NCBI GenBank assembly: GCA_025055285.1
Contig: JANWXM010000022.1
Coordinates: 1 to 61,091 of the forward strand
Length of the DNA stretch: 61,091 bases
Origin: Saprospiraceae bacterium
GTDB lineage: Bacteria; Bacteroidota; Bacteroidia; Chitinophagales; Saprospiraceae
Direction of reading: 5' to 3'
Shown here: positions 1-61,091 of the stretch, piece by piece
Position numbering within the stretch: position 1 is the first letter of the stretch
Layout: every line of letters starts with the position of its first letter
Translations under genes and position numbers: made by a program
Notes under the pieces: generated by a model
Databases searched by the model: none
Seen by the model: only the letters and a program-made list of their open reading frames with translations
What the model was told of the DNA's origin: nothing

Positions 1-38
1 CATCGAAACATCCTTTCCCTGCTTTCCTACTGGGATTT

Positions 39-1400
39 TTATTCATGATTTTCTACTTTTGGGGTGCGGAAGATGCATTCAAAACCTTCCTTCAACACAA
101 TTTCCTTTCTTCCAGCAGTGACTACCCAATATGCATCTGGGTTCAAGTAGTGCTGTGCAAGTTGTTGAAGCGCAGGTGCATCTATCGTTTGAATGGTATA
201 CACTTGGGCTTCGAAAGCCTCAAAGGGGAGATTCTCTGCAACGTAGGCGCGAACTAGGTCGGAGATGTTCAACGGCCCATCTATACCATTGAGCAACATG
301 CCAGAGAGGTAATTGCGTACCATGTTTAATTCAGCAGCAGGGATAGGCTCTTCTTGAAGGCGCCGCATCTCAGTGAAGATTTCGCGTAAAGCCAGGTCGG
401 CTTTTTGGTCGTGCACCTCGGCAGCAATATAAAAATAACCATCGTGGGCCAGCGCATCAAGACTGGAGTATATGCCATAAGTAAGGCCGCGCTTTTCGCG
501 CAAATTGCTCATCAAACGCGAACCGAAGTAGCCGCCTAGTACGATGTTGAGGACGGAGAAGGCGTTGTAGTCGGGATGCTGCCGATTGAACATGCGCCTT
601 CCGATTTTAATAGCTGTCTGGTGAGCATTAGGCTGCGGCAAATGCACCCAACGAGGCGGTGCATCCGAAGAAGGGAGTGGCGGCATAGGCGGTGTAGGTC
701 TGGGCGGTATTTGACCAAAGGTTCGATTCAACAAGCGCAACACATCGTCGTCCACATGGCCACTGGCAATTAGGACGCCATTAGTCGGAGTAAACCAACG
801 GTCGAAGTGCTCCACGAGGTCTTCGCGCTGAAGGGCGCGATAACCTTCCACAGAAGAGTTATAGCCGTAGGGGTGTTCCGTGCCGAAGATGCATTCAGTG
901 AGGCACCGATAAGTCATTACTTCAGGCTTGTCTAGCTCCAAGAGGAGTTCTTGAATGCTATTGCGCTTGTAGGTTTCTAATTCTTGCTCAGGAAAAGCTG
1001 GTTCTTGCAGCATCTCTGCAAACACAGGAAGCAGCTCGTGTCGATACCTATACAGACCAAATAGAGTATAGCTACTAAAGTCCAGGCTGATAGGTATACT
1101 AAGACCAGCGCCATAAAAGTCGAAATACTCTGCCAACTCAGCGGCGCTGCGCTGGCGCGTTCCTTCGCGCACCAGGCGGCTTGTAGCACGAGCCACCAGA
1201 GGTTTAGCCTCCTGAGGCCTTCCGGCGCGATAAAGTACTTCTACTTTTAGAATCTCGCGTTCCGGGAAATGGAGCAAGTATAAAGGCATTCCATTGTCTA
1301 AATGAAGTAGCTTAGGACGCGGCAACTTCAGCGGACCTACCGGCCGAATGAAAGGAGCACTTCGCTTTAGGGAAGATCTCCGATTCGAAGGGTTTGCCAT
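39..1400 (-). CDS. M16B family peptidase-like protein, non-catalytic subunit
   Basis: This resembles the second (structural) subunit of bacterial two-component M16 peptidases, which pairs with a zinc-containing subunit to form a clamshell protease. The N-terminal half has the M16 layout (an AxxGR-like strand, then a REGT...SAAELAEY helix), but the HxxEH zinc motif expected just before REGT is absent. The C-terminal half carries the second M16 domain, with the SRLMSNLREKRGLTYG motif typical of M16 C-terminal domains. I chose the ATG at 1400 (MANPSNRR) because the 29 codons before it do not look like M16 sequence. A TAccTTTG -7 element lies about 50 bp upstream on this strand. The gene is divergent from dnaN. 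A catalytic partner would have to lie beyond the left edge of the window. Confidence 0.85.
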   Translation of the reverse strand: MANPSNRRSSLKRSAPFIRPVGPLKLPRPKLLHLDNGMPLYLLHFPEREILKVEVLYRAGRPQEAKPLVARATSRLVREGTRQRSAAELAEYFDFYGAGLSIPISLDFSSYTLFGLYRYRHELLPVFAEMLQEPAFPEQELETYKRNSIQELLLELDKPEVMTYRCLTECIFGTEHPYGYNSSVEGYRALQREDLVEHFDRWFTPTNGVLIASGHVDDDVLRLLNRTFGQIPPRPTPPMPPLPSSDAPPRWVHLPQPNAHQTAIKIGRRMFNRQHPDYNAFSVLNIVLGGYFGSRLMSNLREKRGLTYGIYSSLDALAHDGYFYIAAEVHDQKADLALREIFTEMRRLQEEPIPAAELNMVRNYLSGMLLNGIDGPLNISDLVRAYVAENLPFEAFEAQVYTIQTIDAPALQQLAQHYLNPDAYWVVTAGRKEIVLKEGFECIFRTPKVENHE

Positions 1401-1452
1401 ACTCTTAAGTAAACGTCTTCGCGCACACAAGAACGCACTCGTGGAAGCCGGC

Positions 1453-1460
1453 CAAAGGTA
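1453..1460 (-). promoter_or_regulatory. Bacteroidota -7 element for the M16B gene
   Basis: TACCTTTG read on the minus strand matches the Bacteroidota consensus TAnnTTTG. A TTTG that could serve as the -33 box lies about 24 bp upstream (1485-1488), slightly farther than the usual spacing. The start codon is about 50 bp downstream. Confidence 0.5.
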
Positions 1461-1476
1461 AGCGCTCTCTTTATTT

Positions 1477-1511
1477 TTTGCACACAAACGAAAAGCCCTG
1501 CCTTACTTTTG
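1477..1511 (+). promoter_or_regulatory. Candidate dnaN promoter (TTTG ... TActTTTG)
   Basis: TTTG at 1477-1480 and TACTTTTG at 1504-1511 are separated by 23 bp, close to the Bacteroidota sigma-A layout. It would give dnaN an untranslated leader of about 135 nt. It overlaps the opposing M16B promoter, so the two genes would share one compact divergent control region. Confidence 0.45.
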
Positions 1512-1653
1512 CCTCGGATTTCTTTCCAAAAAGCAATTTGTATCAATAGCGTTACTTCTGCATTGTTTTCTAACCTGGCTTCCAAGAGAAACGAGAGCTG
1601 CTACGAATATCGGCGCGAAAATCCAAGTATACATCTTCTATTTTGTTATCGTC

Positions 1654-2772
1654 ATGAAGTTTAGTGTCTCCTCCTCCGAACTCCTTAAGCACGTTCAAGT
1701 TGCTGCCGGCGCCTTGGGTTCCAATCCTGTTCTGCCCATTTTAGAGAACTTCCTCTTTGGAGTGTCGGGTAAACATCTCTCTATTTGTGCCACCGATCTA
1801 GAGACTACTATATCTACCCAATTGGAAGTGCAGGCAGACGAAGATTTTTCCGTGGCCGTGCCCGCCAAGCTCTTGTTAGACACCCTGAAGGCCTTGCCCC
1901 CGCAACCCATTACTTTGTCAGTAAACGAGGAAAACTTTTCTATTGAAATCACCTCCTCTTACGGTAGATACAAAGTTGCGGGAGAAAGAGGAACCCATTT
2001 TCCCGAAGTACCTCAACCTGAGAATGTAGATTCTGTGAAAATTAACAGCAAATATCTCGTCGAGGCGATTGCAAAAACCGCTTTCGCTACTTCTAACGAC
2101 GAATTACGCCCAGCTATGACTGGGGTATACTTCCAAGTGGATTTTCACAAACTTACTTGCGTAGCTACGGACGCACACAGGCTAGTCAAATTCACCACTC
2201 CGCACCTCGTGGGCGAAGTGGCTACCTCCTTCATCGTCCCGAAAAAGGCGCTTACCCTCTTAAAAAATACTTTACCCGCCGACGCTACCGTCGAAATTGC
2301 CTTCAACTGCGCCAACGCCTTCTTCACTTTTGACAGTATTCATCTCGTGTGCCGCCTCATTGATGCGCGCTATCCCGATTATAATGCCGTCATCCCTGTA
2401 GACAATCCGAATCGCCTCATCGTTCAGCGAGCTGACTTTCAAAATTCTCTCAAGCGCATAGCTATTTTCGCCAACAAAACTACCAACCAAGTCGTCTTAG
2501 ACATTGCCCATGGGAATTTGACCCTCTCTGCTCAGGACTTGGATTTCTCTAATGAGGCTACTGAGCAAATGCCCTGTACTTACGAGGGCATACCTCTTCG
2601 CATAGCCTTCAACGCCAAGTTTTTAGTGGAAATGTTGGGTGTCCTGGATACCGATGAAATCAAGCTTGAGCTCTCAACTCCTTCACGCGCTGGCGTTTTA
2701 ACTCCCGTAGAAGAAGAAAACACCGACCGGGAAATCCTGATGCTCGTTATGCCCGTCATGCTGAATGCGTAG
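1654..2772 (+). CDS. dnaN: DNA polymerase III subunit beta (sliding clamp)
   Basis: This encodes the ring-shaped processivity clamp of the replicative polymerase, which works as a dimer encircling DNA in the cytoplasm. The 372-aa length is standard. The protein opens with the typical MKFSVSSSELLKHV strand, followed by NPVLPILENF, and later YPDYNAVIP and the C-terminal VMPVMLNA, which matches the conserved MPMRL-like end of the clamp. Three repeated clamp domains of about 120 aa fit the length. The ATG at 1654 begins the conserved N-terminus directly. It lies 6.3 kb from dnaA on the same strand, separated by leuS and two small genes, rather than in the dnaA-dnaN operon common in other phyla. 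Confidence 0.98.
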   Translation: MKFSVSSSELLKHVQVAAGALGSNPVLPILENFLFGVSGKHLSICATDLETTISTQLEVQADEDFSVAVPAKLLLDTLKALPPQPITLSVNEENFSIEITSSYGRYKVAGERGTHFPEVPQPENVDSVKINSKYLVEAIAKTAFATSNDELRPAMTGVYFQVDFHKLTCVATDAHRLVKFTTPHLVGEVATSFIVPKKALTLLKNTLPADATVEIAFNCANAFFTFDSIHLVCRLIDARYPDYNAVIPVDNPNRLIVQRADFQNSLKRIAIFANKTTNQVVLDIAHGNLTLSAQDLDFSNEATEQMPCTYEGIPLRIAFNAKFLVEMLGVLDTDEIKLELSTPSRAGVLTPVEEENTDREILMLVMPVMLNA

Positions 2773-2994
2773 TACCGCTGCATCAACTAACTGGTCAAAC
2801 GACAATTCTAACTTCGAGTTTTCGATGAGCCTCTCAAATAAGAGTGTGAATTCAGGCGAGTTTTGGTGCTTTTGTCTGCCGACAGTTGTCGACGCTTTCG
2901 CCGACATCCTGGAGGGCGAAGGGCTGAGTTCTTCCCTTAGGCTCACAAAGAACGGATAGCAATAAAAATTAAAACGTATATCGAACTGTTGGGA

Positions 2995-5900
2995 ATGGAG
3001 TATCAACCGCGTTTGATTGAAAAAAAATGGAGTGAATGGTGGAAAAAACACCAGGTCTATCGAGTGTCCGAACGACCAGATAAACCTAAGTTTTACATTC
3101 TCAACATGTTTCCCTATCCCTCTGGAGCAGGGCTACACGTAGGCCATCCCTTGGGATACATCGCCAGCGACATTATTGCCCGCTACAAGCGCTTGCGAGG
3201 TTTCAATGTCCTTAACCCGATGGGGTTTGATGCTTTCGGCCTACCTGCAGAGCAGTACGCCATTGAAATGGGCATCCATCCAGCCGTGTCTACAGAGGAA
3301 AACATTCGGCGCTATCGCCAACAACTGGAAAACATTGGCCTGAGCTTCGACTGGAGCCGCGAAGTACGCACCTGCGACCCCAAGTACTACAAATGGACGC
3401 AATGGATCTTCTCGTTACTTTTTCGACATTATTACGACTACGATGCCGACAAGGCACTGCCCATCGAAGATTTGGTAAAGAGGCTTGAAAAAGAGGGCAA
3501 TGCAAATATTCGAGCGGCATGTGACGACGACACTCCTACCATCACGGCACAACAGTGGAACGATTTTTCCGAAAAGGAAAAGCAGCTCTTCTTACTTAAA
3601 TATCGCCTGACCTTTCCGGAGGAGTCCTTCGTCAACTGGTGTCCAGCGCTAGGCACGGTGCTGTCTAACGACGAAGTGAAAGACGGAGTGAGTGAGCGAG
3701 GCGGCTACCCCGTAGAGCGCAAGCGCATGAAACAGTGGAGCATGCGCATTACTGCCTACGCCGAGCGCCTTTTGCGTGGCTTAGACGAAATCCAGTGGCC
3801 TGAAGCCATTAAAGATCAGCAACGCAACTGGATCGGTCGCTCGGAAGGTGCCATCGTTCGTTTTCCGGTACAGGGCCACGATGGGCTCTTCATCGAGATT
3901 TTCACTACGCGTGTGGATACTATTTACGGAGCGACTTTCATGGTGCTAGCTCCTGAACATGAACTCGTCTCCATAATCACTACACCTGCTCAGCGGCCTG
4001 AGGTTCAGCTTTATTTAAAATGGGTAGCTTCCCGTTCAGAGCGCGAACGCATGGCAGAGGTTAAGCGTGTCACCGGGGTCAATACAGGTGCATTTGCCAT
4101 CCATCCGATAACGGGTCAGACAATCCCTATCTACGTAGCTGATTACGTGTTAGTTGGATACGGAACAGGAGCCATTATGGCCGTCCCAAGCGGCGACCAA
4201 CGCGACTGGAATTTTGCTAAGGCATTTCAATTACCGATTATTCCTATTCTAGACAGTCAAAAGAACCTCGACCAAGCTGCCGATCCTACTAAAGAAGGTC
4301 GATATATCAACTCTGGCATTATCAACAACCTCACCTTCGAAGAGGCAGTACCTGTCTTGCTGCAGTGGCTAGAGCAAAGAGGCTTGGGCAGGGCACGCAT
4401 TCAGTACAAACTTCGCAACGCCATCTTCAGCCGCCAACGCTATTGGGGCGAGCCAATACCCATTTATTGGAAAGACGGTGTACCGTATCTGTTGCCTGAA
4501 AACGAACTCCCGCTTGTTTTGCCCGAAATAGACAAATACCTCCCTACCGAAACAGGGGAACCGCCGTTGGCGCGAGCTCAGCATTGGCGCTACCGCCCCA
4601 CCCCGGAGGAAACTTACGAATACGAATATAGTACCATGCCTGGCTGGGCCGGTTCCTCGTGGTATTGGTATCGCTACATGGACCCACATAACGACGAGGC
4701 CTTCTGCAGCCAGGAAGCTTTAGCCTACTGGCGCTGTGTAGACTGGTATATTGGTGGCGCAGAGCATGCTGTAGGCCATCTCCTGTATAGCCGGTTCTGG
4801 AATCATTTCCTCTACGACCTAGGTCTGGTGCCCGAGCGCGAATTCGCTAAGAAGCTCATCAATCAGGGCATGATTCAAGGCAGATCGAGCATCATTTTCC
4901 GCGCTAAAGAGTCCTTCTACGAAGAATATCTCTGGATAAAGGTTCTCAAACCCTATCTAGATAGCTTCGGCCCTATGCGAATTCCTCAAACACTTGCCGA
5001 AGAGTCTTTTATGTACGACTTTGCCTTTGCTACCAACGACCTAGTAATCGAAGTGGTTTCTTGGAAAAAAGCCGAGAAAATCGAAATCGTTCGCCAGAGG
5101 GCCGAAGCAGATGGAAAACGCCTCCTCGTCCTTTTCACGGAAGAATTAGCAGCAGACATTAACGCGCATGAAAAGACCGCCAACCGAATCCGGCAGGCGC
5201 TGCATAGCCGTGAGCCCTTCTTCATGAGCGAACACGTGCCAGAGATAGAGCAACTCTTCGTTTCCTATGAGCTGACTGCAAAGTACTCGCCCGAGTGCTT
5301 TAGTCGCTTACATGTGGATATTTCTCTCGTCTCCGAAGACGTCCTCAACATAGAGGAAGCGCGCAAACGCCCTATGTTTCAAAAAGCCAACTTTAAAGTT
5401 GGCCCAGAAGGGCGTTTCTTGTGCACTTACGAGATTGAGAAAATGTCCAAATCGAAGTACAACGTAGTAAATCCCGACGACGTCATCGAGCAGTACGGGG
5501 CCGACTGCTTCCGCATGTACGAGATGTTTCTCGGCCCTGTGGAGACGAGTAAACCTTGGGATACCAAAGGTATCACTGGAGTACAAAGCTTCCTTAAGCG
5601 CCTATGGAGCCTTTATGTGGGTGCCGACAACACTTGGCTGGTTCAAGAGACTGAACCCACGCGGCAAGAACTCCGCGCCTTGCACCTCACCATTAAGAAA
5701 ATCACCGACGACATCGAGCGATTCTCCCTGAATACTTGTATTAGCCATCTAATGATCTTGGTTAATGAACTGCGCGACTTGAAATGCCACAAGAGAGCAA
5801 TCTTAGAGCCTTTAGTCGTTTTAATTGCACCTTTCGCCCCTCATCTCGCCGAAGAGCTCTGGCATCGCTTCGGCCATTCTACTACGGTTTGCGATGCTCA

Positions 5901-6123
5901 ATGGCCAGCCTACAATGAGCATTACTTAGAGACTGATCGGATTGTCTATCCTGTGCAAGTCAACGGCAAACTCCGAGGAAACATCGAAGTAGACGCTCAT
6001 GCCACTATACAAGAGATCGAGCAACTTGCCCTGCGACAAGATTTTGTGTTGCGCTATGCAAGAGCCAATGGCGTAAAGAAGGTTATTGTTGTACCTGGGC
6101 GCATTATAAATATCGTGGTCTGA
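2995..6123 (+). CDS. leuS: Leucyl-tRNA synthetase with an inserted nuclease-like domain
   Basis: This class Ia enzyme charges tRNA-Leu with leucine in the cytoplasm. The ATG at 2995 starts MEYQPRLIEKKW, the usual LeuRS beginning; an in-frame TTG lies two codons earlier. The HIGH signature reads HVGH at about residues 48-51 and KMSKS is at about 816-820. An editing domain and the VVNPDDVIEQYGAD segment are present. At 1042 aa it is about 110 residues longer than ordinary Bacteroidota LeuRS. The excess is one block, about residues 643-754, between MIQGRSSIIFRAKESF and FVSYEL in the strand leading to KMSKS. That block contains YDFAF...LVIEVVSW and GKRLLVLFTEE, which resembles a PD-(D/E)XK/DUF559-like fold. 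Flanking motifs are intact and in frame, so the synthetase is probably active. Confidence 0.97.
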   Translation: MEYQPRLIEKKWSEWWKKHQVYRVSERPDKPKFYILNMFPYPSGAGLHVGHPLGYIASDIIARYKRLRGFNVLNPMGFDAFGLPAEQYAIEMGIHPAVSTEENIRRYRQQLENIGLSFDWSREVRTCDPKYYKWTQWIFSLLFRHYYDYDADKALPIEDLVKRLEKEGNANIRAACDDDTPTITAQQWNDFSEKEKQLFLLKYRLTFPEESFVNWCPALGTVLSNDEVKDGVSERGGYPVERKRMKQWSMRITAYAERLLRGLDEIQWPEAIKDQQRNWIGRSEGAIVRFPVQGHDGLFIEIFTTRVDTIYGATFMVLAPEHELVSIITTPAQRPEVQLYLKWVASRSERERMAEVKRVTGVNTGAFAIHPITGQTIPIYVADYVLVGYGTGAIMAVPSGDQRDWNFAKAFQLPIIPILDSQKNLDQAADPTKEGRYINSGIINNLTFEEAVPVLLQWLEQRGLGRARIQYKLRNAIFSRQRYWGEPIPIYWKDGVPYLLPENELPLVLPEIDKYLPTETGEPPLARAQHWRYRPTPEETYEYEYSTMPGWAGSSWYWYRYMDPHNDEAFCSQEALAYWRCVDWYIGGAEHAVGHLLYSRFWNHFLYDLGLVPEREFAKKLINQGMIQGRSSIIFRAKESFYEEYLWIKVLKPYLDSFGPMRIPQTLAEESFMYDFAFATNDLVIEVVSWKKAEKIEIVRQRAEADGKRLLVLFTEELAADINAHEKTANRIRQALHSREPFFMSEHVPEIEQLFVSYELTAKYSPECFSRLHVDISLVSEDVLNIEEARKRPMFQKANFKVGPEGRFLCTYEIEKMSKSKYNVVNPDDVIEQYGADCFRMYEMFLGPVETSKPWDTKGITGVQSFLKRLWSLYVGADNTWLVQETEPTRQELRALHLTIKKITDDIERFSLNTCISHLMILVNELRDLKCHKRAILEPLVVLIAPFAPHLAEELWHRFGHSTTVCDAQWPAYNEHYLETDRIVYPVQVNGKLRGNIEVDAHATIQEIEQLALRQDFVLRYARANGVKKVIVVPGRIINIVV
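4921..5256 (+). other. In-frame inserted domain within leuS (PD-(D/E)XK-like)
   Basis: These 336 bp encode the roughly 112 residues that interrupt the conserved LeuRS sequence. Candidate acidic positions are Asp675 (YDFAF) and Glu686 (LVIEV), followed by a lysine-rich WKKAEK helix and the strand GKRLLVLFTEE. The order matches the strand-strand-helix-strand core of VSR/DUF559-type nucleases, but the lysine expected two residues after the Glu is missing (E-V-V). The domain may therefore be inactive or bind nucleic acid without cutting. The boundaries are estimated from remembered Bacteroidota LeuRS sequences and could be off by 5-10 residues. Confidence 0.6.
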
Positions 6124-6145
6124 AGGCTGTGCGTCAGAGCACATA

Positions 6146-6165
6146 CGACGAGTTAACGCTCGTCG
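6146..6165 (+). terminator. Possible leuS terminator hairpin
   Basis: CGACGAG and CTCGTCG form a perfect 7-bp stem around a 6-nt loop, 23 bp after the leuS stop codon. Only a broken T-rich run (tgcttttgcttt) follows, so Rho-independent function is uncertain. Confidence 0.4.
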
Positions 6166-6336
6166 GAGGCTGCTTTTGCTTTCCTATCTTTGGCGTCTTA
6201 GGAGCAGTGCCTGCGCAGGGGGGAGACAGAGCGTCGGCCTCTTCGAGAACTGTCAACTAGCCAATGTCAGCAGCGTTCCTCCACTTACAGGCACTTAGTT
6301 CTTTAGGCAAAACAAGAGAGAACCCCCGCTTCATTC

Positions 6337-6699
6337 TCATGCAGAAAACGACGTGCCGCACCCGCAGGTGGAAGACGCATTCGGATTGTTAAACTTGAAA
6401 CCGCGGTTATCTAGGCCGTTGACAAAATCAATCTCCATTCCTAGCAGGTATATGGCATGCGCCCGGTTCATCAACACTTTGATTCCACTGACTTCGAAGA
6501 CGTCGTCGCCTTCTTTTGGCAAGTCAAAACCCAAGACATAAGAGAAACCCGAGCAACCGCCTCCCTTTACTCCGACGCGCAAGCCATACTCTTCCGGAAT
6601 ATTTTCTTGCTGGCGAATAAGGCGCAATTGCTCAACGGCTCCCGGCGTGAGGATGATGGGTGAAGATGTTGCCTGTACCTTGTTTTGCGTATTCTCCAT
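6337..6699 (-). CDS. A-type iron-sulfur cluster carrier (HesB/IscA/ErpA family)
   Basis: This cytoplasmic scaffold/carrier passes Fe-S clusters to apo-enzymes. The 120-aa protein has the three cysteines of the family: one in GVKGGGCSGFSY and two in the C-terminal CGCGTSFS. The conserved FNNPNA segment precedes the second motif. Length and motif spacing are normal. It stands alone, convergent with leuS and with no suf or isc neighbours, so the sequence cannot say whether it is the IscA, SufA or ErpA type. A TAAATTTG -7-like element lies about 25 bp upstream of the start. Confidence 0.93.
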   Translation of the reverse strand: MENTQNKVQATSSPIILTPGAVEQLRLIRQQENIPEEYGLRVGVKGGGCSGFSYVLGFDLPKEGDDVFEVSGIKVLMNRAHAIYLLGMEIDFVNGLDNRGFKFNNPNASSTCGCGTSFSA

Positions 6700-6722
6700 A
6701 GAAAGTAGTGTTTTCCCTGCAG

Positions 6723-6730
6723 CAAATTTA
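6723..6730 (-). promoter_or_regulatory. Candidate -7 element for the A-type Fe-S carrier gene
   Basis: TAAATTTG on the minus strand fits TAnnTTTG. The nearest TTG upstream is only about 15 bp away, shorter than usual, so the call rests on the -7 match and its position 24 bp before the start codon. Confidence 0.35.
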
Positions 6731-6825
6731 TAGTATTACTAAACGCAACTTATGAGGTTAAAGTTTTGCCAGGAGGATGGCCTCTTTTTAAGGGTTGCTC
6801 CGCAGAGGACAAAGCGGCATTACTA

Positions 6826-6833
6826 TACCTTTG
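6826..6833 (+). promoter_or_regulatory. -7 element for the small membrane protein gene
   Basis: TACCTTTG matches TAnnTTTG exactly. Transcription would begin near 6840, downstream of an in-frame alternative start at 6795, which supports translation from the ATG at 6864. No clear TTG lies at the expected -33 spacing. Confidence 0.45.
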
Positions 6834-6863
6834 CTTGCCCTTTTGAGTTGCACTTTTCGCGGT

Positions 6864-7388
6864 ATGAATCTTTTTTTTGAAATTCTTAAGCTGACGCTGC
6901 CCTCGTTGGTAGTATTTTTTACGGTTTATTTCATGCTCAAACTGCTGTTAGAGGAGCGTCAACGGATGGATTCCCTTATGCTGCGCCAAGATGCCCAAAA
7001 GATAACCCTCCCTTTGCGCATTCAAGCCTATGAACGCCTAACGCTACTCTGCGAACGCACTTCTATTCCAAACACCCTCTTGCGGGTACGAACCCCTGGC
7101 ATGACTGTAGCCCAACTTACCCATGCCCTGCTCATATCAATTAATCAGGAATTTGACCACAATACTTCGCAGCAGCTCTTTGTCTCTGACACGCTTTGGC
7201 GCATCATCACAACTGCACGTCAACAGACCCTTATGCTCATTACGCAAGCAGCAGAAGGGCTCGACCCTCAGGCAAGCGATGAGGCCCTCGTGCAGCGCTT
7301 GTTTGCTATGCTCGAAGCACAGGGCGAGCCTACGCCCCTCCAGAAAGCCATCGTGGCAATTCGAACTGAAGCCGGACAGCTTTTCTAA
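6864..7388 (+). CDS. Small membrane-anchored protein of unknown function (DUF7935-like)
   Basis: The 174-aa protein has one N-terminal membrane segment (about residues 5-25, LKLTLPSLVVFFTVYFMLKLL) followed by a soluble, largely helical domain with RMDSLMLRQDAQKITLPLRIQAYERL. This pattern is familiar from a conserved Bacteroidota family of unknown function, and I infer membership from that memory only. The soluble part probably faces the cytoplasm, since basic residues follow the membrane segment. The start is set at MNLFFEIL because the -7 element at 6826-6833 lies between it and an upstream alternative start. It precedes dnaA by 537 bp, so they are probably separate transcription units. Confidence 0.8.
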   Translation: MNLFFEILKLTLPSLVVFFTVYFMLKLLLEERQRMDSLMLRQDAQKITLPLRIQAYERLTLLCERTSIPNTLLRVRTPGMTVAQLTHALLISINQEFDHNTSQQLFVSDTLWRIITTARQQTLMLITQAAEGLDPQASDEALVQRLFAMLEAQGEPTPLQKAIVAIRTEAGQLF

Positions 7389-7925
7389 CAGTCAGCTTTT
7401 CGGCATACTTTTAGAAGTACTTCCTTTACATGTCCTACAGCAGCACTGTTTTTCTCGCCATATTCAGTATGCGATGAACTAACGTAGGACGCTTCTTATC
7501 TAGCAAGAGGTGGCCATTCTGCAAGAGGTAGGGCACTAGCGGCGTATAGTTTAAGTGACGTGTTCGCTGTATCTCATGAGCCGCTTCTCCTCGAGAATGT
7601 GCCGAACACGCATATGCATAATTTTCAAGGAAAACGAATAATCGTTTTGTTAAAAGCCCAGCTTTCGTCCTTTTTTTAGAACAAAATAAAGTATTTTCCA
7701 AATATAAGCATTTTAATCTGTATACCCTTTTTTGCCTTCGCAATTATGTCTCTGATTGTCAGAGGGCTGATTGCCTCCCTATAAAGAGGAAAAAAATTTT
7801 CGTCGAAAAGTGTCTTTGAGCTTTTTCAAATGCCATCCGTTTCTCCAATCTTTGTCCTCCCTTCCGATAGCCGCGATCCTTAGAGGGTTATCTAGGTTTG
7901 TTTGAGTCCAAAAACTATCTTGGCT
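7389..7925. other. Gene-poor region upstream of dnaA
   Basis: No convincing gene is seen in these 537 bp. An AT-rich stretch runs from about 7615 to 7740, and a small perfect hairpin (CTCTGA-TTG-TCAGAG) lies at 7750-7764. I looked on both strands for DnaA boxes (TTATCCACA and close variants) and found no cluster; the best was TTATCTAGG near 7889, matching 6 of 9. It presumably holds the dnaA promoter and leader, but an origin cannot be claimed. Confidence 0.5.
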
Positions 7926-9353
7926 ATGACGAATAATTGCCAGGTGGTGTGGGATAGGTGTCTACACATTATCAAAAGAAACGTCCCACCTCAGAGTTTT
8001 CAGACATGGTTCGAACCGATTCGGCCCGTGCAACTAGAAGATTCGGTGCTGACGATCGCCGTGCCGAATAAGCTCTTTTACGAATGGCTGGAGGAGAATT
8101 ACGTACAGGTTCTCCGGACGAGCATCCATCAGGTTTTAGGTAAAGAGGGTCGCTTGCGCTATTGCATTTTAAATGGCAGTGATGGGCGTTCAAATTCGCC
8201 AAATAAGGCCTTATCGGAAACGGCAGCATCCTCCGAGTCTAGCCTGATTCCGGGTACCTTTGATATCGAAAAAATCAAAGACCCGCGCATCATTCCAGGC
8301 ATTCGGCGCGACCGAGTAGACCCTAATCTGAATCCTAATTACACTTTTGAGCAATTTATTGAAGGTGATTGCAATCGCCTGGCTCGCAACGCTGGCATTG
8401 CCGTAGCCAAGAAGCCTGGAGGCACAGCCTTTAATCCCTTGTTTATTTACGGAGCGGTAGGGCTAGGGAAAACCCACTTAGCTCAAGCTATCGGAAATGA
8501 TATCGTACAGCGTTTCCCTGAAAAGCTGGTTTTATACGTATCGACGGAGGAGTTCACTAATCAGATTATCCAGGCCATTAAGAAAAACGATGTCAACGCC
8601 TTTGTCAACTTCTACCAGTCGTTGGACGTCCTAATCATGGACGATATTCAATTTTTGTCGGGTAAACAAAAGACGCAGGAGATTTTCTTTTTCTTATTCA
8701 ATCAGTTACATCAAACAGGTCGGCAAATTATCCTGACCTCTGACCGTCCTCCTCGCGACCTAGAGGACATCGAAGACCGCCTGATCTCGCGCTTCAAGTG
8801 GGGGCTAAGCGCCGACTTACAGGCGCCCGACTTGGAAACTCGCATTGCCATTTTGGGCGCCAAGTTGGAGCGAGCCGGCGTAAAAGCCAATCCAGAAGTG
8901 CTCGAGTACATCTGCTACAATGTGAAGGATAATGTGCGTGACCTAGAGGGCGTCATGGCAGCTTTGTTAGCCCAAACCACCCTGATGCGTCGAGAGATCA
9001 GTCTAGACCTAGCCAGAGAGGCTATCCGCAATTTTGTCGCATCGCCAAATCGAGGCATTACGATTGAGGCTCTTCAAAAACTCGTAGCCGACCACTTTAA
9101 CTTACCGGTCGAGCGTCTGTCGCAAGAAAGCCGCAAGCGCCAGTTCGTCGTTCCAAGGCATGTAGCTATTTACCTGTGCAAGCGGCTAACCAATGCTTCC
9201 TTGAAGGCCATTGGTAAAGCGTTTGGCGGGCGCGACCACAGCACCATCATCTACTCCTTGCGCACGGTTCAAGATATGCTGGATACCGATGCCTCCTTCC
9301 GAGCAACCATGGAGGAAATCGAGAAAAAGGTCAAAATGACCTTTATGACTTAG
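7926..9353 (+). CDS. dnaA: Chromosomal replication initiator protein DnaA
   Basis: DnaA is an AAA+ ATPase that binds DnaA boxes at oriC and melts the origin. The 475-aa protein shows domain I at the N-terminus (VWDRCLHIIKRNVPPQSFQTWF), a linker, then NPNYTFEQFIEGDCNRLA, Walker A GAVGLGKTH at about residues 176-184, Walker B LIMDDIQFL, and the domain IV signature NASLKAIGKAFGGRDHSTI near the C-terminus. I use the ATG at 7926 (MTNNCQ); an in-frame TTG lies eight codons earlier. The gene is followed after 77 bp by two tRNA genes with their own promoter. Confidence 0.98.
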   Translation: MTNNCQVVWDRCLHIIKRNVPPQSFQTWFEPIRPVQLEDSVLTIAVPNKLFYEWLEENYVQVLRTSIHQVLGKEGRLRYCILNGSDGRSNSPNKALSETAASSESSLIPGTFDIEKIKDPRIIPGIRRDRVDPNLNPNYTFEQFIEGDCNRLARNAGIAVAKKPGGTAFNPLFIYGAVGLGKTHLAQAIGNDIVQRFPEKLVLYVSTEEFTNQIIQAIKKNDVNAFVNFYQSLDVLIMDDIQFLSGKQKTQEIFFFLFNQLHQTGRQIILTSDRPPRDLEDIEDRLISRFKWGLSADLQAPDLETRIAILGAKLERAGVKANPEVLEYICYNVKDNVRDLEGVMAALLAQTTLMRREISLDLAREAIRNFVASPNRGITIEALQKLVADHFNLPVERLSQESRKRQFVVPRHVAIYLCKRLTNASLKAIGKAFGGRDHSTIIYSLRTVQDMLDTDASFRATMEEIEKKVKMTFMT

Positions 9354-9375
9354 AACAAAAAACAGGCATAAAAAT

Positions 9376-9407
9376 TTGGTTATGCTAAAGGCTTTGTTTT
9401 ACCTTTG
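9376..9407 (+). promoter_or_regulatory. Promoter of the tRNA-Ser/tRNA-Pro pair
   Basis: TTG at 9376-9378 and TACCTTTG at 9400-9407 are 21 bp apart, an excellent Bacteroidota sigma-A promoter. The first tRNA starts 24 bp after the -7 element, which fits a short processed leader. Confidence 0.75.
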
Positions 9408-9430
9408 CAGGCGCGGTAAGCCACCGGTTT

Positions 9431-9520
9431 GGATGGGTGGGTGAGTGGCTTAAACCAACGGTTTGCTAAACCGTCGTACGGGGTAAACTCGTACCGCGGG
9501 TTCGAATCCCGCCCCATCCG
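9431..9520 (+). tRNA. tRNA-Ser (anticodon GCU)
   Basis: This 90-nt class II tRNA has a 7-bp acceptor stem (GGATGGG with CCCATCC), discriminator G, an anticodon stem ACGGT/ACCGT at 9458-9474, and anticodon GCT at 9465-9467. It has a long variable arm typical of serine tRNAs and a GGTTCGAATCC T-arm. CCA is not encoded. It reads AGC/AGU codons. Confidence 0.96.
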
Positions 9521-9535
9521 CGCGATCAAAGTGTT

Positions 9536-9609
9536 CGGGATGTAGCGCAGTCCGGTAGCGCACCTGCTTTGGGAGCAGGGGGTCCCAGGTTCGAATCCTG
9601 GTATCCCGA
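9536..9609 (+). tRNA. tRNA-Pro (anticodon UGG)
   Basis: This 74-nt tRNA starts with the unusual C1 of bacterial proline tRNAs. The acceptor stem is CGGGATG with TATCCCG, the anticodon stem is CCTGC/GCAGG, and the anticodon TGG is at 9570-9572. CCA is not encoded. It is co-transcribed with the preceding tRNA-Ser, 15 bp away. Confidence 0.96.
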
Positions 9610-9616
9610 CGACAAA

Positions 9617-9640
9617 AGCTCGCTTCGGCGGGCTTTTTTT
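9617..9640 (+). terminator. Rho-independent terminator after the tRNA pair
   Basis: A 7-bp stem (AGCTCGC with GCGGGCT, including one G-T pair) closes a TTCG tetraloop and is followed directly by a run of seven T residues. It lies 7 bp after tRNA-Pro. Confidence 0.85.
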
Positions 9641-9655
9641 GTTTTAGGAGAAAAC

Positions 9656-10690
9656 CTAGCTCCGCCCTGACCACTTGGCAGAGCGCCCAAACTCACGCCC
9701 ATAGATACGCACCACTAGCAGAAAGAGCGCAATTAAAATAGGACCAAAAACCAATCCAATGAATCCAAACAGCTGTATACCAGCAATTACGCCAAATAAA
9801 GTAATGAGTGGATGGGTTTCGCCTAAACGCCTCTGCAACCACATGCGCCCTAGGTTGTCTACCGAACCAATGACGACGAAACCGTACAGAAAAAGCGCCA
9901 CAGCCTTGAAAGGTTCTCCATGGGTTAGCATCACCACTGACAAAGGCACATAAGCCAATGCGACCCCTACAACGGGAAGCATTCCAGAAATGCACGTAAC
10001 GGCAAACCACAGCCAAATGTCTGGCACGCCAATCAGCCAATAGAAAGGCAAACCTGCTAACCCTTGGATTAAGCCCATAAATGGAACCCCTAACGCATTG
10101 CTGAACACTAGAGCGTTGAGACGTGCTTTGAACTCCGTAATATTGGCTTCGCTGAAGGGAAGCCAATGATAAAAAGCCTTCTCTACGCGCATCCGGTTTA
10201 CTAGCATGTAGTATAAAACAAAAATGACCAAAAGCGCCATTACGACGCCATCTAGCGTAGCCGATATTAGCGCCCTCACTTGAACGCTTACCCAAAGCAT
10301 GAGGGTACGAAGGTTTTCCGCAGTTATTAAATCAAACCCGTATCGCTCATGGAAATAAGCGGCTACTCGCTCGATGCTTTGAAGAATCTTGGGTGAGTAC
10401 TGAATGGCCGAGACTAAGGGCTCCTGGACTAAATAAACGAGCGCATAAATTACCATGCCAAGGATGCCGCTTGCTAGCACGATGAGCAAGAATGCAGCGA
10501 GTAAAGGAGGCCATCGCTTAGTTTCAACGAGAAAAGCCATCAAGGGAGACAGCAATACATAAAGGGTATATGCTCCTAAAAAGGCTGGCAAATAAGCGCG
10601 CAACGTATAGAAGATAATCGCGGCTAAGCCGAGCATAAGGAGCAACAGCGCGACTTGGCGCAGCAAAAGAGCTGGTATGCGGGTTAGCAT
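9656..10690 (-). CDS. AI-2E family transporter (PerM/YdiK-like permease)
   Basis: This inner-membrane protein belongs to the AI-2E/PerM exporter-like family, whose substrates are mostly unknown; members have been linked to AI-2 export and Na+/H+ exchange. The 344-aa length is typical. About seven to eight hydrophobic segments are visible, beginning with two near the N-terminus, then a soluble stretch (about residues 85-125), then the conserved C-terminal block with PFYWLIGVPDIWLWFAVTCISGMLPVVG and the late FGVIAGIQLFGFIGLVFGP-type helices. The start is the ATG at 10690 (MLTRIP), not an upstream TTG. It is convergent with the tRNA pair and lies 39 bp downstream of the GNAT gene on the same strand, so they may be co-transcribed. 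Confidence 0.9.
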   Translation of the reverse strand: MLTRIPALLLRQVALLLLMLGLAAIIFYTLRAYLPAFLGAYTLYVLLSPLMAFLVETKRWPPLLAAFLLIVLASGILGMVIYALVYLVQEPLVSAIQYSPKILQSIERVAAYFHERYGFDLITAENLRTLMLWVSVQVRALISATLDGVVMALLVIFVLYYMLVNRMRVEKAFYHWLPFSEANITEFKARLNALVFSNALGVPFMGLIQGLAGLPFYWLIGVPDIWLWFAVTCISGMLPVVGVALAYVPLSVVMLTHGEPFKAVALFLYGFVVIGSVDNLGRMWLQRRLGETHPLITLFGVIAGIQLFGFIGLVFGPILIALFLLVVRIYGREFGRSAKWSGRS

Positions 10691-10729
10691 AGCTGCCGAA
10701 AGATACAACGACCCCCGCGCGATAACGAT

Positions 10730-11383
10730 TTAAAAAATACCTGCGTTTACTAAGGTTACTATTGCGGTATTTTGGCTCGAACCCTGATGACGCTGGATCC
10801 GCTGGAGTAGTCGCTCTTTCACCTTAGGCCACTCTTCAGCAATAATGCTATACAGCGCGGTGTGACGGCACCGCCCGTCGGGCAAGATGCGGTCGTTGCG
10901 CAAAATGCCCTCGAATGTGGCACCCAGCTTCTCTAGGGCCAGCCGCGAACGCACGTTTTCAGGCGAGGTGCGAAACTGTACGCGAACTAAGCACAATTCC
11001 TCAAAACAGTAGCGCAACAGCAACCACTTGCTTTCTACGTTGACGCCCGTGCGCCAGAAATCAGGGTGAAGCCAAGAACCCGTCTCAACGCGCCGATGTG
11101 CCGCATTCCAATTGTGCAGGCGCGTGTAGCCGGCAATTTTCCCATTAGCTGTCAAGCGAATCACATAGGGATGATGCTCCTTTGCCAAGCGCAAAGCCAG
11201 AGCCTCTTCTAGGTGTCTCCAATGCGTAACCTCTTCGGCGCGACTTTCTGGAAAGTGCTCCCAAATGCGAGGGTCCTTACCCAACGCCACGAGTTCCTCA
11301 AAATGTTCCCTGTCTAGCGGCTCCAGCTTAAGGCGTTCGCTCTGAAGCACAGGTTGAGGCTCGGGCGGTAAAGGCGGCAACAT
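10730..11383 (-). CDS. GNAT family N-acetyltransferase (RimJ/RimL-like)
   Basis: This is a GCN5-related acetyltransferase of the ribosomal-protein/antibiotic acetyltransferase type (Acetyltransf_3), which transfers acetyl from acetyl-CoA to an N-terminal or side-chain amine. The 217-aa protein shows LQSERLKLEPLDREHFEEL at the start, then IAGYTRLHNWN, WLHPDFWRTGVN (acetyl-CoA loop region) and NVRSRLALEKLGATFEGILRN, the classic C-terminal block of RimL-like enzymes. The start is the ATG at 11383, since the only extension uses a TTG. The substrate is unknown. A large gene-free gap lies upstream. Confidence 0.9.
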   Translation of the reverse strand: MLPPLPPEPQPVLQSERLKLEPLDREHFEELVALGKDPRIWEHFPESRAEEVTHWRHLEEALALRLAKEHHPYVIRLTANGKIAGYTRLHNWNAAHRRVETGSWLHPDFWRTGVNVESKWLLLRYCFEELCLVRVQFRTSPENVRSRLALEKLGATFEGILRNDRILPDGRCRHTALYSIIAEEWPKVKERLLQRIQRHQGSSQNTAIVTLVNAGIF

Positions 11384-12281
11384 GGTAGCTCGCTTTGTCA
11401 ATGGCAACGACAAACTTCCGAAAGTTGCCGCGCTAGGTATGAAAGCCTATGTTACTAAATTGTTAAGCCCATATTACGCCTTCTTTTTCGAATGCCGCAA
11501 GGTTTAACAACTAATCCTATGCGCAGGTGGAGCAGAGTTACCTCTTCAACATGCGGTCTGCTCCGATAGAGCTCTTTCCTCCGATAGTATGCTGATGCTC
11601 AGACCATCCTAACGGTTTTGGTTCTAAAGAGGCGAAATGATTGAGCGCGTTGCGCCACAGTGAGTGGGAGCGCTGCTCCCACAATTGAAGTCGCGGCTAT
11701 AGGAAAACGCTCCAAAGGCCCGTATTCTCCTTTGATGGGTTCTCATGAAAAAAAACTGAAAATCAATGACGCATCGAATCGACTTGGGTAATATGGAACA
11801 CAAGTCAAACCTGACTCTCGCAGATGCTAGACATAGGCGGTGTAGGGCATCTGGGTGGTCGTCTGCAAGAAAGGAATGGAGAAAGGCAGCCCTAAACCAC
11901 CGCCAAAGGTTCAGGAGTATGATACAGGAGGTAGCCAGCAGGGGCCTCGAGGCGTATCCGCATGCATTTGTGCTGAGCTGTATTTTGCCGCTTGAAGCAT
12001 AGAAGCGCTTACTCCATATTGGAAGCAATGTTGCTGCGAGGGAAGAAGCCCTCCTAAGAGTATTACCAGCGATTTTTATTGCAGTGCCTAGCTGGCGAAT
12101 TGCACATGCCATTAAATGCTCTCTTTTGGCTCTTTTGACCCATGTGGGGCATATCGTACTACTTGCAAGAGGTTGCCCAAAGTGCATGCATACCTGCAAC
12201 CTGAGCGCCAAGAACGGTGAACGAAAGAAAGAATAGAGGTTGAATAAGTATTCTCGACTAACTTTTTTACGGCACCTTTGA
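11384..12281. other. Long gene-poor region with a REP-like repeat
   Basis: Almost 900 bp with no gene I can defend. The longest open frame (minus strand, 11624-12211, 195 codons) has no recognisable family, is rich in Cys/Ser/Arg, and its 3' part is read through the repeat at 11650-11698, so it is probably not a gene. No promoter consensus or transposase remnant was recognised. Confidence 0.5.
11650..11698 (-). repeat. REP-like dispersed repeat, copy A
   Basis: Read on the minus strand it runs GACTTCAATTGTGGGAGC then AGC then GCTCCCAC, followed by a GGCGCA end. The core GTGGGAGC-GCT-GCTCCCAC (11664-11682 on the plus strand) is a perfect 8-bp stem with a 3-nt loop. It aligns over about 45 bp with copy B at 13946-13992. 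Confidence 0.6.
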
Positions 12282-13622
12282 TTATGGAGCCGTATTTGGT
12301 TTTTTTTCAGCGGACGTGCGAGGATATTCTATCCTCTTAAGTTGCTCGAGCAAACTATCTCGCCTTGCTTTGAAGGCCTCCCAAAGTTGACCAGAAATCG
12401 GCTCAGGCTGAGGTAGGTTTAAGCGAAGGTGATCTACCTGTTGACCATTTTTCCAGAAGCGAAAACATACGTGCGGACCCGTAGCCAGTCCTGTAGCGCC
12501 GACATAACCGATGACTTGCCCTTGCACGACTCGCACTCCTGGGCGAATGCCGCGAGCGAAGCTACTCATGTGCAAGTATTGGGTTTCGTAGACTTTATCG
12601 TGCCGAATGCGCACGTATTTACCGTTTCCACCGCGCTGCGTAGCCTCTGTGACTACTCCATCGGCCACAGCGAGAATCGGCGTGCCATACGGAGCGGCAT
12701 AATCAGTGCCAAAATGCGGTCGGCGATAGCCCAAAATAGGGTGCAATCGATTCATGCTAAAGCGGCTAGAAATTCTGCTGTACTTAACTGGTGCCTTCAA
12801 AAAGGCTTTACGAGCCGGCCTACCGTCGTAATCATAGTACTCTGTTTTACCCTCTGAAGGGGAAAAGCGAAAAGCATAGTAGCTCTTCCCTTCTCGCTCA
12901 TAGACCGCTACAAGAATTTTGCCTGAGCCTACGGGTTGCCCTTCTACCATGTCTTGCTCGTAAAGGACCTTAAAGCGATCCCCTATCTTTTGGCGGTAAA
13001 AGTCTACCGACACTGCTAGGGCATCAATCATAGCATCGGCAAGGTCATCCTTTAGCCCGCTTTCTACGAGGGCATGCCACAAGTTGCTCTGCACCTCGCC
13101 TGCCGCGACTCGCGTTTCTACTTTAATATCTCGTTTAATCACCTCTACACAGGGCTGGTCGTATAGGTGAAAAACTATGTATTCATAGGGCGATGGTTCG
13201 TAAACGGCGTAGAGCGGCTTTCCGTTATCGCGTCTTTTCCGATATATAAGGTATAGTGGTTTTCCCGTGCGCAGGGAATGCATGCTGAAAACACCCCGAG
13301 CACTCTCTACAATAAGGGATATCTCCTGAGGGCTAAACCCTTTCTGTTGCAAGATGGTCGCTAAGGCATCACCACGCTTCAGCGAGTATTCTTCAAGCCG
13401 CAACTGCCTTAAAGGAAAATTCCATCGGCCCTTCTCTTCTTGAGCGAAGGTCGGTTGCTCAGTCAACTCCGCAGACTCTCCCCATTTCTCTAACGGCACC
13501 CTGAACAGGAACAGCCCTACTACCACCCCTAGGACAGTTACATCGAGAAGAAACAACTTCGCATGGGAAATTTTTCGAATAGCCTGCAACCAGTAAGATA
13601 CTTTTGAGTAGTCCGTTTGCAC
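12282..13622 (-). CDS. M23 family metallopeptidase (peptidoglycan DD-endopeptidase type)
   Basis: This is probably an envelope enzyme that cleaves peptidoglycan cross-links. The 446-aa protein has one membrane anchor at about residues 22-42, a LysM-like/opacity-type stretch (LKRGDALATILQQKGFSPQE, about 80-100), a mixed middle domain, and a C-terminal M23 domain. The zinc site shows HFGTD (His303, Asp307) and GPHVCFRFW (His384). The position that is normally the second His of HxH is Cys386. I recall this HxC form from other Bacteroidota M23 proteins, so it is probably a lineage variant rather than a defect. The start is a GTG at 13622; no ATG precedes the membrane segment in frame. Gene-poor regions flank both sides. 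Confidence 0.9.
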   Translation of the reverse strand: MQTDYSKVSYWLQAIRKISHAKLFLLDVTVLGVVVGLFLFRVPLEKWGESAELTEQPTFAQEEKGRWNFPLRQLRLEEYSLKRGDALATILQQKGFSPQEISLIVESARGVFSMHSLRTGKPLYLIYRKRRDNGKPLYAVYEPSPYEYIVFHLYDQPCVEVIKRDIKVETRVAAGEVQSNLWHALVESGLKDDLADAMIDALAVSVDFYRQKIGDRFKVLYEQDMVEGQPVGSGKILVAVYEREGKSYYAFRFSPSEGKTEYYDYDGRPARKAFLKAPVKYSRISSRFSMNRLHPILGYRRPHFGTDYAAPYGTPILAVADGVVTEATQRGGNGKYVRIRHDKVYETQYLHMSSFARGIRPGVRVVQGQVIGYVGATGLATGPHVCFRFWKNGQQVDHLRLNLPQPEPISGQLWEAFKARRDSLLEQLKRIEYPRTSAEKKPNTAP

Positions 13623-14428
13623 AGCACAGAGCGTGTCAAGTTCAACAATAGTGAGTCATAGGAATGCGGCAAAAATAGGACTGTGTTGGAATCAATCCAC
13701 AGTTACCATTCTTTAAAGTTAGCTATTTGACAAAGAAATCCGACGAACAGGCGCCTACAATTAACTGGTAACAAGAGCAATATAAGATTTATCTTGTCGC
13801 CTTAATCAAGCAAAAATGCAGTACAACTTTAAAGGTCGTTGGCCTCTACTCCTCGTTGGCTGAGTCGAGAAGACTGGCTACTGATTTTGTGTTTTTGCGC
13901 AGAAGCTCGACAATAGGGAGCATGCTTTGCCAAAAGTTCCTCTAGCTTGGGACTTCAGTCGTAGGAGCAGCGCTCGATGCTCCATCGCGCAGTAATTTTA
14001 ACCGGCTTGCGCTTTTTTAAGCCATAATTATTAAAATGATTTTGAGGCTAAATGGGCAATCCCGAAGCTTATGACTGAAGTTACGGGTTAATCCTTCGAG
14101 AAATTCATACTGGCTTTTCGGGTGCAATAAGTTTATCTTTCTGTTGGCTAAGTCAACCGATCCTTAGTTTTCAGGTTTTTGCATCAGAATTGACCGATAG
14201 AGGGCATTAGCTTTCGTACGGGCTTTGGTCTCCCTTACTGTTCTCGTAGGCGGTCCTTCGCGCCCCTGCCCTCTGCATGTCGCGTGCTCAAAATTTTTGC
14301 AAGTCACTCCTTTTACAATGAAGAAGGAAAACTTGCCCGCTGGATTCGCACAAAACGGAGACTTCCAGTCGAGCGGAGCAAAAGATATTTGCACGTGTTT
14401 TTCACCTTTATCTACCTGTTAATAGCGT
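13623..14428. other. Gene-poor region between divergent peptidase genes
   Basis: About 800 bp between the M23 gene (minus) and the S9 gene (plus). Short open frames at 14164-14394 and 14225-14571 have no family resemblance and overlap each other on opposite strands. It contains REP-like copy B (13946-13992). No exact TAnnTTTG promoter was picked out for either gene. Confidence 0.5.
13946..13992 (+). repeat. REP-like dispersed repeat, copy B
   Basis: It contains GGGACTTCAGTCGTAGGAGC, then AGCGCTC and a short CATCGCGCA end, aligning with copy A in the opposite orientation. The palindromic arm is less perfect here (GGAGCAGCGCTC followed by GATGCTCC). Both copies lie in gene-poor DNA flanking the M23 gene. 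Confidence 0.55.
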
Positions 14429-16813
14429 ATGCGAATCAGGGCAGCCATCCTAGTTTGGATTGCAAGCGAGAGTCTTCTTCTCTCGCAGGCTTACAAACAA
14501 CCGCCTCCGGATATCGTTTCCCTCGTGCTGGCGCCGCCGCCTCCTTTAACGAGCGCGAGCCCAACCCATGAAGCCATCTTGATGGTAGAGCACAATCCCA
14601 ATCCGAGTATTAGTTTATTGGCACGCCCATACGCGCGGTTAGCAGGTATTCGCATAGATACAGCGCTGAACTGCCGACAGCTGACCACGGAATATACGGG
14701 CTTATGGGTGCGTTGGCTATGGCAAGAGGCGCCAGTGCGCATTCAATTGCCCACACATGGCACACTGGCGGGCATGCCACTCTGGTCGCCCGATGGGCGC
14801 AAGATTGCTTTTGGGATCCGCGGGCCAATGGGTGTCGAGTTATGGGTGGCCAACGCCCTGACGGGCGAATGCCAGCGCGCAGGCAACATGATGCTCAACG
14901 ACGTACTAGGGCCTGCTTTTAAGTGGATGCACGATAGCGACCGCCTCTTAACGAAAGTGGTGCCTGCATACCGAGGGCCAGCGCCTAGGCCCGCCGCTAT
15001 TCCTACAGGACCGATCATTGAGGAGACATCTCCAGGCAAACTTGCTCAAGTGCGTACTTATCAAGACCTCCTGCAAAACGCCGATGACGAGCGCCTCTTC
15101 GAATACTATGCTACTAGTCAGATTGCTGTTGTTCGCAGCAGCACTGGTCACGTCCATCAACTTTGTCTGCCCGATTTGTATTTAGAAGCAGAATGGTCGC
15201 CCGATGAAAAGTATCTGCTGGTGACTATTTTGCAAAAGCCCTTTTCTTATCGCGTTCCCTACAATGACTTTTCGCGCCGTACGGAAATTCGCGATGCGAA
15301 CGGTCAGTTTGTTCGCGAAGTGGATAATCGCCCGGTCAGCGACGATGTTCCACGCCAGGGGGTCGTGAAAGGGCCGCGCGACTTCCGTTGGCAAAGCTTA
15401 CATCCTGCTCGACTGCTTTGGGTGGAAGCTTTAGATGGCGGCGACCCGATGCGCAAAGTCGAGTATCGGGATGAACTTCTCTGCCTTGATGCGCCTTTCA
15501 CGGCACCGCCAACACCGCTCGTCAAGACCCGACATCGCTTGACTCAGCTCGACTGGACGGCAGACGTAAATACTGTATTGCTAACCGAGTACGATCGCAA
15601 CCGGCGTTGGACAACTACCTACCGCATAGAGCTAGACAAACCTGAGGCAAAGACTGTCCTCTTTGACCGCAGCATTCGCGACGATTACAGCGATCCGGGC
15701 ACGCCTCTTTACACGCGTTCCTCTAGCGGCCATCGCATCATGCGTCAAGAGGGCGATTGGGCTTACTTCTACAGTCGCGGTGCCTCACCTCGAGGAGACT
15801 ATCCGCGCTTGGATAAGATCAACCTTAGAACAGGTGAGCGCCAAACTGTATACGCTTGCCCTGAAGGTGCTTATGAAGAGTTCGTCATGTTCGAGTACAA
15901 GAATACGCATCGCCTCGTTACACGCTACCAAAGCAAAACGGAACCTCCAAATTTCTATCTGGTAGATTTGAAAACCAAGGCTCGAAAGCCATTAACGCAG
16001 TTTACCGACCCAGCACCTGAACTGACGCGCGCCGAAAAGCGCTTGATCAAGTATTGGCGAAATGACGGTGTGCCGCTTTCAGGTATTTTGTATCTCCCTC
16101 CCGGTTACCAACCAGGTCAACGGCTCCCTTTGTTCATCTGGGCATATCCTGTTGAATACTCCGATGCTGCCACCGCTGGTCAAGTTCGCGGCTCAGAGCA
16201 TACCTTTACGTATTTTCGCGACGCTTCACCGTTGTTCCTACTTACAAGAGGATATGCAGTTCTTATGAACGCCACGATGCCTATCGTGGGAGATCCAGAA
16301 ACAATGAATGATACGTTTATTGAGCAGACAGTCGCCTCGGGCCGCGCCGCTATTGACTACTTGGACTCGCTTGGCATCATAGACCGCCGCCGCGTAGGCG
16401 TAGGAGGGCACTCTTATGGAGCTTTCATGACGGCCACTCTACTTGCTCATTCTGACGACTATGCCTACGGTATTGCCCGTTCGGGAGCATACAACCGCAC
16501 ACTAACTCCCTTCGGCTTCCAAAATGAACGCCGCTCGTTTTGGGAAGCAACAGAGGTATACATTCGCGTCTCGCCTTTTACATATGCTCATCGCATCAAT
16601 GAGCCTATCCTCCTTATCCACGGCGAGGCGGATAATAACGCCGGTACTTTCCCATTACAATCTGAACGGCTCTTTCACGCCATCAATGGCAACGGAGGTA
16701 TCGCGCGTCTTGTTATTTTGCCCTATGAAAATCACTCCTATCGCGCACGCGAAAGCATCCTTCACGTCATAGCAGAAATGCTCGAATGGGCTGAAAAGCA
16801 CGGTAAAAAATAA
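14429..16813 (+). CDS. Secreted S9 family peptidase (prolyl oligopeptidase / glutamyl endopeptidase type)
   Basis: This is a periplasmic or exported serine peptidase with an N-terminal beta-propeller that gates a C-terminal alpha/beta-hydrolase domain. The 794-aa protein starts with a signal peptide (IRAAILVWIASESLLLSQA, cleavage near residue 20) and reads KQPPPDIVSLVLAPPPP, the characteristic opening of S9D glutamyl-endopeptidase-like proteins. The catalytic triad is visible: Ser662 in GGHSYGAFM, Asp735 in HGEADNNAGTFP, and His769 in YENHSY. Propeller blades appear as LWSPDGRKIAF and similar strands. It is monocistronic, 111 bp before ferritin. Confidence 0.93.
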   Translation: MRIRAAILVWIASESLLLSQAYKQPPPDIVSLVLAPPPPLTSASPTHEAILMVEHNPNPSISLLARPYARLAGIRIDTALNCRQLTTEYTGLWVRWLWQEAPVRIQLPTHGTLAGMPLWSPDGRKIAFGIRGPMGVELWVANALTGECQRAGNMMLNDVLGPAFKWMHDSDRLLTKVVPAYRGPAPRPAAIPTGPIIEETSPGKLAQVRTYQDLLQNADDERLFEYYATSQIAVVRSSTGHVHQLCLPDLYLEAEWSPDEKYLLVTILQKPFSYRVPYNDFSRRTEIRDANGQFVREVDNRPVSDDVPRQGVVKGPRDFRWQSLHPARLLWVEALDGGDPMRKVEYRDELLCLDAPFTAPPTPLVKTRHRLTQLDWTADVNTVLLTEYDRNRRWTTTYRIELDKPEAKTVLFDRSIRDDYSDPGTPLYTRSSSGHRIMRQEGDWAYFYSRGASPRGDYPRLDKINLRTGERQTVYACPEGAYEEFVMFEYKNTHRLVTRYQSKTEPPNFYLVDLKTKARKPLTQFTDPAPELTRAEKRLIKYWRNDGVPLSGILYLPPGYQPGQRLPLFIWAYPVEYSDAATAGQVRGSEHTFTYFRDASPLFLLTRGYAVLMNATMPIVGDPETMNDTFIEQTVASGRAAIDYLDSLGIIDRRRVGVGGHSYGAFMTATLLAHSDDYAYGIARSGAYNRTLTPFGFQNERRSFWEATEVYIRVSPFTYAHRINEPILLIHGEADNNAGTFPLQSERLFHAINGNGGIARLVILPYENHSYRARESILHVIAEMLEWAEKHGKK

Positions 16814-16924
16814 ACTGTTGTTGAAAAAAGTAGTTTTCTTACTAGAGCACAGAATATGGCGAAACTGTACAGAAAATAATTTAAACAGATTAGGACTTTT
16901 ATAAAAATAAAAAAAGGAGACGAT

Positions 16925-17425
16925 ATGCTATCCGAGTCAGTTCAAGCTAAGCTTAACGAACAGATTCAAAAAGAAGCTTTTGCCTCTAATGCTTATTTAG
17001 CCATGGCTAGTTGGGCCGAAGGAGAAAACCTACCCAACATTGCCCAGTATTTTTACAATAGCGCCGAGGAAGAACGCCAGCACATGCTAAAGATATACAA
17101 GTATGTAAATGCAAACGGTGGGCATGCGCGCATAGAAAACAAGCTAGACAAGCCGAAGGAAAAATTTAAGAACGTGCTCGATGCCTTTGAAACAGTTTAT
17201 GACTTAGAATGCAGCGTAGGCCGTGCTATCAACGAGCTAGCCAGTTGGTGTTTGCAAAACGGTGAACACGCTACTTATTTCTTTTTGCAATCGTTCGTAC
17301 TAGAACAACAGGAAGCAGAGCGTAAAGTAACTGAGCTTCTGAGCATCATTAAGCGTATAGGAACTGAGCCGCAAAACCTGTTCTACTTGGACAAGACGTT
17401 CAAGAAGATTAACGAGCAGTCCTAA
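16925..17425 (+). CDS. ftnA: Ferritin (non-heme, FtnA type)
   Basis: This 24-mer iron-storage protein oxidises Fe(II) and stores it as mineral in the cytoplasm. The 166-aa length is standard. The four-helix core is clear: MLSESVQAKLNEQIQKEAFASNAYLAM (first ferroxidase Glu and Tyr), SAEEERQHMLKIYKY (the E..H pair of the di-iron site), ECSVGRAINELASWC, and FLQSFVLEQQEAERKV (the C-terminal Gln/Glu). A purine-rich AAAAAAAGGAG lies 5 bp before the ATG, a strong Shine-Dalgarno site unusual for this phylum. The exporter gene follows only 4 bp after the stop, so ferritin is probably the first gene of a three-gene operon. Confidence 0.96.
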   Translation: MLSESVQAKLNEQIQKEAFASNAYLAMASWAEGENLPNIAQYFYNSAEEERQHMLKIYKYVNANGGHARIENKLDKPKEKFKNVLDAFETVYDLECSVGRAINELASWCLQNGEHATYFFLQSFVLEQQEAERKVTELLSIIKRIGTEPQNLFYLDKTFKKINEQS

Positions 17426-17429
17426 TTTC

Positions 17430-19625
17430 ATGCTCACGGACAATTTTCCGTTTTACAAGCAACTAGATGCTTCGGACTGCGGCGTAGCGTGTTTGCGCAT
17501 GATTGCACGCCACTACGGGCGGTACTATTCGTCGGAATACTTGCGAGAGCTAGCATACTTAGATCGCGAAGGAGTATCGCTAATGGGGATTGCGGATGCC
17601 GCTGAAAAGATCGGCCTGCGCACCCTAGGAGTCAAGACGAGTTTTACGCGATTGCAAAACGACTTGCCTTTGCCATGCATCGCGCACTGGAAACAAAACC
17701 ACTTTATTGTAGTATATCGCATTGCAAATGGCAAAGTTTATGTGGCAGACCCTGCCATAGGAAAACTCCAACTAACGGAGCAGGAATTCATGAACGATTG
17801 GTTCAGCGGAGTGTATCAAACGGAGCCGCAGGGCATCCTGCTCTTGTTGGAACCCACGCCGGAGTTTTACGAACGAGAGGGCGAAGACCAACGACAGGTA
17901 GGGCTAAGCATCTTGTGGCAATACATCCGGCCGCACAAGGCGTTGGTCTGGCAGCTGCTTTTGGGCTTGTTACTGGGGAGCATCATCCAGCTGGCCTTCC
18001 CTTTTCTAATGCAAGCGTTGGTAGATAAAGGTGTGCAGTTGCGCGACTACAACTTTGTGTACCTGATGCTCATTGCCCAGGGCATGCTCTTTCTTAGTCA
18101 GATGGCCGTAGAATTCATTCGAGGGTGGATCTTGCTGCACATCGGTACACGAGTAAACATCAATCTGGTGTCAGATTTTCTCATTAAATTAATGCGGTTG
18201 CCTATGTCGTTTTTTGATGCGAAAATGACTGGCGACTTGCTGCAACGCATCTATGACAATGAACGAGTGGAGCGCTTTCTGACCTCATCTTCTCTGGTGA
18301 CGCTCTTTTCTGTATTCAGTCTTCTAGTATTCAGTTTGGTGCTGCTGTTCTACAATTCTACGATTTTTGTGGTATTCTTTCTGGCGGCTCTCTTTTACTT
18401 TGGCTGGGTACTGCTATTCATGCAACGGCGCCGTTCGCTAGATTACAGGCGTTTTGAGCAAATGGCTGAAAATCAAAATATTTTAATCCAGCTGGTCAAC
18501 GGAATGCAAGAAATCAAGCTTCACAACGCTGAGCGCCAGAAGCGATGGGGGTGGGAACGAATCCAAGCCAAATTGTTTCGCATTAATTTGGACTACCTCG
18601 CCACAGACCAAATGCAACGCGCCGGAGCCGCTTTCATTAACGAAGGGAAGAACATTCTAATCTCTTTTATTGCTGCTAAAGCAGTTATGGATGGGCAGAT
18701 GACCCTAGGCATGATGCTAGCAGTCCAGTACATCATTGGGCATGCCAACGCGCCCTTAGAGTCTTTAGTGCAATTTCTTCTAGTTGCCCAAGAAGCCAAG
18801 ATCAGTTTGGAGCGAATGAGCGAGATTCATGAAAAACCTGATGAAAAACCTAGAGATGACATCCGCGTGCGTACCATGCCTGAAAATGGCAACTTGTGGG
18901 CCGACGGAGTGAGTTTTCGCTACGGCGGGCCACACGAACCGCTGGTGCTGCGCAACATCGATCTCGTCATCCCTCAAGGGAAGACTACTGCCATTGTCGG
19001 TAGCAGTGGAAGTGGCAAGACAACTCTGATAAAATTGCTGCTCAACTTCTATCCACCCACCGAAGGGATAATTCGCTTAGGAGACATAAATTTGAACCAC
19101 ATCGAACCAGCTCTGTGGCGTTCGCAGTGCGGTGCGGTAATGCAAGACGGTTTTCTATTTTCAGATACTATTGCGCGCAATATCGCGTTGGGCTTCGATA
19201 CCATCGACCAGCGCCAACTCATTCATGCGGCCAAAGTGGCCAATATTCACACTTTCATTGAATCGTTACCGCTGAGCTACAACACGCGCATTGGCCCAGA
19301 TGGCATTGGGCTAAGCCAAGGTCAACGCCAACGCATCCTTATCGCACGAGCGGTGTACAAAAACCCGCGCTACTTCTTCTTCGACGAGGCCACTAATGCC
19401 TTAGACGCTTACAATGAGCGCCTCATTATGCAAAACCTTCGGCAAGAGTTCGAAAATAAAACGGTTGTGATTGTAGCCCATCGCCTCAGTACAGTGCGTC
19501 ACGCCGACAACATTGTAGTTCTGGATAAAGGAGAAATCGTCGAACAGGGCGTACACGACGAACTCATTTCTCAGCGCGGCTTGTATTATCAACTCATTAA
19601 GAACCAATTAGAGCTAGGCTTATGA
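17430..19625 (+). CDS. Peptidase-containing ABC transporter (C39 bacteriocin-type exporter)
   Basis: This inner-membrane exporter cleaves a double-glycine leader from a peptide and pumps it out. The 731-aa protein has three parts: a C39 cysteine peptidase at the N-terminus (LDASDCGVACLRM with Cys17, His91 in NHFIVV, Asp107 in VADPAIG, all catalytic residues present); a membrane domain of about six helices (about 165-450); and an ATPase with Walker A GSSGSGKTT at about 524-532, signature LSQGQRQR and Walker B YFFFDEAT. It overlaps the downstream HlyD gene by ATGA. No leader peptide with a GG site was found nearby, so the cargo is unknown. Confidence 0.95.
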   Translation: MLTDNFPFYKQLDASDCGVACLRMIARHYGRYYSSEYLRELAYLDREGVSLMGIADAAEKIGLRTLGVKTSFTRLQNDLPLPCIAHWKQNHFIVVYRIANGKVYVADPAIGKLQLTEQEFMNDWFSGVYQTEPQGILLLLEPTPEFYEREGEDQRQVGLSILWQYIRPHKALVWQLLLGLLLGSIIQLAFPFLMQALVDKGVQLRDYNFVYLMLIAQGMLFLSQMAVEFIRGWILLHIGTRVNINLVSDFLIKLMRLPMSFFDAKMTGDLLQRIYDNERVERFLTSSSLVTLFSVFSLLVFSLVLLFYNSTIFVVFFLAALFYFGWVLLFMQRRRSLDYRRFEQMAENQNILIQLVNGMQEIKLHNAERQKRWGWERIQAKLFRINLDYLATDQMQRAGAAFINEGKNILISFIAAKAVMDGQMTLGMMLAVQYIIGHANAPLESLVQFLLVAQEAKISLERMSEIHEKPDEKPRDDIRVRTMPENGNLWADGVSFRYGGPHEPLVLRNIDLVIPQGKTTAIVGSSGSGKTTLIKLLLNFYPPTEGIIRLGDINLNHIEPALWRSQCGAVMQDGFLFSDTIARNIALGFDTIDQRQLIHAAKVANIHTFIESLPLSYNTRIGPDGIGLSQGQRQRILIARAVYKNPRYFFFDEATNALDAYNERLIMQNLRQEFENKTVVIVAHRLSTVRHADNIVVLDKGEIVEQGVHDELISQRGLYYQLIKNQLELGL

Positions 19626-20923
19626 GCACGACCCCTAAGCGCGAATATGTAGAATTGCGCTCCGACGAAGTACAAGAAATCTTAGGCGCACCTCCGGCAT
19701 GGCTAGTGCAATGGGGCACGCTCATTGTATTTGTCGGAGTGGTAACTCTCATTGCTGTGGCAGCAGTGGTAGAGTATTCAGACGTGGTGCCAACGCAGAT
19801 CACAATTACCCGCACTTCACCGCCCTTAGATGTACGAGCGCCGCGCGAGGGCTACATTGCAGCCTTTTTAGCACAAGACAGCCAATTGGTTCAAGAAGGG
19901 CAAGTGCTCGCAATACTCCGAAGTAGCGCCAACTATAGCGACGTGCGCCAGCTCGACGCCCTGTTAGCCCACTGGCTTCACTGGGTTCCCGACTCAATTG
20001 AGCGCATTCAGCCACCGCACAACTTACAATTGGGTGAGATGCAAACGGAATATGCGGCCTTTGTTCAGGCAATAGAAAACTATCGCTTCGGAAAGGGAGA
20101 TAAAGGCACTCAAGTTCGTCAAAACACCACAGCATTCAACCAGCAAATTAGCAAAATGGAGCAGAGCATCGCAGTAGATCTTCGCTCCATTCAACGGCTC
20201 GATGAACAGCTCACAGTAGCTCGCGAACGCCTCCAACGCCTGACAACACTCTACGAACTCGGCGCCATCTCGCGCATGGAATTCGAACGGGAAAAAGAAC
20301 GCATTGCCGAACTTGAGCGCCAAAAAGACGCTTTAGAGGAAAACGTGCTGCGAAAGCAAAACGAAATTACCGCTCTTCGCCGAAACCGACAAGACGCCTC
20401 CTTTGCTGAAGCAGAAACGACGCTTAGTGCTGTTGGTCAGATCCGACAAACCCTGGGCAACTTACAGGCCGCCCTCAACCGCTGGAAAAGCAACTATTTG
20501 ATCCTAGCTCCCATATCAGGGCGCGTCGCCCTAAACGGAAACATCTTCCTGCGCCACCAGTACGTGCGAGCGGGCCAGCAGCTTCTCGTCATCTTGCCAA
20601 AACAAGATGACGGCGTAGTAGCTCATTTGAAACTGCCCGTCGTTAATAGCGGAAAAGTCCGCCCCGGCCTCCCTGTTATTATCAAATTAGAAAGCTACCC
20701 CTATGCTGAATTTGGCGTTTTGGAAGGCGTTGTTCATTCAAAATCCGTCGTGCCTACTGACGGTTTCTACACCGTAGCTGTCTCGTTGCCAAGAGGCCTA
20801 ACTACCAGCTACGGAAAGACCATCCCGCTTGAGCATCAGCTAAACGGAATCGCCGAGGTAATAACAGAACAAAAATCACTCTTGCGCCGCATTTACGAGC
20901 AGATTTTCATCGCTTTCCGCTGA
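19622..20923 (+). CDS. HlyD family periplasmic adaptor (membrane fusion protein)
   Basis: This partner of the C39 ABC exporter bridges it to an outer-membrane channel. The 433-aa protein has a short cytoplasmic N-terminus, one transmembrane helix at about residues 30-52 (WGTLIVFVGVVTLIAVAAVV), a split biotinyl-lipoyl-like domain (VRAPREGYIAAF...LVQEGQVLAIL and later LAPISGRVALNG), a long coiled coil between them (about 150-280, KMEQSIAVDLRSIQRLDEQL onward) and a beta-barrel C-terminus. Its ATG lies inside the stop of the transporter gene (ATGA), indicating translational coupling. No TolC-like gene follows. Confidence 0.93.
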   Translation: MSTTPKREYVELRSDEVQEILGAPPAWLVQWGTLIVFVGVVTLIAVAAVVEYSDVVPTQITITRTSPPLDVRAPREGYIAAFLAQDSQLVQEGQVLAILRSSANYSDVRQLDALLAHWLHWVPDSIERIQPPHNLQLGEMQTEYAAFVQAIENYRFGKGDKGTQVRQNTTAFNQQISKMEQSIAVDLRSIQRLDEQLTVARERLQRLTTLYELGAISRMEFEREKERIAELERQKDALEENVLRKQNEITALRRNRQDASFAEAETTLSAVGQIRQTLGNLQAALNRWKSNYLILAPISGRVALNGNIFLRHQYVRAGQQLLVILPKQDDGVVAHLKLPVVNSGKVRPGLPVIIKLESYPYAEFGVLEGVVHSKSVVPTDGFYTVAVSLPRGLTTSYGKTIPLEHQLNGIAEVITEQKSLLRRIYEQIFIAFR

Positions 20924-21085
20924 TTGATGCCGACATGTTCTCTAAGACAGAAAAAAACTTGCTTTGCCTTACTTGAAACTCTGAGAGGAATGCGGAGCTC
21001 CAGCCTGGTAAGCCTTAATCCAAATAGCACAGAAGCCGTTAAAGAAGACTTTACCTTTGTTTGGACATCGTTAACAGCGGGCCTA

Positions 21086-21117
21086 TTGGCTCACCCTCTA
21101 AAGGGGTTATACCTTTG
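21086..21117 (+). promoter_or_regulatory. Promoter of the DUF1573 gene
   Basis: TTG at 21086-21088 and TACCTTTG at 21110-21117 are separated by 21 bp, the same spacing as the tRNA promoter at 9376-9407. The start codon is 53 bp downstream. The promoter argues against an open frame at 20924-21166 being a gene. Confidence 0.7.
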
Positions 21118-21169
21118 TGGTGTTAAGCAGGAAGGAATACCTCTATCTTTCACAAACACGTTTTGAACA

Positions 21170-21598
21170 ATGAAGAAACTTTTCCTTGTCATCGCTTTTG
21201 CCCTGCTAGGGGGAATGTGGGCGGCCGCTCAAGTGCAGAATGGGCCAGTCATGACTTTTGAAACCACAACCATCGACTACGGCACCATCCCTAAGGGAGC
21301 AGATGGGCTGCGCAAGTTCAAATTTACCAACACAGGTAACGAGCCGCTCATCATTAAGTCGGCCAAAGGCTCTTGCGGATGCACAGTGCCTACCTACCCG
21401 AAAGAGCCTATTATGCCGGGTGAAAGTGCTTACATTGAGGTACGCTACGACACCAATCGCGTGGGTGAATTCACCAAAACGGTGACTATCACTACGAATG
21501 AAGCGGTAGAGACGCGTATGCTGACCATTAAGGGCAATGTAAAAGACACCGGTACCCAGGAGTCAGTGCCCGCTGGTACGGGAGGATTGAAACAGTAA
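21170..21598 (+). CDS. DUF1573 domain-containing exported protein
   Basis: A 142-aa protein with a signal peptide (MKKLFLVIAFALLGGMWAAAQ) and a single DUF1573 immunoglobulin-like domain. Typical marks are ETTTIDYGTIPKGADGLRKFKFTNTGNEPL, the GSCGCTVP cysteine pair, PIMPGESAYIEVRYDT and GEFTKTVTITTNEA. The family is abundant in Bacteroidota and is thought to act in the envelope, but its molecular role is not known. It has its own promoter and terminator and so is monocistronic. Confidence 0.93.
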   Translation: MKKLFLVIAFALLGGMWAAAQVQNGPVMTFETTTIDYGTIPKGADGLRKFKFTNTGNEPLIIKSAKGSCGCTVPTYPKEPIMPGESAYIEVRYDTNRVGEFTKTVTITTNEAVETRMLTIKGNVKDTGTQESVPAGTGGLKQ

Positions 21599-21625
21599 TT
21601 GATTGATTTTTGGTTTGACGATACG

Positions 21626-21660
21626 AGCCTGGCAGGTGAAATACCGCCAGGCTTATTTTT
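21626..21660 (+). terminator. Rho-independent terminator of the DUF1573 gene
   Basis: AGCCTGGC (21626-21633) pairs with GCCAGGCT (21646-21653). An inner GGT/ACC pair lengthens the stem around a GAAAT loop. A T-rich tail (tattttttt) follows. Confidence 0.8.
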
Positions 21661-21797
21661 TTGAAGAACCAAATAAACGACTAGAATCCTCAGCGCGATA
21701 TTATTAAATCTTCTAATCTTGCACTGTAGGTGAGACGAGAGAGCTTTAAAAAACCATTAAGTTTCCATAAAACCACTGTACAACCAAATGATTGCCT

Positions 21798-21805
21798 TAC
21801 TTTTG
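21798..21805 (+). promoter_or_regulatory. Candidate -7 element for the YkuK-like gene
   Basis: TACTTTTG fits TAnnTTTG and lies 28 bp before the start codon. No good TTG is seen at the -33 position. Confidence 0.35.
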
Positions 21806-21833
21806 TCGCTGTGAGTCGATATCTTCCAAATAG

Positions 21834-22313
21834 ATGAATTGCATGGTCTGGAGAAGACTCAACGGCCAGCGTCTAGAAAAACCTTTGTTGGAGGTTGTGG
21901 AGGAAACTATCCGCCGCGAAATAGCAGCGGGCTACCGCCTGAAAGTGTGCATTGGTACTGACTCTCAAGTATTGGGCGATGAGGTGCACTTTGCTACTGT
22001 TATTGTATTTCTTCGAGAGAAGCGAGGCGGTTTCATGTTCATTTCCAACGAGAAGAGCACTAGGCAGATGAGTCTTCGAGAGCGTATGATTTTGGAAGTT
22101 GGTCGCTCAGTAGAAGTGGCTTATTCCTTATGCGAATTACTTGACCGATACGACGTGGCTTTAGAGGTTCATGCCGATATCAATACTGACCCCATGTTTG
22201 AAAGCAATGCTGCGCTAAAGGAGGCCATGGGCTATATTTTGAGTATGGGCTTTGTATTCAAAGCTAAGCCCGACGCCTTCGCATCCTCATCATGTGCAGA
22301 TAAATTCGTCTAA
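21834..22313 (+). CDS. YkuK-like ribonuclease H-fold protein (DUF458)
   Basis: The 159-aa protein resembles the DUF458/YkuK family, predicted to have an RNase H-like fold; no firm biochemical role is known. Recognisable parts are the N-terminal strand KVCIGTDSQV, with an Asp at a position like the first catalytic acid of RNase H, then HFATVIVFLREKRGGFMFI, the helix RERMILEVGRSVEVAYSLCELL, and VHADINTDPMFESNAALKEAMGYILSMGF containing further acidic residues. C-terminal KPDAFASSSCADKF is also typical. It is convergent with the large unknown gene at 22340-23758. Confidence 0.85.
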   Translation: MNCMVWRRLNGQRLEKPLLEVVEETIRREIAAGYRLKVCIGTDSQVLGDEVHFATVIVFLREKRGGFMFISNEKSTRQMSLRERMILEVGRSVEVAYSLCELLDRYDVALEVHADINTDPMFESNAALKEAMGYILSMGFVFKAKPDAFASSSCADKFV

Positions 22314-22339
22314 TGCTTAGTTGAGGGTTCTGGGAGCCT

Positions 22340-23758
22340 TTAGCGCTTATCTACTTGCTTAAGGAGCCAGTCCTTTTCCATTAGCGGCTGCGTACTTTCA
22401 ATGATTTGGCGCAAGCGTTCGGTCTGAGAGCGTGAATAAGGATTCCAAGTGAGGAGTTTCCGCATCATGCGCAACATGTTCTTATAGGCCATTTTGCGCG
22501 TAGGGTCTAGTGCCTCTTTTCGCTGCAAATAGATGCGCATGCTTTCCAAGAGCGATTCAAAGGCCTCAAATTCTGTCTGCTCATAGTAAATTTTGAGCAG
22601 CATGGTTTTCGCTATGATGTTTAATAACATGTCATCGTACTCGAAGCGCGTCAGTAGCCGCTGAGCATTGTCATAGTCGCCCTTTTCATAGTAAACGCGC
22701 GAAAGGTTGAAATTGACAATACTTTTGCGTTCGCGCTCTTCCAGATGATGCTGGAACTGCCCAATAAATTGCTCTGCCCAACCGTATTCGCCAATGCGCA
22801 AAGCAGCGCCTACAGCATTTCCGAAGGTATAACGCGAGACAATGCCATTCTCTAGAAGGGTTCCTGTTTCTAAGCCAGAGCGATACAACAGAAAAGCGCG
22901 ACGAGCATAATCTGTGCTTCCTTGATTGATCTTGGCTACGCAATAATTGATGGCTATGATGTAAAGCACGCGGGCTTCAGAGTGGTTGAAACACTCGATC
23001 TGCTCGTGAATGAGCTTTTCCAGTTGGTCGAAGTATTGCTCGCTATTGGGCTGCGTTAGTGCCATGTATGCATGGTAAAAAATAGCAATCGCGGGCTCGT
23101 GAAGCAGGTCTTTATGGCAAGTCACGTATTCTAAGAGCTCTGGGAGTAGGCCGAAATCGTAATTAATTTTCTGGAAAACATTTCGATGCGCAATCATAGC
23201 GCAAGCGATGCGCAACTTTTCGGCTAGGAACCATTTTTCCAGTGCGTCGGCGCACTCCTGTAGATTCACTGGCGTGTTTTGCGAAATAGGCAGGCGATAG
23301 TTGTACTCTTCCAGCTCTAAAAAGTAGCGATGCAGCAGATAATAGCCGTTCCGAAGAGGTTGTTGTTGTAACCACTCCTGCCCTTGGCGATGTACTTGCC
23401 GATAGGCCTTGTCCAATTTTCGAGAGCGGTAAATTTTGGAAAGAGCGCTCAAGTAGACGGCCTGATCCTCAACGCTGTTTTTAAAGACCAGATACGCTTC
23501 GATGGCTTTCAAAAGGAAGAACATTACCTGCCGGAGGCGAGCGTCGTCAAAAGGTTCACCGGGGAAGACCGCTTTCCAGACCCGATTTTTATCTGGTGCA
23601 GCTGTGTTATCCGAATTTTGATGCTTGTGCAAATACTCAAAGAGGCGCACTACGTCTTCGCGTTGATTGTGGGCGGGCGAGTGAAGCCACTTGTGTAATT
23701 CTCGCACCTCTTTTTTACTGAGGGAGCGCATGACCTCCCATAAGACGCTTTTTTGCAT
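22340..23758 (-). CDS. Large helical-repeat protein of unknown function
   Basis: I do not recognise a named family with certainty. The 472-aa protein (start MQKSVLWEVMRSLSKKEVREL at 23758) is almost entirely alpha-helical, soluble and rich in aromatic and charged residues. The C-terminal third has TPR-like helix pairs (NLSRVYYEKGDYDNAQRLLTRFE, ILLKIYYEQTEFEAFESLL). The N-terminus reads KKEVRELHKWLHSPAHNQREDVVRLFEYL, which I recall at the start of uncharacterised proteins in Bacteroidota such as Saprospiraceae. No signal peptide or membrane segment is present. The longer open frame begins at 23914, but its extra 52 residues look noncoding. It may share a transcript with kdsD, which is upstream on the same strand. 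Confidence 0.75.
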   Translation of the reverse strand: MQKSVLWEVMRSLSKKEVRELHKWLHSPAHNQREDVVRLFEYLHKHQNSDNTAAPDKNRVWKAVFPGEPFDDARLRQVMFFLLKAIEAYLVFKNSVEDQAVYLSALSKIYRSRKLDKAYRQVHRQGQEWLQQQPLRNGYYLLHRYFLELEEYNYRLPISQNTPVNLQECADALEKWFLAEKLRIACAMIAHRNVFQKINYDFGLLPELLEYVTCHKDLLHEPAIAIFYHAYMALTQPNSEQYFDQLEKLIHEQIECFNHSEARVLYIIAINYCVAKINQGSTDYARRAFLLYRSGLETGTLLENGIVSRYTFGNAVGAALRIGEYGWAEQFIGQFQHHLEERERKSIVNFNLSRVYYEKGDYDNAQRLLTRFEYDDMLLNIIAKTMLLKIYYEQTEFEAFESLLESMRIYLQRKEALDPTRKMAYKNMLRMMRKLLTWNPYSRSQTERLRQIIESTQPLMEKDWLLKQVDKR

Positions 23759-23858
23759 AAGACTACGGCATTTGGGCCTTAGCATAGCATCTTCGACAAG
23801 GCGAAGATGCAGAATTTTAAACTGTAAAGAAAAAATGCTGTTTAGCAGGTGCTTTACA

Positions 23859-24845
23859 TTAGACGATTCCCTCGCGAAGTAGGTCGTGCAAATGAACAAC
23901 ACCGAGATACTCATCGCGCTCTATGACGAGCAATTGGGTGATGGCGTGCTGGCGCATTAGCGCCAAGGCTTGCACAGCGAGGGTGTCAGGAGTTACCCAT
24001 TTGGGTTGAGAAGTCATAATATGTTGGGCAGTGATGCCGCTGATATCGGTGCTTTTTTGCAGCATACGGCGCAAGTCTCCGTCGGTGATAATGCCAACGA
24101 CCTTTCCCTCTTGGTTAACAACAGCAGTAGCCCCCAATCTTTTGGAAGTCATCTCAATAATCACCTCGCGCAGCGGTGCTTCTAAAGAGACGGCAGGGCG
24201 TTCGTGGCGAGCGCTGAGTTCACCTACGCGCAAATAAAGTTGTTTTCCTAGAGCACCGCCTGGGTGAAAGCGAGCAAAATCCTCGGGCGTAAAGCCTCGC
24301 AATGCGAGAAGCGCAGTGGCCAGAGCATCGCCCAAGGCCATTTGACTAGTAGTGCTCACTGTAGGCGCCAAATTGTTTGGGTCGGCCTCTTGGTCTACAG
24401 GAGTCCATAGTACATAGTCAGCCTGGCGAGCCAGCGTACTGTGGCGATTTGCTGTAATGGCCACAAGCCGATTACCTAGGCCCTTCACCAAGGGCACTAA
24501 GACTTTTACCTCCGACGTTTCGCCGCTTTTAGACAGACACACGACGATATCGCCAGGTTGTACTGTGCCTATGTCTCCGTGTATAGCATCGGCCGCGTGC
24601 AGGAAGAGCGCAGGTTGTCCTGTAGAATTCAGCGTCGCTGCAATTTTCTGCGCTACGATAGCACTTTTGCCTACTCCTGTGAGTACAACTCGACCGCGAC
24701 TTTGAAGAATGGCTTCTACACAAGCCTGAAAGTCGGGTGATTGCTTTAGGCTATCCGCTAACCTTAACAGAGCCCGTGCCTCGAGGCGGATAGTGCGCTG
24801 GGCAATTTCGAGCGGAAAAACTGCTGTGTTCAAGGAGTCTGTCAT
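23859..24845 (-). CDS. kdsD: Arabinose-5-phosphate isomerase (KpsF/GutQ/KdsD family)
   Basis: This enzyme interconverts ribulose-5-phosphate and arabinose-5-phosphate, the first step toward KDO for lipopolysaccharide. The 328-aa length is standard. An SIS domain occupies the first half (RGRVVLTGVGKSAIVAQKIAATLNSTGQPALFLHAADAIHGDIG, CLSKSGETSEVKVLVP, PTVSTTSQMALGDALA), followed by the linker FARFHPGGALGKQL and two CBS domains. The ATG at 24845 (MTDSLN) is used; the longer frame has no family resemblance. A TACTTTTG -7 element sits 16 bp upstream. It is divergent from radC. Confidence 0.96.
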   Translation of the reverse strand: MTDSLNTAVFPLEIAQRTIRLEARALLRLADSLKQSPDFQACVEAILQSRGRVVLTGVGKSAIVAQKIAATLNSTGQPALFLHAADAIHGDIGTVQPGDIVVCLSKSGETSEVKVLVPLVKGLGNRLVAITANRHSTLARQADYVLWTPVDQEADPNNLAPTVSTTSQMALGDALATALLALRGFTPEDFARFHPGGALGKQLYLRVGELSARHERPAVSLEAPLREVIIEMTSKRLGATAVVNQEGKVVGIITDGDLRRMLQKSTDISGITAQHIMTSQPKWVTPDTLAVQALALMRQHAITQLLVIERDEYLGVVHLHDLLREGIV

Positions 24846-24860
24846 ATTGGAAAATGCGCA

Positions 24861-24894
24861 CAAAAGTATAACCTTTGAGGTCAAAAAACTGCAA
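24861..24894 (-). promoter_or_regulatory. Promoter of kdsD
   Basis: On the minus strand, TTG at 24894-24892 and TACTTTTG at 24868-24861 are 23 bp apart. The start codon is 16 bp downstream, giving a very short leader. On the other strand a near match (AACCTTTG, 24870-24877) may serve radC, so the 48-bp gap would hold overlapping divergent promoters. Confidence 0.55.
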
Positions 24895-25607
24895 TGGCAA
24901 AAAGCGTCCCTCCTGAATACCGCCCCATTCATAAGTGGGCAGAGGAAGATCGCCCAAGAGAGAAGATGTTAACCAAAGGTAGCGAAGCCCTCTCTAATGC
25001 TGAACTGATAGCCATTCTCTTAGGTTCTGGAACTAAAGGCATTAGCGCCGTTGACTTAGCTCGAGAAATCTTAAATGCTGTAAACAACGACCTACATGAG
25101 CTAGGCCGCCGCAGCATCCATGAGCTAATGCAATTTAAAGGGATGGGCGAGGCCAAAGCGCTTGTGGTTGCCGCCGCGCTTGAGTTAGGACGCCGACGCC
25201 AAGTAGCAGATTTACGCGAAAACCCACAAATGGCCTGCAGTCGCGATGTCTACAACTACATTGGGCCCATGCTTGCCGACCTGCACCACGAGGAGTTCTG
25301 GGTGCTTATGCTTAATATCCGCAACGAGATTGTTCGAAGCGAGTGCATCAGCCGAGGAGGTATGAATTCTACCACTGTAGACGTCCGAATTGTTTTCCAG
25401 AAAGCACTGATGGCTCACGCGACGCGCATCATTGCCGTCCACAACCATCCCAGCGGAAATCTCAAACCTACTCAGCCCGATATCGAACTTACTCATCGCT
25501 TATACGAGGCTGGACAAGCCTTGCAAATACCTCTTTTAGACCATATAATCGTCTCTCGCCGAGGCTACTTCAGTTTTGCTGATGAAGGCCTTTTAGTGAA
25601 AACTTGA
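24894..25607 (+). CDS. radC: RadC family JAMM/MPN+ protein
   Basis: A 237-aa member of the RadC family, historically linked to DNA repair, though its role in repair is now doubted. It begins with the helix-hairpin-helix region (REKMLTKGSEALSNAELIAILLGSGTKG, then LMQFKGMGEAKALVVAAALELGRR) and ends with the JAMM zinc motif HNHPSGNLKPTQPD (His183, His185, Asp196), all ligands present. The start ATG at 24894 gives the usual MAKSVPPEYRPIHKWAEEDRPREK opening. It is the only gene on its strand before a 397-bp gap. Confidence 0.95.
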   Translation: MAKSVPPEYRPIHKWAEEDRPREKMLTKGSEALSNAELIAILLGSGTKGISAVDLAREILNAVNNDLHELGRRSIHELMQFKGMGEAKALVVAAALELGRRRQVADLRENPQMACSRDVYNYIGPMLADLHHEEFWVLMLNIRNEIVRSECISRGGMNSTTVDVRIVFQKALMAHATRIIAVHNHPSGNLKPTQPDIELTHRLYEAGQALQIPLLDHIIVSRRGYFSFADEGLLVKT

Positions 25608-26004
25608 CCTATGGGTTTGAATCATTCCTTCAATTGCCCCGCTTTTTTCCTCGAACAAATTCTTCTCCGTGCCTGGCGTGATTGAAAACCGGTGGCAGCG
25701 TGCGGAAAGCTGCAGTTACCAAAGCATGCTCTCTTATTGATATTGATAAAAAGGAAGATAAAGGACATTAAAAATCACAGCGGCCCACTGGCTTATATCT
25801 TCCCCGCTGAAACGCTAGAGACTTTTATGGGTGGCTTGCCCTGCTAGAGAACAAGCTAAGGTGAAAGAGGATTACCTCTCGAGACAGGCATGGATATTCC
25901 CTTTTGTTTGTCTAAGACATGGTCAAGGCACAAAGACTTTTACAAATGTCCGCGTTCAGCAAACTTTGCATCCAAGCGAAAGAGGAAAACTGTGTAAACC
26001 TGTG
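25608..26004. other. Intergenic region upstream of the MFS gene
   Basis: About 400 bp. The MFS reading frame stays open to 25831 but the added 58 residues do not resemble a transporter N-terminus. No exact TAnnTTTG element was found. Confidence 0.4.
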
Positions 26005-27357
26005 ATGCCTGCCTTGTTTTCTTTTTTGGACAAATCCCGTAGCATTGCACCGCCTGGATACCACCGATGGCGTGTGCCACCAGCAGCCCTGGCTATACAC
26101 CTATGTATTGGCCAAATATATGCCTATAGCGTATTCAACAAACCACTTACGCAACTTATAGGTATTACGCACTCTGCCGAAGGTGATTGGACGCTAGTTG
26201 AGGTAGGGCATATTTTTTCCATAGCCTTGATCTGTTTGGGTGCTTCCGCGGCAGTGTTTGGCCGGTGGTTGGAGCGCGCTGGCCCTCGCAAGGCCATGTT
26301 TGCGTCGGCATTGTGTTTTTCGGGTGGCTTCTTCGTTTCGGCCTTGGGCGTGTGGCTACATCAGTTGTGGTTACTCTACCTAGGCCACGGTTTGCTGGGA
26401 GGTATTGGACTCGGCTTGGGCTATATTTCGCCAGTTTCTACCCTAATTAAGTGGTTTCCCGATCGGCCGGGTATGGCCACCGGGTTAGCTATCATGGGCT
26501 TCGGCGGAGGAGCCATGCTTGCGGCGCCATTGTCTATCGCTTTAATGGACTACTTCCAAACGCCTACTTCAACGGGAGTGGCGGAAACATTTGTCGCTAT
26601 GGGATTCCTGTATTTGGCGTATATGCTTTTCGGGGTGTTTACAGTGCGCATTCCGCCGGCCGATTGGAGGCCAAAAGGCATGGAGAAATTACCACGTCAA
26701 GCATGGACAGAACTTGGATTAACCGCAGACGAAGCCATTCGCACCCGGCAATTCTACTTGCTCTTCGGAGTGCTGATGCTTAATGTAAGTGCAGGTCTAG
26801 GTGTATTGGGACAGGCCTCCGTGATGATTCAAGAAATGTTTTCTGCAGCAACTGTAGGCCCAGACCGAGCAGTAACGCCGGCTGCAGCAGGTGGCTTTGT
26901 CGGATTGTTGAGCTTATTCAATATGGTAGGGCGCTTTTTCTGGTCGTCGCTTTCCGACCGCATCGGGCGGCGCAATACCTACACTATCTTCTTTCTTCTG
27001 GGTGCAGCGCTTTACACAGCCGTGCCGTGGACGGGCCAAACGGGTGCTTTGGTATGGTTTGTTCTCGCTTTTGGGGTCATCATGAGCATGTATGGCGGTG
27101 GTTTCGCTACTATTCCCGCCTATCTGCGCGACGTATTTGGCGTGCGCGAAGTAGGAGCAATCCACGGCCGGTTGCTATTGGCCTGGAGCCTGGCAGCCGT
27201 TATTGGGCCTCAATTGCTCAACCACCTGCGCGCCTATCAGATAGAGGTATTGGGCCTGCCACCTGCTCAAGCGTATTCCTTGACAATGTACCTGATGGCT
27301 GGCTTGTTAATAATCGGCCTACTTTGTAACCTGTCGGTACGCCCTCTTCGAGTCTAA
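26005..27357 (+). CDS. MFS transporter, oxalate/formate antiporter (OFA) family-like
   Basis: This 12-helix inner-membrane carrier of the OFA family exchanges small organic anions; the substrate cannot be read from the sequence. The 450-aa protein has the OFA opening RWRVPPAALAIHLCIGQIYAYSVFNKPL, then LGASAAVFGRWLERAGPRKAM (the loop 2-3 motif), GGIGLGLGYISPVSTLIKWFPDRPGMATGLAIMGFGGGAM (the strong OFA signature), and FWSSLSDRIGRRNTY in the second half. The ATG at 26005 (MPALFSF) gives a normal length. A 38-codon gene for a small membrane subunit follows after 10 bp. Confidence 0.92.
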   Translation: MPALFSFLDKSRSIAPPGYHRWRVPPAALAIHLCIGQIYAYSVFNKPLTQLIGITHSAEGDWTLVEVGHIFSIALICLGASAAVFGRWLERAGPRKAMFASALCFSGGFFVSALGVWLHQLWLLYLGHGLLGGIGLGLGYISPVSTLIKWFPDRPGMATGLAIMGFGGGAMLAAPLSIALMDYFQTPTSTGVAETFVAMGFLYLAYMLFGVFTVRIPPADWRPKGMEKLPRQAWTELGLTADEAIRTRQFYLLFGVLMLNVSAGLGVLGQASVMIQEMFSAATVGPDRAVTPAAAGGFVGLLSLFNMVGRFFWSSLSDRIGRRNTYTIFFLLGAALYTAVPWTGQTGALVWFVLAFGVIMSMYGGGFATIPAYLRDVFGVREVGAIHGRLLLAWSLAAVIGPQLLNHLRAYQIEVLGLPPAQAYSLTMYLMAGLLIIGLLCNLSVRPLRV

Positions 27358-27367
27358 TGTTGAACTT

Positions 27368-27484
27368 ATGAAAACCTCTTTCCGAGAAAGAATAGCCCTT
27401 TGTCTTTCATGGGCGTTTGTAGCCATACCTGCGCTGTGGGGTGTTTGGCAAACAATTCAGCAAGCACTTCGCCTCTTTCGGTGA
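27368..27484 (+). CDS. MFS transporter small subunit (38 aa)
   Basis: A very short gene whose product is a single membrane helix with a basic N-terminus: residues 1-11 MKTSFRERIAL, then LSWAFVAIPALWGVWQT and QQALRLFR to the end. This matches the pattern of small proteins encoded directly after OFA-type MFS carriers in many bacteria (a W-x-F/V-x-x-IP-x-x-WG-V-x-x-T core). It starts 10 bp after the carrier stop and is in the same direction. The role of such small subunits is not established; they are thought to bind or stabilise the carrier. Confidence 0.8.
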   Translation: MKTSFRERIALCLSWAFVAIPALWGVWQTIQQALRLFR

Positions 27485-28084
27485 GCATGCCCAGGGCGAG
27501 TTCACATGCCTGAGGACATCACCAGAGATATGTCTGCAGACCTCTGGCTGTGATCGTTCTATGCGAATAAGATGTTTATTGCTGATCTCAGCCACAAGCC
27601 CTTGCGCTAGCTACCGATGAGCCCTTTCAACAGCTTCACGCTACTCATTGGAAATAAACCAGTTAAAGCTGTTCCGGTAGATACGGAGAGTCGCCCCGAA
27701 TCGCGTAAGCGCAACGCTTGTCCTTCTCCTCAGCAACAGGCCCGAGCAGGGAAACGCCTTTGAATCAATACTTCGCAACTACCTTCTCATCGCTGCTTGT
27801 GCTTTCGCTGGCACCTATCTCGAATGCCAGACGTCATACCTAGAAGAATGAACAAGCTCGTCTCAAAAGTCTTCCACTTCCTGTCTAGCAATTGAAGCCA
27901 CAGATAGCTAGGGACATTTTTAGTGACCAGTAGCAAAATTTTTCAATGCCATTTCGAGCCGCATTAAACATTATTTCCAAAACTCGTCTAGCTTCGGTAA
28001 AATTGTAGCTTAGTTGTTTGCAAATTATTGGCCTTTAAAAAGGCAGGCAAAAAATATTCACCAAAAAAGATACTTCTGCTCGCC
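27485..28084. other. Intergenic region with no recognised gene
   Basis: About 600 bp between the MFS small subunit and glycosylasparaginase. Open frames are short and unconvincing on both strands. A small palindrome GCCTTT-AA-AAAGGC lies near 28032-28045. No promoter consensus was identified with confidence. Confidence 0.45.
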
Positions 28085-29083
28085 ATGTTTTCTCGGCGCT
28101 TCTTCTTGAAACAGACCCTGCTCGCAAGCACCACGGCGTTGCTGTATGGCGGATGGTGGCATCGTCGAGCCCTATTCCTTGGGCAAGAAGACTCAAAGCA
28201 CGCTAAACCGCGTTTACCGGTTGTCATAGCTACCTGGGACAATCGCTCAGCTACGGCTGCTGCATGGAATATCTTATCGGCGGGTGGTCGAGCTCTAGAC
28301 GCCGTTGAGGCGGGTGCTCGAGTAGCAGAGGCAGACCCTAACGACACAAGTGTCGGCTATGGCGGCCTGCCCGACCGAGATGGAAACGTTACCCTTGATG
28401 CTTGCATCATGGACGAAAAAGGAAATGCTGGCTCCGTCACTTATTTGCAGCATATCAAGCACCCTGTTAGCGTAGCACGTCGCATCATGGAAAAAACGCC
28501 ACATGTGATTTTATCGGGCGACGGAGCCCTAGCGTTCGCCCTACAGGAGGGCTTTCCAAAAGAAAATTTATTGACCGAAGAGGCTCGCCGTCAGTGGGAG
28601 GCCTGGAAAATTAAATCAGAGTATAAGCCCGTAATCAACCGCGAGCGACACGATACAATTGGCATCCTTGCGCTAGATATGCAGGGGCGTCTGTCAGGTG
28701 CTTGCTCCACGAGCGGCCTAGCTTTCAAGATGCGGGGGCGCGTAGGCGATAGCCCTATCATCGGAGCTGGTTTGTTTGTAGACAACGAAATAGGCGCAGC
28801 AACGGCCACTGGCTTAGGTGAGTTAGTGCTCAAAACGCTGGGGTCATTTCTTATCGTAGAGGAGATGCGTCGAGGAAAGCATCCGCAGCGCGCCACTGAA
28901 TTAGCCATCCGCCGCATTGCCTACAAATATCCTCAGCAAGCGCGTGAAAATCAGGTTGGATTTCTCGCGCTCGACCGACTCGGACGACACGGAGCATTTA
29001 GCCTCCAGCCGGGCTTCAATTACGCCCTTTATCAAGATGGCCAAAACCGCCTCTTCGAGGCAGATAGTCTCTTTTCCCGCTAA
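28085..29083 (+). CDS. Glycosylasparaginase / isoaspartyl peptidase family (Ntn hydrolase)
   Basis: This enzyme family removes the GlcNAc-Asn link from glycoasparagine, or hydrolyses isoaspartyl peptides, after self-cleavage into two chains. The 332-aa protein opens with a twin-arginine-like export signal (SRRFFLKQTLLASTTALLYGG). The autocleavage site is HDT at Asp190-Thr191, with Thr191 as the nucleophile. The following block, GRVGDSPIIGAGLFVDNEIGAATATG, is nearly the same as I recall from the Elizabethkingia/Flavobacterium enzyme. AWNILSAGGRALDAVEAGA and GYGGLPDRDGNVTLDACIMD are also typical. It would act in the periplasm. The upstream frame from 28028 is ignored because the export signal begins at 28085. 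Confidence 0.94.
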   Translation: MFSRRFFLKQTLLASTTALLYGGWWHRRALFLGQEDSKHAKPRLPVVIATWDNRSATAAAWNILSAGGRALDAVEAGARVAEADPNDTSVGYGGLPDRDGNVTLDACIMDEKGNAGSVTYLQHIKHPVSVARRIMEKTPHVILSGDGALAFALQEGFPKENLLTEEARRQWEAWKIKSEYKPVINRERHDTIGILALDMQGRLSGACSTSGLAFKMRGRVGDSPIIGAGLFVDNEIGAATATGLGELVLKTLGSFLIVEEMRRGKHPQRATELAIRRIAYKYPQQARENQVGFLALDRLGRHGAFSLQPGFNYALYQDGQNRLFEADSLFSR

Positions 29084-29195
29084 GCCCAATCGTCAAAAGA
29101 CGCTTCGTTTGGGCAAAACGCTCACTGCACTGCTTCCGTCTGCAAAGCATTTAGGTGGGCGTGCGAGACCTCTTTCCTGCACTTCTCCATAAAAA

Positions 29196-29231
29196 TGGAG
29201 CGAGCGCGAAGGTTGCCTTCGCGCTCGCTTC
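29196..29231 (-). terminator. Strong terminator hairpin between convergent genes
   Basis: A perfect 13-bp stem (29200-29212 with 29216-29228) with a TTG loop can be extended by three further pairs. On the minus strand it is followed by ATTTTT, so it mainly serves the long surface protein gene, but it could also stop plus-strand transcripts from glycosylasparaginase. Confidence 0.75.
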
Positions 29232-29260
29232 TCTTGCAATAGTGCCTACATGCACGTCAC

Positions 29261-32200
29261 TTATTGCTTAACGAAGGTGCTTTCATAGCGACCTTCTGCC
29301 GTTTGTACAGAGAGCCGATAGATACCGGCGGGCAGTTCAGCGATCTGAAGCGTGAACATATTGCCGTTTGGCACTACCTCCGTACGCAAGAGACGCCCAT
29401 CGGGTTTGCGGATTTCCGCAACCGCTTGACCTAGGACAGCCCCCGTTTGAGATTGAGTCGCAACCGTTATCCAGTCCGTCGCTGGATTAGGCGATACGCG
29501 CACCGAGGTATTGGCTACGGGCGGAACCGGCGGAACCAAATCCGGGCAATCTATCGCCGCTAACTTGTCGTAACTCGAGCAATTGGCTTTCTCCTTGTCC
29601 TGTACGCGGAAAACGTAGGAGTTTTTGCCATCGCCCTCGAACGGTCCCAAAATGAGAGGCTGTGGCTGGCCGTATGGGAAGGAAGCCAATACCTTGCCGT
29701 CAGCATCCATGACGTTAAAGCCACTAGCGCTGCCATTTTGATGGCGGAAGGTGAGAACGGCAAAAAACTGGCCACATAGGCAGGGCGTTGCTTGCACCTT
29801 CACGTCCCAAATCTCGCAGGGTTTGCCGACACAATCCGGTGCTTTAATCGAAGTTTCAACACAACAGAGGGGCTTAGGCACCGTAGTAGGCACAACAATA
29901 CATACTTTGAGCTTGTCCTCTTTTCCACCGCTCGCAGGGAAGTTTGGAATTGTCACGGGCAAGGCATAAATCGGGTAGGTGCCTAGCAGAACACCGTTGC
30001 CCCATACGCTGAAGAAAGTATTCAAGGTAAGAACAAGCGACTTAAAATTGATTTTAACTCGATACGTACCGTCCGGATTGCAATCACCCACGGCTACCTC
30101 CAAATCTTTGATCTCGCAACCTGCACAACTAGGTGCGTCAAACTCAAGCGATTCGCAGCACAGCGGCTGGTCGGAGCCGAGGCTCAAAGCACACACTTTA
30201 ATGACATCTTTGGACTTTCCACTGGCCGGGAAGTTGAAGATGGTCACCGGAAGGTCAGCTTGAGAGTAGGTGCCCAAAAACTTCCCATTGCCCCATACGC
30301 TAAACTTCAGAATAACAGTCAGTGGATACTGCAACTTGAAGTTTAAACTCAAGCGGTAAGTACCGTCAGGGTTGCAGTCACCTGTCTTGACGGAAAGATC
30401 GGAGATCTTACAGTCTAATTTCTGACAATTGGGGGCGTCAAACTCGAGCGACTCGCAGCACAACGGCTGAGCTGTAGCAGGATTTACGACGCACACTTTG
30501 ACGATATCTTTTGGCTTACCGCTAGCCGGGAAGTTAGGAATAGGCACCAACTGCACACCAAGCGGGAACGTGCCAATGTGTTTTCCATTGGCCCAAACAC
30601 TGAAATAGAAGGGCGAAGGCGCCGTAATATTGAAGCTAACCTCCGCTTTGTAAGTTCCATCAGGATTGCAGTCTCCTGTTTTGACAGTAAGATTAGTGAT
30701 CTTGCAATCTAATTTCTGACAATTGGGTGCGTCAAATTCGAGTGACTCACAGCACAGCGGTTGATTGGAGCCGAGGCCCAAAGCACATACCTTGATCACG
30801 TCTTTGGGCTTTCCACTAGCGGGGAAATTAGATATGGTAACCGGGAGGTCAGCCTGGGAGTAGGTGCCAAGAAACTTCCCGTTGCCCCACACGCTAAAGT
30901 TCAGAATAACAGTCAGCGGATACTCTAACTTGAAGTTCAGCTGCAAGCGGTAAGTGCCATCGAGATTGCAGTCGCCTGTCTTGACGGTGAGGTCAGAGAT
31001 TTTGCAACCCAGATCCTGGCAATTGGGAGCTTTAAACTCATGGGTAATGCAACACGTGGGCGTAATCGTACCCGCTGGGCCGAATACACAAACTCGAATA
31101 ACATCTACATCTTTACCACTGCCGGGGAAATTGGGAATCGTCAGGGGAAGTGCCGAAAAAGGATAAATGCCTAAGAACTGCCCATTGCCTGCCCAAACAG
31201 CAAACTGCCCTTGAGTTGTTGTGATTATAAAGTTGAGTACTAGGCGATAGGTGCCATCGGGGTTGCACGGCCCAACCACTACTTTTATGTTTCCAATCCC
31301 GCAAGGCGCTCCTTTGCAATCCGGTGCCTTGAATTCAGCTTCCAAACAACAAGCAGTCAGGGAAGGTATGTTAGGCGTAATGAGGCATACGCGGATCCTA
31401 TCTACATCTTTTCCACTAGCAGGGAACTTGGAAATTTTTAACGGCAGGGCACTAATCGGGAAGACCCCTAGAAGCTTACCGTCTCCTGACCACACGGCAA
31501 ATCCAGCCGGCGTAGAACCCGTATAGTTGAAATTGATGACAATCGGATAGGTACCATCTGGATTGCAAGGTCCGGCTACCTCTACCTTCAAATCAGAGAT
31601 AGGACACGGTGGCCCATCGCATTTCGGCGCTTTAAATTCGACAATTTTGCAACAAAATTCTACACCGTTAGGATTCAAAAGGCAAATTTTTAGCCGGTCT
31701 ACTTCTTCGCCACTAGCTGGGAATACTAAGTTAAGCGGAAACTCACTCGGATCAAAAGTTCCTAATGGGTCGCCGTTACCGGCTTGAACACTTACTTTGA
31801 AAGAGGTTCCAGCAGGCAGAGAGAAATTGGCCGCTACCTTTATCTGGTAAGTCTTTGGCGACAGGCACAGACCTACTCCCACTGTAACATCGTCGATGCC
31901 GCAGGGCTTGGCAATGCAGCTCGGTGCATTGAACTCCAGACGTCGGCAACAGCTGCTCAGTTTCCAACATACTTTTACGGCATCCACGTTTTTGCCGTTC
32001 CAGGGGAAATTCAGCGTCACGGGTAGGTTGCTAAAGGCATACCGCCCTACAAACCGGCCATCAGCAGCGTAAACGTCGAAGGAATCTAGCGGAGCCGCAG
32101 GGGTAGGTGTTGGCACAGCAAAATTAAGCGTCAATTTATAGGTAGAGTCAGAGGTACATTCTCCTGTCTCTACCCGCATGTTCCGAATAGCACAGGGTAC

Positions 32201-32854
32201 TGGAGGTGGACAAGTTGGCAGGATAACTGTAACAGAAGCACAGCAATTCGGACTGTCTTTCAGGCAGATGCGAAGCGTTTCTGCTGGTTGATTAGTGGGT
32301 GGAATGTTTAAGGTGATGGGTAGCCCTGCGAGAGGAAATACGCCTAAGGATACATTATTGCTCGTCCAGACCTCAAAAAGCAAACCCGTGGCATTCTTCA
32401 CCTTGAAGTCCAACTTTACTTGGTGGCCCCCCAGGGGCAGGCAATTGCCCGCACTGGCTTTCACGTCATATATCTCGCAGGCACTAAACTTCGTACAATT
32501 GGGCCCAAAAAACTGCTTCACCCCGCAGCAAAGTGGCACTACCCCGGCGCTGTCTTTCATGCAAACTCGCACAAAACTGCCAAGCCCAGCTCCGGCAGGA
32601 AAGTTATTGATTGTAAGAGGTAAATCGCTTAACTTGTACGTCCCTAAGTTGACGCCATTTCCAAAAACCACGAATTCGTTGCTGGGCGGATTCTTTACTT
32701 TGAAATCCAGTTCAATCTGAAAGGTAGAGTCAGAAGTGCATTCCCCTACGTCAACGACAAGGTCAGAGACAACACAAGGGACCATTTGACCGGCCATGGG
32801 ATAAGCACCAACAAACAGCCACAGCAAAAACAGAGAAACCTTCGGGATGCGCAT
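29261..32854 (-). CDS. Secreted cysteine-rich repeat protein with T9SS sorting domain
   Basis: A 1197-aa exported surface or secreted protein; no known enzyme is visible. It has a signal peptide (MRIPKVSLFLLWLFVGAYPMAG), about ten full repeats of 90-100 aa plus a degenerate eleventh, and a C-terminal type A T9SS sorting domain (VSPNPATDWITV ... LPAGIYRLSVQT ... STFVKQ). Each repeat reads roughly C-x-I-x-D-L-x-V-x-x-G-x-C, DGTY, a beta-rich stretch, F-x-V-W-x-x-NGKxLGTY, LPxTIxNFPASGK, DxIKVC, CC and AP-x-C: six conserved cysteines each. The repeats are probably beta-sandwich modules stabilised by disulfides, giving an extended stalk or adhesin. The start is the ATG at 32854; the longer frame would lack a signal peptide. 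Confidence 0.9.
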   Translation of the reverse strand: MRIPKVSLFLLWLFVGAYPMAGQMVPCVVSDLVVDVGECTSDSTFQIELDFKVKNPPSNEFVVFGNGVNLGTYKLSDLPLTINNFPAGAGLGSFVRVCMKDSAGVVPLCCGVKQFFGPNCTKFSACEIYDVKASAGNCLPLGGHQVKLDFKVKNATGLLFEVWTSNNVSLGVFPLAGLPITLNIPPTNQPAETLRICLKDSPNCCASVTVILPTCPPPVPCAIRNMRVETGECTSDSTYKLTLNFAVPTPTPAAPLDSFDVYAADGRFVGRYAFSNLPVTLNFPWNGKNVDAVKVCWKLSSCCRRLEFNAPSCIAKPCGIDDVTVGVGLCLSPKTYQIKVAANFSLPAGTSFKVSVQAGNGDPLGTFDPSEFPLNLVFPASGEEVDRLKICLLNPNGVEFCCKIVEFKAPKCDGPPCPISDLKVEVAGPCNPDGTYPIVINFNYTGSTPAGFAVWSGDGKLLGVFPISALPLKISKFPASGKDVDRIRVCLITPNIPSLTACCLEAEFKAPDCKGAPCGIGNIKVVVGPCNPDGTYRLVLNFIITTTQGQFAVWAGNGQFLGIYPFSALPLTIPNFPGSGKDVDVIRVCVFGPAGTITPTCCITHEFKAPNCQDLGCKISDLTVKTGDCNLDGTYRLQLNFKLEYPLTVILNFSVWGNGKFLGTYSQADLPVTISNFPASGKPKDVIKVCALGLGSNQPLCCESLEFDAPNCQKLDCKITNLTVKTGDCNPDGTYKAEVSFNITAPSPFYFSVWANGKHIGTFPLGVQLVPIPNFPASGKPKDIVKVCVVNPATAQPLCCESLEFDAPNCQKLDCKISDLSVKTGDCNPDGTYRLSLNFKLQYPLTVILKFSVWGNGKFLGTYSQADLPVTIFNFPASGKSKDVIKVCALSLGSDQPLCCESLEFDAPSCAGCEIKDLEVAVGDCNPDGTYRVKINFKSLVLTLNTFFSVWGNGVLLGTYPIYALPVTIPNFPASGGKEDKLKVCIVVPTTVPKPLCCVETSIKAPDCVGKPCEIWDVKVQATPCLCGQFFAVLTFRHQNGSASGFNVMDADGKVLASFPYGQPQPLILGPFEGDGKNSYVFRVQDKEKANCSSYDKLAAIDCPDLVPPVPPVANTSVRVSPNPATDWITVATQSQTGAVLGQAVAEIRKPDGRLLRTEVVPNGNMFTLQIAELPAGIYRLSVQTAEGRYESTFVKQ
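29560..32795 (-). repeat. Tandem ~290-300 bp coding repeats (10 full, 1 degenerate)
   Basis: The repeats encode the cysteine-rich modules of the surface protein. Repeat starts recur about every 290-300 bp, for example near 31010, 30715, 30415 and 30120 on the minus strand. Copies near 30720-31010 and 30125-30415 are almost identical at DNA level, although a more diverged copy lies between them. Confidence 0.85.
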
Positions 32855-33204
32855 AGGAAATGTAATTTTAGGTGAAAGGTAAATAAGTCTACTAAAAGGA
32901 TACACGTCACCTCTAAGACGCTTCCTTAACAATTCCTTTTTATGAGAAGAACAACAGCAGACCCTCGTGCTTCTCCCGTGCTTTACTCGAAGAACGCCAA
33001 ATGAAGCGGAACGAGAATTCTTTTCCCTTGTAAAAACTGCATGCATTTCGCCTTCCGCTCAATGTTTTGGTCTAGTCGCAAGAGGTTTGATGGGCTTACT
33101 TCCATTGAGCAACGCATGCCGCAGGGAATTCCTCCACAAGGTTTGTTTGCAGGGCCTAAAGATAGGCCGTCTTATTGAAACAACTCAGCTATTGCTCGGT
33201 GCGG
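32855..33204. other. Intergenic region upstream of the repeat protein gene
   Basis: 350 bp between two minus-strand genes. It must hold the 3' end signal of the DUF2279 gene and the promoter of the repeat protein. A weak hairpin GGCCT-aaagat-AGGCC lies at 33153-33168. A near -7 match (TACCTTTC on the minus strand) was seen around 32880; it misses the last base. The plus-strand frame at 32967-33284 looks noncoding. Confidence 0.4.
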
Positions 33205-34245
33205 TCAGAAGTACAGGGGGTGGAAGCGGACAAGACCGCGATCTGTCCATTCTAGCGTTGGCGCTGGAATTTTTACTGCATTGAGGAGATAGGCCAGCGT
33301 CCGCAAAAAGCGGCTACGTGTGGAAATTCGCGTAAAGTCTATATCTAAAGAGAGGAAGCACTGCCGCGTGCGCGGATAACGCCGTGGGTCTACGCGATAA
33401 TGGTCGCAATAAGGGCCGTAGCAGTTAAGATTGCCTTTCCACTCATACCCCTCAGCAACGTAGAGGTTTTGTGCGCCCATCCCAACAGCCAGGTTGAGCC
33501 AAGGCGGCAACCATTTGGCGCGGTCCTTAGGCAGAAAGGAACGAGGATTCACAGAGGCCCAAAACGTTAGACCGTTGTAGTCCTTGAGCAAAAACGACAA
33601 AAGTCCTGAGCCATAAATAGAACGAGCGCGAGCCTCGAGCGTCCCCCAGTTTTCACTGCCCGGCGGTGAAAAAGGATACAATCTTTCGATAGGATACCGC
33701 TGGCGCCAAGCGCTCCATTTCAATAAAATACGCTGTTCACCCCAACCCAGTTGTTGCCCTAAGAATAAACCCGACCCTAAAAGATTTGCGCCTATGTCGC
33801 TCCAGGAAAATCCTCCTTGAGGCGAAAATCCATCAAATATTTCCAACGTGGTCATAATCAATTGACTGCCAGCGAGGCCTATCCAGGTAGCAGTCGAGGG
33901 CTTTACACCCGACCAGCGCGCTCCGCCCCAAAGCCCTCGACTCTGTTGATAGGAGGCGAATGCGTGACTCATCTTATCCATCTGGTTCCAATGTCCTAAA
34001 TCGTTCATTGTCCGAAACTTAGGCGAACGCCCAAGGTTATCTCTTTGCCAATCGTTGTGCAGAGAAACAACAGCTGTACCGTAGGCGGCAGCACTTAGGC
34101 CTACGATCACCCAGAAACGCCGGGCGTTAAAAGAGTCGGCAGTTTCCAAAAGGGTCATGCGAGGTTGAGCTTGGGCACTGAATGCCCTGTAAAAGAGTAT
34201 GCCTAAAATCCAAAGGCTAAGCGCGAACAACCATGATGAGCGCAT
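33205..34245 (-). CDS. DUF2279 family exported protein
   Basis: The 346-aa protein has an N-terminal signal sequence (WLFALSLWILGILFYRAFSAQAQ) and matches the Bacteroidota DUF2279 family, whose members are annotated as predicted periplasmic or outer-membrane-associated proteins of unknown function. Typical parts are LHNDWQRDNLGRSPKF, NQMDKMSHAFASYQQSRG, LEIFDGFSPQGGFSWSDIGANLLGSGLF and the C-terminal FLSLDIDFTRISTRSRFLRTLAYLLNAVKIPAPTLE. The HNDW, DK..H and D.GAN residues are conserved as I remember the family. It lies 55 bp upstream-strand of... specifically it ends transcriptionally downstream of dgkA, so the two may be co-transcribed. Confidence 0.85.
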   Translation of the reverse strand: MRSSWLFALSLWILGILFYRAFSAQAQPRMTLLETADSFNARRFWVIVGLSAAAYGTAVVSLHNDWQRDNLGRSPKFRTMNDLGHWNQMDKMSHAFASYQQSRGLWGGARWSGVKPSTATWIGLAGSQLIMTTLEIFDGFSPQGGFSWSDIGANLLGSGLFLGQQLGWGEQRILLKWSAWRQRYPIERLYPFSPPGSENWGTLEARARSIYGSGLLSFLLKDYNGLTFWASVNPRSFLPKDRAKWLPPWLNLAVGMGAQNLYVAEGYEWKGNLNCYGPYCDHYRVDPRRYPRTRQCFLSLDIDFTRISTRSRFLRTLAYLLNAVKIPAPTLEWTDRGLVRFHPLYF

Positions 34246-34300
34246 GACAGGAAATCTAAAAGGATGAAAAAAGAAGTTATGGATTCAAAGGGAAACTTCC

Positions 34301-34660
34301 CTAGAAGATTTTTAGAGTGGTAGCAATTTTAGGTCCAAAAATGAGGACACCCACTACTGCTGCGCCCAAAGCACCCAGCAATACAGCACCGGCGGCCGTG
34401 TCTTTGGCTTTGCCCGCAATGGGATGATAAGCAGGTGAAATCAGGTCTGTCAAGTACTCCAGCGCGGTGTTGACTGCTTCTAAAGCAAACACCATCGCTA
34501 TGCACAAGACAACGGCAGCCCATTCCAAAAGGGATAGGCCTAACCAGAATCCACTGAACGTCACCAAACTCGCTGCAAGAGCGTGAATGCGGGCATTTCG
34601 CTGGGTCTGTATCAGGTCAAGAATCCCCCGAAAAGCATCTTGAAAAGCGCGTAAGCTCAT
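34301..34660 (-). CDS. dgkA: Diacylglycerol kinase family protein (DgkA/UdpK type)
   Basis: A small integral membrane kinase that phosphorylates diacylglycerol or undecaprenol. The 119-aa protein has three membrane helices and the family motif VFALEAVNTALEYLTDLI followed by AGKAKDTAAGAVLLGAL, which contains the catalytic Glu and the Asp/Lys residues. The ATG at 34660 (MSLRAFQDAFRGIL) gives the standard length; the longer frame adds noncoding-like residues. Whether the substrate is diacylglycerol or undecaprenol cannot be decided. Followed on the same strand by the DUF2279 gene after 55 bp. Confidence 0.92.
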   Translation of the reverse strand: MSLRAFQDAFRGILDLIQTQRNARIHALAASLVTFSGFWLGLSLLEWAAVVLCIAMVFALEAVNTALEYLTDLISPAYHPIAGKAKDTAAGAVLLGALGAAVVGVLIFGPKIATTLKIF

Positions 34661-34754
34661 GCGTTGGTATTTTTTGCCTAAAAGTAGAGAGATATCTCTA
34701 AGAAAGATAAAAAATTCTTTTCTAAGAAGCATGTGTAACTCACGTAAAGCTGCT

Positions 34755-34762
34755 TACCTTTG
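34755..34762 (+). promoter_or_regulatory. -7 element for the tRNA-Ser pair
   Basis: TACCTTTG matches the consensus exactly and lies 55 bp before the first tRNA. The expected -33 TTG is replaced by a weaker ATG/TGTG around 34731-34736. Confidence 0.5.
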
Positions 34763-34816
34763 TGCTCTCCTTTGCGCAGAGCGCAGGGGGTAACGGTAGA
34801 AAGTTCTGTTCGATCC

Positions 34817-34904
34817 GGAGAGATGTCCGAGCGGTCGAAGGAGCGCGCCTGGAGAGCGCGTATACGCCAAAAGCGTATCCAGGGTTCGAATCCCTGTCTC
34901 TCCG
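34817..34904 (+). tRNA. tRNA-Ser (anticodon GGA)
   Basis: An 88-nt class II tRNA with acceptor stem GGAGAGA/TCTCTCC, discriminator G, anticodon stem CGCGC/GCGCG and anticodon GGA at 34851-34853. A long variable arm (TATACGC-CAAAA-GCGTAT) is present. CCA is not encoded. It reads UCC/UCU. Confidence 0.96.
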
Positions 34905-34915
34905 CCCGTAAAATT

Positions 34916-35003
<88 letters not shown>

Positions 35004-35009
35004 TCAAAT

Positions 35010-35047
35010 GACGCCCAGTGGTGTGCAAGCATTGGGCGTCTTTTTTT
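35010..35047 (+). terminator. Rho-independent terminator after the tRNA-Ser pair
   Basis: GACGCCCA (35010-35017) pairs perfectly with TGGGCGTC (35033-35040), followed directly by seven T residues. Confidence 0.88.
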
Positions 35048-35938
35048 GCAATCAAGAGAAAGTTTGCGCGGCAGCTCTCTGCTCCTTCCGAAAAAATTGC
35101 GGGGTTGCGAAAGCCATTACCATGGAGGCCGGCTAAAAAGCACAAACGGCCCATCATAGGCGATAGCGTTGGCTGTTCTCACTCCCTGCTAACTAACCTT
35201 GTACAAACGAGGCAGAATGCTGTGCGCCGAAGATTGCATCGCTCCGTCTCAGCGAGCACACGGAGCCCCCTGTAACCGCCTGATCTAATTAGGTCGAACA
35301 GAGTAAGCGTATCCCTTCCTCTCACCTATCATTTAACAAATATAACCTCATGAAGGAATGCCGATGCTGGGTAGAGAATCTGTTAGCGGAAGGGAGCCTC
35401 TGAAGGAAAGGATTTTGGCTGAGCACGTTAAGCGCCGACAAGGCCCTCTACCTCAACCGTGAGCAACATCAATTATCAGGCGGAAACCATTAGCATACTC
35501 TACGGATTCAGTGCACAGAGCACGCAGGCCTCGTTATAGTCATACCCTTTTGCTGAGTCATAAGGGATCTGCTACCTGTGAGCCCAGCTACATCTCGAGA
35601 AACTTAGATTCTAGTTGGACGGCATCGCGCTCTTAACAAGAAAAACGCTGCACCCTGCGACAAGATCTTCTTACGAAATACAGCACTTACCCCGAGCGCC
35701 TCACCGCTCTTCGCCATTTCAGCGACGCTTTTTCAAACCCGTCTGGAGTAGCCTATCGATAGGCCCTCTCGTCGCTTCCGCCGCGAAACTCCTCAAGAAA
35801 AGATGCCTCGCGCCAGCAACCAGGGTATGATAAGCCACAGTAAACCCTTCACTAAAAAGAATAGAAAGCCCCAAAAGCCGAGCTTTTTCATCCAATTTAG
35901 GATTCGATTTCGCCGAGATCCTTGTTGCGAGGTACCCA
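35048..35938. other. Long intergenic region, no gene recognised
   Basis: About 890 bp. Several short open frames exist on both strands (none above about 100 codons) without family resemblance. I saw no tRNA, repeat or clear promoter. It could hide a decayed gene or a structured RNA that I cannot recognise by eye. Confidence 0.45.
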
Positions 35939-36268
35939 TTAGTCGGTGATAATTTCGTAGGTTTTAAACACAGAAACCATTGGTGGTTTTTGCCCACTCT
36001 CTTTGGCGCGGCGCATGTCTTCAAAGCCGCGCTGATGGCCTTCTAGAAATTCAGGTGAAGCTGTCCAAGCCCTAAAGTGCGCTTCGCTATCCCAATGGCT
36101 AATCACAAGGTAGGGTTCTCCCGCTTGCTGAGGCTTAAGGACCGACATGAATCGAAAGCCCGGCATACGGTCTATAGCCCGCGCTCGCGTGCGAAAAAGT
36201 TCTTCAAAACGCGACGTGTATTCTGCTTCGCACGTGATGTAATTGATAGCAACAAAACCCTTGTTCAT
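35939..36268 (-). CDS. ABM-domain monooxygenase, candidate IsdG-type heme oxygenase
   Basis: A 109-aa ferredoxin-like alpha/beta dimer protein of the antibiotic biosynthesis monooxygenase superfamily. The three residues needed for IsdG/HmoB-type heme degradation can be placed: Asn9 (VAINYI), Trp68 (HFRAWTAS) and His78 (FLEGHQRG). The Trp-His gap of ten residues equals that of staphylococcal IsdG as I remember it. MPGFRFMSVL and YLVISHWDSEAHFRAW are typical of the family. It would release iron from heme in the cytoplasm. No heme-uptake genes are adjacent, so the assignment rests on the triad alone. Confidence 0.78.
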   Translation of the reverse strand: MNKGFVAINYITCEAEYTSRFEELFRTRARAIDRMPGFRFMSVLKPQQAGEPYLVISHWDSEAHFRAWTASPEFLEGHQRGFEDMRRAKESGQKPPMVSVFKTYEIITD

Positions 36269-36650
36269 CCTGTGTTTATTTAGATTGATTCAATACAAGG
36301 GCAAAGATAAAGACCGAAGTTTAACCTTTTAATAAATTTTTGAAATGTTAGAACAACTACGTCAGAGAGGAACTTCTGGCGAATTATGTTACCGGGAAAA
36401 ATGGAATTCACGAGCGTGCTGCAATTTAGTTAAAGGTCATTTCTCTTTGGCAATAAGAGCGCTAAGCCGTGGTGGCCTTTCCATCCCTTTTTTCTTTGAG
36501 AACTTATTGGCTGGAATGCCTCATATTTTTGGCGACATTTCGATAAGATACATTTCGCCACTTGTTCACTTTAGCCTTTATTTTGGGCGTCGAAAACGAC
36601 ACCTAGTTAAAAGAGCCCTCTTTATAATCTTTTAAACAACTTTTCACCTT
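36269..36650. other. Divergent intergenic region (heme oxygenase / amidase)
   Basis: 382 bp between two divergent genes. On the minus strand, TATCTTTG at 36309-36302 is a good -7 element for the ABM gene. On the plus side only near matches (TATTTTG near 36582) were seen for the amidase. The plus-strand frame 36345-36635 (96 codons) has no family resemblance. Confidence 0.45.
36302..36309 (-). promoter_or_regulatory. -7 element for the ABM/heme oxygenase gene
   Basis: TATCTTTG on the minus strand fits TAnnTTTG and is 34 bp upstream of the start codon. No Fur-box-like palindrome was noticed next to it. Confidence 0.42.
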
Positions 36651-37628
36651 ATGCAAAAAAAATTTGGGTTCATTCTCCTAACTCCCGATGAGTTTGATGG
36701 ATGGATAGTACAGCAGCGTGTTGCGCGCACCATTCTTTATCTTCAACAGCACCACACCTGGACACCCAGCTACATTCACTTTCGAGAAGACAACCATTTC
36801 GAACTTCAGCGCTCAATGCAGCATTTTCACAAAAATGTCAATGGCTGGCTGGATATTGGCCAACACTTCACTATATTCCCAGATGGATGCGTGGTCACTG
36901 GGAGAAATTTGGAGCTATCTCCCGCGTGCATTTTCGGTTTTAACGCGCATGCCATTTGTATCGAGAATTTGGGCAATTTCGACGAAGGGAAGGACACCAT
37001 GCGCCTTGAACAACGCAATGCTATCGTGCGAGTTACGGCTGCCTTGTGCAACCGCTTCAATATCCCTGCAACGACCGAACGCATCGTCTATCACCATTGG
37101 TTCGACCTAAGCACGGGCAACCGCACCAATGGCAGCGGCATTACGAAGAGCTGCCCAGGCACTGCTTTCTTCGGAGGAAACAAGGTTGTAGACGCAGAAG
37201 TCAATTTCTTGCCCTTAGTGCGCGAGTACCTTCATAGCGGCCATGTGCCGCCTCCCGTATTAAAGTATGGCTACGTGACTGCCGAGTGGCTTACTATTCG
37301 AAATCAGCCCTCTGTTAGAGGGCGAAAAATGAACGTTACACCTTTTGGTTCGGTATTGCGCATTTATGCTGAAAAAAACAACTGGTACCGCATTTCAGCG
37401 ACAAAGGAAGAATGGGTATCGGCCCAATTCGTTCGGGATGCCAAGCGAGCTGTCGTGATTAACACCGACACCCTCAATGTACGCAGCGGGCCCAGCACGC
37501 AATTTGATGTAATTGGCACACTCTCTCGCAACGATGAAGTATTTCTTTTTGAGGAAAAAGGGAATTGGGCTAAAATCGGCGTAGATGACCGCTGGGTTTC
37601 CAAAGCTTATTTGCGTATTTACGCCTAA
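36651..37628 (+). CDS. N-acetylmuramoyl-L-alanine amidase (Amidase_2) with two SH3b domains
   Basis: A peptidoglycan amidase/PGRP-type zinc enzyme. The 325-aa protein has the Amidase_2 domain at about residues 30-190: a zinc His near YIHFRED, NGWLDIGQHFTIFPDGCVVTGRN (typical GW.DIG.H....DG...GR), and YHHWFD. Two SH3b domains follow, TAEWLTIRNQPSVRGRKM... and DTLNVRSGPSTQFDVIG..., each ending in W-V-S-A/K. No signal peptide or membrane segment is present, which is odd for a wall enzyme. The start at the ATG 36651 has no upstream in-frame extension of interest. It lies 20 bp before an amidase-signature gene, so they are probably an operon. Confidence 0.88.
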   Translation: MQKKFGFILLTPDEFDGWIVQQRVARTILYLQQHHTWTPSYIHFREDNHFELQRSMQHFHKNVNGWLDIGQHFTIFPDGCVVTGRNLELSPACIFGFNAHAICIENLGNFDEGKDTMRLEQRNAIVRVTAALCNRFNIPATTERIVYHHWFDLSTGNRTNGSGITKSCPGTAFFGGNKVVDAEVNFLPLVREYLHSGHVPPPVLKYGYVTAEWLTIRNQPSVRGRKMNVTPFGSVLRIYAEKNNWYRISATKEEWVSAQFVRDAKRAVVINTDTLNVRSGPSTQFDVIGTLSRNDEVFLFEEKGNWAKIGVDDRWVSKAYLRIYA

Positions 37629-37648
37629 ACTCTTATTTGTTGTTTGCC

Positions 37649-39133
37649 ATGACATTCGAAGAATACCGACAGTACGATGCACTAGGTTTAGCAGCACTGG
37701 TGCGACGCGGCGAGGTTTCGCCGGTGGAGTTGATAGACATTGCAGCGGCCCGCATTGCAGAAGTAAATCCACGACTTAACGCTGTCATTCATTTGCGTGT
37801 GGAGGAAGCTCGCAATGAGGCGCAACAAGTCAATCGAGATGCACTTTTTGCAGGGGTGCCCTTCTTGGTTAAAGACTTAGGCATGGAAGTAGAAGGGATG
37901 CCGATGTGTTTGGGCAGCCGAGCGTACAAATCTTATCGGTCTACGCGCGATAGTGAAGTGATAAAGCGAGCAAAACGCGCTGGCCTGCTCATTTTGGGGA
38001 AGACTAACACCCCCGAGTTTGGCCTAACGCCTTTTACGGAGCCACGGGCATTCGGTCCTACGCGCAATCCGTGGAACGAACAATACTCGCCAGGAGGGTC
38101 TAGTGGCGGCTCAGCGGCAGCTGTTGCCGCGGGGATAGCCCCCATTGCAACGGCTAACGACGGAGGAGGTAGCATTCGTATTCCGGCGTCGTGTTGCGGG
38201 CTTTTTGGTCTAAAACCTACTCGAGGGCGCGTCTCGTGGGCTCCGCTATTAGGCGAGATGTGGTCAGGAGCTGCTATTGAACACTGCGTGAGCCGAACTG
38301 TACGCGACTCAGCAGCGTATCTGGATGTTATCCAAGGCGCAGTACCCGGCGACCCCTATGTGATTGAGCCTCCCGCGCGACCTTACCTACAAGAAGTAGA
38401 AACTCCTCCCGGCCGTTTGCGCATTGGCTATTCCTTAGAGCACACCATGGGATTTTCGATAGACAAAGCTTGTGAAGAAGCCGTCTTGCGCGTCGTGGAT
38501 ATTCTGCGCGCCGAAGGGCATGAAGTTGCGGAAGTTCCTCTGCCCTACTTGCGCGAGGACCTGGCCAATGCCTTCTTGGCAGTAGTGGCCGGAGAGCTGG
38601 GCGGCGATATTTACACGCTGCAGCAGTTCTTGGGCCGACCAGTGCGCCCTTCAGACGTAGAACCGAGTACCTACGCGCTTTATTTGCTAAGTCAGTCATT
38701 CTCTGCCATCGAGTACGTCTATGCCAAGCGTCAGTGGAGTATCATTAGCCAACGTATTGCTGGTTTTTACGAAAAATACGACCTGTTGTTGACCCCAACC
38801 TTGGCGCGCCGACCCGTTCCCATTGGCAGCTTGCAACCCCAGGGAGCCGAGGAGCGCCTGATGCGCGTCGTTAACACGCTCCGCCTGGGCACTGCAGTAA
38901 AGGCCTCGATTCAAAAACTAGCCGATAAGATTTACGATTATATGCCTTGGACGCCATTTGCGAACATCACTGGTCAACCGTCTATGTCTATACCTGCGTT
39001 GCGCACTCCAGAGGAAAATCTACCGATTGGTGTCATGTTTACCGCTCGCTGGGGAGAAGAACACGTTCTCTTCCGCCTGGCAGGCCAACTCGAAAAAGCA
39101 ATTCAATGGGACAAAGACAAGCCTCTCGCCTAA
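37649..39133 (+). CDS. Amidase signature (AS) family hydrolase
   Basis: A Ser-cis-Ser-Lys amidase of 494 aa. The catalytic Lys lies in VPFLVKDLG (about residue 77), and the glycine/serine-rich signature SPGGSSGGSAAAVAAGIAPIATANDGGGSIRIPASCCGLFGLKPTRGRV is split here over the standard positions and carries both serines. The cytoplasmic enzyme would hydrolyse an unknown amide; the general look is close to 6-aminohexanoate-cyclic-dimer hydrolase-like amidases, but GatA is excluded because the gene context and C-terminus differ. I use the ATG at 37649. It shares the transcript with the SH3b amidase. Confidence 0.92.
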   Translation: MTFEEYRQYDALGLAALVRRGEVSPVELIDIAAARIAEVNPRLNAVIHLRVEEARNEAQQVNRDALFAGVPFLVKDLGMEVEGMPMCLGSRAYKSYRSTRDSEVIKRAKRAGLLILGKTNTPEFGLTPFTEPRAFGPTRNPWNEQYSPGGSSGGSAAAVAAGIAPIATANDGGGSIRIPASCCGLFGLKPTRGRVSWAPLLGEMWSGAAIEHCVSRTVRDSAAYLDVIQGAVPGDPYVIEPPARPYLQEVETPPGRLRIGYSLEHTMGFSIDKACEEAVLRVVDILRAEGHEVAEVPLPYLREDLANAFLAVVAGELGGDIYTLQQFLGRPVRPSDVEPSTYALYLLSQSFSAIEYVYAKRQWSIISQRIAGFYEKYDLLLTPTLARRPVPIGSLQPQGAEERLMRVVNTLRLGTAVKASIQKLADKIYDYMPWTPFANITGQPSMSIPALRTPEENLPIGVMFTARWGEEHVLFRLAGQLEKAIQWDKDKPLA

Positions 39134-39559
39134 GACTGTCGAGGAAGCAAGAGGACACCTTTTCAAATTGACGTCCAATCTTATACTGTTCAATAAAAAA
39201 ACCGCAGTTCACGCCTTCTACTGACAGGTTTTTGCGCAAAGACACAAAAGTTGCAACAGCCCTAACTGATTCAACGAGTGAAGCACATGCACTTGTTTCA
39301 GCGGAGAAGTCGGCCTGAGTTCTTTGGAAAAATAAATCCATGCCTTCAATCACAAGGCTGGGCATTGCACACTGATTATCAAGCTATTTTAACGATTTTC
39401 GCCCGTGAGAGGGCAAAAGATGATAAAAGCTATTCCGCCAAAGCGCGTCGAGGCGAGCTGCTCTTGCGACAAAGGTTGTTTCAGCGGCTTATGTTCTTCA
39501 TTGCTTAGTTTGTGTAGCAAAAATCTGGCCTAGTCAAAGCAGTCAAAGAGGATGAGCAA
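39134..39559. other. Intergenic region between convergent genes
   Basis: 426 bp between the amidase (plus) and the M43 protease (minus). Only short unconvincing frames are present, and no clear terminator hairpin was picked out. Confidence 0.4.
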
Positions 39560-40951
39560 CTACTTTAGAACACATAGGCTCGTTGTCCAACAGCGATTAT
39601 CTTTTTGGAAACGAGCAACATACCATCCGCTTCTTAAGTTTGTACTTTCCAAGGACTCTCTTAGCCATTCTTCCCGATCAGACAATAGGGCAAAACTTCG
39701 CTCAACTGCTAAGCGGCCATCTATGCTCCAAATGCTCAATTGACATGGCAACCATTCTGGTGGAATGCTCACCCAAAACGAGGAACCCTCAGTTGGATTC
39801 GGATAGAACATGGGATGGCTCATGGGCTGACTACCCAGATCCAAATTTGAGGAGGATTGCACCAGCTGTTTTCGAGGCCCTTGGAGGACGGCATGCATTA
39901 AATTGACTTGCCCTCTGGTGAACATATTTACACAACTTTCGCTGGAATAGTCCATAAAATTCTCCACGAGGTCTGGCATATCACTGCCATAAAAAGGCTC
40001 AATTTTGAGGCAGGTATTGCGATTCTTATTGCAATCGAACTGGGATTGCGAATTGGCAAAGGGCGTATCGTCGATGCCGTCGCTCTGGTTGCAATTGTTG
40101 GTTCCTAGAAAATCTCCATCTCCCCAAATGTGTCGCAGTCCTAGATAGTGACCAATTTCGTGCGTAGCCGTCCGCCCTCTTATCGTCAGGTTACCTCCGC
40201 CTATCGGATTAGGCATAGGATTTGGATTGTTGCGCCCAACGGTTCGAAAATCAAGTACGACACCATCCTGTCCTGGAGAGGGAGCTCCGCTGTTTGCGGG
40301 CCAGTTAGGCAAATTATTGGGTGGAAAGGCGAAACCCAGTATCTGGCCAGCAGGAATACCAAAAATCATCAAAGGCTGAATACGACATATCCAAATGTTT
40401 AGATATCGAGAGGGATCCTTCGCATTGCTTCCGCCTTGGGCAGAATTTTTTAAGTTGGTCAGTAGTTCACCGCTTAGAAGGTTGAACTGAAAATTGGCAT
40501 TGGTCTTTACTCTGCGGATTTCATGAAGCTCGAACCGAATTCGAGCATTGCCTGCCACATGTCTAAAGATAGAACGAAGGTTGTTGGTATCGGCATTCTG
40601 GCGGTTATAATCTTCGTTTAGAACGTCTATTTGATTGATAAGAATACTATCGTGTAGATTTTCCTCCGGATTCTTCCAGACTACGTGAAATACTACAGGA
40701 ATAACATAGGGCGAACGCTCTTGAGAAAAGCCAAGGGCTGCATTTGCTCGACACGCCTCAAAGGTCGCCTCAAAAGCTTGATGCAATTGGGGATAGTGCT
40801 TTTGAACAATCCAATGAAAGACCTCTTGTCCGCACAATACAGGAAGACCCTGCATAGGTTGAGCCTGCGCTGCCAACGTCGCAGCAATCAAAACTCCTAC
40901 AAAAAAGAAGCGAGCCCAAGGCCAGTAAAGGAAGTAAGCGAGGGGCGGCAT
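39560..40951 (-). CDS. Secreted M43 (pappalysin-like) zinc metalloprotease with T9SS sorting domain
   Basis: A 463-aa exported protease. It has a signal peptide (FFFVGVLIAATLAAQAQ), an N-terminal region, then a metzincin domain with HEIGHYLGLRHIWGD (HExxHxxGxxH, near residue 264) and the Met-turn ENFMDYSSESC. Cytophagalysin-like marks include YVIPVVFHVVW, INQIDVLNEDYNRQN and RYLNIWICRI. The C-terminus is a T9SS domain (FYPNPTEGSSFWV ... LRSGWYVARF). It would be exported across the outer membrane by T9SS. The start is the ATG at 40951; the longer frame lacks a clean signal peptide. Confidence 0.94.
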   Translation of the reverse strand: MPPLAYFLYWPWARFFFVGVLIAATLAAQAQPMQGLPVLCGQEVFHWIVQKHYPQLHQAFEATFEACRANAALGFSQERSPYVIPVVFHVVWKNPEENLHDSILINQIDVLNEDYNRQNADTNNLRSIFRHVAGNARIRFELHEIRRVKTNANFQFNLLSGELLTNLKNSAQGGSNAKDPSRYLNIWICRIQPLMIFGIPAGQILGFAFPPNNLPNWPANSGAPSPGQDGVVLDFRTVGRNNPNPMPNPIGGGNLTIRGRTATHEIGHYLGLRHIWGDGDFLGTNNCNQSDGIDDTPFANSQSQFDCNKNRNTCLKIEPFYGSDMPDLVENFMDYSSESCVNMFTRGQVNLMHAVLQGPRKQLVQSSSNLDLGSQPMSHPMFYPNPTEGSSFWVSIPPEWLPCQLSIWSIDGRLAVERSFALLSDREEWLRESLESTNLRSGWYVARFQKDNRCWTTSLCVLK

Positions 40952-41046
40952 AAGACGGATGCTTTTAAAAGTGAAACGTATAAATGCTGATAAAGGAATA
41001 ATTGCTTGGCCGGTTTTCAAACTCCTGCGAAAAATGATGCGAAATG

Positions 41047-41529
41047 CTATTTTCGACTATTTAAAATAGGGCACTCTTTGCTTCTTGGTGGTTTGCGTAC
41101 AGGATCTATAGCTTTTCTTTCGACGAGTTGTTTAGAACAATAGTTGGTAAAAAATTTCAACCGAATAGCTGTGTGCCATGTTGCCTGAATGGCGCTCAAA
41201 AAGCACGCGCAACAGCGTTCAATGTCCTCGATGCTTTCAGTATCCGAATTGCGGGCATATTTATTCGTGACCACTTGACGCATCGAGGGACAAGTGCCAT
41301 CCTTGCTCTCTGCCAAAACGGTTTTAACCCCCTTGTTCTCAATAAGTAAAGAAGTAGATAGAAACCGTTGAAATGGTTTATAGGTCTTTGCCCAGTGCCA
41401 AAATCTACAGCCAAACTTAAGATCTATCGTCCAGCTTGCACACGAAATTGCTCTAGGCTGTTCATAGCCAAAATTGGTGATTAAGCATTCTAGCTTGCGC
41501 TTTTGGTTGTGAGTGCTGAAAGTGAGCAT
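41047..41529 (-). CDS. Hypothetical protein, no family recognised
   Basis: An open frame of 160 codons from the ATG at 41529 (MLTFSTHNQ). The product is basic and rich in Cys, Trp and Lys, with no signal peptide or membrane helix; ERCCACFLSAIQATWHTAIRLKFFTNYC is the most distinctive stretch. I do not recognise it. The frame extends upstream to 41688, but that part overlaps the acyltransferase gene on the other strand, so the shorter start is more plausible. Support is only length, position and lack of overlap with other genes. Confidence 0.4.
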   Translation of the reverse strand: MLTFSTHNQKRKLECLITNFGYEQPRAISCASWTIDLKFGCRFWHWAKTYKPFQRFLSTSLLIENKGVKTVLAESKDGTCPSMRQVVTNKYARNSDTESIEDIERCCACFLSAIQATWHTAIRLKFFTNYCSKQLVERKAIDPVRKPPRSKECPILNSRK

Positions 41530-41577
41530 TCTTTGAAAGCCCTTGACAAAAAGACCAACGGTTTTCTGCTGGCTGGC

Positions 41578-41585
41578 TACTTTTG
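41578..41585 (+). promoter_or_regulatory. Candidate -7 element for the acyltransferase gene
   Basis: TACTTTTG lies 23 bp before the ATG at 41609, supporting that start over an upstream frame beginning at 41543. No TTG is seen at the expected -33 distance. Confidence 0.35.
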
Positions 41586-41608
41586 CCCATCCAAAGCAAA
41601 GCGACGAA

Positions 41609-42157
41609 ATGCTAGCTGAGATAAGTGCTTTGATCTTGCGCTGGTGGGGGTGGCGAGTAGAAGGGCTATATCCTCGCCACGTCCCCAAATTTGTGATGAT
41701 TGTGGCGCCTCATACCTCGAACTGGGACTTTGTTGTAGGCCTGCTGGTAAAGTGGGCTTATCGCATAAAAGCCAATTACGTAGGCAAGCACACCCTCTTT
41801 AGATGGCCCTTCGGAGTGTTCTTCCGTCGCCTAGGAGGCATCCCTGTAGACAGAACGCGTCGGAATAACTTCGTTTCAGCAATGGTAGCATTGTTCGAAC
41901 AGCGAGAGCACCTGCATCTGGTGTTGTCTCCTGAAGGCACAAGAAAGAAGGTGGAGCGCTTTAAAACGGGTTTCTATCACATTGCGCGTTTGGCAAAGGT
42001 ACCCATTGCCCTGTGTCAATTCGATTGGGCAAATAAGCGAATTTACTTCGACCCTCAACTCTTCTGGCCGACAGGCGATGAACAGAAAGACCTGGATACG
42101 CTCTGGAATTACTTCAAAGGTATTGCGGGAAAGGTGCCCTCTCAAGGGATTAGCTAA
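41609..42157 (+). CDS. PlsC-like lysophospholipid/1-acylglycerol-phosphate acyltransferase
   Basis: A 182-aa acyltransferase of the PlsC family, likely membrane-associated. The catalytic H(X4)D motif is HTSNWD (near residue 38), and PEGTRKKVERFKTGFYHIA contains the substrate-binding EGTR motif. PVDRTRRNNF and VPIALCQFDWANKRI are typical of the short Bacteroidota members. The start MLAEISALILRWWGWRVEG is preferred because of the -7 element upstream. Its stop codon abuts the stop of the opposing moxR-like gene with no gap. Confidence 0.9.
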   Translation: MLAEISALILRWWGWRVEGLYPRHVPKFVMIVAPHTSNWDFVVGLLVKWAYRIKANYVGKHTLFRWPFGVFFRRLGGIPVDRTRRNNFVSAMVALFEQREHLHLVLSPEGTRKKVERFKTGFYHIARLAKVPIALCQFDWANKRIYFDPQLFWPTGDEQKDLDTLWNYFKGIAGKVPSQGIS

Positions 42158-43123
42158 TCAGAGAAGCGCCTCCACGATGTTCTCCTCCGAAATACCCTCT
42201 GCTTCTGCTTTGAAATTGCGAACGATGCGATGACGTAATACAAGAGGAGCAATTGCCTGAACGTCCTCAATATCTGGAGAGTATTTGCCTCGAATTGCTG
42301 CGTGGCATTTTGCGCCCAAAGCCAGGTACTGACTGGCTCGAGGGCCTGCGCCCCAAGTAAGGTAATCGTTGGCCACCTTTGCAGCTCGAGGCGTGTTGGG
42401 CCGGGTTTTAGCCGCTAAGGCAACGCAGTACTCTATGACATTGTCGGCCACTGGTATCCTTCGAATAATTTGCTGAAAATCTAAGATTTGGGCTGCATTG
42501 AGAACATGGCGCAACGATACCTCGCGAGCAGAAGTGGTGTTTTTCACCACAAGCACTTCTTCGTCGTAGGCGGGATAATCCAACAGGATATTAAACATAA
42601 AGCGATCTAATTGAGCTTCTGGCAAGGGGTAGGTACCCTCTTGTTCAATGGGATTTTGAGTAGCCAATACGAAGAAGGGCGCTGGAAGGGCGTGGCGCAC
42701 ACCTCCTACAGTGACGGCCCGCTCCTGCATTGCCTCCAGAAGAGCAGCCTGAGTTTTAGGAGGTGTCCGGTTAATTTCGTCGGCCAGCACAATATTAGCA
42801 AATACGGGCCCACGTACAAAACGAAAACGGCGCTCTTCATCCAGGATCTCAGAACCCGTAATGTCTGAGGGCATTAGGTCAGGGGTAAATTGAATGCGTT
42901 TGAACTCTAAATCAAGCACTTCCGCAATCGTACTTACTAAAAGCGTCTTAGCTAAGCCTGGTACACCTACGAGGAGCGAGTGACCATTTGAAAAAAGAGA
43001 AATAATGACAGCTTGAACTACTTTTTCCTGACCGACGATCACCTTAGCTATCTCTTGGGAAAGATCGCGATACGATTGAGCAAGGGCATCTACAGCATCA
43101 ACATCAGATTTAAAGTGAGACAT
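42158..43123 (-). CDS. MoxR family AAA+ ATPase
   Basis: A 321-aa cytoplasmic AAA+ chaperone-like ATPase. It shows VIISLFSNGHSLLVGVPGLAKTLLVSTIAEVL (Walker A GVPGLAKT), FVRGPVFANIVLADEINRTPPKTQAALLEAMQE (Walker B and sensor region) and ATQNPIEQEGTYPLPEAQLDRFMF, all classical MoxR. MoxR genes in this phylum usually precede DUF58 and von Willebrand-domain genes, but here the next gene downstream is convergent, so no partner is adjacent. Confidence 0.95.
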   Translation of the reverse strand: MSHFKSDVDAVDALAQSYRDLSQEIAKVIVGQEKVVQAVIISLFSNGHSLLVGVPGLAKTLLVSTIAEVLDLEFKRIQFTPDLMPSDITGSEILDEERRFRFVRGPVFANIVLADEINRTPPKTQAALLEAMQERAVTVGGVRHALPAPFFVLATQNPIEQEGTYPLPEAQLDRFMFNILLDYPAYDEEVLVVKNTTSAREVSLRHVLNAAQILDFQQIIRRIPVADNVIEYCVALAAKTRPNTPRAAKVANDYLTWGAGPRASQYLALGAKCHAAIRGKYSPDIEDVQAIAPLVLRHRIVRNFKAEAEGISEENIVEALL

Positions 43124-43525
43124 AAGCGAAAATGTTTTGAACCTCTAGGAGGCAGTTTAACCTAACGACTTCTTTACTACTTCGTCACAGGAATGAAGAA
43201 ATGAGAAGAGTGGCCTCTGCCCATCCGGCCCCTGCAACAAGCGAGCCCGAGAAGCACGAGCCTCTGCTAGGCCGCAGACCGAGGCAATGCTGACCCTAAA
43301 AGCGGGCATGAAACGCAGCGAGTTGCTCAGTTGTTTCGGCACCTGAGCTGAATCTTTAGAACTAAAACGCCGGCTCTTTATATGCATGAAGCAAGTTGTG
43401 CTCGTGCAGGTACAGGTGTCTACCCTACTGCTCTTCCTTTTAAGGACCCACAACTTCGCGTGTAGCAGGCGAACACGTGGTAAAAGGCACATGTAAAGCG
43501 GCATGAAGAGCTAATGTTGCCAACC
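43124..43525. other. Intergenic region upstream of moxR-like gene
   Basis: About 400 bp between frr (downstream end) and the MoxR gene, both minus-strand. A 115-codon frame at 43157-43504 has no family resemblance and unusual composition (many Arg/Ser/Cys), so I leave it out. No clear terminator or consensus promoter was found. Confidence 0.4.
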
Positions 43526-44086
43526 TCAAATGGTCATGATCTCTTTTTCTTTTGCCGAGACCAGGTCATCTATGCGCTTCACATAGCGATTGACCATTTC
43601 TTGTAAGTCGTGCTCGGCGCGCTTGGCTAGATCTTCGGGATAACCCGCTTTCATGGCTTTCTTTACATGGTCAAGAGCCTTATGACGAGCATTTCGCACG
43701 CCAATTTTGCTTTCCTCCCCTGCATGTTTTAGCTTTTTCACAAGTTCCCTGCGGCGTTCTTCCGTAAGCGGAGGAATGGTTAAGCGAATAACCTCGCCAT
43801 CGTTGGCCGGGGTAATTCCTAAGTTAGCATTAACAATAGCGCGCTCGATAGGCGCTAGCATGTTTCGTTCCCACGGTTGAATCACTAGCGTGCGCGCGTC
43901 TGCCACCTGTATGTTGGCCACTTGGTGAAGAGGAGTAGGACTTCCGTAGTATTCAATTAGGATATCTTGAAGGATGACAGGCGAAGCCTTGCCCGTGCGC
44001 AACTTAACCATTTCATGGTTCAAATGCTCTACAGCGCGTTCCATGTGCGCCTGAGCTTCCGACATGACGTGACTGATATCTTCCAT
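43526..44086 (-). CDS. frr: Ribosome recycling factor
   Basis: RRF splits the post-termination ribosome together with EF-G. The 186-aa length is standard. Signature parts are MERAVEHLNHEMVKLRTGKASPVILQDILIEYYGSPTPLHQVANI, then ARTLVIQPWERNMLAPIERAI, GEVIRLTIPPLTEERRRELVKKLKHAGEESKIGVRNARHKA and the C-terminal VNRYVKRIDDLVSAKEKEIMTI, all in order. I use the ATG at 44086 (MEDISHV). The gene stands alone, without the usual pyrH neighbour. It is divergent from the phosphatase gene. Confidence 0.98.
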   Translation of the reverse strand: MEDISHVMSEAQAHMERAVEHLNHEMVKLRTGKASPVILQDILIEYYGSPTPLHQVANIQVADARTLVIQPWERNMLAPIERAIVNANLGITPANDGEVIRLTIPPLTEERRRELVKKLKHAGEESKIGVRNARHKALDHVKKAMKAGYPEDLAKRAEHDLQEMVNRYVKRIDDLVSAKEKEIMTI

Positions 44087-44318
44087 AAAGTGCGGACTTT
44101 TAAAAAACAAGCGTTGTGCTTGCGCTATTCGGGCCGCAAATTTGGCAAGTTTTCCCGTTTTAAATGCATCAAAATGCGCTCCTCTAAAGGATAACCCATC
44201 TTCTACAAATTAAAAGGAGAAGCGATGCGTAAAATAGTCGTATTTTTCGCTCGCTTGATGAAAGCGCCTACTTTTCTTTGCGAGCAGTTCTCGCGCATGT
44301 TTCTCCAAATAAGAAGAG

Positions 44319-45539
44319 GTGTCCTTGAGAATTGAGCAGTTAGAACGGGAACTATCGCTGAAGAAACTTCAGCTGAATCACCTGCTAGCACTTACTCAAG
44401 CGATTAACGAGAATACGCCAGCAGGTGAGCTGTACAATATGTATCGCGACTTCCTACAGTGGCACATCGGCATTTCCAAGATGGCGCTCTTTTTTAAGGA
44501 AAACGGCCACTGGGAATGCGTCAAATGGGCAGGTATTCCCGATGAAGAAGTCCATCGCTATTCGATGGATGAAGTCTTGCCACTTTTCGACACGAATACG
44601 CGTGTGAGTGGTCATGGGCATCCGTTTGTTCGGCAATTTGATTTGGTCGTTCCCGTCATGCACAAGCGGGAGCCAATTGCTTATGTCTTCTGGAGCGATG
44701 TGCCAGGCGAAGATGCCTACAGCAAACTCCAGATTGCCATCACAATAACCAATGTGTTGGCGGTTGCTATTGAGAATAAGCGCCTTTTTAAGAGTCAGCT
44801 CCAACAGGAGATTTTTAATCGAGAAGTCCAGTATGCTGCAGAAATTCAGCAAGCTTTGGTGCCTGTACAACTTCCGTCGAGTGCCTATTATCAATTGTCA
44901 AGCATCTACAAACCGCACTTCGCTGTCGGAGGCGATTACTACGACGTATTCGAACTAGAAAACGATGCATTACTTTTCTGCGTGGCCGACGTGACGGGCA
45001 AGGGCATCCCTGCAGCACTGCTAATGTCGAATATCCAAGCCACCTTAAACGCCCTTGTAAAGCGCTGCCACTCCTTAGAGGAAATCGTTCTTGACATTAA
45101 TCGCACCATCTATCGCATTACCCAAGGCGATCGCTTTATCACGCTCTTCATTGGCCGTTACGAACCTCGCCACCGCTCGCTGCACTTCATAAATGCCGGA
45201 CACACACCTCCATTACTCTTGTGCAGCGATAAAATTATTCCATTGAAAAACGGCTGTACCGTTTTAGGCGGACTACCTGAACTACCCTTCCTCGAAATTG
45301 GTGGTCTTTGCTTGCTAGAGGATGCAATCCTTTTTGCCTATACGGATGGGCTAACCGACACGCGCAACGATGCCGGAGAATTTTTCTGTGAAGAGCGTTT
45401 GATAGAATTTTTAAAAGAGCATCAACACCTCGAGCCTCGCGCACTTAACCAACAATTACTCACCTACATCGAAACCTTCCGTCAGAGACAATCTATACCT
45501 GATGACATTACCGTGCTAACGTGCAAATTCTTTGTTTAA
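44319..45539 (+). CDS. PP2C-family (SpoIIE/RsbU-like) serine phosphatase with N-terminal GAF-like domain
   Basis: A 406-aa cytoplasmic protein. An N-terminal coiled coil (RIEQLERELSLKKLQLNHLLALTQAIN) leads into a GAF-like sensor (about 30-160), then an AEIQQALVP linker helix and a SpoIIE-type PP2C domain with the metal-binding aspartates in VGGDYYDVF, CVADVTGKGIPAAL, NAGHTPP, AYTDGLTDTRN and DDITVLT. It is likely a stress or anti-sigma-type signalling phosphatase. The start is GTG at 44319: a stop lies three codons upstream, so no ATG is available. The next gene begins 1 bp after its stop codon, which suggests coupled translation. Confidence 0.9.
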   Translation: MSLRIEQLERELSLKKLQLNHLLALTQAINENTPAGELYNMYRDFLQWHIGISKMALFFKENGHWECVKWAGIPDEEVHRYSMDEVLPLFDTNTRVSGHGHPFVRQFDLVVPVMHKREPIAYVFWSDVPGEDAYSKLQIAITITNVLAVAIENKRLFKSQLQQEIFNREVQYAAEIQQALVPVQLPSSAYYQLSSIYKPHFAVGGDYYDVFELENDALLFCVADVTGKGIPAALLMSNIQATLNALVKRCHSLEEIVLDINRTIYRITQGDRFITLFIGRYEPRHRSLHFINAGHTPPLLLCSDKIIPLKNGCTVLGGLPELPFLEIGGLCLLEDAILFAYTDGLTDTRNDAGEFFCEERLIEFLKEHQHLEPRALNQQLLTYIETFRQRQSIPDDITVLTCKFFV

Positions 45540-45540
45540 T

Positions 45541-46044
45541 ATGACGCAGATACCGTCTAAAAATGAACCTTTTCAGATTTCCGTCAACAACCAATATCAG
45601 CTGGAGGTGTTGCCTGCAGAGGCAATGGCTCTCGATGTCGTGGCGGATGGTAAAGACGCCTTTCACGTCTTAAAAGATGGCCGAGCTTTCCGCATAGAAG
45701 TCGTGAGCGCCCACTATGAGGAGCGCCGCTTCGTCTTCCGTATAGACGGAAACCTATACAACGTGTACATCGCTGACTTTTATGCGCGTCTTCTTCAACA
45801 GCTGGGCATGCACGCGCGCGGAAGTTATCGCTCTAACACGATAAAAGCTCCCATGCCAGGACTAGTTCTTCAGGTGCTTGTGCAACCTGGCCAAAGCGTA
45901 AAGAAAGGAGAGCCTGTGCTCATTTTAGAGGCAATGAAAATGGAGAATGTCTTAAAAGCCACGAGCGAGGGCATCGTGAAGGAAGTTGCCGTGCACAACG
46001 GGCAGGCAGTGGACAAGGGCGCAACCTTAGTGACACTTCAGTGA
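45541..46044 (+). CDS. Biotin carboxyl carrier protein-like (acyl-CoA/pyruvate carboxylase type)
   Basis: A 167-aa carrier protein with a C-terminal biotinyl domain. The biotinylation motif EAMKMEN places the biotin on Lys133, 34 residues before the end, as expected. The domain reads KAPMPGLVLQVLVQPGQSVKKGEPVLIL to IVKEVAVHNGQAVDKGATLV. The N-terminal part (AFRIEVVSAHYEERRFVFRIDGNLYNVYIADFYARLL) resembles the hinge region of propionyl-CoA/acyl-CoA carboxylase biotin carriers rather than AccB. The start ATG directly follows the phosphatase stop. No carboxylase subunit genes are adjacent. It is followed by a 169-bp gap. Confidence 0.92.
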   Translation: MTQIPSKNEPFQISVNNQYQLEVLPAEAMALDVVADGKDAFHVLKDGRAFRIEVVSAHYEERRFVFRIDGNLYNVYIADFYARLLQQLGMHARGSYRSNTIKAPMPGLVLQVLVQPGQSVKKGEPVLILEAMKMENVLKATSEGIVKEVAVHNGQAVDKGATLVTLQ

Positions 46045-46213
46045 GGCTGCTTTTTCGGTCGCCCAGCCATTCAAAAAAGTCGTTGCCGAAGGCATTCTTT
46101 GTTTAGGGTTACCCCGCGTTGTCTTAGATAAGTTGCGCTTTAGCCGAAAAAATGCCCTCTCCTACGCATGAGGAGACGAGTTTTAGGCCGGTTGTAACCA
46201 CATTGCGAAGGAT

Positions 46214-49200
46214 ATGAATTTATCTGAACTCTCCCTTCGGCGCCCTGTGCTTGCCACGGTAATGAGTATTTTTATCGTGGTCTTCGGAGTGTTGGGCTAT
46301 ACCTTTTTAGGCGTGCGAGAGTACCCAGCCATTGATCCGCCTACCATTAACGTACGGACGACCTACACGGGTGCGAGCGCCGAGGTAATTGAAAGCCAAA
46401 TTACCGAACCGCTCGAAAAGGCGGTTAATAGCATCGCAGGGATTCGCACTATAAGCTCGCAATCTTCGCAAGGGACGAGCTCAATCACTATCGAATTTGA
46501 ATTAGGCGTAGACCTCGAGCGCGCAGCCAACGACGTACGCGACAAAGTATCCCAAGCCGTCCGATCGTTACCACAAGACATCGACGCGCCACCTGTAGTA
46601 ACCAAGGCAGATGCCAACAGTGACCCAATCATGTTCATTCCGGTGCAGAGCAGCACTCGGAACGTCATGGAACTGTCTGACTACGTCGCTAATGTTTTAG
46701 CTGAGCAACTGCAAACCATTCCAGGCGTTAGCGAGGTGCGTATCTTCGGAGATAAGCGCCCTGCCATGCGTTTATGGATAAACCCCGTCAAACTGGCTGC
46801 CTACGGATTGACTGTACAGGACGTGCAGCAAGCGCTTAATCGCGAAAATGTAGACTTACCTGCCGGTAAAATTCGAGGCAATACCGTCGAACTTACAGTC
46901 AAAACCTTTGGTCGGCTGGCAACTGAAGAGGACTTTAATAACATGATCATCCGCCAACTGCCACCAGAGCAGGGCGGTGGCACTATTCGCTTCCGCGACG
47001 TAGGCGAAGCTGTGCTCGGCCCTGAAAATGAGGAATTTAGCGCCCGACGCAACGATGTGCCCAATGTCTCGATGGCTTTAGTGCCTCAACCTGGAGCCAA
47101 CGTGATCGATATCGCGGAAGAGTTTGAGCGTCGTTATGCTCAGTTGAAGAAGAATCTGCCTCCCGACATCATTACAGAAGTCGGATTAAATCGCTCTATT
47201 TTTGTTCGGCGCGCTGTCCAGGAAGTGCAGGAGACTCTCGTCATTGCTGTAGCGCTGGTCATCCTGATCATCTACCTCTTTTTCCGAAATTGGCTGATTG
47301 CGCTGCGCCCACTGGTAGACATTCCCGTTTGCCTTATTGGCGCTTTCTTTATCATGTACCTATTCGGCTACTCGATCAATGTTCTAACGCTGCTAGCTAT
47401 TGTTCTGGCAACTGGCTTGGTCGTAGACGACGGCATTGTGGTGACAGAGAACATATACAAAAAAATTGAGCAAGGCTTGGACAAATGGCAAGCGGCTCGC
47501 GAGGGGACTCGAGAAATCTTCTTTGCCGTTATTTCCACCTCGTTGACCTTAGCGGTAGTGTTCGTGCCCATTATCTTCCTGCAAGGCTTTACTGGACGGC
47601 TGTTTCGCGAATTTGGCGTCGTCATTGCTAGCGCTGTGTTAATCTCCGCTTTTGTTTCCTTGACCCTTACTCCTGTACTAAGTGTTAAGCTCAGCGGGAA
47701 AAATCCTCAGGCGCCTGGACGTTTTTACCGCGCCACCGAGCCCTTCTTTCAAGGTATGGACCGGCTTTACAGCCGGCTCCTGCGCGGCTTCATGCAATAT
47801 CGGTGGTTTGGAATGGTTATCGTGCTGGCCTGCTTCGCCGTCATTTACTTCGTTGGGCGATCGCTCAAAACTGAGTTGGCTCCTCTGGAAGACCGGAGCA
47901 TCATCCGCGCCATTGTAACTGCTCCAGAAGGCACTGATGTAGACGCGACAGAGGCTATCATTAGCCGCATGGTCAATCAAATCATGGACTCCGTCCCTGA
48001 GTATCAAATGATTTTCGGCATCGCAGGAGGAGGACGTGTCGGAGGTAGCAATTCTGGCTTTATCAGCCTTGGACTTGTTCAGCCTCAATACCGACAGCGC
48101 ACTCAGCAGGAGATTTACGAGCAGCTGCTGCGCATGAGTCGTCGCTTTACGGACGCTCGCATCTTCCCCAACCAAGAGCAAACCATCTCTACCTCCTTTG
48201 GTGCAGGGCTGGCCTTACCCGTCCAATTTGTCATTCAGAATCAGGACTTTAACAAATTACAAGAGGCGCTTCCGCGCTTTTTAGAGGAGGCTGGTAAAGA
48301 CCCTACGTTTGCCAATGTCAATGTAGACCTAAAATTTAATAAACCTGAACTTCAGGTTGAAATAGACCGCTTGAAGGCTGCAGAACTCGGCGTAAGCGTA
48401 TTCGATATTAGCCAAACCCTTCAATTTGCTCTTTCGGGTCGCCGATTCGGATATTTCATCATGAATGGGCGCCAATATCCCGTCATCGGGCAAGTAGAGC
48501 GCGAAGACCGCGATGAGCCTGCTGACTTAACCAAGCTCTTCGTGCGCAACAACCGCGGTCAGCTGATTCGACTAGACAATGTAGCGCGCTTTTCAGAAAC
48601 AAGCGGGCCACCTATTCTTTACCACTACAATCGCTTTAAATCTGCCACAGTGAGTGCTGCTTTGGCACCAGGCAAAACACTCGGTGAGGGCATTGCTGCC
48701 ATGGAAGCCATCGCCCAACGAGTACTCGACGATTCTTTTACCACCGACTTAAGTGGCCCTTCGCGCGACTTTCGCGAGAGCCGCGGCAATACGGCTTTTG
48801 CCTTTTTGCTTGCCTTAGGATTAGTTTACCTTATCCTGGCTGCGCAATTTGAGAGTTTCCGCGATCCCTTTATCATTATGCTCACTGTTCCGCTGGCCAT
48901 TGCAGGCGCCTTCCTATCGCTGGCTATTACCAATCATACTTTAAACATCTTCAGCCAAATAGGCATGATTATGCTTATTGGCTTAGTCACTAAAAACGGA
49001 ATTCTCATCGTCGAGTTTGCCAATCAGAAGCTGCGCGCTGGTGTCGTAAAATCCAAAAAAGAGGCCGCCATTCAGGCGGCGCAACAGCGTTTGCGTCCCA
49101 TCTTAATGACTACGCTGGCCACCGTGCTCGGCGCATTACCAATTGCCTTGGCGTTGGGCGCTTCTGCTACCTCGCGCATTCCATTAGGCATAGTTGTCGT

Positions 49201-49363
49201 AGGCGGCATGTTGTTCTCCCTCATCCTCACGCTTTTTGTGATTCCTGCCATGTATACTTACCTAAGTGGCATTAAACAGGGCGGATCACAGAAAACTGCA
49301 CCTCATACAGAAACCCGACAAGGAGTACCTTCTCCGTTCTTGACCCACGCAGCAGAGCCCTGA
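46214..49363 (+). CDS. RND family efflux permease (HAE1/AcrB type)
   Basis: A 1049-aa inner-membrane proton-driven pump, typically part of a three-part drug or metabolite export system. It begins MNLSELSLRRPVLATVMSIFIVVFGVLGYTFLGVREYPAIDPP, the classical start of HAE1-RND permeases. Twelve membrane helices, two large periplasmic loops and ATGLVVDDGIVVTENI (the paired Asp of the proton relay) are visible; the second half has ATVLGALPIALALG and GLVTKNGILIVEFANQ. No membrane fusion protein or outer-membrane factor gene lies next to it in this window. Confidence 0.96.
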   Translation: MNLSELSLRRPVLATVMSIFIVVFGVLGYTFLGVREYPAIDPPTINVRTTYTGASAEVIESQITEPLEKAVNSIAGIRTISSQSSQGTSSITIEFELGVDLERAANDVRDKVSQAVRSLPQDIDAPPVVTKADANSDPIMFIPVQSSTRNVMELSDYVANVLAEQLQTIPGVSEVRIFGDKRPAMRLWINPVKLAAYGLTVQDVQQALNRENVDLPAGKIRGNTVELTVKTFGRLATEEDFNNMIIRQLPPEQGGGTIRFRDVGEAVLGPENEEFSARRNDVPNVSMALVPQPGANVIDIAEEFERRYAQLKKNLPPDIITEVGLNRSIFVRRAVQEVQETLVIAVALVILIIYLFFRNWLIALRPLVDIPVCLIGAFFIMYLFGYSINVLTLLAIVLATGLVVDDGIVVTENIYKKIEQGLDKWQAAREGTREIFFAVISTSLTLAVVFVPIIFLQGFTGRLFREFGVVIASAVLISAFVSLTLTPVLSVKLSGKNPQAPGRFYRATEPFFQGMDRLYSRLLRGFMQYRWFGMVIVLACFAVIYFVGRSLKTELAPLEDRSIIRAIVTAPEGTDVDATEAIISRMVNQIMDSVPEYQMIFGIAGGGRVGGSNSGFISLGLVQPQYRQRTQQEIYEQLLRMSRRFTDARIFPNQEQTISTSFGAGLALPVQFVIQNQDFNKLQEALPRFLEEAGKDPTFANVNVDLKFNKPELQVEIDRLKAAELGVSVFDISQTLQFALSGRRFGYFIMNGRQYPVIGQVEREDRDEPADLTKLFVRNNRGQLIRLDNVARFSETSGPPILYHYNRFKSATVSAALAPGKTLGEGIAAMEAIAQRVLDDSFTTDLSGPSRDFRESRGNTAFAFLLALGLVYLILAAQFESFRDPFIIMLTVPLAIAGAFLSLAITNHTLNIFSQIGMIMLIGLVTKNGILIVEFANQKLRAGVVKSKKEAAIQAAQQRLRPILMTTLATVLGALPIALALGASATSRIPLGIVVVGGMLFSLILTLFVIPAMYTYLSGIKQGGSQKTAPHTETRQGVPSPFLTHAAEP

Positions 49364-49450
49364 CTCACTTGTTGGCTCTAACTCGTCATACGGCTGCCTG
49401 AGCAAGACCCTAGTGAGTTTTCCGTTAGAGAGAGCCACACAGCCCAGCGT

Positions 49451-50485
49451 TCACTCCTCTGGAGAGACGCATCTATTTTCCTCCGTATCAGCTTCTGATA
49501 GATCGAAAAACCCTTGTGGGTTACGCGGAAAACGGCGAGGTTGCCGACCGTTATTGCTAAACCTAACGTGCCTTTTTATGGCGGCCTTGCTTTCGTATTC
49601 GGTAACAAGGAGTAGACCTCCTAAGCATTTAACCAGGAAATTACCGCGCTCGAAGACAGCCACAACTGTCCCTGGTAACGCGCGTTCGTAGCCAAAGTCG
49701 TTGAGGTCAAACACTTGTGCACGCCATATGCGCACAATTTCCTCGTTCACAAAGGTAAATGCACCGGAAAAGGGCCGCGTAACCGCGCGGATAAAGCGCT
49801 CGAGTGCGTAAACATCTAACTCCCAGTCAATTAAGCCATCGTCTGGCGTGCGCTTGGGGTAATAGGTAGGCTTCAGCGAAATATCCTGTGGAATGCGGCG
49901 AAATTCGTTGTGCACGAGTGCTTCAATATTTCGCTCAATGAGATACTTCATAGCCAGCGTATTTTTGAAGTGCAGCGTCTCGGCTGTGTCGTGCGGCGTA
50001 ATTTGAAACTTAAAGGTATCCACTATATCCCCCGAATCTACTCCAGGATCATAGAGAAACAGGTTCGTGTAGAAGGCCTGCCGCCCTTCGATAAGAGACC
50101 AATTCATCGGCGAGCGTCCACGCCCCCGCGGCAAATTAACCGCACTGCCATGCATGCCAAAAGCGCCAATACGCAAGGCTGAAAGCACCTCCGCTGGAAG
50201 AAGCCGTTGCCAGCCAATGACAAAAGCCAAATCGAGTTCGAGGCGTTTCAAGTAAGCCAAATCATCAGGGTGTCTAAGCGAATAATAACGCGCCTGATAT
50301 ACCTCCATGCCTCGAGCTTCCGCCCAAGGTTTCAAGTCAAAATAATCAGCCACCTGGTGTTTAATACCAGCCTCAGCAGATAATGTAATTAGGAAACGAA
50401 TGGGATAAGGAATGTCTAGATGCTCTAATAAAAAGCGCGTAGTAGCCTTGCAGCCAAAAACGGCTATGCGCTCACAGATAGCCAT
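49451..50485 (-). CDS. Formyltransferase-like protein of the surface polysaccharide cluster
   Basis: A 344-aa protein of the Fmt/formyltransferase fold, most likely acting on a sugar nucleotide rather than Met-tRNA, given its cluster. It has a Rossmann-like N-terminus (ERIAVFGCKATTRFLLEHL), the motif GMHGSAVNLPRGRGRSPMNWSL and DPGVDSGDIVD. Family catalytic residues are Asn, His and Asp; here His112 and Asp150 are present, but the Asn position is Gly110. It may be inactive or a divergent group with another mechanism. The start codon overlaps the end of the upstream gene by 14 bp, suggesting coupling. The C-terminal domain resembles the Fmt C-domain only loosely. Confidence 0.82.
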   Translation of the reverse strand: MAICERIAVFGCKATTRFLLEHLDIPYPIRFLITLSAEAGIKHQVADYFDLKPWAEARGMEVYQARYYSLRHPDDLAYLKRLELDLAFVIGWQRLLPAEVLSALRIGAFGMHGSAVNLPRGRGRSPMNWSLIEGRQAFYTNLFLYDPGVDSGDIVDTFKFQITPHDTAETLHFKNTLAMKYLIERNIEALVHNEFRRIPQDISLKPTYYPKRTPDDGLIDWELDVYALERFIRAVTRPFSGAFTFVNEEIVRIWRAQVFDLNDFGYERALPGTVVAVFERGNFLVKCLGGLLLVTEYESKAAIKRHVRFSNNGRQPRRFPRNPQGFFDLSEADTEENRCVSPEE

Positions 50486-51269
50486 GTAGTTGACGGAACG
50501 GAATGCAGTTTTCGGAAAAATTAGCTTTTATACCATCTACGCGTAGGCGGTAATAGCGACGAAGCTTGTCTAGATTGGTCTCTCCCTCCAACATCCACCA
50601 AATGGGGTGAATGAGCAAGTGAATAGACTTTCCCTCAATAAACTCAGGAGTATCGAACGGATGTCCATAGCGCCACACCCCTGTAGAATCGGAGATGTAT
50701 TTTACGTCTCGGAAATAGCGCGATTGGTACGTATGTTCAATTCCTGCAATAGGCATGTCGTGCTGTTGAAAAAATAAACTAGGTCGGTGCAAACTGACAA
50801 TGTTTACTTTAGTTCTAAAGATGCTCTGGAATATCTCAGCCTCCAAACGCAACCCTTCCTCAAAATCTGCGTAAAGCTTGGGGTCAAAGTGCAGGCTAAT
50901 GACGTGTCCCATCTCCTGGATAAGGCAGATGTTTTCATAGTCCTTGGGCTCTAGCACATTATACATTGGAGAACGGATAAGAAAGAAATAAGTGGAGCGA
51001 ATACCCATTTCCTTCTCTAGGGTAGCCATGCGCAAGGCCAAGTGAGTGTCAAAATCTACGTCGTGCCGAAGGACTATTTGAAAGTAGGGCTCTTTCAATT
51101 CGGGAAAAAAGCAAAAGCCATAGCCCTGCCTTAAGAAGACGGAAATAAATTCTTCATAACAGCCAAACATCTGACTTCGAGTCTTGTCTTTGGTAGGTAA
51201 CACCGCTGATGCAGACGTTTTGGAGGGTTGCGAAGAAAGTTCCTTTAACGACCGTACAAGTTGAGTCAT
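50472..51269 (-). CDS. Short NodB-like deacetylase family protein (first of two related copies)
   Basis: A 265-aa protein of the polysaccharide deacetylase/NodB superfamily, divergent branch often found in O-antigen or capsule clusters. The metal-binding start is VLRHDVDFD, followed by TYFFLIRSPMYN, EMGHVISLHFDP and VSLHRPS; the usual HS/TxxH second motif is replaced by HFD-type residues. It is related to the gene at 53308-54084 (shared LRHDVD, YFF/YYF and H-Y/F-D patterns). It overlaps the formyltransferase gene by 14 bp. The substrate is unknown; in-cluster position suggests a role in tailoring a sugar. Confidence 0.82.
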   Translation of the reverse strand: MTQLVRSLKELSSQPSKTSASAVLPTKDKTRSQMFGCYEEFISVFLRQGYGFCFFPELKEPYFQIVLRHDVDFDTHLALRMATLEKEMGIRSTYFFLIRSPMYNVLEPKDYENICLIQEMGHVISLHFDPKLYADFEEGLRLEAEIFQSIFRTKVNIVSLHRPSLFFQQHDMPIAGIEHTYQSRYFRDVKYISDSTGVWRYGHPFDTPEFIEGKSIHLLIHPIWWMLEGETNLDKLRRYYRLRVDGIKANFSENCIPFRQLHGYL

Positions 51270-51610
51270 GAGCGTTCGCTTTTCATGAGAGAATAGAAGA
51301 GAGTAAAATTTAAAAGAAGACGTGTTATCTTAAAGTAAAAATTTCAAGAAACTTCATCGAAAATGCGGAAAGGAAGTCGAACACATCAGAGTGCCTGCAG
51401 CAAACAACCTAATTCCACTCCTTCGGTAGCAAAATTTTATACTGCTAAACCCTACATCAAAGCAGTTTTGAACTGGTCTTTTCTTTTTCCAACGTATCAA
51501 AGAACCACTACCAACTTTTTGTCAGAAAATCTTAGGTGTGTTCAAAAAAGGGATGTCTATTTAGACTAAAAGAACGGAGAGAAATAATCGAAAGCAAAGA
51601 TGTGCATTTC
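51270..51610. other. AT-rich intergenic region in the polysaccharide cluster
   Basis: 341 bp between two minus-strand cluster genes. It is AT-rich and without credible frames. It probably holds a promoter for the deacetylase-like and formyltransferase genes, but no exact TAnnTTTG was found on the minus strand. Confidence 0.4.
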
Positions 51611-52708
51611 CTAGCAACTGCGCACGCGCTTGATAAAGATGTTGTATAGAGCAATACAAAGATACCGTAGGTCGGTCCAGAATGGATTGCGCTCGTAGGC
51701 CTCTAAATAGCGGCGTTCGATGGCTACCGTATCTTCCAGCGAGCTTGGAATTTCTACGTAGACAGGCGGAATAAGACCAGGTTTAAACTTCTTTCGGTAC
51801 TCTCGGAAGTCTTCAGGAAATAGGCTGAAGTAGTGCTCGCTTATGGGCCGTACGCCAAACAATTTTAAATCGCCACGCAGCAGGTTATACAGCATGGGCA
51901 GCTCGTCGAGCCAATATCTGCGCATGAACTTGCCTAGGGTAGTGATGCGCGGATCGTTGTTGAATTTAGATCCAGTACCGACACCTCCCGCTCCATTTCG
52001 CTCAAAGATAAATTTTTGAACGTATTCTGCATAGGGAGTCATGGTGCGCATTTTATATACCTTTATAATGTTGCCGCCCTTCCCTACGCGCCTTAGTGTA
52101 ATAAGCGGTCCGTAGGTAGCTTCCTCGTCGTAACTAGGCGCTTTCTCCTTTGTCACGACGAAGTAAATCATGCCATCGATCTCGCGCGAGTTTACCCATT
52201 GGAAGCCACACGAAAACAACCTTCCGTAGGTTTCCATTTCGGAAATTACTCGGCCGCGGCCCTTTGTTAGGGCAAAGTAAATCCGCCGCAAGCGTGGCAA
52301 CTTGGGCCAAACGCGATGAATTAAAAAATCCCACGTGTAATAAACCTTGTTTAGCGGACGAGGAAGGTAACTGAGCACGCGTTGGCGCCGCACATGCAGA
52401 GGGTAAACACAGCCGATGAGGTAACCGCCCAGAGCCAAGTGCTCATTTACTGATTCAAAGAATTTGTTTATGTAGCGAATATCGTTAATGCGCTGCGTAT
52501 TAATTACGCACAGCGCTTGGTTGCCCCCAGTAATGCTAGCATTAACAGGGTAAAGAGTGTGTAGGCAAATTGCCTCTCTTAAGACGTCAGGAGGAACCAC
52601 CTCCTCAATGAACTGCACAGCCGCTTCGGGAAAGTGTGTGCTGAGTTGTTCGCGCAGGCGAGGTAAGGTTGTAGCCAACGAGTTAAATGAAGGTGTAGAC
52701 ATAGGCAT
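51611..52708 (-). CDS. Sugar-phosphate transferase (bacterial sugar transferase family)
   Basis: This family transfers a sugar-1-phosphate to undecaprenyl phosphate, the priming step of polysaccharide assembly. In the 365-aa protein the transferase domain is the C-terminal half: VYKMRTM, FNNDPRITTLGKFMRRYWLDELPMLYNLLRGDLKLFGVRPISEHYF and FKPGLIPPVY. The N-terminal half (INDIRYINKFFESVNEHLALGGYLIG ... GRVISEMETYGRLFSCGF) resembles a methyltransferase-like domain that I recall in other Bacteroidota sugar transferases; it has no predicted polytopic membrane part, unlike WcaJ. The C-terminus carries one hydrophobic segment. Preceded by a long gap. Confidence 0.88.
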   Translation of the reverse strand: MPMSTPSFNSLATTLPRLREQLSTHFPEAAVQFIEEVVPPDVLREAICLHTLYPVNASITGGNQALCVINTQRINDIRYINKFFESVNEHLALGGYLIGCVYPLHVRRQRVLSYLPRPLNKVYYTWDFLIHRVWPKLPRLRRIYFALTKGRGRVISEMETYGRLFSCGFQWVNSREIDGMIYFVVTKEKAPSYDEEATYGPLITLRRVGKGGNIIKVYKMRTMTPYAEYVQKFIFERNGAGGVGTGSKFNNDPRITTLGKFMRRYWLDELPMLYNLLRGDLKLFGVRPISEHYFSLFPEDFREYRKKFKPGLIPPVYVEIPSSLEDTVAIERRYLEAYERNPFWTDLRYLCIALYNIFIKRVRSC

Positions 52709-53307
52709 GCTTTATGCTTTTACTTTATAAGTTATTCGTTAAGAGAATTTTAAAGCAAGAATGCAGCTTGCCCATACAGCATTGGCGCTCACCATGCTGT
52801 TCATACAGATTATGCCTCACTAGCTCCGTAAGGATTAGTTTCAAGAGGAGACGCGCGACGTGAGTATGATTCCCGAAGAAGGGATGGATCCAGAGTCAAT
52901 TACCCACTTTGGCGAGAGATATACTCTTTTGAAGGGCTGGGTAACGCGCAAGAGAGAGAAGAGCGATCAATGCACCCAAAAAGGTACACTAAGCAAACAG
53001 AAGAGCGGGTAGCATTCCTTCCATAGACGTGCGCTTTTCATTAAGGACTGTGGGGGAAGATTAAAGCCTACATTTGCTTTTGCCACTAAAATTGTGCCAG
53101 CATAATATCTGGGCCGGAAGGATAAAAAAATTTTATATGTACAATACCCGTTTGAGAGTAAATTTAGCTGTAAAACGCGCGCACATTCGCCCAGCCTTTA
53201 TAGTAGACGCACTTTTTAGCCTCTTGTCACATTTTTCTGGTGCGTTACGCCGTTAAGAAAGGGATCTAGAGCAGTCGGTTTGCCTGCCTGGTAAGGGTTA
53301 TCTTTTC
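52709..53307. other. Gene-poor gap inside the polysaccharide cluster
   Basis: About 600 bp. A 60-codon plus-strand frame at 53074-53256 is not convincing. The region breaks the cluster into two blocks and may carry a promoter for the sugar transferase. No repeat or clear promoter was identified. Confidence 0.4.
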
Positions 53308-54084
53308 TCATAGAGCGGCTCGGTTTTGGCGCCATTGAATAAGCCAGTACTTGGCAACATTTTTGGCATATTGGTTATATTTTTCGGCCAACCAGAGCAA
53401 AAGATTATCAGTCCAGCGCTGAGGGTGAAAGTTAAGCATAGCGCGTGCAGGAAATTTCCGGTTGCGTACCGCCGCGATGATGTCGAAAGTTGTGTGAAAC
53501 GTTAGGCCAAAGTGGTTGTCTACCTTGTCGCGTACGGATACGGAACAGCCATCCCAGCGGCGCCCTGTGTCTGTGAGGTAGAATACCTGGCGAAAATCGA
53601 GATCGAAATACGGCTCACCTAGAATCCCGTAATCCTGATAGCGATAGTACTTCCAGACATCGCGGTTATCGTAGGGCGAGCGCGGGCTACCGTGCATGCA
53701 GATGGTGCTAACGGGTACAATGCGTCTTAAGCGCTCAAGGTGTTGCTCAAAGAGTCGAATAGCGCGATAAGGGTCTCCTTTGGCAAGATCCATGTCTTCA
53801 TAGTGATAACCCACTTCATGACCTAAGTCATAAATAGCTCGAATGATGCCCTCGTCGTAGCTTTGAGGAACGACGCGGAAATAGTAAGTGCCCACAATGC
53901 CCTTTTCGTATTGAATGTGAGCGAAGTGCAGGCTGTGCATTTTGCGCGCGTCTACGTCGTGGCGCAACAAGATAACTTTTGGCTGCGGTTGTCGAAGATA
54001 AGCCGAAAACGTTTGAAAGGCGTAACCCGCCTCCAGAAAGGCGTCTAACAGCTGACGATATGCTGCCAAAGTGAAGTCGCGCAT
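53308..54084 (-). CDS. Short NodB-like deacetylase family protein (second related copy)
   Basis: A 258-aa protein starting at the ATG at 54084 (MRDFTLAAYRQLL). It shows LLRHDVDARKMHSL, TYYFRVVPQSYDEG, LGHEVGYHYEDMD, a CMHGSP motif and GLTFHTTFD, a combination found in short deacetylase-like proteins (WbmS-like) of bacterial polysaccharide clusters. Metal-binding Asp/His residues are present, so catalysis is possible. It shares the layout and length of the gene at 50472-51269. It begins 13 bp after the epimerase gene and is probably co-transcribed with it. Confidence 0.85.
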   Translation of the reverse strand: MRDFTLAAYRQLLDAFLEAGYAFQTFSAYLRQPQPKVILLRHDVDARKMHSLHFAHIQYEKGIVGTYYFRVVPQSYDEGIIRAIYDLGHEVGYHYEDMDLAKGDPYRAIRLFEQHLERLRRIVPVSTICMHGSPRSPYDNRDVWKYYRYQDYGILGEPYFDLDFRQVFYLTDTGRRWDGCSVSVRDKVDNHFGLTFHTTFDIIAAVRNRKFPARAMLNFHPQRWTDNLLLWLAEKYNQYAKNVAKYWLIQWRQNRAAL

Positions 54085-54097
54085 AAGTGATAGTGTT

Positions 54098-55075
54098 TTA
54101 GGCAAGTACCGACGAAGCGGTTAGTGTCTTCGCATAATATTGATATACCCGACGTAGACCTTCTTCCATATAGACGCGAGGTTTATAGCCCAAAAGGCGG
54201 CGTATTTTAGAAATATCCGCCTGTGAGTGGCGCACGTCCCCTGCTCGTTCTGGGCCATATGTTGGATAAATATCCTTGCCGCTAATCTGGCGCAACATGG
54301 CAACCATCTGGTTGAGGCTTACTTGCTCACCGCAGGCGACATTATACACCTGATTGAATGCATCTCGATTTTCAGTAAAGAGTGCGAGGTCGTTGGCGAG
54401 TAAAGCATTTTCTACGTAGGTAAAGTCGCGAGTCGTGTTGCCATCGCCGTAAATCATAGGCGATATGCCTTCTAGGAAAGCCTTACAGAAAATGGGGATG
54501 ACTGCGGCATAGGGATTATTGGGATTTTGGCGGGGGCCGAAGATATTGAAGTAGCGCAAGCCAATAAACGTCAGCCCATACACCCGAGCAAAGACCTCCG
54601 CATACAACTCAGAAGCGTACTTGCTTACTGCATAGGGCGATAAAGGACGACCAATGCGCTCTTCTACCTTGGGTAATTCAGGACTATCCCCGTAAGTACT
54701 TGAAGAGAAGGCCAACACGACGCGTTCAACCCCCGCTTCTTTTGCCGCATAGAGGATATTAACCGTGCCACCTACGTTGACCTCATTGGTGCGCATAGGG
54801 TTTTCCATCGAACGAGGCACGGAGCCAAGCGCTGCCTGATGGGAGACCTTGTGGATGTCGCGCATAACTTGGCGGCAAGTATTGTAGTCGCAGATATCGC
54901 CGCGCACAAATTCATAGCGCGGATGAGCCATAAAGGGCTCGACGTTTTCCATATAGCCGTTCGACAGGTCATCTATCACCCGTATCAATTCTACGCGAGG
55001 ATCTTCTATGAAGTATTCGACAAGATTAGCACCGATAAAACCGGCGCCGCCAGTTATGAGGAGACGGATTGCCAT
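54098..55075 (-). CDS. NAD-dependent sugar epimerase (SDR family, UDP-GlcNAc/glucose 4-epimerase type)
   Basis: A 325-aa extended short-chain dehydrogenase that epimerises a nucleotide sugar in the cytoplasm. GGAGFIGANLVEYF is the NAD-binding motif (about residues 8-21), SSSTYG and YAVSKYASELYAEVF supply the Ser/Thr-Tyr-Lys catalytic set, and GLRYFNIFGPRQNPNNPYAAVIPIF is typical of the WbpP/TviC UDP-GlcNAc C4-epimerase group as I recall. The exact sugar cannot be fixed. It lies 5 bp after the DUF354 gene and is followed by a deacetylase-like gene. Confidence 0.93.
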   Translation of the reverse strand: MAIRLLITGGAGFIGANLVEYFIEDPRVELIRVIDDLSNGYMENVEPFMAHPRYEFVRGDICDYNTCRQVMRDIHKVSHQAALGSVPRSMENPMRTNEVNVGGTVNILYAAKEAGVERVVLAFSSSTYGDSPELPKVEERIGRPLSPYAVSKYASELYAEVFARVYGLTFIGLRYFNIFGPRQNPNNPYAAVIPIFCKAFLEGISPMIYGDGNTTRDFTYVENALLANDLALFTENRDAFNQVYNVACGEQVSLNQMVAMLRQISGKDIYPTYGPERAGDVRHSQADISKIRRLLGYKPRVYMEEGLRRVYQYYAKTLTASSVLA

Positions 55076-55080
55076 AAGCG

Positions 55081-56115
55081 CTATGTCTTTTTTTGTCCAT
55101 TTTTGTCGTAGCGATGGATAATGAAGTCAAAATAAATACGAGTGGCATTCTCCTTAGTAGAGAGAAAAATCTTGCTGCGCTCGCGATATCGCTCGCGGTC
55201 TTCTGCCAAAACCCTATCCACCAATTCGAATACTTTGCCCGATTCAGTAGTATTAAACACTAGCCCAAACTGTTCCATCTCCTGGCAATTAGGGTCTACA
55301 AAGGTGCTTACATACACGCAGGGCGTCCCCAAGATACCGGCCTCTACCGCAGTAGTCGTACCTTCACTGATGACGATGGTAGCATAATGCAGCGCGTGAT
55401 GAAACTTGTCTGGTGATATGCGCAAACAGTAAGGCTTTAGTTCGTCCGATACACCGCGCTCGGAAGTGATGAATACGCGCATTCGCTCTGCGAGTTTTTT
55501 CACCAACTTTACCTTGTCTTCGGCACTTATGCCGCGGTGTCCTACATCGTGTGTAGCATTCCACGAGATAAATCGGAGGATAGCATAAGGTTCATCTTCG
55601 CTTACGCCAAGCCATTGCAGAATGCTCGGGTCTGGCGTGAAGAATTCTGGATGCAAATAAGCGATCTCGTGATAACTGTTGTAGCGTATTTGCTTTGGGC
55701 CCAGGTTTTTAGGAAGCACAGCCGGCGTTAAGATGGCATCGGTAAAGGGTCGGTATAAGATCACTTGCTCAATGTTGCCCGTATCTTCGATGGCTAAGTT
55801 TTTTGCTCCTAACAAAAAAGAGGCGTGGGCAGCGTAGGGCGTGCCATGGCTCACAAATAGGTCGGGTTTGAAGCGCAGCCCGACGAGAAACATCTTAATG
55901 TCGTAGCGCACTAGCCCCCACAGCTTGCCCAAGAAGCTGCGGTAATGCTTGCCGAAGTTAATGTAAGGAAAGCCTTCCGCTTCCAAAAGTTGTAGCTCGA
56001 ATTCCTTGTCGCGAGCCGTAAATAGCACCTCGTGGCCGTGTTGCATAAGCAGGCGCGCAAGGTGCTTGAAAAGGTGTACATGGGCCGGATGCCCAATATC
56101 AAAGATTACTCTCAT
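55081..56115 (-). CDS. DUF354 family protein (glycosyltransferase-B-like)
   Basis: A 344-aa protein of the DUF354 family, which has a GT-B-type fold and is common in archaeal and bacterial surface polysaccharide clusters. MRVIFDIGHPAHVHLFKHLARLLMQHGHEVLFTARDKE is the diagnostic opening; VSHGTPYAAHASFLLGAKNLAIEDTGN and SEGTTTAVEAGILGTPCVYVS (the UDP-sugar-binding-like region) follow. Probably a cytoplasmic glycosyltransferase or related enzyme. Its ATG overlaps the preceding gene's stop by one base (TAATG), so they are translationally coupled. Confidence 0.92.
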   Translation of the reverse strand: MRVIFDIGHPAHVHLFKHLARLLMQHGHEVLFTARDKEFELQLLEAEGFPYINFGKHYRSFLGKLWGLVRYDIKMFLVGLRFKPDLFVSHGTPYAAHASFLLGAKNLAIEDTGNIEQVILYRPFTDAILTPAVLPKNLGPKQIRYNSYHEIAYLHPEFFTPDPSILQWLGVSEDEPYAILRFISWNATHDVGHRGISAEDKVKLVKKLAERMRVFITSERGVSDELKPYCLRISPDKFHHALHYATIVISEGTTTAVEAGILGTPCVYVSTFVDPNCQEMEQFGLVFNTTESGKVFELVDRVLAEDRERYRERSKIFLSTKENATRIYFDFIIHRYDKNGQKKT

Positions 56116-57125
56116 TAGCGCAGGTATTGATAGATTTTTAATCCAAGTTTGCCTACTTCGTATAGGGAGCGGTTGAGTACCAATTCGTAACGCCCATAGC
56201 AGACCTGTTGGCCTCCGAACCGCGCTTTGAACTCGCGTACGCCATAGTCTTCATTTGGGCGACCCGCACCCATGAAGTCGAAATGCTCAAACCCGTGTCG
56301 TGCTCCGTACTCAATAGGTGCCCACGAGGCCAGGACACTAGGGTGCACTCCAGGAATAGCTCCGTTCTCTCCACAGACATACCACTGGTACAGCACCTTG
56401 TTCCGATACACCGGGCCAATGCTGCCACCCACGACTTTGCCATTGTGCTTGACGACGAACACCTTGGCTGAAGGTGATTTCCACAAGTTCACGAACAAAT
56501 CCGGTCCAGGCAAAGGCTTTTTTACCTTTTCCCGATATAACTTTTTTAAAATTTCGTACAGAGCCATCACCTCAGCCTCGCTTTCCGCTTCCGCCACGGT
56601 AGCGCCTGCGGCTAGGCTCGTCTTGATTTGCCGGCGCCGGTTGCTGCTCAAGCGCGAGCGAGCTGCCTCCACGTCGTCTGTTTTAACGATGTAGTTTAAA
56701 TGAGGGCGGAAGTGGAATCCACAGCTGAGGAAAGCTTCATGAAGAGAAGTACAGTCAAATAAGTTGCGAAACTCAATGAAAATGGCTTTATTGCGCGCAT
56801 ATCGCTTTACAGCCTCTAACAGCATGCATGCTATTTGCACTGACTGACCCGCTACTAGTGGCCCTCCCCAAACAATGAGGCGGCGCGAAAACCACGCTTT
56901 TGGCCCTTGGCCATCAGACTGAATAACGCCCATGAGGGAGCCTTCTATGGCACCTCGGCCACTTAGAGAAAGCAATACGAAAGGCCGATACCCTTGCACC
57001 GTCTCAATAAGGCGAAAAAATTCACTGCTCTGGAAATAATTACCGTGAGGATGCGCCTCCACAAACGCATCTAAGGCCTCAACGAGTTGGGCATTCTTTA
57101 AATCGGCGTAGGAGATGTAAAGCAT
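56115..57125 (-). CDS. FemAB-like GNAT acyltransferase of the polysaccharide cluster
   Basis: A 336-aa protein of the FemAB/BioF2-like acetyltransferase superfamily. Characteristic parts are HPHGNYFQSSEFFRLIETVQGYRP at the start, RLSSNRRRQIKTSLAAGATV (the central conserved Arg-rich helix), and a C-terminal GNAT half with VFVVKHNGKVVGGSIGPVYRNKVLYQWYVCG and GFEHFDFMGAGRPNEDYGVREFKARFGG. Such proteins transfer amino acids or acyl groups to polysaccharide or peptidoglycan. The donor is not known. It has a 172-bp gap before the deacetylase gene at 57298-58224 and abuts the DUF354 gene. Confidence 0.9.
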   Translation of the reverse strand: MLYISYADLKNAQLVEALDAFVEAHPHGNYFQSSEFFRLIETVQGYRPFVLLSLSGRGAIEGSLMGVIQSDGQGPKAWFSRRLIVWGGPLVAGQSVQIACMLLEAVKRYARNKAIFIEFRNLFDCTSLHEAFLSCGFHFRPHLNYIVKTDDVEAARSRLSSNRRRQIKTSLAAGATVAEAESEAEVMALYEILKKLYREKVKKPLPGPDLFVNLWKSPSAKVFVVKHNGKVVGGSIGPVYRNKVLYQWYVCGENGAIPGVHPSVLASWAPIEYGARHGFEHFDFMGAGRPNEDYGVREFKARFGGQQVCYGRYELVLNRSLYEVGKLGLKIYQYLR

Positions 57126-57297
57126 ATTTTAGCAAAATAATAATTTAAAAAACAGTGACCTGCACCTAAAGCGAAAAGCCGCAACCTCTTTTATGGCTCT
57201 CTTTAAGAACAAATTAGACGCATCTGCCTAAGTGGTTCTAAGCACTCTTGTGTTAAGGCAAAGAAGATTATTCGAGAAATTATCCATTCGTGCTCGT

Positions 57298-58224
57298 TCA
57301 TTGCGATTTTATTGCGTCCCTTTCCGATTGCTTACTGGCGCAGTAGTACGGCGACTTCCAACGCCTTTTGCCCACCAGGGCGAGCAAGAAAGTCCACAGT
57401 CCACTCGCTTTTACACAGACGGCATCTTCGTTGTCGGAATCATCAATGCTCAGGCGGCGTAGACGATAAGGGTCGGTTTTTAGTGTATTGTAGCCAAAAT
57501 CCACGGTGATGGCGCACTCATAGCCTGCTTGCCGAACGAGTGCTAAGTCGCGAGCGCTATAATCGCCGTTGGGGAAAGCAAGAGCATTAATGTGCAGGCC
57601 ATATTCGCGCTCCAACAGGTAGCGGGAACCGGAAATTTCTTTCCAGGCCTCTTCATGCGTACATTGCGGCAGACAAGGGTGCGTTAACGTGTGGCTTTGA
57701 AAGTTGACCCACGGACGCATCTGATTAATATCTTGCTGGGACAGCGCCTGCGGTTGTTCCCACTCGCGAAGCGGATCAAAGCCAGCAGCGGCGAGCACTT
57801 CGATGCGTTGAGCATTTGGCATGCGCTTAAGCGCAGCAATGTCTATGCCAGGGTGCCGATATTTAAACCAGAAATGCCGACGCGTGCCCACGATACCAGC
57901 GCACAGGAAAATCGTTATAGGTAAATTCAACTTCTGTACGAGTGGCAATAATTCTCGATTGCGCGCGTGTCCATCGTCAAGGGTAATTATCAGGGCGCGA
58001 GAGGGCAGCTGCCGACATCCGTTTGCCCGTCGAGCATTCAGGTAATCTTCAAGAGAAATTACGTTGTAGGCTCGCTTTAAAAAAGAGAAAACGCGCTCAG
58101 CGTTTGCAGGAGCAATGTCGTGAAACATGACCAGCGTAACGCGCCGGCGTTGCACCGTATGGCGCAACACCCAAGGCAAACCTGAATAGCGCAGGCATTT
58201 GAATACGGCGTCTCGCAAGGTCAT
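57298..58224 (-). CDS. Polysaccharide deacetylase (NodB family)
   Basis: A 308-aa carbohydrate esterase family 4-like protein. LVMFHDIAPAN, ALIITLDDGHARNRELLPLVQ (the TFDDG-like motif with both metal Asp residues), FLCAGIVG, NFQSHTLTHPCLPQCTHEEAWKEI (the HSxxH-type zinc motif) and ALAFPNGDYSARDLALVRQAGYECAITVDFG are all in order, so an active metal-dependent deacetylase is likely. The ATG at 58224 overlaps the stop of asnB by ATGA, which sets the start. No signal peptide is seen, so it may act on a cytoplasmic or membrane-facing intermediate. Confidence 0.93.
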   Translation of the reverse strand: MTLRDAVFKCLRYSGLPWVLRHTVQRRRVTLVMFHDIAPANAERVFSFLKRAYNVISLEDYLNARRANGCRQLPSRALIITLDDGHARNRELLPLVQKLNLPITIFLCAGIVGTRRHFWFKYRHPGIDIAALKRMPNAQRIEVLAAAGFDPLREWEQPQALSQQDINQMRPWVNFQSHTLTHPCLPQCTHEEAWKEISGSRYLLEREYGLHINALAFPNGDYSARDLALVRQAGYECAITVDFGYNTLKTDPYRLRRLSIDDSDNEDAVCVKASGLWTFLLALVGKRRWKSPYYCASKQSERDAIKSQ

Positions 58225-60083
58225 GGCGTTTCTATGAATTGACAGTACCACTTATCCAAGTGTATCCATTTCCAAATCTCCCGCGAATAATTACCGCGCC
58301 GGGTTAAGTGTTTCTGATAGAGGTGATGCGCTTTGCTGACGTCTATTACACCGCGACGAGCATAGCGCTCGGATTGAAGTAGTTCGGTAATATACTGCTG
58401 AAAGGCAGGAGTTCGAAACCACTCGGCTTCAGGGGTTTCAAAGCCGATTTTGTCGCGGCGCATGCGGATAGGTTCGGGCAGAGAACCTCTCATCGCTTCG
58501 CGCAAGATGTACTTTGTCATGCCGCGATGTAGGATACGCTCGTCAGGCAAGGATAAGGTGCGTTCTACGAGGCGATAATCCAAGAAAGGTACGCGTGCCT
58601 CTAGTGAAAACCACATCGAGTTGCGGTCTTCCCACTTGAGTAAATGCTCGAGTTTATACTCGAAGTGGTTGATGAGCGCCTCTTGTAGCGAGCAAGAGCC
58701 GTATAGTTCGTCGCTAATAATGTTGGCGCCGTGGGCGGCATAGGCATGATAGAAATCAGGGTGTAGATAGCCGCGCTGCAGCACGCGAGCCCGCGTACGC
58801 CAGCTCGGAGGTAAGGAAAAGAAGACCCATGTCTTTAAGCCGTACAAGGAGCGGTGGTTGGCTAAGTAATGGGCTATTTCGCTAGCTAGTGAGCCTATTT
58901 TTAAACAACGCGCCAAATATTTGAAGTAAAAACCAAAGAAATAATGGTAGCCACCCAAGGCTTCATCAGCACCTTGACCGTCAAGTAGAACAACTACGCG
59001 GCCAGCGGCCAATTTCATCACGCGGTATTGAGCATAAGTAGAGCTACTTGGCACCGGCTCGTATTGTGCTTTAGTCAAATCGTCTAAGTCAGCTAGTAAA
59101 CTCTCTGCATCGGGGCGAGTAAAGTGCATGTGAGCAACTTTTCCTTCAAACAGGCGAATGAAAGTGGACTCGTCACCGTGTTGGCCTGACCCATACACTG
59201 CAGAAAAAGTATTTAGGTCGCGCTTTTGGTAGTCTTCGAGTAGAACAGAAACAATACTAGAGGAGTCTAGCCCTCCGCTTAGACACACTCCCACGGGCAC
59301 GTCGCTGCGCAGGCGTAAACCTACAGCCGAAGCAAAAAGAGCCCGATATGCCTCAGGAGATGAGAACGGTTCCTTTAGCTCGCGCCTCAAGTTGTACCAT
59401 CGCTTAGGACGCAGTTGCCGCTCCTCAAAAGGAGCTCCTAGCGCCAGGCAAAGGCGGAAACAGTGGCCATGGGGCAACTTCTTAACCTCTTGTAAGAACG
59501 TACCGTCGTCGTAATCGGTGCGATTGAACGCCAGGAAATTAAAAATAGCCTCGTGGTTTGGCGTTGGTCGACGGCCTAGCACGGCGGTAATGGAGCGGAT
59601 GTCTGAACCAAAGAGAATACGATCGTTTTCCTGAGTGTAGAAAAACGGTTTCACACCGTAGCGGTCGCGCGCTCCAAAGAGCGTCTGTGTTTGGCGGTCG
59701 TAAAGGACAAACGCCCACATCCCGTTGAAGCGATGTAACATGGCCTCTCCCCACACTTGCCATGCAGCGAGGATAACTTCCGTGTCCGTTCGCGTCCGGA
59801 AGGTTAGGCCCATCGTTTTGAGCTCTTCGCGCAACTCAATGTAATTGAAAATCTCTCCGTTAAACACAATGACATATCGCCCATCTGCTGAAAACATAGG
59901 CTGATGGCCAGCAGGACTGAGGTCTAAAATACTAAGCCGGACAAAACCTAGACCTATCGAACCTTCGGCGAATAATCCCTCGTCGTCGGGTCCACGATGT
60001 TTCATGGCCCGCATCATCGCGCGCAAAGGCGCCTCTTCGACAGGCTGACCATGGAGGTGGATTATGCCAGCTATTCCGCACAT
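58221..60083 (-). CDS. asnB: Asparagine synthase-like glutamine amidotransferase of the polysaccharide cluster
   Basis: A 620-aa class II glutamine amidotransferase (AsnB). MCGIAGIIHLHG supplies the catalytic Cys2; FNGEIFNYIELREEL and RYGVKPFFYTQEN belong to the glutaminase domain, and VCLSGGLDSSSIVSVL is the ATP pyrophosphatase motif of the synthetase domain. EARVPFLDYRLVERTLSLPD and RDKIGFETPEAEWFR are typical. In surface polysaccharide clusters such AsnB-like proteins are thought to amidate sugar carboxyls (WbpS-like), so this need not make free asparagine. It is the first cluster gene seen and overlaps the deacetylase gene by ATGA. Confidence 0.93.
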   Translation of the reverse strand: MCGIAGIIHLHGQPVEEAPLRAMMRAMKHRGPDDEGLFAEGSIGLGFVRLSILDLSPAGHQPMFSADGRYVIVFNGEIFNYIELREELKTMGLTFRTRTDTEVILAAWQVWGEAMLHRFNGMWAFVLYDRQTQTLFGARDRYGVKPFFYTQENDRILFGSDIRSITAVLGRRPTPNHEAIFNFLAFNRTDYDDGTFLQEVKKLPHGHCFRLCLALGAPFEERQLRPKRWYNLRRELKEPFSSPEAYRALFASAVGLRLRSDVPVGVCLSGGLDSSSIVSVLLEDYQKRDLNTFSAVYGSGQHGDESTFIRLFEGKVAHMHFTRPDAESLLADLDDLTKAQYEPVPSSSTYAQYRVMKLAAGRVVVLLDGQGADEALGGYHYFFGFYFKYLARCLKIGSLASEIAHYLANHRSLYGLKTWVFFSLPPSWRTRARVLQRGYLHPDFYHAYAAHGANIISDELYGSCSLQEALINHFEYKLEHLLKWEDRNSMWFSLEARVPFLDYRLVERTLSLPDERILHRGMTKYILREAMRGSLPEPIRMRRDKIGFETPEAEWFRTPAFQQYITELLQSERYARRGVIDVSKAHHLYQKHLTRRGNYSREIWKWIHLDKWYCQFIETP

Positions 60084-60244
60084 GAGTGATTCGCACTGAA
60101 AACAGATATACCCTTAAGGCGCCATTCAACCTGCCAAAATCCGTGCCGAAGATACCAATCGTTTGGGGAATAGTGCTGAAAATGCTGCCATAATGCTATG
60201 AAGTGGTCAAAAAAGCGGACACGCATCTAACTTAACTTTGCGTC

Positions 60245-60550
60245 ATGAGAGGAACGAAGAATGCAGCCATGAGTCTGACACCCAAATTCAGAAGGAAGTA
60301 CAGCGAGGACTTCAAGCAAGAAGCGCTTAAGATGCTCGACAGTGGTCGTAGTGCTCAAGAAGTTTCCAATGCCTTAGGCGTCACCGAGCAACTCCTCTAC
60401 AACTGGCGCAGTCGCCATCGGCAGCAAGCAGACGCGCAAACACGAAGCCTCAAAGAGGAAGTAGAAGCCCTCCGCAAACGACTACGAGAAGTGGAAACGG
60501 AGCGAGACATTTTAAAAAAAGCTTTGAACATTTTCAGCCGAGGGAATTAG
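60245..60550 (+). CDS. IS3-family transposase OrfA
   Basis: A 101-aa helix-turn-helix protein of the Tnp_8 / transposase_8 family: RRKYSEDFKQEALKMLDSGRSAQEVSNALGVTEQLLYNWRSRH is the DNA-binding part, and RSLKEEVEALRKRLREVETERDILKKAL is the leucine-zipper-like coiled coil. OrfB begins in the -1 frame at the very end. The A7 run at 60514-60520 is a typical -1 frameshift site: slippage there joins OrfA to the OrfB frame through an open reading path. Confidence 0.93.
   Translation: MRGTKNAAMSLTPKFRRKYSEDFKQEALKMLDSGRSAQEVSNALGVTEQLLYNWRSRHRQQADAQTRSLKEEVEALRKRLREVETERDILKKALNIFSRGN
60514..60521 (+). promoter_or_regulatory. Predicted programmed -1 frameshift site (AAAAAAAG)
   Basis: Seven A residues plus G follow the OrfA leucine-zipper codons. 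In the OrfA frame the heptamer is A-AAA-AAA; slipping back one base continues as KKSFEHFQPRELVEVYYF without a stop, straight into OrfB. IS3-family elements normally make the OrfAB transposase in this way. Confidence 0.65.
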
Positions 60551-61091
60551 TGGAAGTGTATTATTTCATTAAAAGTCAGGCAGACACGTTTGATCTCAAA
60601 TCCTTGTGTCGGGCCGTGTCCGTCAGCCGTTCCGCCTACTACGCCTGGCGTAAGGGTCAAACGTACACCTGTGACGAACAGCAGCAAGGGTTCATGAAAA
60701 AAGCAGAGGAAGTTTTTATAGAGCATAAACGGCGCTACGGAAGTCGTCGCATCGTCCACGAGTTGAGGGCCGCCGAGAGCATCTACGTAGGGCGGCATCG
60801 GGTTCGTCGTTGGATGTCGCACTTGGGTCTTCAAGCCATTCAGCCGCGCCGCTTTGTTCCTCGTACAACCGATAGCCGAAACACTCGTCAGCCCTCGCCT
60901 AACTTGTTGATAGAGCGAGATATAGCCATCACGCGAGTTAATCAAGTATGGGTGGGCGATATCACATACCTTCCGCTGCAAGGCGGCAAATGGTTATACT
61001 TGGCTACTTGGATTGACCTTTATTCGCGTACGGTAGTAGGATGGCATCTGGCCGAAGACATGCGCGCTGAATTGGTGTGAGGCGTGCCTTG
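60550..61091 (+). pseudogene. IS3-family transposase OrfB, frameshifted
   Basis: The OrfB frame has the HTH_21 region (CRAVSVSRSAYYAWRKGQ, HKRRYGSRRIVHELR) and the start of the integrase core with the first catalytic Asp in VWVGDITYLP, then WIDLYSRTVVGWHLAEDMRAELV. It stops at 61078-61080. If the two bases 61078-61079 (the second TG of GTGTG) are ignored, the reading continues V-R-R-A-L, as expected in IS3 OrfB, so a 2-bp duplication has broken the gene. The later Asp and Glu of the DDE triad would lie beyond the window. Could also be a sequencing error. Confidence 0.75.

Follow-up and report, generated by a model that had tools for sequence, protein, structure and literature searches.

A predicted DUF559/Vsr-like nuclease domain inserted in the leucine-specific domain of a Bacteroidota leucyl-tRNA synthetase

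The leucyl-tRNA synthetase (LeuRS) encoded in the window, the whole stretch of 61,091 nucleotides analysed in this work, contains about 110 extra residues, in frame, in its leucine-specific (LS) domain, and sequence comparison with related inserts identifies them as a DUF559/Vsr-like PD-(D/E)XK domain. In the reading that we tentatively prefer, without giving it quite an even chance, a DUF559/Vsr-like domain was inserted in the LS loop of a Bacteroidota LeuRS and has since been domesticated, so that it would now form a separate lobe, most likely without the usual cutting activity, and tune the LS domain. We refer to inserts like that of the window, which lack the classical active-site lysine, as window-type or lysine-less, and to those that have it as lysine-type; every insert examined falls into one of these two motif classes.

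The leuS gene occupies positions 2995 to 6123 of the forward strand, as do all features below, and encodes 1042 residues from its ATG; an alternative in-frame start, TTG, lies upstream at 2989. The protein matched TIGR00396 with an E-value of 1e-278 and a score of 927 bits, above the equivalog cut-off of 548.4, which classifies it as a bacterial LeuRS. It is the single LeuRS of the source genome, where the next-best match scored 33 bits. The CP1 editing domain is present, and the HIGH-type motif HVGH (residues 48-51, positions 3136 to 3147) and the KMSKS loop (residues 816-820, positions 5440 to 5454) are both intact. The inserted domain (residues 639-752, positions 4909 to 5250) lies ahead of KMSKS, between the LS-domain stretch MIQGRSSIIFRAK (positions 4870 to 4908) and LS-domain sequence reading QLFVSYEL...LHVD (positions 5251 to 5319). 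Its junctions are SIIFRAK-insert-EQLFVSYELTAKYSPECFSRLHVDI, with FRAK extending to residue 638 and QLFVS starting at residue 753. Direct comparison with an insert-less relative (L042) showed a continuous LS sequence without the approximately 110 residues. The initial annotation had described an in-frame block of this size before KMSKS, which proved correct, but had bounded it at 4921-5256, whereas the insertion proper spans 4909-5250. Relatives without the insert have a shorter LS domain that contains nothing nuclease-like. Unrelated extra LS length was seen in two sequences from other families of the order (L045 and L046), with 117 and 141 residues between the LS start and KMSKS. An intein was rejected, as there were no recognisable splice-junction residues and the LS domain carries on through the sequence on either side.

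Searched alone against Pfam, the block from the window matched only DpnII-MboI (PF18742), at an E-value of 0.1 and 12.5-12.7 bits against a gathering cut-off of 27. This family matched 15 of 23 window-type members at E-values up to 1 (best 0.001). A sequence search of the PDB with the window-type profile gave two matches, to unrelated molecules, with a best E-value of 1.1. The identity of the domain emerged through the lysine-type LS inserts, of which 10 distinct sequences were found in five genera of the family besides the window's own and in one of another family. These read DFA...[IL]E[IL]K, and 10/10 keep the first-helix E, the D, the E and the K. Pfam recognised DUF559 in eight of the ten at E-values up to 1 (best 1.2e-7), and their best PDB sequence match was the endonuclease-like 3hrl (E 0.001). 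When the LS flanks were removed and only the cores compared by hhalign, the window type aligned with the lysine type at a probability of 97.1%, against at most 7.5% in 60 permuted controls, and the lysine type with DUF559 at 98.4%, against at most 4.9% in 60 permuted controls; 13 segments of the LeuRS body, serving as further controls, reached no more than 2.9% against the former pair and 3.3% against the latter. Direct alignment of the window type to DUF559 gave 12.6%, with controls at or below 2.8%. Because the lysine-type relatives match DUF559 and also align with the window-type core, the insert is assigned, by homology through these intermediates, to the PD-(D/E)XK domains of the DUF559/Vsr kind. 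The VSR/DUF559-type domain proposed in the initial annotation was thus supported indirectly, through lysine-bearing LeuRS relatives, the window's own matches lying below the Pfam cut-offs.

An AlphaFold model of the insert, built from an alignment of three sequences, had a core of helix-strand-strand-helix-strand, with two and not three strands between the core helices; its pLDDT of 51 falls short of the confident fold, with D675 facing E686, to which the initial annotation had looked. The best two PDB matches of this model in Foldseek, 3r3p (I-Bth0305I, E 0.09) and 3hrl (NGO0050, E 0.23), were not significant, and a model of the whole LeuRS (pLDDT 31) was not used. Besides the LS-type insert, the phylum search returned 12 matches, all but one (L075) with PD-(D/E)XK-like motifs: seven resembled DUF559 and one Vsr, one was DpnII-MboI and two were DUF559 domains in the CP1 domain of LeuRS. 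Five of the seven matches obtained outside LS inserts in the family search were likewise PD-(D/E)XK-like, namely three AAA proteins with a C-terminal VDF...IEVK and two DUF559-like proteins; another (L102) was a LeuRS flank and one (L104) was left unread. Pfam named three of all these (L073 as DUF559, L081 as DpnII-MboI and L098 as AAA_14/DUF4143), and the remaining names were given by eye. Elsewhere in the source genome, a search for DUF559 proteins gave one match below the cut-off (E 0.06).

Conservation was assessed in 37 distinct inserts of the lysine-less type, 33 from the genus and 4 from three other genera, over a comparison block comprising the insert and LS flanks (positions 4888 to 5307), the length of which was 140 residues in 37/37. 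Asp675 (positions 5017 to 5019), a metal-ligand position by homology, and Glu686 (positions 5050 to 5052), the E of E-x-K, are located at the two predicted strands, and this acidic pair is kept in all 37 sequences and in 10/10 lysine-type inserts. The first-helix acid Glu643 (positions 4921 to 4923) is found in 36/37 and is E in all ten lysine-type inserts. Ser689 (positions 5059 to 5061), Lys695 (positions 5077 to 5079), Ile696 and Lys708-Arg709 (positions 5116 to 5121) are invariant (37/37); Lys691 is replaced in three sequences (K 34, R 2, E 1). The classical lysine two residues after the Glu is absent from 37/37 window-type sequences and present in 10/10 lysine-type inserts. Its place, Val688 in the window (positions 5056 to 5058), is occupied by T in 26 and V in 11 of the 37, and Lys695 is a candidate stand-in for it. 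The initial annotation had already noticed that this lysine was missing, and its numbering of D675 and E686 was accurate.

In a tree of the inserts with a DUF559 outgroup, in which E+2 is D and not K, the lysine-less inserts formed one clade (100/100) that was nested within the lysine type by branches of 94/90 and 83/90, on a long stem (1.71). Judging from this tree, the E+2 lysine was likely lost once on the way to the window type, but an AU test does not reject the lysine-type inserts as a separate clade (p 0.25).

The dN/dS ratio was calculated for 13 hand-picked pairs, in three of which the core was saturated, and dS exceeded 1 in several more. The core ratio was 0.05-0.13 in the 10/13 pairs for which it was computable and that of the LeuRS body 0.03-0.11 in 11/13, the core exceeding the body in 8 of 10 pairs. 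By these ratios the window-type inserts are shown to be under strong purifying selection. With length and residues fixed in 37/37 and a core dN/dS of 0.05-0.13, the insert is therefore a maintained part of LeuRS and not debris, and the absence of one catalytic residue while the rest are held is better accounted for by domestication or a rebuilt site than by decay. The window-type core is acidic, with a mean net charge of -7.1 and a pI of 4.85 (n=19); the mean net charge was -4.7 in lysine-type cores (n=9) and +1.7 in free-standing DUF559 proteins (n=16). This acidity would speak against a simple grip on tRNA or RNA, and the binding of nucleic acid, perhaps tRNA-Leu, that the initial annotation had considered gains no support here.

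Among the 37 genomes of the genus, 34 were assessable, LeuRS being not found or cut at a contig end in G004, G013 and G028. The match ran through the insert in 34/34, and the insert sequence itself was read in 32 of these. An assembly artefact was rejected because of this continuity in every assessable genome. Two GenBank records of Saprospiraceae (L036 and L037) also carry the insert; they are the same DNA as G018 and G002 and therefore provide no further evidence. A genus-type profile found it in 14/396 genomes of the order, 12 of which belong to the genus, one to another genus of the family and one to another family. With a widened profile it was detected in LeuRS of 19/298 genomes of the family: six belong to the genus and 13 to eight further genera, in a tally that does not cover the genus codes of the 254 unlisted genomes. 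In family f12 it was present in 1/20 genomes, the one already found in the order search. Across 395 genomes of the phylum (E up to 0.1) the LS-type insert was found only in the window's own genome, with a profile that held two lysine-type rows and may miss distant inserts. Presence and absence at one site occur even within single genera, as in g74 (G901 with; G367 and G383 without) and g71 (G852 with; G354 without). The insert is genus-wide yet patchy across the family, a distribution that differs from the normal family variation which the initial annotation had named as the result that would count against it. As for a source, two scans of viral contigs yielded no relative, and searching plasmids by tblastn with one lysine-type insert as the query was likewise negative. 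PHROGs gave weak matches only, mostly unnamed (best E 0.0011), and PADLOC defence-system profiles a single weak match in 10 members (E 0.015).

The history of the LS region was examined in a quick tree of LeuRS bodies, from which this region was cut out, comprising 79 hand-picked rows, 28 with and 51 without the insert (16 of the genus; 60 regions taken largely from the 144 genomes of the family in which LeuRS was matched). Excluded were L153 and L158 (cut point not found), L144 (no usable frame), L074 and L078, and in L140 and L160 the LS region was probably cut at the wrong place. The insert label requires 11 changes on this tree, against a shuffled mean of 23.1, five of them forced by well-supported branches, and a single clade of insert-bearing bodies was rejected (AU p 2e-79). 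The LeuRS bodies of two genus members, G017 and G026 (L034/L053 and L035/L054), lay far from the rest of the genus, and their insert is of the genus type. An instructive pair is L135, with the insert, and L138, of the same genus and without it: they share 64-97% in the segments preceding the LS domain and 84-92% directly downstream of KMSKS, but only 14-31% in comparable LS segments, where L137 and L138, both without, share 64-73%. The frame of L135 ends early, which makes segments past about residue 880 uninformative (numbering in this comparison is LeuRS residue +18). The nearest counterparts of the L135 LS cassette were found in L129 and, in another family, L136; cassette scores between rows with and without the insert are lowered by the insert itself. 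Nuclease-free LS cassettes (L114, L147/L157 and L163) were likewise discordant with the gene body. At the level of sequence, LS cassettes are thus shown to disagree with the rest of the gene whether or not they hold the insert, and the LS history reads as one of cassette exchange or repeated replacement.

DUF559 domains were also found within other Bacteroidota genes. In two genomes of family f25, which we read as Flavobacteriaceae, the phylum search revealed one at another LeuRS site, the start of the CP1 editing domain (L074 and L078). A search of 199 f25 genomes gave a match at E up to 1e-6 in 66, and 30 loci were examined. Fourteen were in LeuRS CP1 at the same site (L165-L176, L180 and L187), four in frame inside RecG (L177, L178, L179 and L181), three in frame inside MetH (L182, L184 and L185) and one fused to the end of HisD (L183; HisD named by eye), and eight were free-standing. 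Pfam confirmed the DUF559 insertion in one LeuRS, one RecG and one MetH. At the DNA level, the ends of 12 f25 inserts commonly had G/C-rich hairpin-like stretches such as CCCCCAAAGGGGG (by eye), and inverted repeats between the two ends did not exceed 11 bases; in the protein the ends are PPxG-type or SPPQSSQRE-type stretches. It is possible that these in-frame DUF559 domains constitute a mobile element. Because they read D..IE[VI]DGxxH and not E-x-K in the examples read, the inserts of the CP1, RecG and MetH type are regarded as a separate event. More broadly, it is conceivable, although somewhat doubtful, that Bacteroidota host genes have been invaded by unspliced in-frame elements, each equipped with a DUF559/Vsr-type endonuclease, leuS at least twice (LS and CP1) and recG and metH as well, one such element having been domesticated in the window's genus as a functional part of the synthetase.

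According to the mechanism that we favour for the window, a DUF559/Vsr-like PD-(D/E)XK nuclease domain would have entered the LS-domain loop of a Bacteroidota LeuRS and, in the window type, become domesticated as a separately folding lobe on the LS domain that most likely no longer cleaves nucleic acid as such nucleases normally do. With the acidic site that it has kept (E643, D675 and E686), and with S689 and K695, the lobe probably tunes the movement of the LS domain and acceptor end, or a metal or tRNA contact, the last of which we infer. In PMC5059758, the LS domain is described as buttressing the KMSKS loop, steering tRNA into the catalytic site and affecting tRNA binding; since it has these guiding and buttressing functions, an effect of the lobe on tRNA guiding is probable. 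FASTKD4, whose Vsr-like fold acts on RNA without nuclease activity, offers an analogy. Non-cleavage is likely and no more than that, since DUF559 proteins also lack a Lys at this place and the invariant Lys695 could serve. A rebuilt site, in which Lys695 (or Lys691) stands in for the E+2 lysine and a working metal-dependent nuclease within LeuRS acts on tRNA or DNA, is nevertheless unlikely in our view. It would agree with the retention of D675, E686, S689, K695 and K708-R709 in 37/37 and E643 in 36/37, with the low dN/dS, with the E, D and E-x-K kept in 10/10 lysine-type relatives and with the IE[VIL]D of free-standing DUF559 proteins, which have no Lys at E+2 either. However, E+2 is T or V in 37/37, neither K nor the D of DUF559, K691 varies, and an active nuclease within an essential enzyme would require control.

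A selfish, unspliced homing cassette, the nuclease of which cuts insert-less leuS so that repair copies the LS cassette and it spreads from species to species, would make the window a late, decayed or domesticated stage; we consider this quite unlikely, in spite of the patchy occurrence (13 genomes from outside the genus in the 298 of the family, and 1/20 in another family), the scattering of insert-bearing LeuRS bodies (11 changes; AU p 2e-79), the likeness of L135 and L138 outside the LS domain and their unlikeness within it (14-31%), the DUF559 domains in frame in LeuRS CP1, RecG and MetH, and the precedent of an unspliced endonuclease insertion in ShiLan (PMC11855218). The discordance does not demonstrate homing, because nuclease-free LS cassettes (L114, L147/L157 and L163) are equally discordant; a nuclease is not needed for it, which weakens the nuclease as the driver of LS exchange. 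Moreover, no target site was found and the window has no flanking repeat, and lysine-less domains persist in 34/34 assessable genus genomes. A neutral passenger, inserted long ago and tolerated in a surface loop without doing anything other than fold, seems improbable. In this family the LS domain does differ greatly in both length and sequence, and AgnB2 and H. pylori LeuRS are active without an LS domain (PMC5059758). Neutral tolerance is hard to reconcile with the lack of any length change among 37 sequences, a dN/dS of 0.05-0.13 and polar site residues kept in 37/37.

If the domesticated lobe is real, it would clearly exemplify how a foreign enzyme can become a structural component, here as a nuclease-derived domain fixed where an essential synthetase guides its tRNA. 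Nature provides a graded set, from LeuRS without an insert through those with an E, D, E-x-K insert to those with a lysine-less but otherwise frozen one, in which the absorption of such a domain by a housekeeping enzyme can be tested directly; should the lysine-type inserts cut DNA, they would amount to unspliced homing within a housekeeping gene of bacteria. In the titles and abstract beginnings of the open-licence PMC papers listed we found no description of such a LeuRS insert, nor an open-licence PMC paper joining DUF559 with a tRNA synthetase.

Among known systems, the DUF559 (PF04480) proteins, such as NGO0050 (PDB 3hrl), share the D...(I/V)E core and are homologous through the lysine-type LeuRS inserts (98.4% by hhalign). 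Most of those read have IE[VIL]DGxxH, whereas lysine-type inserts have E-[IL]-K and the window type E-V-[TV]-S; DUF559 proteins are free-standing, while the window-type domain lies inside LeuRS and is acidic. The DpnII-MboI restriction endonuclease (PF18742) matches 15/23 window-type members weakly, and the window type has E-V-[TV] where L081 has E-V-K. As for Vsr and the EDxHD homing endonuclease I-Bth0305I (PDB 3r3p), the low-confidence model has its best Foldseek match there, without significance (E 0.09); the window insert shows no sequence match to them and no sign of a DNA-recognition part. The RAP domain of FASTKD4, a mitochondrial RNA binder, is described in PMC11879112 as a Vsr-like nuclease fold without nuclease activity and with a role in RNA maturation. 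It has a positively charged cavity, whereas the window insert is acidic and lies inside LeuRS. The LS domain of LeuRS, which guides tRNA according to PMC5059758, hosts the insert before KMSKS. Finally, the ShiLan insertion in a phage methylase, as presented in PMC11855218, bears an endonuclease and keeps the host frame open, with no splicing domain detected; there an HNH nuclease is read out of frame in a phage gene, whereas the LeuRS insert is read in frame with its host.
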